From IMG/VR virus record IMGVR_UViG_3300030329_000479, positions 1-24,110 of that record: a DNA stretch of 24,110 nt; one strand, given 5' to 3'. The notes beneath the pieces are model-generated. The model ran no database searches. It was given only the letters and a program-made list of their open reading frames with translations, and was not told the DNA's origin. Each line of letters opens with the position of its first letter. Position 1 is the first letter of the stretch. Below, piece by piece: positions 1-24,110 of this stretch. Source of the DNA: a virus. Position numbers and translations under genes: made by a program.

Positions 1-181
1 CGTAAGCTACCATAATGTTTTTCTTGCTTACAATCTTATCTATACCTGTTCTAGTTATAATTACAAAGCCACGCTTGTCTTTATAAACATCTTCTTTAAC
101 AAGTCCATTTTCTCTAAATAGTCTTTTTAAAGTTTCTTCTTTTGTTTCTTTTACTTCCGTAGTGTTTTCAACTTTTTTCAT
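1..181 (-). CDS. hypothetical phage protein, 3' end beyond left edge
   Basis: This reading frame starts with ATG at 181 and stays open for 60 codons to the window edge, so only the N-terminus is seen. The product starts with a lysine- and glutamate-rich stretch (about residues 1-20) followed by a more conserved-looking segment containing ITRTGIDKI and then KKNIMVAY. From memory, small Bacteroidota phage proteins carry a similar block near their N-terminus and lie among replication or recombination genes, but I cannot name the family with confidence. It lies 23 bases downstream of the helix-turn-helix gene and probably shares its transcript from the promoter at 1339-1369. Confidence 0.65.
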   Translation of the reverse strand, partial: MKKVENTTEVKETKEETLKRLFRENGLVKEDVYKDKRGFVIITRTGIDKIVSKKNIMVAY

Positions 182-204
182 TTTAATAAAGTTTTAGTTA
201 ATAA

Positions 205-495
205 TTAATTAATAAGTGAATCTATAAGATTTTTAAGCCTAGAATCAAAGCTTGTTTTTTTATCTTTGTTAAGCTTATAGTTAACAACTGTTGTTGTTTT
301 TAAACCTCCATCCGCCTTTTTATAGCGAGTAGGAACTTCTGTTGGTATAGAAATTATATCATGTCCTTGCTTTCTTAAAGAGTAAATAATTCCTGATAAT
401 CTATAAGCTCCATATTGATTTATAGCTTCTTTTTGTGTTAATCTTCTACCTTCTTTTAAGTGTTGTAGAATATCACTCGTTTGTGTTTTCGCCAT
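205..495 (-). CDS. small helix-turn-helix protein
   Basis: This 96-residue protein looks like a short winged helix-turn-helix DNA-binding protein common in phages. Residues 6-15 form a first helix (SDILQHLKEG), 19-28 contain the typical LTQKEAINQYG segment, and 30-45 contain YRLSGIIYSLRKQGHDI, which fits the recognition helix and start of the wing. Residues 48-75 can form the wing and a strand. The C-terminus is lysine-rich. It probably binds DNA as a regulator or an accessory factor of replication; the target is unknown. It begins 23 bases after the stop of the lipoprotein gene and belongs to the leftward unit driven from 1339-1369. Confidence 0.75.
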   Translation of the reverse strand: MAKTQTSDILQHLKEGRRLTQKEAINQYGAYRLSGIIYSLRKQGHDIISIPTEVPTRYKKADGGLKTTTVVNYKLNKDKKTSFDSRLKNLIDSLIN

Positions 496-518
496 TTTTA
501 AATAGTTTAGTTAATAAT

Positions 519-641
519 TTATTCGTAAAATTCCACTCCATCCCCTCCCATCCATAAATGTTCTGTGTCATCCACATTTTTAATAGTGCAACATCCTGAT
601 AAACATATAAACAGAATTAGAATCAACACTCTACCAATCAT
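519..641 (-). CDS. tiny putative lipoprotein (40 aa)
   Basis: The frame starts with ATG at 641, inside the end of the zinc ribbon gene (11-base overlap), and stops with TAA at 519-521. The 40-residue product has a short N-terminus with Arg4, a hydrophobic stretch (about residues 5-13) and a lipobox LSGC with the acceptor cysteine at 17. This is the pattern of a signal peptidase II substrate. The predicted mature peptide is about 24 residues and acidic near its end. Phage-encoded small lipoproteins include outer-membrane spanin subunits and superinfection-exclusion proteins; which of these applies here is open. The overlap with the upstream gene suggests translational coupling. Confidence rests on the clear lipobox and on how well the frame fills the gap between two genes. 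Confidence 0.65.
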   Translation of the reverse strand: MIGRVLILILFICLSGCCTIKNVDDTEHLWMGGDGVEFYE

Positions 642-945
642 CCCTCATCATTTCTCTGTAATTCTCTTCTGCTAATGCTTTATATTCGTGTTCTTCTATT
701 ATTTCACATTCCTCTCCACATTCATTACAGATATCTATATATTCATATCCCTGCTCTATAGCACCGCAATCATCACATACTGTCCACCCCTCATCTCCAG
801 CGCATTTCTCTCCTATATTGTCAGAGCCGCACTCTGCACAGGTAGGTACTTCTTCCTCGTAGCTAGAGCCACAACAAGAGCTTACCATTCCGTATCCCTG
901 CCCATCATCTATAGGGTTGCTTAATTTCCAATTATCGTAATTCAT
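631..945 (-). CDS. Cys-rich zinc ribbon protein
   Basis: This 104-residue acidic protein has ten cysteines at 24, 25, 36, 39, 48, 57, 60, 73, 76 and 80. Three clear CxxC knuckles (CAEC, CDDC, CNEC) indicate one or two zinc ribbons. The C-terminal tail (about 82-104) is helical and charged. Small zinc ribbon proteins of this kind are frequent in phage early regions, where they may bind nucleic acid or host RNA polymerase; no specific role can be read from the sequence. It starts two bases after the stop of the preceding gene and its end overlaps the start of the lipoprotein gene, which supports one co-translated unit. Confidence 0.75.
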   Translation of the reverse strand: MNYDNWKLSNPIDDGQGYGMVSSCCGSSYEEEVPTCAECGSDNIGEKCAGDEGWTVCDDCGAIEQGYEYIDICNECGEECEIIEEHEYKALAEENYREMMRDDW

Positions 946-947
946 AT

Positions 948-1295
948 CTATACAGTATCGTTATTAATTCTAGGAACAAAGAACTCTTCTTTCTTATATA
1001 GTCCTAATAAATCGTGTGCAAGTGTATTTGTAAATTGATTAAGGTAATAGGGTTCTATTTTGTTTTCTAAATCCTCGTTAATACCATTACCATAATAATA
1101 GTCCACTAAATCTACACAATACTTAGGATTGTCAGATAAAGTAAATACTACCATTTGTCTTTTGTCTTTACATTCATCCATAAAAGGCAGGTGTTTTGTG
1201 CAAATCTCTATTGCTGTGTCTAAGGCATTATCACTATATTCGCTTACTGATAAATAGTCTAATGTCTCCGTTAAAATTTTCTCTAGTTTTTTCAT
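948..1295 (-). CDS. hypothetical protein, first gene of leftward unit
   Basis: This 115-residue protein has no motif I recognise. It appears mostly alpha-helical, with a lysine-rich N-terminus and a tyrosine-rich middle (DLVDYYYGNG). There is no signal peptide or membrane segment. It is the first gene after a well-formed Bacteroidota promoter (-7 box 1339-1346), with a leader of roughly 35 bases between the predicted transcription start and the ATG at 1295. It is followed directly by the zinc ribbon gene. Its place at the head of a separately promoted unit suggests early or middle expression, which is inference only. Confidence 0.7.
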   Translation of the reverse strand: MKKLEKILTETLDYLSVSEYSDNALDTAIEICTKHLPFMDECKDKRQMVVFTLSDNPKYCVDLVDYYYGNGINEDLENKIEPYYLNQFTNTLAHDLLGLYKKEEFFVPRINNDTV

Positions 1296-1338
1296 AATTT
1301 AGTGTTTTCGTTAATAGTTAGTTAGTTGAAATTCTGTA

Positions 1339-1369
1339 CAAAGATACAACAATTTTTTAAACTACCAAA
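1339..1369 (-). promoter_or_regulatory. Bacteroidota-type promoter (TTTG-N19-TATCTTTG)
   Basis: On the minus strand, TTTG (1369-1366) is followed after exactly 19 bases by TATCTTTG (1346-1339). This matches the known Bacteroidota primary sigma factor consensus TTTG-N19-21-TAnnTTTG. Transcription would start near 1332 and run left into the genes at 1295 and beyond. An inverted repeat, AAACTT at 1367-1372 and AAGTTT at 1379-1384, overlaps the -33 element and could be an operator. Confidence 0.8.
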
Positions 1370-1418
1370 CTTTTTTACAAGTTTTTTTTAATTTTATTGT
1401 ATTATATCTTTAAATTGA

Positions 1419-1442
1419 TATTTATCTTTATATTTATCTTTA
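1419..1442. repeat. tandem 12-bp repeat in intergenic region
   Basis: TATTTATCTTTA occurs twice head to tail at 1419-1430 and 1431-1442, and a related TATATCTTTAAA lies just upstream near 1403-1414. The repeats sit between the end of the metallophosphoesterase gene and the promoter at 1339-1369. In such AT-rich DNA the repeat may be incidental, or it may be a binding site for a regulator of that promoter. Apart from this repeat, the hairpin at 1455-1470 and the promoter, I see nothing in 1296-1469. Confidence 0.5.
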
Positions 1443-1454
1443 AGAGTATGCTAT

Positions 1455-1470
1455 ACCCTTAGTTAAGGGT
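1455..1470 (-). terminator. possible weak terminator hairpin after metallophosphoesterase
   Basis: ACCCTT (1455-1460) and AAGGGT (1465-1470) form a 6-bp stem with a 4-base loop, directly after the stop codon of the metallophosphoesterase gene. On the minus strand the bases after the stem are not a clean T run, so this may be an RNA-stabilising hairpin or weak terminator rather than a full intrinsic terminator. Confidence 0.3.
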
Positions 1471-2555
1471 TAAAAATAATGTGTTAATCTTGCTACCTGA
1501 CCGCTTTCTTTATCGTGAATAAAACCTTCACAGGCTTTAGGAACACCTGTAAATCCTTTTCTGTTGTGCCAGCTGTCTGTTCCGCTAGGCGAACGCATAT
1601 ATTCCACAGTAACACCAATAAAATCTTTTGAGTCTAGCCATTTATGTTTTACTTTATGATGTATATGATGTAAATACCAATACCTATATTTTGTTTGGCT
1701 CCACATTTTAGGACATTCTTGCGCCATTAATAATGGAAGTTTATCCATTTTAGCTCCATCTCCATGCTCTAACCCTATAAGATTATTACCATATTGATAG
1801 TATTTTCTATGAGAAACGCTTATATCAAAACTTACATCTTCAGCTTTTCTAAACCAAGACTTTAAAGTATGAGCTAAATGAAAGCCACTTTGATAGTCGT
1901 GATTTGACATTGAGTGTAAAATATCAACAGGAGCAAGCTCTCTTAACATTTCTATAACCTTAACATACAACATTAAAGCAATCTCATAATGCTCCCACCA
2001 CTTACCATCAGTATCCTGATGAGTTCCTTTGGTTGTAGTATTATATACATTATCTATATGTAGCACATCATTACCAATACAAAATAAAATTTTATCCAAA
2101 TCAAATCCTTTAGATTTGTCTATAATACCCTGCACACCTTCAACCACTCTAGACACAGCAGTTTCACAGTCATATGACTCCCCTGTTTCTAATTCACTAG
2201 CATACTTTCCTATATGTATATCAGCTGGATTAACTACTAATAAGTGAGAGCCTTTTTTTCTTTTAATTTTTTTATAATCAGGAGAATATTTCTCAATAAA
2301 ATTATTTACATTTTTAAAAATTTTATTCTCGTCTAATCCGCAATCTTCTTTAGTTACTATTGAAAATCTATATTCCCCATTGGCTGATTGCCAATGTTTT
2401 ACAGAAACAACATCTTTTTTGTCTATCCCCCTATCTTCAAGATGTTCGTCTAAAGCTGTATTATTATTTATATTATCTACAACCTTTGCTCTATGTTGAT
2501 AGATTAAGTTTTCTTCTTCTTGAGTTAACCTTAATCTTCTTCCATACTTTTTCAT
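1470..2555 (-). CDS. metallophosphoesterase (calcineurin-like)
   Basis: This 361-residue protein carries the ordered motifs of the calcineurin-like metallophosphoesterase fold: D-x-H at 112-114 (ADIH), GND at 161-163, N-H-D at 218-220 (SNHD), a His-containing HGD at 264-266 and an HxH-type motif at 296-300 (HHIHH). These residues normally hold two metal ions and cleave phosphoester bonds. In phages such proteins are often compared with Mre11/SbcD-type nucleases, but the substrate cannot be inferred here. Residues 1-100 form a lysine-rich N-terminal region outside the catalytic core, possibly for DNA or protein contact. The gene stands alone: a strong terminator lies upstream at 2581-2623, and a promoter-like TATATTTG box lies four bases before the ATG. 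It could therefore be expressed separately from the late genes. Confidence 0.85.
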   Translation of the reverse strand: MKKYGRRLRLTQEEENLIYQHRAKVVDNINNNTALDEHLEDRGIDKKDVVSVKHWQSANGEYRFSIVTKEDCGLDENKIFKNVNNFIEKYSPDYKKIKRKKGSHLLVVNPADIHIGKYASELETGESYDCETAVSRVVEGVQGIIDKSKGFDLDKILFCIGNDVLHIDNVYNTTTKGTHQDTDGKWWEHYEIALMLYVKVIEMLRELAPVDILHSMSNHDYQSGFHLAHTLKSWFRKAEDVSFDISVSHRKYYQYGNNLIGLEHGDGAKMDKLPLLMAQECPKMWSQTKYRYWYLHHIHHKVKHKWLDSKDFIGVTVEYMRSPSGTDSWHNRKGFTGVPKACEGFIHDKESGQVARLTHYF

Positions 2556-2559
2556 GTCT

Positions 2560-2567
2560 CAAATATA
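2560..2567 (-). promoter_or_regulatory. possible -7 box for metallophosphoesterase gene
   Basis: TATATTTG on the minus strand fits the TAnnTTTG consensus and ends only four bases before the ATG at 2555, which would give a leaderless or nearly leaderless transcript. The matching -33 region at about 2587-2590 reads TTTT rather than TTTG, so this is a half-match. Confidence 0.35.
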
Positions 2568-2580
2568 TAGAAAAAAGACC

Positions 2581-2623
2581 CTTATAAAAAGAAAGAGTGA
2601 GAAGTTATTAACTCCCCACTCTT
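2581..2623 (-). terminator. strong intrinsic terminator of the late operon
   Basis: Read on the minus strand, 2623-2610 and 2606-2593 form a 14-bp stem with a 3-base loop, followed by TCTTTTTA (about 2591-2584). Two of the stem pairs are G-U on the minus-strand RNA but would be A-C mismatches on the plus-strand RNA, so the structure is suited to leftward transcription. It ends the unit that runs from the terminase side through the lysis-like genes. Confidence 0.85.
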
Positions 2624-2647
2624 AACTACTAACTAGACCATCCTAGA

Positions 2648-2690
2648 AAACACTCATAAGAAGGTCTGCAAATATATGAGTTTTTTTTCA
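2648..2690 (-). terminator. possible second terminator hairpin
   Basis: ACTCATA (2652-2658) and TATGAGT (2675-2681) form a 7-bp stem. After one mismatch, flanking A and T runs can extend it by about four pairs, with a 16-base loop. On the minus strand it is followed by a short TTTT. It lies just after the stop codon of the small membrane protein gene and upstream of the stronger terminator, so the two may act in tandem. Confidence 0.4.
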
Positions 2691-2696
2691 AAAATA

Positions 2697-2900
2697 CTAT
2701 TTTTTATTTGACTTACTTATATCAGCGATACCCTGACCAATTATCAAAGCGATAATAGAGTGTAATATTGCTTCTGTTTCTTCAGGATTTAAGCCAAAGG
2801 CATCGTGTAATAATTGAACTACTACAGCTACAATAGTGTACCAAAATTTCTTTGACTTTAGCATTTGACCGATTAAAAATTTTTCAATTAATTTTTTCAT
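2697..2900 (-). CDS. small membrane protein, holin candidate
   Basis: This 67-residue protein has two hydrophobic segments, about residues 19-33 (FWYTIVAVVVQLLHD) and 44-61 (AILHSIIALIIGQGIADI), with a basic N-terminus (KKLIEK) and basic C-terminus (KSNKK). Such a short two-pass or amphipathic design is typical of phage holins and of small Bacteroidota phage membrane proteins near lysis genes. It starts one base after the stop of the DUF5675 gene and is the last gene before the late terminator. The sequence alone does not prove pore formation; the 52-residue membrane protein at 3934-4092 is a rival candidate. Confidence 0.7.
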   Translation of the reverse strand: MKKLIEKFLIGQMLKSKKFWYTIVAVVVQLLHDAFGLNPEETEAILHSIIALIIGQGIADISKSNKK

Positions 2901-2901
2901 T

Positions 2902-3351
2902 TTATTTATTTTTTATTGTTAGATTTATATTTTCACTTAAGTTATTATTAAACAAATAATTCATTAGGTAAGTATGAGCTATCTTGCTTTCCAAAATCTT
3001 ATCAGGAGTTTGCGCTCTATGGGTTCCTGTTAATATACATCCTCTACTGTCTGAAGGGTAGTTCCCACGATGGAATAAAATATAACTTCTGTCCTTTACA
3101 TCTTGCACAAGTAAGTGAACATAATCATAGTTTCCACTCTCATTTCTATACCTTACCCTGCACTTATAATTACCATGCGGGATGCAAGATACACCTTTTT
3201 GGTTATCTTTCCAAGGCAATTCTAAAGTATGTGCCATAAACTCTCCATTGCAATAGAGTTTGCCTAGAACAGATTTAGAAGTAAAAGTATCTCTAATTAT
3301 AAGTAGATTAGCTTTACCTACCTTGACCTCTGTATTTTTTCTTATAGCCAT
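2902..3351 (-). CDS. DUF5675 family protein, possible cell-wall-active enzyme
   Basis: The product matches the pattern I remember for DUF5675: TLELPW at 42-47, then CIPHGNY, then HRGN (94-97) and RGCILTG, with the cysteine at 105 (numbering from the ATG at 3351, 149 residues). The His...Gly-Cys arrangement resembles the active site of L,D-transpeptidase folds, which suggests peptidoglycan as a substrate; this is inference. It is next to a holin candidate and could be part of the lysis set, since no classical lysozyme or amidase is visible. A longer version begins with GTG at 3411, and another ATG lies at 3369. I prefer 3351 because the domain starts soon after it and because the basic small gene at 3314-3436 occupies the upstream bases in another frame. 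Confidence 0.75.
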   Translation of the reverse strand: MAIRKNTEVKVGKANLLIIRDTFTSKSVLGKLYCNGEFMAHTLELPWKDNQKGVSCIPHGNYKCRVRYRNESGNYDYVHLLVQDVKDRSYILFHRGNYPSDSRGCILTGTHRAQTPDKILESKIAHTYLMNYLFNNNLSENINLTIKNK

Positions 3352-3436
3352 TTTGAGATTTTGAAGCATTTTTGCTATGCACCCCTTTTCTTTTTTTTCT
3401 TGTGCCTTCACGAAATATAAAGCTTAATTTAGCCAT
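3314..3436 (-). CDS. tiny, very basic protein (40 aa)
   Basis: ATG at 3436 opens a 40-codon frame ending with TAA at 3314-3316. The product is strongly basic: KKRKGVHSKNASKSQNGYKK is followed by KYRGQGR at the C-terminus. From memory, Bacteroidota phages often encode a protein of about this size with a similar KRKGVHSK...YRGQG pattern, which is my main reason for calling it; I could not check this. It begins six bases after the stop of the upstream gene and its end overlaps the start of the DUF5675 gene by 38 bases in another frame. A role in binding nucleic acid or in virion packing is possible from charge alone. The main doubt is that A-rich DNA easily yields lysine-rich frames. Confidence 0.55.
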   Translation of the reverse strand: MAKLSFIFREGTRKKRKGVHSKNASKSQNGYKKKYRGQGR

Positions 3437-3442
3437 GTTTTA

Positions 3443-3931
3443 TTATTCTCCCTCTTCTATACCTCCTTTAGTTACAGCAACATACTCTATATCTATACTT
3501 TCTGTAGTGCTTGCGCTTGCTCCATTTATTTGCTGAATATCTGCAAAAGTAACAGGGCCTGAAGCTGCTAAATAATCTGTTTCAGGACTCATTAATATAA
3601 AGCTTTCTCCCGCTTCAACATTAAAATAAATATAATCAGCACCATTGTATAACTCTAATATTAGAGCGTTTGAATCATCAGTATTCGTAATTCTAAAATA
3701 AGAATAATCAGCTACTACAACTTGCCCTTTTGCATCTACTGTAGATAAAGCAAGAATAGTTGTTACAGTCATACCTTCTTCTCCTTTCGCAGCAATAGTC
3801 ATAATCCTTTGGTCAACCTTACCATTACCAGCAAAAGATTTATTTAAATTGTTTCCGTAAGTAACACCATTTAAAGTTACCGTTTCCGTTATACTAACAT
3901 CTAATTGAGCTTTTGTTATTGTTCCTGCCAT
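3443..3931 (-). CDS. beta-rich probable virion accessory protein
   Basis: This 162-residue acidic protein has alternating hydrophobic and Thr/Ser-rich strands, few charged helices and no cysteine, which fits an all-beta virion protein such as a head decoration or small fibre domain. I recognise no specific family. The C-terminus is acidic (GGIEEGE). It sits between the 52-residue membrane protein, whose stop lies two bases upstream, and the tiny basic protein, in the stretch that follows the portal and connector genes. That position supports a structural or host-contact role but does not prove it. Confidence 0.65.
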   Translation of the reverse strand: MAGTITKAQLDVSITETVTLNGVTYGNNLNKSFAGNGKVDQRIMTIAAKGEEGMTVTTILALSTVDAKGQVVVADYSYFRITNTDDSNALILELYNGADYIYFNVEAGESFILMSPETDYLAASGPVTFADIQQINGASASTTESIDIEYVAVTKGGIEEGE

Positions 3932-3933
3932 GT

Positions 3934-4092
3934 CTATTTATTTTTTATTTTTACATACTTATAAATTGTAAACATAATCGCTAGAGAAAGCGATACAAAA
4001 GTTAACAATTCATTTACTTGAGATAAGGACACCCCTATTCCTGCTGTATTAGCAACCACCACCTGTATTGTATCATTCATTTGTCCTTTCAT
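3934..4092 (-). CDS. 52-aa single-pass membrane protein, holin candidate
   Basis: ATG at 4092 opens a frame ending with TAG at 3934-3936, two bases before the next ATG. The product begins with a soluble, Asn/Thr-containing part, has one hydrophobic segment at about residues 29-47 (LLTFVSLSLAIMFTIYKYV) and ends in a basic tail (KIKNK). A second in-frame ATG at codon 5 could be the true start. From memory, short proteins with an ANTAG...NE.LT...I.YTIYK-like layout recur near lysis or structural genes of Bacteroidota phages. The basic C-terminus should remain in the cytoplasm, placing the N-terminus outside. It may be a holin or a holin partner; the sequence does not settle this. Confidence 0.65.
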   Translation of the reverse strand: MKGQMNDTIQVVVANTAGIGVSLSQVNELLTFVSLSLAIMFTIYKYVKIKNK

Positions 4093-4105
4093 TTTTTTTA
4101 TATTA

Positions 4106-4615
4106 TTATTTATATTCTTTATGGCCTAATAAATAAACCTTTAAGCCTGTTCCTTCGTTTCCAGCACCACCAATGGTAGTTATGTCTATCGTTATTTTAG
4201 AGTTATCTCCTATTTCTGATGTATCAATAACAGCTGCTGTTGCCGCAGTTACTGATGTGTTTTCGGTAGCATCAATAGTTAGCAAGGTAGAAAGAATACT
4301 AACGCCTGCCTTTTTTATGTCTACTGTTACGGTAGCATCAGCTACTTCAAAAATACTAGCCCTTACCTCTGTTAATCTAAAATCGTAAGGCATATAAATA
4401 TAGTCAGCATCTCCTGTAACCGCTAGCGTAGTTTCTATTGTCCCGTAACTCAATACTAGGCATTTTGTATTTCTTACCCAACCAAGACTACCATCTAAAC
4501 CATCAGCAGTAGCGCCATTTCCTTTAGAAAGAAAGCTATTATTTCTAGCAGACTCAAATCCCATAGGGTTATGTCTGTTTACATCTAATAAGTTTTTATG
4601 TTCGTTTGCCGCCAT
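4106..4615 (-). CDS. virion-associated protein with C-terminal beta domain
   Basis: This 169-residue protein has an N-terminal segment rich in Asn (NLLDVNRHNPMGFESARNNS) and a C-terminal beta domain (about 70-165) with the layout YDFRLTEVRASI, VTVDIKKAG, ILSTLLTIDATE, ITIDI and GLKVYLLG. From memory, this C-terminal pattern recurs in many phage tail and head appendage proteins, where it is taken as a decoration or ligand-binding module. It follows the connector gene by nine bases, so a head-proximal fibre or decoration is plausible. I cannot assign a precise role. Confidence 0.7.
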   Translation of the reverse strand: MAANEHKNLLDVNRHNPMGFESARNNSFLSKGNGATADGLDGSLGWVRNTKCLVLSYGTIETTLAVTGDADYIYMPYDFRLTEVRASIFEVADATVTVDIKKAGVSILSTLLTIDATENTSVTAATAAVIDTSEIGDNSKITIDITTIGGAGNEGTGLKVYLLGHKEYK

Positions 4616-4624
4616 ATTTATATT

Positions 4625-5233
4625 TTAACAAGTTGTACACCCTTGACATTTACAATACCCATAATAAGAATTACAAGAAGGACAAGCGTCTCCCCCTGTA
4701 TAATCATATATACTATCATAAAATATCATTCCATGATTTTTATATGTATCACTCATGCTTTTAGGCTTATTATCCTCATAAGTGGTAAACATACCGTCTT
4801 GGTCATCTCCATTTAAATAATCCATCATATCTTCAGCAAAAATTTCAGCCTTTCTATATGTATCTTGCTTAAACATATTATAATCATTGTCGTCTATAAC
4901 TCTAGAAAACTCATCTAGATTATGAACTACACCACTAGAAGTTATGTTATTCATAATATCATTTACAACCTCAAATCTCACAAACCACGCTAAACAATCT
5001 TCTAAATAATAAGTCATAAAAGTTTGATTATCAGCCGTTAAAGTTCCGTTATTGTGTTGAAGCTTTAATTCTCCATAAAACTTTTCTCCTAATAAAGGTC
5101 TAATATGAGCAAGCTCTGCTAAAACTATTGTGTTGCTAGAGACAAGCACAGGGTCTGTATTTTTATTAGTAAATGTTTTTTCTATTACTTCTCCTGCGGT
5201 AACTAAAGGGTCATATTGTCTATAATTTGCCAT
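4625..5233 (-). CDS. probable head-tail connector/adaptor with Cys-rich tail
   Basis: The 202-residue product directly follows the portal gene (three bases apart). Its N-terminal half is helical, with the pattern LVTAGEVIEKTFT...LAELAHIRPLLGEKFYGEL, which resembles gp6-like head-tail adaptors: small helical bundles that dock on the portal ring. The unusual part is the last 20 residues, with six cysteines at 184, 187, 194, 196, 199 and 202 (CPSC, CKC, CTTC), which could bind zinc or form disulfides in the virion. The adaptor call rests on position and helical pattern; the Cys tail is seen directly. Confidence 0.65.
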   Translation of the reverse strand: MANYRQYDPLVTAGEVIEKTFTNKNTDPVLVSSNTIVLAELAHIRPLLGEKFYGELKLQHNNGTLTADNQTFMTYYLEDCLAWFVRFEVVNDIMNNITSSGVVHNLDEFSRVIDDNDYNMFKQDTYRKAEIFAEDMMDYLNGDDQDGMFTTYEDNKPKSMSDTYKNHGMIFYDSIYDYTGGDACPSCNSYYGYCKCQGCTTC

Positions 5234-5236
5234 TTC

Positions 5237-6577
5237 CTATTGTTCTATTGTTACTGATTTTTCATCTTCTATCTCTCCATCTCCATCTTCATCTCTTTGA
5301 GTGACTATAATCTCTCTATCAGCTACAAACATATCTCCATCGCTCAACATAGGTAAATCCTCATCAATTAAAGCTCTCTGCTCATTAATAGTTAAAACCT
5401 CTCTAATATCCACATCATTAGCGTAAGAGATTGGCGGCTCATAGTGTATAGTTAAGTCTTTAGGGTCATAGCCCATTTCATTGTATAGAACTGTTCTGAT
5501 TCCATTTAACAGCATTTCAGATGTGTCTTTTATAACTGTTGTCATAACTAAATCATACGCAATTCTAATCTCACTTCCTGTGTTATTCATTTTTCCTGAG
5601 CTAACAATACCTGAAAGTGATGGCTGCCATCTATTAGCAGTTATTATATTTTGGTCGGTTATCTTTTGTAAATCAATCCAACTTCCTTCTTGGTCGTCTT
5701 TAATAACCTGAACATTTGCTGGAGAAGTATCTCCATTTTTTACTATAAAAAGTATCTTCCCGTTATTACCCTCTCCTACAAATTTCTTTTGAGCTTCTCT
5801 TACCATCTCTTGAGCTTCTTGCTCTCCCATATCTCCGCTAATTTCTACTATTGCAGAAGGTTGGAATCCATTCATAAACTTAGTATGATTCCATTTTCCA
5901 ATTTCGTAATCTACGCATATATGCTCTAAAGCCGCCACATAATCAGGTAGCCCATAAAAATTAAAAGTAGGTTCGTAATCTTTAAAATGTATTACGAATT
6001 TGTTGTGCGCTACCCTAGGGTAAATAGGCAGCCTGTGTATTTTTTCATCTTCATTCCAATATCTACACCAATCAGGATTAACATAAACCTCTTTTTTGGT
6101 TTTACTCATTCTAACTTTGGTTGCATCTAAATGATAAATATTTACACCCCCCTCATAAATAACACACTCCATGTAAGCATTACCAAAAGTATAATAATCG
6201 TCTGCTAGTTTTTTAAAGACATCTCTTAATGATTCGTGGTCTGCATTAACATCTTTAATGAACCTCTCTAAAGAGTCGTTATTACAAACAAATTTAGCTC
6301 CACTCGTAAAGACAGTTTTTTGAGCTAACACACTTCTATGTGTAGAAGATTTTCTTTTTAATTCCGCTAGATACTGAGGAAACAAGTTATCATCCCCAAA
6401 GGGTATCCATTTGGAATTTACATTTTTTAAGTTTTTAGGCTCACTAATACTTGGAGGAACCCCTAGGTTAAAAACTCCAAATTCAAAAGTATTATTTTTG
6501 CCGCTAGGCTTTTTAACACTAGCTGTTTTCTTTGCCTGACTTACTTTCTTTCTTTGACTTTTTGACGGTACTTTCAT
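5237..6577 (-). CDS. portal protein
   Basis: This 446-residue protein has the features of HK97-type portal proteins, the ring at the capsid vertex through which DNA is packaged and to which the tail attaches. Visible signs are a basic, disordered N-terminus (1-28), the segment FYGLPDYVAALEHI around 207-220, the following helix with KWNHTKFMNGFQPS, and the tunnel-region pattern ANRWQPSLSGI at about 314-324 followed by an SEIRIAYDLV helix. Length is typical. The C-terminus carries an acidic DxDxDGxI-like loop at 429-440. It lies downstream of the capsid gene rather than upstream as in most phages, and its start overlaps the preceding small gene by 59 bases. Confidence 0.88.
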   Translation of the reverse strand: MKVPSKSQRKKVSQAKKTASVKKPSGKNNTFEFGVFNLGVPPSISEPKNLKNVNSKWIPFGDDNLFPQYLAELKRKSSTHRSVLAQKTVFTSGAKFVCNNDSLERFIKDVNADHESLRDVFKKLADDYYTFGNAYMECVIYEGGVNIYHLDATKVRMSKTKKEVYVNPDWCRYWNEDEKIHRLPIYPRVAHNKFVIHFKDYEPTFNFYGLPDYVAALEHICVDYEIGKWNHTKFMNGFQPSAIVEISGDMGEQEAQEMVREAQKKFVGEGNNGKILFIVKNGDTSPANVQVIKDDQEGSWIDLQKITDQNIITANRWQPSLSGIVSSGKMNNTGSEIRIAYDLVMTTVIKDTSEMLLNGIRTVLYNEMGYDPKDLTIHYEPPISYANDVDIREVLTINEQRALIDEDLPMLSDGDMFVADREIIVTQRDEDGDGEIEDEKSVTIEQ

Positions 6578-6746
6578 TATTTGATTTATTGGTTTTGTCA
6601 GTTTTTTCTACATAGAGATAGCCATTATCAACCTCTTCATACACCCAAGCAAGCTGCTCTTCTGTTGCGGTATTCCAATGAACTCTAACCCCTTTAAAAT
6701 AAGTGGCTGTGTCTTTGTATTGTTTTTTAACTTTATAGTTTGCCAT
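6519..6746 (-). CDS. small hypothetical protein between capsid and portal genes
   Basis: From the ATG at 6746 the product is 75 residues: MANYKVKKQYKDTATYF at the start, a compact core with TEEQLAWVYEEVDNGYLYVEK, and a lysine/serine-rich tail. Small proteins of this layout are common among phage head genes, but I know no function. An in-frame ATG at 6809 would add 21 residues (MCDCQGN...), yet that start falls right after the terminator at 6815-6850, and a promoter-like TAGATTTG box (6771-6778) lies between the two starts. I therefore prefer 6746. Its 3' end overlaps the portal start by 59 bases, suggesting coupled translation. Confidence 0.65.
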   Translation of the reverse strand: MANYKVKKQYKDTATYFKGVRVHWNTATEEQLAWVYEEVDNGYLYVEKTDKTNKSNNESTVKKSKKESKSGKENS

Positions 6747-6770
6747 TTCTAAATAAATTTTTGAGTATGA

Positions 6771-6778
6771 CAAATCTA
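6771..6778 (-). promoter_or_regulatory. possible internal promoter -7 box upstream of portal genes
   Basis: TAGATTTG on the minus strand fits TAnnTTTG. It lies just downstream of the terminator at 6815-6850 and about 25 bases before the preferred ATG at 6746. No TTTG is present at the expected -33 distance, so it may be weak or activator-dependent. Confidence 0.35.
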
Positions 6779-6814
6779 CAACTTTTATATTGCCTTGACA
6801 GTCACACATATTAA

Positions 6815-6850
6815 AAAGATATTAGCAAGGGGTGTTTATAACCCCTCGCT
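6815..6850 (-). terminator. intrinsic terminator or attenuator inside the late operon
   Basis: On the minus strand, 6850-6841 and 6833-6824 form a 10-bp stem with five consecutive G/C pairs or more and a 7-base loop, followed by CTTTTTAA (about 6820-6813). One stem pair is G-U on the minus-strand RNA but A-C on the plus strand, so the hairpin fits leftward transcription. It lies between the structural gene 6866-7471 and the portal group and would lower expression of the portal relative to the capsid. Confidence 0.8.
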
Positions 6851-6865
6851 ATTATCAAAATCAAA

Positions 6866-7471
6866 TTATGCAGTATCTGCGGTTACATCTCCAGCTAATA
6901 TTGTAATTGCTCCTGTATATTCAAGAGGTAATTCAAATTGTCTTGCTGTTAATGTTATTGTCAATCCATTGTCGTCTGCATATGCCGCACCCGTACCACC
7001 TTCAATAGTAGTTAGGTTAGCATAAGTTTGGTTTCTATCCCAAGGAGTTGAACCTTGAGAACCTTGTTGGTAAATATACGACCATCCTACAACTAACATT
7101 GTACCATCATTCATCTCCACTAATGCTACAGGACAAGCAGCAGCTAATGCTGTGTCTGTCCATCCAGCTAAACTCATTACTTCGTTGAATCTAGCTCCAT
7201 TCATTTGTGGCAGATAGAAAGATAACGCACACTCATAAGCTGTACTTCCGCCTTCCTTAGTACCTGAAATAGCTAAAGAAGCTGTTTCATTCTTGAACTC
7301 AAATCTAGCCCAAGGGTTGGTAGTAGTAAGACCTGTAACTGTATGTGTTGCGTTTGATGATGTAGGTGTTACTGTAGCAATATTATCTAAATCTGTAAGA
7401 AGAATTGACCTAATTCCTCCTACCGCATTAAGATTGCCGCAAGTTACCGTTAATCCTGTATCTATTGCCAT
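6866..7471 (-). CDS. abundant structural protein, possibly tail tube
   Basis: This 201-residue protein is rich in Thr, Ala and Gly with alternating beta strands, and appears to lack long helices or basic segments. It follows the major capsid gene by 32 bases and shares its higher G+C and Ala/Thr content, both common in highly expressed virion genes. Its size and all-beta look fit a tail tube protein or a head decoration protein. I lean to tail tube because a siphovirus needs one and no better candidate is obvious, but this is inference. A strong terminator directly follows it, which would keep the capsid and this gene more abundant than the portal. Confidence 0.7.
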   Translation of the reverse strand: MAIDTGLTVTCGNLNAVGGIRSILLTDLDNIATVTPTSSNATHTVTGLTTTNPWARFEFKNETASLAISGTKEGGSTAYECALSFYLPQMNGARFNEVMSLAGWTDTALAAACPVALVEMNDGTMLVVGWSYIYQQGSQGSTPWDRNQTYANLTTIEGGTGAAYADDNGLTITLTARQFELPLEYTGAITILAGDVTADTA

Positions 7472-7503
7472 TTTATTCTATTTTTAAGGTTAATTACTAA
7501 TTA

Positions 7504-8598
7504 TTAATCTACTAACATTGAACCGTTCACTAATGAATCCCATCCATATTGGAAGCCCATTGTAAAGTTAGAACGGATATACATATTGTCAGAAACCTCA
7601 TCGTAGAACATTTTAAGCTGATTATCAGGGTCTGTTACATTTGTACCAATCATTAAATTATCTTTAGCTGCGTATATTACACCATTTGCACATTGGATAC
7701 CCGCTGTTGCTGCTGTAAATAATGGTGGTAAGTCAGCTCCTGTCAATGCAGTTAAAGCTGTATCCCACTCATACATAGGTACTAATTCAACACCTCTAAA
7801 GAATAATCTTTGCTTACCTGCTTGCGCTTCTGAATGACCATAGTCAACAGAACCAGCTGAAGCTACTTGAGTTAATGCGCTATACCATGCGTTGTAAATA
7901 TTAGGAGTACAGAAAAGTTTTTTCTCGCTAGCAGGAATTTGTTGTAATGCAGCAGGAGCTGAATTAAACACATCCTCTAATACAAGTACCGCATCTGCCG
8001 CTGGTAAAGCCGCTCCTACAGTAATATACTCAGCTGCTGCCGCACCCAAAGTACCTGTTACTTCTCTCATTTGAGTTCCACCACCAATAGCACTTCCTGT
8101 TGATAATTTTTCCCAAAGACCATCTCCCATTGATTTATAAGAACAGTCAGCTACCGCTGCTCCAGAGTCACCACCCCACATGTTTCTTATCATATCTGTT
8201 TTTATTGCATTTCTTACTCTGTTAAGAATAACATCTGCAATTTGAGTTCCTGTTAAATCAGGCATACTTAAACCTGCTTTATAAGACTCAGCAATAAATA
8301 AGTTTTCAAACTCATTCCAACATTGTACTTGTTTAACTGAAACTTGCTCTACTTCTATTGCTTTTTGTTCCATTGTAAACCCAGCTGGGTTACAAGTGTT
8401 AGTTGTGTCACAACCTGTATTTAAAGCTGTAATACTACTTAAACTTGGAGCCATAGTGATGAAATGCTTGTATTTTACATTTGGATATATACTGTAATTA
8501 CGCATAATATCATCAGAATGAAACATTGGCTCTAATAAATACTTTGACGCGTTAGTTCCCGCAAAAGTCAAAGCTCCTTTTAATGCTACATTTGCCAT
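7504..8598 (-). CDS. major capsid protein
   Basis: The 364-residue product is called as the major head shell protein with HK97-like fold. It directly follows the protease/scaffold gene, has the usual size, and shows a typical mix: an N-terminal region of about 50 residues, a central helix (IADVILNRVRNAIKTDMIRNMWGG, about 120-143), a segment resembling the P-domain with FCTPNIYNAW, and a C-terminal strand region with LFFRGVELVPMYEWD and NLMIGTNVTDPDNQLKMFYDEVSDNMYIRSNFTMG-type content seen in capsid proteins of Bacteroidota phages. The sequence is rich in Ala and Thr, as expected for a highly expressed protein. The start context (a run of A before ATGGC) is like that of its neighbours. Confidence 0.85.
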   Translation of the reverse strand: MANVALKGALTFAGTNASKYLLEPMFHSDDIMRNYSIYPNVKYKHFITMAPSLSSITALNTGCDTTNTCNPAGFTMEQKAIEVEQVSVKQVQCWNEFENLFIAESYKAGLSMPDLTGTQIADVILNRVRNAIKTDMIRNMWGGDSGAAVADCSYKSMGDGLWEKLSTGSAIGGGTQMREVTGTLGAAAAEYITVGAALPAADAVLVLEDVFNSAPAALQQIPASEKKLFCTPNIYNAWYSALTQVASAGSVDYGHSEAQAGKQRLFFRGVELVPMYEWDTALTALTGADLPPLFTAATAGIQCANGVIYAAKDNLMIGTNVTDPDNQLKMFYDEVSDNMYIRSNFTMGFQYGWDSLVNGSMLVD

Positions 8599-8628
8599 TT
8601 TTTTTACTTTTTTTGATTAATTAAATTG

Positions 8629-9012
8629 TTATCTGATATAAGATGTTTTTAATGCATTTGCAATATCATTAAAGAATATCGCATTATCATCTAAAACTTC
8701 TTCTTTTGTAATTACAGCAGGGTCTCCTTCAGTTGACACTTCTGTACCTACAGCTTCTGCTTTATTTAACAAAGCAGTCAATCTACTTACCTCTTCAGTT
8801 AGAGTTTCTTTTTCTCCTTCTAAATCAGTAATAGAATTGTTAAGGTTAGCTATACTAGCTTCAAACTCAGAAAATTTATTTACAATTTCCTCATTGTCAG
8901 CAAGTTTAACCTCCTTAACTCCCTCATTAGTCTCAACAGTATCGTCTGCTTTTACTTTAGCGATAATATCATCAACTTTAGAGTTAAACCAAGATTTTAA
9001 TTCTTCTGTCAT
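8629..9012 (-). other. possible internal start giving separate scaffold protein
   Basis: An in-frame ATG at 9012 (codon 210 of the protease gene) is preceded by AAATCAAA, a start context like that of other genes here. It lies exactly at the junction between protease and scaffold parts and would yield a 127-residue coiled-coil protein. Lambda C/Nu3 uses this arrangement. Confidence 0.4.
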
Positions 9013-9639
9013 TTTGATTTTTCTTTTATTGTTAATACTTAATGTTTGTTCCACTTTTTCAAGTGTGATGTTCTTAAATTTAGAAACATCATATTTTGCA
9101 GCAACTTTTATTGGCTCTGAAATAGAATCTACAAAGCCCATTGCTACTGCTTCTTCTGCCGTCAACCATGTCTCTTCACTCATCATGCGTATAATTTCAT
9201 CATAAGGAATGTTAGTTTGTTTTACATAGATTTCAGCAATTTCATTTGTTATCTTATCAAGAACATCAGCCTGCTTTCTCATGTCAGAAGCATCTCCTTG
9301 AGTTCCTCCCCAAGCATTATGTATCATAAGTAGTGAGTTTTCACTCATTACAACTTCATCAGCTGCTAAAGCTATTACAGAAGCTATACTAGCCGCGATA
9401 CCTTCAATGTAAACTGTTGTTTTTGCTTTTCTTCTTTGAATTATAGAATAAATAGCCATACCTTCAAAAACCTCTCCACCCAAACTATTTATATGGATAG
9501 CTAGCTCTTTACCCTCGTACTCTTTTATCTCTTCTACAAATCCTTGCGCCGAAACACCAAAAGTGCCTATATCGTTAAAGATATAAACATCAGTAACATC
9601 AGACGCGCTATTATTGATTTCATACCATTTTTTATCCAT
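8629..9639 (-). CDS. ClpP-like head maturation protease fused to scaffold
   Basis: Residues 1-190 form an S14 (ClpP-like) protease of the phage prohead type: INSLGGEVFEGMAIY at 50-64, the nucleophile Ser84 in GIAASIAS, His107 in LMIHNAW, and the ETWLTAEEAVAMGFVDSI segment at 156-173, where Glu156 aligns with the third catalytic acid position of ClpP. Residues 210-336 are acidic and coiled-coil-like (SITDLEGEKETLTEEVSRLTALLNK), typical of a scaffold that fills the prohead and is cut during maturation. An internal ATG at codon 210 could also produce the scaffold alone. The gene directly precedes the major capsid gene. Family assignment is strong; separate scaffold production is inference. Confidence 0.88.
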   Translation of the reverse strand: MDKKWYEINNSASDVTDVYIFNDIGTFGVSAQGFVEEIKEYEGKELAIHINSLGGEVFEGMAIYSIIQRRKAKTTVYIEGIAASIASVIALAADEVVMSENSLLMIHNAWGGTQGDASDMRKQADVLDKITNEIAEIYVKQTNIPYDEIIRMMSEETWLTAEEAVAMGFVDSISEPIKVAAKYDVSKFKNITLEKVEQTLSINNKRKIKMTEELKSWFNSKVDDIIAKVKADDTVETNEGVKEVKLADNEEIVNKFSEFEASIANLNNSITDLEGEKETLTEEVSRLTALLNKAEAVGTEVSTEGDPAVITKEEVLDDNAIFFNDIANALKTSYIR

Positions 9640-9644
9640 AAGCG

Positions 9645-9652
9645 CAAAAATA
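9645..9652 (-). promoter_or_regulatory. possible -7 box upstream of the head module
   Basis: TATTTTTG on the minus strand fits TAnnTTTG and ends five bases before the ATG at 9639, so a transcript from it would be nearly leaderless. The expected -33 position (about 9672-9675) reads GTAA, not TTTG, so support is partial. Confidence 0.3.
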
Positions 9653-9694
9653 TTTTTAACTTATGAGAATCTTACGCAGTTTTAGGAAAAAACT

Positions 9695-10012
9695 TTAAAA
9701 TGTGATGTTTGTGGTGGGGTTTTCTTTTCTTCGTTCTTTATAAACGACACTTTGGGCTTGTCTTTCTGAAATATCATACTTTATAGATAAATCCATAAAG
9801 GTATGAGTTCTGCTTCCTTCGTTGTATTTAAGAAGCGTGTCAAAATCATAAATAATCATATAGTTTCTTAATCTTTTTGGCTCAACAATCCCTTTTTCTA
9901 TTAAATGCCTTAACATATCTTGAAGAGTTGGTTCGTGCCATCTTTTAGAGATTTCTTTCTCTGCAATTTTAATATATTCGTAAACTATTTCTTTTTTGTT
10001 TTGTCTTCCCAT
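9695..10012 (-). CDS. small protein with possible helix-turn-helix
   Basis: This 105-residue, charged and mostly helical protein carries, at about 70-95, MDLSIKYDISERQAQSVVYKERRK, which reads as a helix-turn-helix: a first helix, a short turn with SER, and a basic second helix. It may bind DNA, as a regulator or packaging accessory. It lies between the small Cys protein genes and the head protease, five bases after the stop of the preceding gene. A small terminase subunit also has a helix-turn-helix, but this protein is far from the large terminase and I see no oligomerisation or portal-binding signature, so I leave it unassigned. Confidence 0.65.
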   Translation of the reverse strand: MGRQNKKEIVYEYIKIAEKEISKRWHEPTLQDMLRHLIEKGIVEPKRLRNYMIIYDFDTLLKYNEGSRTHTFMDLSIKYDISERQAQSVVYKERRKENPTTNITF

Positions 10013-10016
10013 ATTG

Positions 10017-10313
10017 TTATATTGAAGAGCCAGCGTCTTTAGCTAAAGCTCCTGTTCTAGTTGTTATAGTGTTCTTATCTATATGAGCAACCACATCTTT
10101 CCAAAATTTAGAAACTGTTTTACGACAACTAACACATTCTATATTTTGATTTACTTTAGGAATGTATTCTTTCCATTTTCTAAACAAAAAAGGTAGTGCA
10201 GATTTATCATACATATTGTCAGCTGCTGCCTTATCGTTACTTTTAACAGCTTGCTTTATTTCTATTTTTTCCTCTTCCGAAAGTTTATTTGCTACCTGTT
10301 CTATGAAAGTCAT
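10017..10313 (-). CDS. hypothetical protein with single CxxC
   Basis: The 98-residue product has a helical, charged N-terminus (EQVANKLSEEEKIEIKQAVKS), a segment FLFRKWKEYIPKVNQ, and one CxxC (Cys60, Cys63) followed by a helix (KTVSKFWKDVVAHI). The C-terminus is Thr/Ala/Gly-rich and looks disordered. A single CxxC could complete a zinc site in a dimer. I recognise no family. It lies between the Cys-rich 66-residue gene and the possible helix-turn-helix gene, and the three are tightly packed. Confidence 0.65.
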   Translation of the reverse strand: MTFIEQVANKLSEEEKIEIKQAVKSNDKAAADNMYDKSALPFLFRKWKEYIPKVNQNIECVSCRKTVSKFWKDVVAHIDKNTITTRTGALAKDAGSSI

Positions 10314-10324
10314 ATTATTATTTA

Positions 10325-10525
10325 TTATTTATCCCATTTATCTAAAGGACACTCTCCAAAATATTCTTTCGATAAACTTGCTTTAGCGTCTATAAAACAA
10401 GAACACTTTCCGCATCTTGCTCCTTTTGTCCATTTAGGTTTTTTTAGCATTAAGAAATTTCTGTAAAAATCGCAATTTTTACAAACACTTATTCGTTCCT
10501 CTTTTACTTTTTTACTAACAAACAT
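10325..10525 (-). CDS. small zinc-binding Cys protein
   Basis: This 66-residue protein has cysteines at 15, 18, 38, 41, 43 and 59 in the pattern CKNC...CGKCSCF...CPLDKW. From memory, Bacteroidota phages and some cyanophages encode short proteins with this CxxC-x(n)-CxxCxCF-x(n)-CPxxxW layout; their function is unknown but the pattern indicates zinc binding. It is the first gene after the tape measure gene, which ends 27 bases upstream. Confidence 0.75.
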   Translation of the reverse strand: MFVSKKVKEERISVCKNCDFYRNFLMLKKPKWTKGARCGKCSCFIDAKASLSKEYFGECPLDKWDK

Positions 10526-10552
10526 ATGTTAATTTTTTTAAATTAAACTTAA

Positions 10553-13500
10553 TTATATGGTAGCTCCCGCTTGAATTACACTAACACTATTTTGAGTGCT
10601 AGAGATATCTGACTCTACTACATAAACCTTTTGCGCTCCTGTTCCTTGATTTGTGTTTCCAAATCGTGCTGTTGTAAATTTAGGCATATTTAATAAACCA
10701 CCATCTGCAAACTTTCTACCTCCTCCTGCCTGATTTATGGCAGAAAGCTGGTCTTTATACATAGCTGTACTTCGTTTATTAATTACGGCTTCCCCTCCTT
10801 CTAATTCTACAACCCTTCCTCCTACAGCAAACTTCTCTCCGCCTTGTGCGTGAGATTTTCCATGAACCATACCTCCTCTTGCAAACTTTTCATCTATTAC
10901 ACCTCCTTTTTCAAACACACCAAGTATTTTACCTAATATACCTAATGTAGCAATAATAGCAATAATATTCAAAGGCCAAGGTAGTTTTGCTTGACTTGCA
11001 GCACCCGAAGCTACTTTTACAGGAATACTTGATGCTTCTACTGCCATGTTTGTAGTTGTTACTGCTGTATTTACCCCTGTCGCCGCTGTATCTGCTGTCG
11101 TTGCTACTGTATCTACAGTTGTTGCAGCTGTATCTGCTGCGGTTACAGTTGTGTTAGTTACTGTTGCAGCTGTATCTGCTTGTGTAGCCTGCGTTCCTAA
11201 TAATGTTGCAAGATTAAGCTCTCCTTTAGCTAATGCTTGAGCGGTTGTTCTTAAAGTCAAAAGAGCTTCTGCTACGGCAGCTGCTCGTGTTATAGCCTCT
11301 CCTGCTTGTCTAATACCGTTTAACTCATCACTATCTCCAGCAATAGTCTGCAAGGCTCCTCCTAGACTAGAATATTCTCTAATAAGCTTTCTAGTTGCCT
11401 TTAACTCTTTATCTATAGCGTTTTCTGTTTTCTTTATATTTTTAGTTTTAAGCTCTATAAGTTTAGCTTCTAATTCTATTCTTTTATGAAGGTTCTCTTC
11501 AGTTATTGGCATAGCCTTTAACTCTGCGTCAAGCCTTTCAATAACCTTATCTCTTAATTCTTTTTCAGCATCAATTAAACTTTTACTACCATCAAGAACT
11601 CCTTTCATTACAGCTATATAGTCCTTTTGCTTCTGTATTTTCTTTTGGTCTATATCTTCTATTTTTTCCTCTTCTACACCTAAAGATTGTAATCTGCTTA
11701 TCTCGTCCTCTATAGCTTTTATTTTTTTGTTTTTAGCCTTTAAAGAAGCTTCATCAGTAGTTACAATCTCCCTAGCCTTCGCTAGTTTTTGTTCCTGTAT
11801 ATAAATTAAATCTTTTTCTAATTCTTTTTGTTTTTCTTCTTTATCTATAATTTCATCAAGATTTTTCTTCTCCAATTTAATCCTAAAGTTTAATCTCTTA
11901 ATTCTTTTTCTATGAGCTTCTTCTTCTTCTTTTGTTAATTCATTTAATCCTTGTTTGCTAGAATGTAAAATAGAAAGAGTCATGGTTTTTTCTTTCTGTA
12001 GCATATCAATGTTGTCCTGAGCGGCTTTTTTAGACTGACCAAGTCTTGTTCTCATTAATTTATCCGTATGGTCGTTTATAGCCTGTAATCTTTCAGCTTG
12101 TTCTAAAACCTTCTCATTTGCTTCTACATAATCATCTGTAGAGTCTTTTGCTAAAAGCCATCTACTAGCTAACTCAGTAGCAGCCACAACTAAAAGCCCT
12201 ATACCTGTAGCACCTAAGAGCCTTTGTAGGGCTAGTTTTAATGTTGCTAAAGCACCTGATAGTGTCATAGTAGCAGTTGTTGCAGCCGCAGCCGCACCTC
12301 TAAAAGCTATTATCCCTGTATTTACTGCTGCCTGAACAGCAGGAATAGCCATGATTGTCACTTTATATATTCCAAGCCACTTAACCAGCTTGGCTACTAC
12401 ACCTATTGTAGTAGTTATTACTTTGCTGTTTTCCGCTAAAGCATTTAAAAATTTAGCTAGTTTTTCTAATCCGTTTTGCAATCCTGCTGCAAAATCTTTC
12501 ATTATAGATATAGATAAACCCTGTAGTGCAGAACTAAATTTCAAGAAAGAACCCTGTAATGTGTTCCCTATAATATCAGCCATTCTTTTTGCTTCTCCTC
12601 TAGCGTCTTTAAGCTTGTCTCTAAGCTCTAAAGTAGCGTCAGCTGAAGTTATCATTTGCTCAAAAGCAGCAGCCTGTCTTAAATCAACTACCTCCATAAT
12701 GCTAGCCATATCTCCTCCTTCTTCAACAAACTTTTTCATAGCTGGAACAAGCTCGTCTAATGAGTGTATTGTGCCGCCAAAAGCTTGAGACAAATCTGAT
12801 GCAGGGTCTTGCATTTTTAACAAGATGTTTCTTAAAGATGTACCCGCAATAGAAGCTTCAATACCAGCGTCAGTAAGCTTTGACATAATAGCTGCGGTAT
12901 CTTCAATAGAAAAACCTGCTGCTTTTGCAATCGGAGCAACTTTAGTCATAGATGTTTGCCATTTTTCTATATCCATAGCAGAACTACTAAAAGAAACAGC
13001 CATCACATCTACCACTCTGCCTGTTTCACTAGCATCTAAACCAAAACCTCTTACTGCGGCACCTGCTACTGTTGCACTTCTAGCCAAATCACTACCTGTC
13101 GCAGTAGCTAAAGCTAGTGTAGCTTCTTGCGCATCTAATATTTCTGCGGCAGAAAATCCTAATTTAGAATAGTTTAACTGAAGTTCTGCAACTTGTTGTG
13201 CAGTAAAGAATGTTGTTCTACCAAGCTCTTGAGCTGACTCTGAAAGTGCATTAAATTCATTTGTGGTAGCACCTGAAACAGCTAGAACTTTAGCCATTGT
13301 AAATTCAAATTCAGTAAACACAGAAACAACACTTGATACAATACGGTTTACAGCCCTAAAAGCACCTACTACAATACCAATAGCAGCAGATGCCTTTAAA
13401 AACTGCTTTGCCATACTGTTATTACTTTTAGTTGCCTTCCCTGTGTCAGCAGTATTTGTTTTAATTGCCTTATTTAAATCTCTAAGTTTTTTTGACTTGT

Positions 13501-13684
13501 CGCCAATAGCTTTGGCATTTTTATCATATTGAGCAGCTGCAAATTTTCCCGCTTTAGTATTTTTAGCGGTATCTTTTTCTAACTCTCGGTTTTGTTTTCT
13601 TAACTTTTTTAACTCTTCCTTTAATTTAGTTACTTTCTCAATATTTTGTATCTCAACCTGAAATGCTATTTTTTTATCTGCCAT
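10553..13684 (-). CDS. tail tape measure protein
   Basis: This 1043-residue protein sets the tail length and is threaded through the tail tube. The N-terminal 75 residues form a lysine-rich coiled coil. Residues of about 120-385 match the TP901-type tape measure core (ELGRTTFFTAQQVAELQLNYSKLGF, AAVRGFGLDASETGRVVDVMA, AGIEASIAGTSLRNILLKMQDP). Hydrophobic stretches follow (about 415-510), then long coiled coils rich in Lys and Glu (about 530-760), a Thr/Ala heptapeptide repeat at about 832-881, a hydrophobic segment (WPLNIIAIIATLGILGKIL) and Gly-rich GGxV motifs with GGEAVINKRST near the C-terminus. At about 0.15 nm per residue, the usual rule, the tail would be roughly 150 nm long. Confidence 0.93.
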   Translation of the reverse strand: MADKKIAFQVEIQNIEKVTKLKEELKKLRKQNRELEKDTAKNTKAGKFAAAQYDKNAKAIGDKSKKLRDLNKAIKTNTADTGKATKSNNSMAKQFLKASAAIGIVVGAFRAVNRIVSSVVSVFTEFEFTMAKVLAVSGATTNEFNALSESAQELGRTTFFTAQQVAELQLNYSKLGFSAAEILDAQEATLALATATGSDLARSATVAGAAVRGFGLDASETGRVVDVMAVSFSSSAMDIEKWQTSMTKVAPIAKAAGFSIEDTAAIMSKLTDAGIEASIAGTSLRNILLKMQDPASDLSQAFGGTIHSLDELVPAMKKFVEEGGDMASIMEVVDLRQAAAFEQMITSADATLELRDKLKDARGEAKRMADIIGNTLQGSFLKFSSALQGLSISIMKDFAAGLQNGLEKLAKFLNALAENSKVITTTIGVVAKLVKWLGIYKVTIMAIPAVQAAVNTGIIAFRGAAAAATTATMTLSGALATLKLALQRLLGATGIGLLVVAATELASRWLLAKDSTDDYVEANEKVLEQAERLQAINDHTDKLMRTRLGQSKKAAQDNIDMLQKEKTMTLSILHSSKQGLNELTKEEEEAHRKRIKRLNFRIKLEKKNLDEIIDKEEKQKELEKDLIYIQEQKLAKAREIVTTDEASLKAKNKKIKAIEDEISRLQSLGVEEEKIEDIDQKKIQKQKDYIAVMKGVLDGSKSLIDAEKELRDKVIERLDAELKAMPITEENLHKRIELEAKLIELKTKNIKKTENAIDKELKATRKLIREYSSLGGALQTIAGDSDELNGIRQAGEAITRAAAVAEALLTLRTTAQALAKGELNLATLLGTQATQADTAATVTNTTVTAADTAATTVDTVATTADTAATGVNTAVTTTNMAVEASSIPVKVASGAASQAKLPWPLNIIAIIATLGILGKILGVFEKGGVIDEKFARGGMVHGKSHAQGGEKFAVGGRVVELEGGEAVINKRSTAMYKDQLSAINQAGGGRKFADGGLLNMPKFTTARFGNTNQGTGAQKVYVVESDISSTQNSVSVIQAGATI
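11043..11189. repeat. 21-bp repeats encoding Thr/Ala heptads in tape measure
   Basis: About seven imperfect 21-bp units, each read on the plus strand as variants of GCTGTATCTGCTG..GTTGC, encode heptads of the form TADTAAT, AADTAAT, TVDTVAT and GVNTAVT. The unit is a whole number of codons, so unit gain or loss would change tape length without breaking the frame. Confidence 0.75.
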
Positions 13685-13688
13685 GTCT

Positions 13689-14213
13689 TTATGCTATATT
13701 TATTTTAACTACTTTTTCTTTTTTCTTTAGTTCTAAAAAATCTATTATCTGATTATTTATATCATCTTCTATTTTTTTTAATCTTTCCTTTTTAATCTTT
13801 TCAATTACTATATCAATAAAAAAGTATCTCCTAGGAGCAACCATCTCTCCACCTCTTGTTAGGTATTTTTTTTCTAAATTGTGTTTTACTTTTTGTACAA
13901 ATCTATTAAGAGCGTGTTCGCTAGTGAATGATATCTCTCCTCTATCTTGCTTATCCAATGCCCAATCTGATATTGCCTGAAAGGAAGCTCTTACTCCCCC
14001 TGAATTACCGTCATTAACCAACCACATATAAGGAGTATCATTCATAACACTCAAAACAATAGTATTAGTAGTTTCATTTATAGTTGTATAAAAGCTTTTA
14101 GCTAGCCTTCCTGAAGCCATGTGCTTTTGAAACTCTAACTCATCTTTAAGCATTTTTATATAAATAATGCCTTCTTTTTTTAAGCTTTCTTTTATGATAT
14201 TAAATTTACTCAT
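13689..14213 (-). CDS. probable tail completion protein (gp10-like)
   Basis: The 174-residue product has a helical N-terminus, GRLAKSFYTTINETTN followed by beta strands (TIVLSVMNDTPYMWLVNDG), a helix (SFQAISDWALDKQ) and a basic C-terminal half with PRRYFFIDIVIEKIKKERLKKIEDD. This order (GxLxxSF, a beta hairpin, YxxxxxxG, then an arm with a charged helix) resembles HK97 gp10-like neck or tail completion proteins. It lies directly upstream of the tape measure gene. The assignment is by pattern and position only. Confidence 0.6.
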   Translation of the reverse strand: MSKFNIIKESLKKEGIIYIKMLKDELEFQKHMASGRLAKSFYTTINETTNTIVLSVMNDTPYMWLVNDGNSGGVRASFQAISDWALDKQDRGEISFTSEHALNRFVQKVKHNLEKKYLTRGGEMVAPRRYFFIDIVIEKIKKERLKKIEDDINNQIIDFLELKKKEKVVKINIA

Positions 14214-14219
14214 ATTAAT

Positions 14220-15002
14220 CTATTCCGTATCATTTGAAAAATCAGAGTCTGACTGCTTTATATTCTGTCTATTTGGCTGACTAAGAACATTAGTGTATCT
14301 ATTCATTCTGCTTGTTGCTATTGAAGGTAAAATAAAATCAGATGTTGTGATGGTTTGACCATCAATAGTTTCAAAAGTCATCTCAAAATTTATTCTAAAA
14401 TTACAAGGGACGGACTCTGCTCCCGTTTCACACCTAATTGTAGCCATAATACCTTCATTTTGGTTTACTAAATAGCTTGAATCTCCCACCCTAGAATCTG
14501 TAGAGCCGTCAATAGCTTGAGTATAAGCGTTAGCCTTCCCCATTAAATCTCCTATTTCTTGCTGAAAAAGTAATTTTACAGCTGTGTTTGCAGTACCATC
14601 TACAGTTACAGGCTTGCTCCATATACTTATTACTATTGTAAATGACTCTTCAACACCTGAACAGCCAGCCGTATTAAGATATCCATAAACTCGTTTCAGG
14701 TAGCAATCTGCGGGAGCTATCATTTGTGCAGATTTTGGAATCCAACTATTATTATATGAAGTTCCATCTACTAATGTGGTTCCAGCACTAAGCGTAAACT
14801 GAGGGCGATGATTGTAATTTGACATATAATCTTGACTTACATTTTTGCCACTAGCGAAAGCCATTTCAACATTTTTAGATATCCAATCTTTTGTGTCTGT
14901 AACTAAAGTAAAAGTATTGGGGGTTTCTAACCCTGCAATAGCGGGAAGTCCTGTTGATTTTACAGCTTTACCATTTATTCTTCTATTTCCTATTATTGTC
15001 AT
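14220..15002 (-). CDS. minor tail protein, possible receptor-binding protein
   Basis: This 260-residue protein has a short basic N-terminus, then beta-rich sequence with a central domain (about 85-225) containing WIPKSAQMIAPADCYLKRVYGYLN and FTIVISIWSKP strands, similar in layout to the appendage domain of the protein at 4106-4615 (a DxxLxxVxxx strand followed by a strand with IxIxKxG). The C-terminus is polar and Asn/Ser-rich. It follows the large baseplate-like gene by ten bases. Position and all-beta composition suggest a tail-tip or receptor-binding role; I recognise no enzyme motif. Confidence 0.65.
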   Translation of the reverse strand: MTIIGNRRINGKAVKSTGLPAIAGLETPNTFTLVTDTKDWISKNVEMAFASGKNVSQDYMSNYNHRPQFTLSAGTTLVDGTSYNNSWIPKSAQMIAPADCYLKRVYGYLNTAGCSGVEESFTIVISIWSKPVTVDGTANTAVKLLFQQEIGDLMGKANAYTQAIDGSTDSRVGDSSYLVNQNEGIMATIRCETGAESVPCNFRINFEMTFETIDGQTITTSDFILPSIATSRMNRYTNVLSQPNRQNIKQSDSDFSNDTE

Positions 15003-15012
15003 ATTTTTATTA

Positions 15013-18000
15013 TTAAAAACCTAGGTTCGGATTAGAAGGCTCTTCGCCAGGCCCCCATGTTGTTGTAGTATTTCCTCCACCTATAGATGTTGTATTTATC
15101 CATACAGGAGTCTGTGGTAATCCCGCACCTTTTGCAGGGTTGTATTGATGAAGCTCAACTAGAGTAGTGTTACCTTCAGCTGGCATCCAATCTGAGACTT
15201 TAATTAATTTATAATATATTCCGTCAATGTAAACTAATTTAGAGAAATCTAAAGCCGCAATATCTTTAACAGTTAAATCCACATAACACCTTCTCATTTT
15301 GGGCTGTTGTATTAATCCGTCTATCATTGGCTTGTAATACCTGTGATACAGACCCTCTCCTGTTTGTTCAGTCCCATAATATTGAGATGTTTGCCATGGA
15401 GCGCCTGGGATTAATGTTCCGTCTTGATAATAATCTTGACAAACATAATTTCCATAGCTCAATCCAAATCTATTTGTGTATTCCTGCCTATTAATAAAAG
15501 TACATTGAGGAACAAAAGCATGATACCAATTAAATCCGAAAGGCTTATAAGGAGGATTGGCTCCGTACCAAGGCGCAGGAGGGAATCCTGTGGAGTAATG
15601 ACTATCTGTCCAATCAGACCAAGATATATAAGCGCTATAATTCTTCTTTACATTCATTGTTCCTTCCCACCATTGCGCTTTGAAATTTCTATATATATTT
15701 TCGTTTATATATCTATCTACTGTATTTGCAGCCTCTTGAGTTCCTAAATCAAGCTTAGTGTAATAAAGAAGTCTAGGTAAAAAGTCATAGCCTTTTTCTA
15801 TTTGACCGTCAAAATACTCCCATAAAGCAGCGGCATAAAAATTCTGAGTTCCTGTGACATTAAAAGTATCCACATAGTTTTCGTAAGTTCCAGCAAAAAA
15901 CGGATTCTCAAAAATTGTTTCTCCCGTTGGGTATCCATCACTTAAATCTTCCCAATACGGATAGAAGTCGTTGATATTTTCAAAATGATTTACCCCCATA
16001 TACTTAGACATAACATCTTTATCATCACTTTTATACTTAAATATTAATCTTCTTGTAAAGTTAGACTGTATCCATTCATCTCTAATTTCTTTTGACCTAT
16101 CTAACTTTCCTGTCCAATCAATAGCATTTTTTGGAGGTAGATAAAAATCAGTATAAGGCTCTATTGTTACTGTCCTCCTTCTAGTGTCTGTTTGAAACTG
16201 CAAATTAAAACAATGAGATATCCCTTTCAAAAAGTCTAACTGTTTGTAGTCTTGTGGTATTAAGTCTGTTAAATTGTAATTCTGTTGATATTCCAATCTT
16301 GAAGGGTTTAACATTTCTATATTTATTGTAGCATCAGCATTACCCAATGGGAAAGATAAAACATCAGGAGAAGCGCATACTAAATACATGTATACATTTG
16401 AGAGATATGTTGTGTTTCCTTGAACAGGAGAAGCGCCTTTTAATTTCATTTCAATCCTCCACAACAATCTTATTTTGTCTCCTTCGTTGAAATATCCTTC
16501 GTAAGCAAAATCTTCCATATCATCCCCTTGCGCACTATTAGCTGAGGGAAAAGGAAAGAAGGGAGCAGAATTCCCCTTAGCAATACTTACAGTATAATCT
16601 CCTACATTATAATCTAAAGTCTGCCACCCTGAATGTCCAACAGTTTGACATTGAATACCTAATCCTGCTGCAAAAAAGGCTTGACTGCTGTTTTGACCTG
16701 TTCCACCAAACGCTGTAATTCCCCCAATGTAATAACTAAAATTACTAGCTTCAAACCTGTAATACCCAGCTGTTCCAATAGTAAAGTATGTGTAGTTTGA
16801 AGCATCTGTGGTTGTAATATTACTCTCTTGAAAATTATTAAACAATACATGAGACCCTAATGGCCCTATAGCGGCTGTCTGCCTAGAAGCAAATTTTTCT
16901 GCTGGATTAGGAATGGTAGTCCAAGTAAAATTTTGAGTAAAACTCCAAGTTCGCAAAATAGGAGTTAAATAATCGGTAAGATTTATTTTAAGAAAATTAC
17001 TTTGATTGAGATTATTCTGATATCTTTCAGATGAATTTGAATACTCACAGTTTGGAAGCGCAAATAACAACCTTTTAAAATTATCACTTTCTATAAAATT
17101 TGAAGAGATACTAAACCCTATATCTTCAAACATTTGTTTAATTATTTTGTAAACCCACATCATAGGTCTCCAATCTACCACAGGCTCAGGCGTTCCATAT
17201 GTTGTTGTTCCCGCAGCGCCATAACACCCATTTTGACTTGTGCTGTAGCCCGTACCATTCGTAGCCCAATCATACTCCCAATATTGCCTTAATAATTGAA
17301 AAGTGTTAGACACTCCTGTTTCATTTGTAGGGCCATAAGTAGCTACAGGATAAATAACGGGAGATGTGTTTGTTGAGGTTGTTCCATCATATTTTGTTAT
17401 GGTTGCTGCGTTATCCGCGTTCCAAGTTTCAGTTATAGCTTTGGCGGTTAGTGGTAAATTTGTAGAGTTTGGTATAACCATTTCGTGCAAGTATTTATTT
17501 TCAAAAAGACTTGCCCATCCCACATTATCTCCGTAGAAAACACAAGAATAAGCTATTGCCGAATTATTAACTCTTATAACATCTTGAATTTGAATTAAAC
17601 CATATATTGAGTAAAGATTTCCAAAAGATATCCTGCATGGTATTTTGAATTTCAGCTCCGCTCCTAAATTAGTAGAATTAGGAATATTCATATTTTTAAG
17701 CACTTTATTGTTATGTGCTGTAGCTGGTATTTCAAATGTTTTACTATATGAACCCATTCTGCTTTCAATATCGCTTGTATCGTTTATAGCGAAAGTCATA
17801 GCGAAGGAAAAATCTTCAGGGTTTGGTGCTTCTAATCTTCCAATGACTAGGCTGTCATCCACACCTAGACGCTTAAGAGTAATTTTTGTTATCCTTAATC
17901 TTGTTCCTGAAGAAGCTCCGAACCATATTTTATCATAAACATTACCCCCCTTAATAAAATCTACATCTATCGTCCTATATCCGTTGCCTGTTGTTCCCGC

Positions 18001-18369
18001 ACTATTTGCGGTAACTATCGTATTACTCAGAATAGTAACATTTGAGCCTGTTGAACTTGCGCCAACAATAAAAAAATTACCCACTCTATTGTAGTCTGTA
18101 AACTCAACGCTTACCCTATAATTACACCCTTGACAAGTGTCTATGCTTTGAGAGAAATAACTAGCTACTGTTAAGTCATATTTACGAATAGTGTTATTCC
18201 AATAATTCCATACAGCCGTACCTCCAGCTGTTTGGGTTGTTAAATCCCAATCACTCGCACTTCCTGTAAATCCCGTATTTAAGAGTATATTTCCTCCTAT
18301 TGCAACTCCATTAGGAATGGTTCCCCCATAGTTTCTATCTTGAAGTAATTCTATTTGAATGTTTTTCAT
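15013..18369 (-). CDS. large tail/baseplate protein with inserted CBM-like module
   Basis: This 1118-residue protein resembles large tail hub or baseplate proteins of Bacteroidota phages. The core seems to resume at about 175 (LVIGRLEAPNPEDFSFAMTF...DIESRMGSYSKTFEIPATAHNNKVL), a segment that normally lies near the N-terminus of such proteins. Between MKNIQIELLQDRNYGG and this core is a module of about 140 residues (26-168) starting GNILLNTGFTGSASDWDLT, which looks like a carbohydrate-binding module of the CBM4/9 kind. The C-terminus has the strand pattern VDLTVKDIAALDFSKLVYIDGIYYKLIKVSDW, again typical of hub proteins, followed by a Gly/Thr/Asn tail. It lies in a run of tail genes with spacings of only a few bases. 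Confidence 0.75.
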   Translation of the reverse strand: MKNIQIELLQDRNYGGTIPNGVAIGGNILLNTGFTGSASDWDLTTQTAGGTAVWNYWNNTIRKYDLTVASYFSQSIDTCQGCNYRVSVEFTDYNRVGNFFIVGASSTGSNVTILSNTIVTANSAGTTGNGYRTIDVDFIKGGNVYDKIWFGASSGTRLRITKITLKRLGVDDSLVIGRLEAPNPEDFSFAMTFAINDTSDIESRMGSYSKTFEIPATAHNNKVLKNMNIPNSTNLGAELKFKIPCRISFGNLYSIYGLIQIQDVIRVNNSAIAYSCVFYGDNVGWASLFENKYLHEMVIPNSTNLPLTAKAITETWNADNAATITKYDGTTSTNTSPVIYPVATYGPTNETGVSNTFQLLRQYWEYDWATNGTGYSTSQNGCYGAAGTTTYGTPEPVVDWRPMMWVYKIIKQMFEDIGFSISSNFIESDNFKRLLFALPNCEYSNSSERYQNNLNQSNFLKINLTDYLTPILRTWSFTQNFTWTTIPNPAEKFASRQTAAIGPLGSHVLFNNFQESNITTTDASNYTYFTIGTAGYYRFEASNFSYYIGGITAFGGTGQNSSQAFFAAGLGIQCQTVGHSGWQTLDYNVGDYTVSIAKGNSAPFFPFPSANSAQGDDMEDFAYEGYFNEGDKIRLLWRIEMKLKGASPVQGNTTYLSNVYMYLVCASPDVLSFPLGNADATINIEMLNPSRLEYQQNYNLTDLIPQDYKQLDFLKGISHCFNLQFQTDTRRRTVTIEPYTDFYLPPKNAIDWTGKLDRSKEIRDEWIQSNFTRRLIFKYKSDDKDVMSKYMGVNHFENINDFYPYWEDLSDGYPTGETIFENPFFAGTYENYVDTFNVTGTQNFYAAALWEYFDGQIEKGYDFLPRLLYYTKLDLGTQEAANTVDRYINENIYRNFKAQWWEGTMNVKKNYSAYISWSDWTDSHYSTGFPPAPWYGANPPYKPFGFNWYHAFVPQCTFINRQEYTNRFGLSYGNYVCQDYYQDGTLIPGAPWQTSQYYGTEQTGEGLYHRYYKPMIDGLIQQPKMRRCYVDLTVKDIAALDFSKLVYIDGIYYKLIKVSDWMPAEGNTTLVELHQYNPAKGAGLPQTPVWINTTSIGGGNTTTTWGPGEEPSNPNLGF

Positions 18370-18372
18370 ATG

Positions 18373-20523
18373 TTAGGTAGTTTGAGTTTTAACAGGATGT
18401 GAGTGTATATAGTCAAAATTTATAGAAACCGCTCCTGTCTCATCTTCTGTTATTACATCTGAATTCGTTATCACTACAGGAACATAAACAAAATTATTAG
18501 GAGTCCTTCCATCCATATTTGCACCTTTTTCTATGTCTGATAAGCTTTTATATGCAATTTTATAAAAAGCATTTTCTCTTTGTAAAGATTTTTGTTGATT
18601 TACCTCTATCCATACATTTGGAGATGTAGCAATCTCTCTTACCCATTCAGCAACATCAGGAGCTAAAAGCTCTGTACTTGCACTACCTACTCTATCTACT
18701 GTTGACCTTAAAACCTCTCTACCTCCTCTATGGTTATCTTGACCTCTTATTGTGTCTGATTTGTATGGAGTGTTAGGAGAGGTCGTTATGGCATTTTTTT
18801 GAGGGTAAGGATTATTTCCTTGAGACATACCAATACCAAAATTAGTAGGATTTCCTTGATTTTTTAATATAACATCTTTTTCTATTGTAAATCCTTTAGT
18901 TCTTGGCCCCTTACAGGTATAGCTATCAATACCTCCAGCCGTATTTAACCAATAAAACCTTACATAAGGAGATTCGCTTGACCACCAAGAAAGAGCCTTC
19001 CCTCCTATATGCTTAGCATTAGTAGTGGCATCGGAGCGTAATTCTGTATAATACATACCTCCCCATCTTTCTGTTGATTGTTTAGCATGTGTCCTGCTCA
19101 TATCTACCCTGTACCATCTTGCTTCAGAAATATTCTTTATAGTCCCCTGAACATTCGGAGGGCCCACTTGACCATCCTCACAACTAACTATTCTAGTCCT
19201 AGTTCTATAATAAGAGACTTCGTCATTTATAAATAAAGCATCGGGCCCTCTTGTGGTTCCAACTGTGTCTATTTGATGCCTAGTGTAAAGAGTACCCCCT
19301 TTCTCCCATATAGCTTGAATCGTTGAATCTTCCCATATAGCGTTAGCGTTAATAAAAGGAATGGAAACATTTTGAACACATACTCGGTCTTGGCCTCTCT
19401 CGTAAACCTCTGTTTGTCCATTTACTTGTGTTTTTGGCTTCAGATTACTTACCCAATCAAACAATCTACAGCTTCTAAGTTCGGAGCCATCCTTATCATA
19501 TGCAGTTACCTCCATATAAGTATTAGCTGTTAAATCAGAAGTGTTTCCTGACCCATACGCAACCCCCTCAGGATTGGAAGAGGCAGTGTGCCAAATATTA
19601 TTATTATTAATACGGTTTTGTATCCATTGTAAATATTCCCCTGTCTCGCCAGGCCTTACATCTTTATAGCGTCTAGAGCCAGGCCCATACCCCCAAGAAT
19701 GGTTAAAAGCATAATTAGGCGCTCTGCTTTGCATTATTCTAGCATAGGTAGATGACGATGACCATCCACCATGAACGAAGGCAGAGTACCACCCATTTCC
19801 ATCTACTTCATTTCCATCTCTATCTAATATACTGTTAATAACCGCAATCTGACGCATTGATGTTTTTGTAGAACCTGACGCTGTAGCTTCCTGTATAAGA
19901 CCATCTCCATCTAAAATCTCTGTTCTTGCTTTTACTCTAACCCACCTGTAAGCTCCATTTTGGGATTGAATGAAATCCGCCTGCCAAACAGGTACAGCTA
20001 CATTATCTTGAGGAACAGGAGTGCCATTGAGTCCTCCCCACTTCCAATTAGTCCAAGTTCCCTTTCCTAAAGGCACTAAACTGTAGCTGATTTCATCTTT
20101 CATTATTTCACTTATATCTATAGTGAATCTATGACCTGTAGCTACCATCGTTCCACCCCCTCCATCTGCATTAGGGCCGTCAATTAAATTTCTCATATCT
20201 CTTGACTTTCGTATAGACGCTGTTAAGGCCCACTCTGTAGTGAAAGGGCTTAAATCTTTATCATTACTTGTGTATATATCAAATATAACATTTACAACAT
20301 CTCCTTTTTGTGTGGTTGAATTGTAATTGCTAGCTAAAGGCTCTGTGCCTTCATTTACCGTTGTCCCATTTGTCCATAAAACTGTGTACTCTATAGGCTC
20401 GTTAGCACTAACCCATTGTTGAAATCCATAAGACCATTGTCTTTTTTTATTTAAAGATGTGGAGCTTGTAGAACCTGCTGGCTCTATACTAAATTCCAAA
20501 CTTCCATTTATCCCGTATGCCAT
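18373..20523 (-). CDS. large minor tail protein of unknown family
   Basis: The 716-residue protein is rich in Trp, Tyr, Asn, Ser and Gly, mostly beta in appearance, with no signal peptide, membrane segment or enzyme motif I can identify. The C-terminus (about 625-700) has a helical stretch with APDVAEWVREIATSPNVWIEV and strands ending NFVYVPVVITNSDVITED, which looks like an interaction domain. It starts three bases after the LamG protein gene stop and ends three bases before the next start, in the middle of the tail block. A distal tail or baseplate component is the likeliest role. Confidence 0.75.
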   Translation of the reverse strand: MAYGINGSLEFSIEPAGSTSSTSLNKKRQWSYGFQQWVSANEPIEYTVLWTNGTTVNEGTEPLASNYNSTTQKGDVVNVIFDIYTSNDKDLSPFTTEWALTASIRKSRDMRNLIDGPNADGGGGTMVATGHRFTIDISEIMKDEISYSLVPLGKGTWTNWKWGGLNGTPVPQDNVAVPVWQADFIQSQNGAYRWVRVKARTEILDGDGLIQEATASGSTKTSMRQIAVINSILDRDGNEVDGNGWYSAFVHGGWSSSSTYARIMQSRAPNYAFNHSWGYGPGSRRYKDVRPGETGEYLQWIQNRINNNNIWHTASSNPEGVAYGSGNTSDLTANTYMEVTAYDKDGSELRSCRLFDWVSNLKPKTQVNGQTEVYERGQDRVCVQNVSIPFINANAIWEDSTIQAIWEKGGTLYTRHQIDTVGTTRGPDALFINDEVSYYRTRTRIVSCEDGQVGPPNVQGTIKNISEARWYRVDMSRTHAKQSTERWGGMYYTELRSDATTNAKHIGGKALSWWSSESPYVRFYWLNTAGGIDSYTCKGPRTKGFTIEKDVILKNQGNPTNFGIGMSQGNNPYPQKNAITTSPNTPYKSDTIRGQDNHRGGREVLRSTVDRVGSASTELLAPDVAEWVREIATSPNVWIEVNQQKSLQRENAFYKIAYKSLSDIEKGANMDGRTPNNFVYVPVVITNSDVITEDETGAVSINFDYIHSHPVKTQTT

Positions 20524-20526
20524 ATC

Positions 20527-22434
20527 TTAATATATTTTGTATTTTTTATTCAAATAATCTTTAACTGCTGATAATTCAGATGAGTTTAACGCTCTATTGT
20601 AAACTATAACTTCTTGTATATTCCCATCTAAAAATCCCAACTGAGTCCCATCTCCAATAACAAAAGAAGCATTATTATATGTTTGAGTGTTATCATAATT
20701 GCTCATTACTGCTTCCATTATAGTAGAATCATTATATTGTAACTTTAAGTTAGATGTAGAGGAGTCTAAGTGCATAGTTGCAATGTGATAATTAGAAGTA
20801 TCTCCATCCCAAACAAATCTTGCGTGCCACTCCCCTGAAGCTTGTGCAGAATCAGCAACCTTACAATACAACCTGCTTGAAGAACTTCCTAATCGTATGT
20901 GAGAATTACCTGACTCATAAGAAAAATAAGACGACTGTTCAGAAGTTGGCGCCCATGCCCTTATATCAGAAGCATCCATATTTGTCATAGTTGCGTCATT
21001 AGGACTCGTAGACGCTAAACTTAAATCAGGTATAGTTGGGAATGTTGCTCCATCTCCCATTCTCCACCAACCTATTGAATCGTTTTTCACGCTAGAAGTA
21101 TTTATATCCGCAGGATTACCACTATTATAAATTTCTGTTACCTCTGCTTGAGATAATTCTTTATTAAACATACTAACTTCATCTAACGAACCATAATATG
21201 CGTTTCCATTTCCATTTCCTAGCTCTAAATCAGCCGCTGTTTCTGCCATTCCAATATAATTGGTTGTTTGTTGGCTGTCCTGACTTTCTACTCCATCAAT
21301 ATATATCTTTAATCCTGTCGCAGAATTACTTCCGTCATAAGTGAAAACATAATTATGCCACTCGCCAGGCTCTGATACGCTAGAAACTGTTGCTCTAGTT
21401 TGAAGCTGACCTCCCACGCAGAATAACCTTACATAAACATACCCATTAGAAGATAAACTATAAAAAGAGTATTCTTTATTAGCTGCCGCATCATTTTTGT
21501 CTACCCATCCTCTAGCTGTTTGAGTAGGGTCAATATTTGACCATACAGAACAACTAAAAGCGCTATCATTACCTGCTCCATCTGTAAATGAGTATATGTT
21601 ATTTCCTCCTGCATCTTGCGGATTACCAATAGTTACAACTTCAGGAGCAGCTTGATAGTGCATGGAATAGGTATTTGTAAATGCTGGCGTTACAGGATTA
21701 GCCTGCGCTACAGTTAATATAGTAAAATCTGTAGTTATAGGGCAGTTAGAACTAGAGGTCATCTTATCTGTCGTTCCATCAAAATTTACTCTTGCCTTGT
21801 CAGAAGCTCCGTCATAAGCATATCTTAAAGGTTGGTCTGCTGAAGTGGATTGAGCGACACTATTAGAATTTCCTGATTGGTCAGCCCAAGCTGATACTTT
21901 TTTGGTAGGGGTGCTGAAAGTTAATCCACTATCTGCCCTTAACCAAACTGCTAAATTAGGTATCTGATTAGGAGAAGTAGATTGAGGTCTAAAACACTTA
22001 CTAAACACTCTCCATGTAAATGTCATTTTAAGCTGTATTAGTTGGTCATTAGCTACTTCTTTGTTTCTTTCTATAGTAACACTCTCATCTTCAAGATAAG
22101 CTGTTATAGGAGCTGTGTCTTGATAGTATTTTAAAAAATCATCTAACCATTCTGTTGCTAAATCTTGCAGGTTAGTCCATTTTTGCTGTATCGTTTCATT
22201 TGCTTGTTGCGTTCTATTGTAAAGGTCAGAAAAATACACCTCAAAAGTGTAATTCTCCCAACCATTATTCAGTCCTACTTCAGGGAAAACAGATGTAGGC
22301 GGCGTAACCAACAATGAAGGGTATTGAGTGTTGTGATTATCATTAAATTCCTCTGTATATCCAAAAAACTTATCCCCAAAAGTCCATTTGTCTTTCATTA
22401 CAGTTACTATATCATTAAGTTTTATTATCGCCAT
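20527..22434 (-). CDS. tail-completion-like domain fused to nested LamG lectin modules
   Basis: The first 150 or so of 635 residues resemble tail terminator-type proteins: YPSLLVTPPTSVFPE, WENYTFEVYFSDL and a helix WTNLQDLATEWLDDFLKYYQD. From about 157 a lectin-like fold starts with QIPNLAVWLRADSG and SAWADQSGN (181-189). Its expected last strand and helix, GNIQEVIVYNRALNSSELSAVKDYLNKKY, appear only at 604-632. In between lies another LamG-type module (about 300-490) with WHNYVFTYDGS, LKIYIDGVE, the ending SLDEVSMFNKELSQAEVTEIYNSG (416-439) and GWWRMGDG. The layout suggests one jelly-roll inserted in another. Such modules bind glycans and could give the tail extra attachment to host polysaccharides. 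Confidence 0.8.
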   Translation of the reverse strand: MAIIKLNDIVTVMKDKWTFGDKFFGYTEEFNDNHNTQYPSLLVTPPTSVFPEVGLNNGWENYTFEVYFSDLYNRTQQANETIQQKWTNLQDLATEWLDDFLKYYQDTAPITAYLEDESVTIERNKEVANDQLIQLKMTFTWRVFSKCFRPQSTSPNQIPNLAVWLRADSGLTFSTPTKKVSAWADQSGNSNSVAQSTSADQPLRYAYDGASDKARVNFDGTTDKMTSSSNCPITTDFTILTVAQANPVTPAFTNTYSMHYQAAPEVVTIGNPQDAGGNNIYSFTDGAGNDSAFSCSVWSNIDPTQTARGWVDKNDAAANKEYSFYSLSSNGYVYVRLFCVGGQLQTRATVSSVSEPGEWHNYVFTYDGSNSATGLKIYIDGVESQDSQQTTNYIGMAETAADLELGNGNGNAYYGSLDEVSMFNKELSQAEVTEIYNSGNPADINTSSVKNDSIGWWRMGDGATFPTIPDLSLASTSPNDATMTNMDASDIRAWAPTSEQSSYFSYESGNSHIRLGSSSSRLYCKVADSAQASGEWHARFVWDGDTSNYHIATMHLDSSTSNLKLQYNDSTIMEAVMSNYDNTQTYNNASFVIGDGTQLGFLDGNIQEVIVYNRALNSSELSAVKDYLNKKYKIY

Positions 22435-22440
22435 ATTATA

Positions 22441-22680
22441 TTACTCTATTTTGTTTGGGTTAGACATTTTTTCTGTAACCTTTGATTCATATTCGTTTTT
22501 AGCTGAAATCCAGCTCAAATAAGTCAAAACCTTATATAAATTCGTGTTTTTTACACTATCTATATGATTTTGTCCGTCTTTTTTAAAAATACCTTTTTCT
22601 GCTAAAACATATAGGCTGTTTAACCATCCAAAAGGCTCAACATATATTCTAAACAAGCTTTCTGTTTTTACCGCCATCAT
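22441..22680 (-). CDS. small protein, downstream partner of tail chaperone
   Basis: The 79-residue product starts with ATGATG overlapping the TGA of the preceding gene, so it is probably translated by re-initiation. It is helical, with FGWLNSLYVLAEKGIF and NLYKVLTYLSWISAKNEYESK. From memory, short proteins with LLxVLTYLSxxxxK follow a chaperone-like gene in Bacteroidota phages, in the way the GT part follows G in lambda. The frame is offset by -1 from the upstream gene, so a frameshift fusion is also possible. Confidence 0.65.
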   Translation of the reverse strand: MMAVKTESLFRIYVEPFGWLNSLYVLAEKGIFKKDGQNHIDSVKNTNLYKVLTYLSWISAKNEYESKVTEKMSNPNKIE

Positions 22681-23372
22681 TGATTTTCTTTTTTCTCCAA
22701 AAACATACTGGAAAGTTTCAGTAATTTTTGATTTTGATTGGTCAAAAAAAAAGCGAACTCAAAAACGATGTCCATTGTTAATTGTTTAAATTTTTCTGTT
22801 TTTTCGGGTATAGCTTCATCATCATACTCTTCTCCTGATTTTCGGCATAATATAGCCATCTGTTCAGGCAAAACATCATACCTTCCGTTTCTCATTGATT
22901 CAACTGTCATGTCAAGCTGTGTAGCTTCAATAAAATCCCCATAAGTATTTTTCTTTAAAAATTCTGAAGGAAAATAATATGTTTCCCCGTCTAATTCAAA
23001 AGAATTAATTCCTTTAGGCTCGTATTCTTCTGTAAGTATTCCAATAGCATTTATTACTTGCGTAACCTGCTCCATATTTACACTTTTCATGTCTTGCTTA
23101 TCTAATCCTGATAGATAGCAAAATATATCTCTATTTAATTGAGCTTCATTTAAAAATTTAGCATTGTTAAGTATAGTGTTATACTCTTCTTCGCTAACAT
23201 CTATACTGTTCGATATAGAATTTCTTTTTAACTCATCAATATTTTGATGCTTTTTAATGATATATGCTAATTCTGACCAATGCTTTAATGTTATATTTTC
23301 CCATTCCGTTGGAACATCAAAAAATATAGCACGACTTCCATCGTTAGGAGTTACTTTAACTGTTACACTCAT
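22677..23372 (-). CDS. tail assembly chaperone-like protein
   Basis: This 231-residue protein has a beta-rich N-terminus (VKVTPNDGSRAIFFDVPTEWENITLKHWSELAYI), a middle helical region, a segment FELDGETYYFPSEFLKKNTYGDFIEATQLDM, and then LPEQMAILCRKSGEEYDDEAIPEKTEKFKQLTMDIVFEFAFFL. This order (a tag strand, a short sheet with GDFIEAT, then MAILxR and a helix before FFL) resembles a family I remember from Bacteroidota phages, placed like a tail assembly chaperone. It overlaps both neighbours by four bases (ATGA), suggesting coupled translation. It lies near the start of the tail block, although five genes separate it from the tape measure gene. Function is inferred from position and pattern. Confidence 0.65.
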   Translation of the reverse strand: MSVTVKVTPNDGSRAIFFDVPTEWENITLKHWSELAYIIKKHQNIDELKRNSISNSIDVSEEEYNTILNNAKFLNEAQLNRDIFCYLSGLDKQDMKSVNMEQVTQVINAIGILTEEYEPKGINSFELDGETYYFPSEFLKKNTYGDFIEATQLDMTVESMRNGRYDVLPEQMAILCRKSGEEYDDEAIPEKTEKFKQLTMDIVFEFAFFLTNQNQKLLKLSSMFLEKKENQ

Positions 23373-23788
23373 TTATCTCTATGTTTTTGAATTATTTTAA
23401 TATTTTTAGCTCTTTCTTTTCTTCTATTTATTTCATCTAAAATATCAGTAGTTTCTCCTACAAAATCTACTGTTTTATCAAACAAACGCTCTGTTAAGCT
23501 GTTTATCAATTTTCTGTTGACCCTGTTTTTAATTCCTGATAAAAACCCCATTGAAGCGTAAAGCATTAAATTCGGCTGCATATATACCCACTCTCTATCA
23601 TCTTTGCTGCTTTTTACTATTTTTTGAAATGCGTTAGTGTAATTAATAATATTTGCTAAAATTTCATTAAATTCTTCAAATTTTTTAGCAGGACTATCTT
23701 CAGTAGCTTCATATACTATACCCTGAATATAATTTACATAATCATTAAGCAGTTCAGCGTGTTCTCTATTTACACTCGCCATTTTCAT
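23369..23788 (-). CDS. hypothetical protein following terminase
   Basis: This 139-residue protein appears all-helical, with an Asn/Glu-rich N-terminal half, a central segment EWVYMQPNLMLYASMGFLSGIKNRVNR, and a basic C-terminus (RRKERAKNIKIIQKHRDK). I recognise no family. It is the first gene after the large terminase, with a 78-base gap that shows AT-rich DNA but no convincing promoter or terminator, and its stop overlaps the next start by four bases. The first two codons could be bypassed by a second ATG at codon 3. Confidence 0.65.
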   Translation of the reverse strand: MKMASVNREHAELLNDYVNYIQGIVYEATEDSPAKKFEEFNEILANIINYTNAFQKIVKSSKDDREWVYMQPNLMLYASMGFLSGIKNRVNRKLINSLTERLFDKTVDFVGETTDILDEINRRKERAKNIKIIQKHRDK

Positions 23789-23866
23789 TAATATTTTTCT
23801 TATTATTTCGCAATAATATAATTTTTTTTTCTATTACACTAGAAGTTTTTGGAAAACGGAGTGCTT

Positions 23867-24110
23867 TTAAGAAAAGTAAACTATCTTTGCGTGATTCCAC
23901 ATATTTTTGTTAATCGCCATTACAAGGCAATCAACCATATCATCATGTTTTGCAGAAGGGAATTTTACGAGTTGCTGTACAAACTCTTCATTCCATTGAC
24001 CTTTTAGCAGACTAACCCTTCCTGATTCTAATGTTGCAGATATATCTTGAACTCTTGCTACCTTATCTTTAGAAGGTGGCTTATCTTCTCTTACATTTAG
24101 ACCTGTTTCT
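23867..24110 (-). CDS. terL: terminase large subunit, C-terminal part (5' end beyond right edge)
   Basis: The frame enters at the right edge and ends with TAA at 23867-23869, giving 80 residues. The pattern KPPSKDKVARVQDISATLESGRV, then QWNEEFVQQLVKFPSAKHDDMVDCLVMAI, is typical of the end of the RNase H-like nuclease domain of large terminases, in which the KHDDMVD motif carries catalytic Asp residues. This enzyme pumps DNA into the prohead and cuts the concatemer. The ATPase domain must lie outside the window. It is the most upstream gene seen of the leftward late operon. Confidence 0.85.
   Translation of the reverse strand, partial: ETGLNVREDKPPSKDKVARVQDISATLESGRVSLLKGQWNEEFVQQLVKFPSAKHDDMVDCLVMAINKNMWNHAKIVYFS

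Follow-up and report, generated by a model that had tools for sequence, protein, structure and literature searches.

The stretch of DNA analyzed here (the window) comprises 24,110 nucleotides of IMGVR_UViG_3300030329_000479, a 24.8-kb record of an uncultured virus. On its minus strand, within a cluster of head and tail genes, an open reading frame at 20527–22434 codes for a 635-residue protein that combines a putative N-terminal anchor domain with an outer ConA-like lectin and a LamG module nested inside it. Other products encoded in the window are a portal, a head maturation protease of the ClpP type and a tape measure protein; at the edge of the window lies an apparent end of the large terminase (assigned by eye). 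Read in the direction of transcription, the genes at 2902–24110 (minus strand) follow an order that is unusual for a tailed phage: the terminase end, tail genes and tape measure gene are followed by the protease, a capsid-like gene, a major-tail-like gene and the portal, with some of these assignments made by eye. The closest named phage by portal is Nonlabens phage P12024S, and the tape measure protein finds its best matches in Flavobacterium and Cellulophaga phages; a flavobacterial host is therefore likely.

The lectin gene is not a product of chimeric assembly. It is 100% identical in a second UViG (L002; 99.97% DNA identity, 8,581 bases), and related nested forms at about 60% identity are present in further UViGs (62% for the full-length nested orthologues L003–L005). 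Searches of bacterial and archaeal genomes for the N-terminal domain found none, and neither this domain nor near-identical DNA was found in named phages. The entire protein used as query gave no match in a PDB sequence search.

Within this protein, residues 1–150 (21985–22434, minus strand like all features of the gene) make up an alpha/beta domain that resembles tail terminators in the topology of its model and in its conserved gene position. The outer jelly roll follows in two parts. Its N-terminal half occupies residues 159–247 (21694–21960), and its C-terminal half, which closes with IQEVIVYNRAL...DYLNKKY, occupies residues 497–635 (20530–20946). Both limits come from alignment to orthologues in which the domain is uninterrupted and from the predicted strands at 161–245 and the strands and last helix at 500–632. 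Between the halves, residues 248–496 (20947–21693) hold a complete LamG module including the C-terminal segment WWRMGDG...ATMTNM..SDI, as delimited by a Laminin_G_3 match, by the ends of free-standing LamG modules and by the absence of this region from most orthologues. The preliminary description had proposed a lectin-like domain split by a second LamG module. We confirmed the reading frame, its length and the quoted motifs, with PNLAVWLRADSG at residues 159–170 and IQEVIVYNRALNSSELSAVKDYLNKKY at residues 606–632. The split and the LamG module between the outer pieces are as proposed; the boundaries had to be moved, from 157–270 to about 159–247 for the first outer piece and from 490–635 to 497–635 for the second. 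Pfam recognizes a single Laminin_G_3 domain (PF13385) at residues 277–432 (E 1.4e-21; 77.7 bits, above the cut-off of 27.6), which falls within the insert. Since the outer domain of uninterrupted orthologues scores 17.9–23.8 bits with the same family, under the curated cut-off of 27.6, it is best described from sequence as a divergent relative of Laminin_G_3 rather than a scored member.

The strongest evidence for nesting comes from relatives that lack the inner module. Orthologues collected from IMG/VR, with duplicates removed, amount to 93 distinct proteins. No insert is present in 81 of them (the empty forms, about 375–419 residues), which consist of the N-terminal domain and one uninterrupted outer domain. 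LamG is carried by 9 (630–642 residues), and an unrelated module of CBM4/9 type by the remaining 3 (525–531 residues). A query made by joining the two outer halves, with the insert taken out, gave contiguous matches at 45–50% identity in L058, L060, L061 and L070, with the N-terminal domain encoded on the same contigs. The two kinds of insert enter the jelly roll one strand apart: LamG between DFTILTVAQANP and TSEQSSYFSYESG, which corresponds to loop 244–250 of the empty form L020, and the CBM4/9-type module in the turn that joins the next two strands, between VFGYFN and SIEMG (L043, L047 and L052). When these three inserts were compared with Pfam singly, that of L047 matched PF02018 (CBM_4_9; E 1.6e-6, 29.0 bits against a cut-off of 25.9), and those of L043 and L052 gave no match; a profile of all three matched the laminarinase CBM 1gui (E 6.6e-5). 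One orthologue (L098:1657–2274, on the same contig as L164; UViG 3300010883_001326) ends after 205 residues, and tblastn still aligns the remaining outer domain downstream of the stop, which probably reflects a frameshift or an assembly error.

Structure predictions agree with this comparison. AlphaFold2 models the empty orthologue L020 as one confident jelly roll, with most of residues 155–383 above pLDDT 90; the PDB matches of this model are jelly rolls of the ConA-like type, with E values of about 1e-9. Clostridial neurotoxin receptor-binding domains are among the best matches to the outer fold; at 12–17% identity, they share the ConA-like fold, and no toxin function is implied. The model of the 635-residue protein places outer strands before (161–245) and after (500–632) the insert in the same order as in L020 and puts a second set of strands within the insert (256–493); confidence is low at both joints (249–252 and 496–499). 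In a search of viral structures, the best match to the protein was one of 398 residues, aligned over 654 columns (E 6e-36), as a homologue without the insert would be expected to align. Because empty-site orthologues exist, the models match strand for strand and the ends of the insert are module-precise, we conclude that a single outer jelly roll (159–247 plus 497–635) is interrupted by a complete LamG module. The contrary result named in the preliminary description, sequential independent jelly rolls, is not what the data show. The view that three such jelly rolls follow one another (about 157–270, 277–490 and 490–635), with the outer pieces as separate small domains, could draw on the completeness of the inner LamG and on the modest overall pTM of the full-length model (0.52), but it is contradicted by the uninterrupted domain of the empty orthologues, by the single confident jelly roll of their model and by strands that correspond in order before and after the insert. 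We consider it almost certainly wrong.

The insert itself appears to be a complete mobile module. It aligns with the C-terminal LamG modules of otherwise unrelated phage proteins (L006–L009), starts with the same NxYSxxF motif as these modules and, like the proteins that carry them, stops after ..GDG..ATMTNM..SDI. Since the ends are module-precise and nested forms are rare, we infer that LamG was gained rather than lost. The reverse scenario, in which nesting is ancestral, LamG has belonged to the fold from early on and the empty forms arose by deletion, is formally compatible with the outer-domain tree, which is unrooted and unites the LamG forms in a single branch, so that a single loss would suffice. 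We nevertheless judge it highly improbable, given that the insert ends coincide with those of free-standing modules, that nested forms account for 9 of 93 proteins, that other members have a different type of module in the adjacent loop, and that an uninterrupted outer domain with 23–29% identity occurs in named phage records (cyanophage and Erythrobacter phage).

We then compared the histories of the parts of the protein by means of quick trees, from which event counts can only be read roughly. The LamG forms lie dispersed over the N-terminal-domain tree, where their distribution takes 6 changes, at least 3 of which are forced by supported branches. In the tree built from the outer domain without the insert, they make up one branch (SH-aLRT 96). 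This discrepancy indicates that lineages have exchanged the nested lectin. Pairwise comparisons give the same picture at closer range: L095 and L139 share only 48% identity in the N-terminus and 90% in the insert, and L120 (with LamG) and L121 (empty) share 93% in the N-terminus and 43% in the outer domain. In another pair, L112 and L117, the N-terminus (93%) and the outer domain (87%) are similar, but the inserts are only 35% identical. Recombination confined to the insert is unsupported, because the tract of 83–100% identity between L095 and L139 extends past the insert on both sides.

At the DNA level, L120 and L122 are 86–90% identical to L121 up to about residue 200 of the lectin gene; beyond that point, identity declines over the next genes before it recovers to 86% at the Neck1-like gene that precedes the tape measure gene. 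This profile assigns the lectin to a variable block between conserved flanks, and the gene order follows a single arrangement across all 73 loci compared. The hypervariable block spans 15013–21800 of the window and includes the lectin C-terminus and the genes g716 and g1118, which are about 25–47% identical between relatives. It is flanked by the conserved g231, g79 and N-terminal domain on one side and by g174 and the tape measure gene on the other, with sharp drops in DNA identity that mark mosaic joints. The large, tail-tip-like g1118 (15013–18369, minus strand) has a variable segment of its own: about 140 additional residues (about 25–170) lie between the first strand (MKNIQIELLQD) and the core (SLVIGRLEAP). 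Its relatives in L088 and L130 lack this segment and have about 26 residues there, and those in L137, L139 and L142 have about 500, a presence/absence pattern near the N-terminus similar to that of the lectin gene. By eye the segment is CBM-like; it has no Pfam match and no convincing PDB match.

These observations bear on the question as to what the inserted module may do. Many LamG domains bind proteins, and the module could accordingly be a spacer, a stabilizing element or a protein binder that makes no contact with glycans. We regard this as unlikely, though by no means negligible, because it sits poorly with the CBM4/9-type insert in the adjacent loop, whose profile matches a laminarinase CBM, and with the location of the gene in a hypervariable, recombining block, as expected of regions that contact receptors. 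Glycan binding by both lectin domains is suggested by their fold.

The N-terminal domain would determine where on the particle these lectins sit. Residues 1–150 are predicted, with moderate model confidence, to run in the order helix, two strands, helix, three strands, which fits tail terminators. The neighbors of the lectin gene include Neck1-like and chaperone-like genes, and this order is also consistent with a terminator. In P12024S the terminase is followed by gp38, gp39, gp41 and gp42 in corresponding order; gp41 takes the place of the lectin gene, and gp42 matches the Neck1 family phrog_5 (E 4e-4). Searches with residues 1–150 against PHROGs and the PDB and an hhalign comparison with lambda gpU gave no match, and known terminators have often diverged too far for sequence tests; comparison with the neighboring neck genes revealed no homology. 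The tail-terminator-like N-terminus of the preliminary description thus agrees with predicted topology and gene order and finds no match in sequence, profile or PDB searches. We consider it a plausible assignment and a reasonable guess from these two lines of evidence. Among the papers searched, none links LamG to a tail terminator.

Automatic annotation does not settle the matter. The protein does match phrog_347, a family labeled "tail terminator", but this match covers LamG residues 410–491 only (20962–21207, minus strand), and L006 and L008 likewise receive a "tail terminator" label from LamG alone. The label can therefore not serve as proof of a terminator N-terminus. PHROG connector labels carry over to unrelated proteins by way of shared C-terminal LamG segments.

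A more serious alternative accepts the insert as real and holds that the N-terminus is not a terminator but another tail, neck or baseplate component, with the lectins at the tail tip. It is in keeping with the lack of any sequence match between residues 1–150 and a terminator family or structure, with the tail-tip-like g1118 among the genes between the lectin gene and the tape measure gene, and with a major-tail-like gene located elsewhere. The predicted topology and the P12024S-like order after the terminase, with gp41 preceding the Neck1-like gene, speak against it, and we rate it as possible but somewhat doubtful. As to the second part of the earlier claim, that a terminator would be an unusual site for glycan-binding domains, comparable cases make the placement less unusual than thought. 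The protein L007:2041–3039 combines a head-closure-type N-terminus (phrog_25, E 2.9e-7) with a C-terminal LamG, and phrog_10356 pairs a similar connector start with a lectin of the outer type. A connector protein bearing LamG is therefore no peculiarity of the lectin gene.

Taken together, we propose that the 635-residue product belongs to the tail or neck of the virion of a marine tailed phage that probably infects flavobacteria. The N-terminal domain would serve as the anchor in the particle, most likely in the form of a ring subunit of the tail-terminator type, and the C-terminal ConA-like jelly roll would project outward. A complete mobile LamG would have been inserted into one jelly-roll loop, between strands 237–245 and 500–508. 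Because a ConA-type fold has its two termini near each other, the outer domain can accommodate LamG and stay intact, and the lectin scaffold appears to tolerate insertion of whole domains in two adjacent loops. The nested pair may be an adhesin that can be exchanged and that contributes weak contacts with glycans of the host or of particles, and may pass between lineages by recombination near the junction of anchor and lectin, together with the neighboring variable tail genes. From the features described above we presume where the protein sits in the virion, that it is exposed on the surface and that it takes part in adsorption. We consider this overall explanation, an anchored, outward-facing lectin with an inserted mobile LamG that serves as an exchangeable adhesin, to be probable. 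More tentatively, a terminator-type protein of widespread uncultured marine phages may provide a docking hotspot of two adjacent loops that hold LamG, CBM4/9 or nothing; the head–tail junction might then be an evolving site of adhesion besides the tail tip, with the neighboring tail-tip-like gene gaining and losing modules likewise.

At one fixed gene position, nature thus offers a series in which the same scaffold is empty, carries LamG or carries a CBM in the next loop. This series makes the gain of an adhesin module without breakage of a virion protein directly testable, and it illustrates how insertion of whole domains can diversify a lectin that is presumably exposed on the surface. The phages of this group seem to vary a surface protein by taking up lectin modules that are already complete. 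The series also calls for caution with automatic annotation, since a "tail terminator" label may stem from the passenger lectin and not from the anchor domain.

The closest known parallel is the evolved Dit of siphophages, in which CBMs are inserted into loops of the Dit galectin domain and some have been shown to bind host cells (PMC7291167, PMC6669499). In both systems a whole module of carbohydrate-binding type occupies a loop of a virion beta-sandwich in some relatives only, and some evolved Dit proteins likewise contain a CBM4-like module. By gene position and match results, however, the protein described here is not a Dit: its gene lies upstream of the tape measure gene with four genes in between, whereas Dit is encoded just after it, and neither Pfam nor PHROGs yields a Dit match. 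Unlike in evolved Dit, the scaffold is a ConA-like lectin on a different N-terminal domain, encoded soon after the terminase; as the insert, 9 members have LamG and 3 have a CBM. Evolved Dit belongs to phages of Gram-positive bacteria, whereas the phages studied here are uncultured, marine and probably infect Bacteroidota. Lactococcal phages of the 936 group bear CBMs on the neck passage structure and carry TpeX extensions of the major tail protein (PMC6669499), which puts modules of this type on neck and tube proteins, at a distance from the tail tip, as we infer for the protein described here. The modules of 936 phages are terminal extensions, whereas the additional module here is nested inside another lectin. 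Finally, Laminin_G_3 (PF13385) is found at the C-termini of marine phage proteins, some of them of connector type (L007, phrog_347 and phrog_10356), and the inner module is of the same type with the same ends; in those proteins it is terminal, whereas here it interrupts another ConA-like domain. The principle known from evolved Dit would thereby extend to a different protein and to phages whose hosts are other bacteria.
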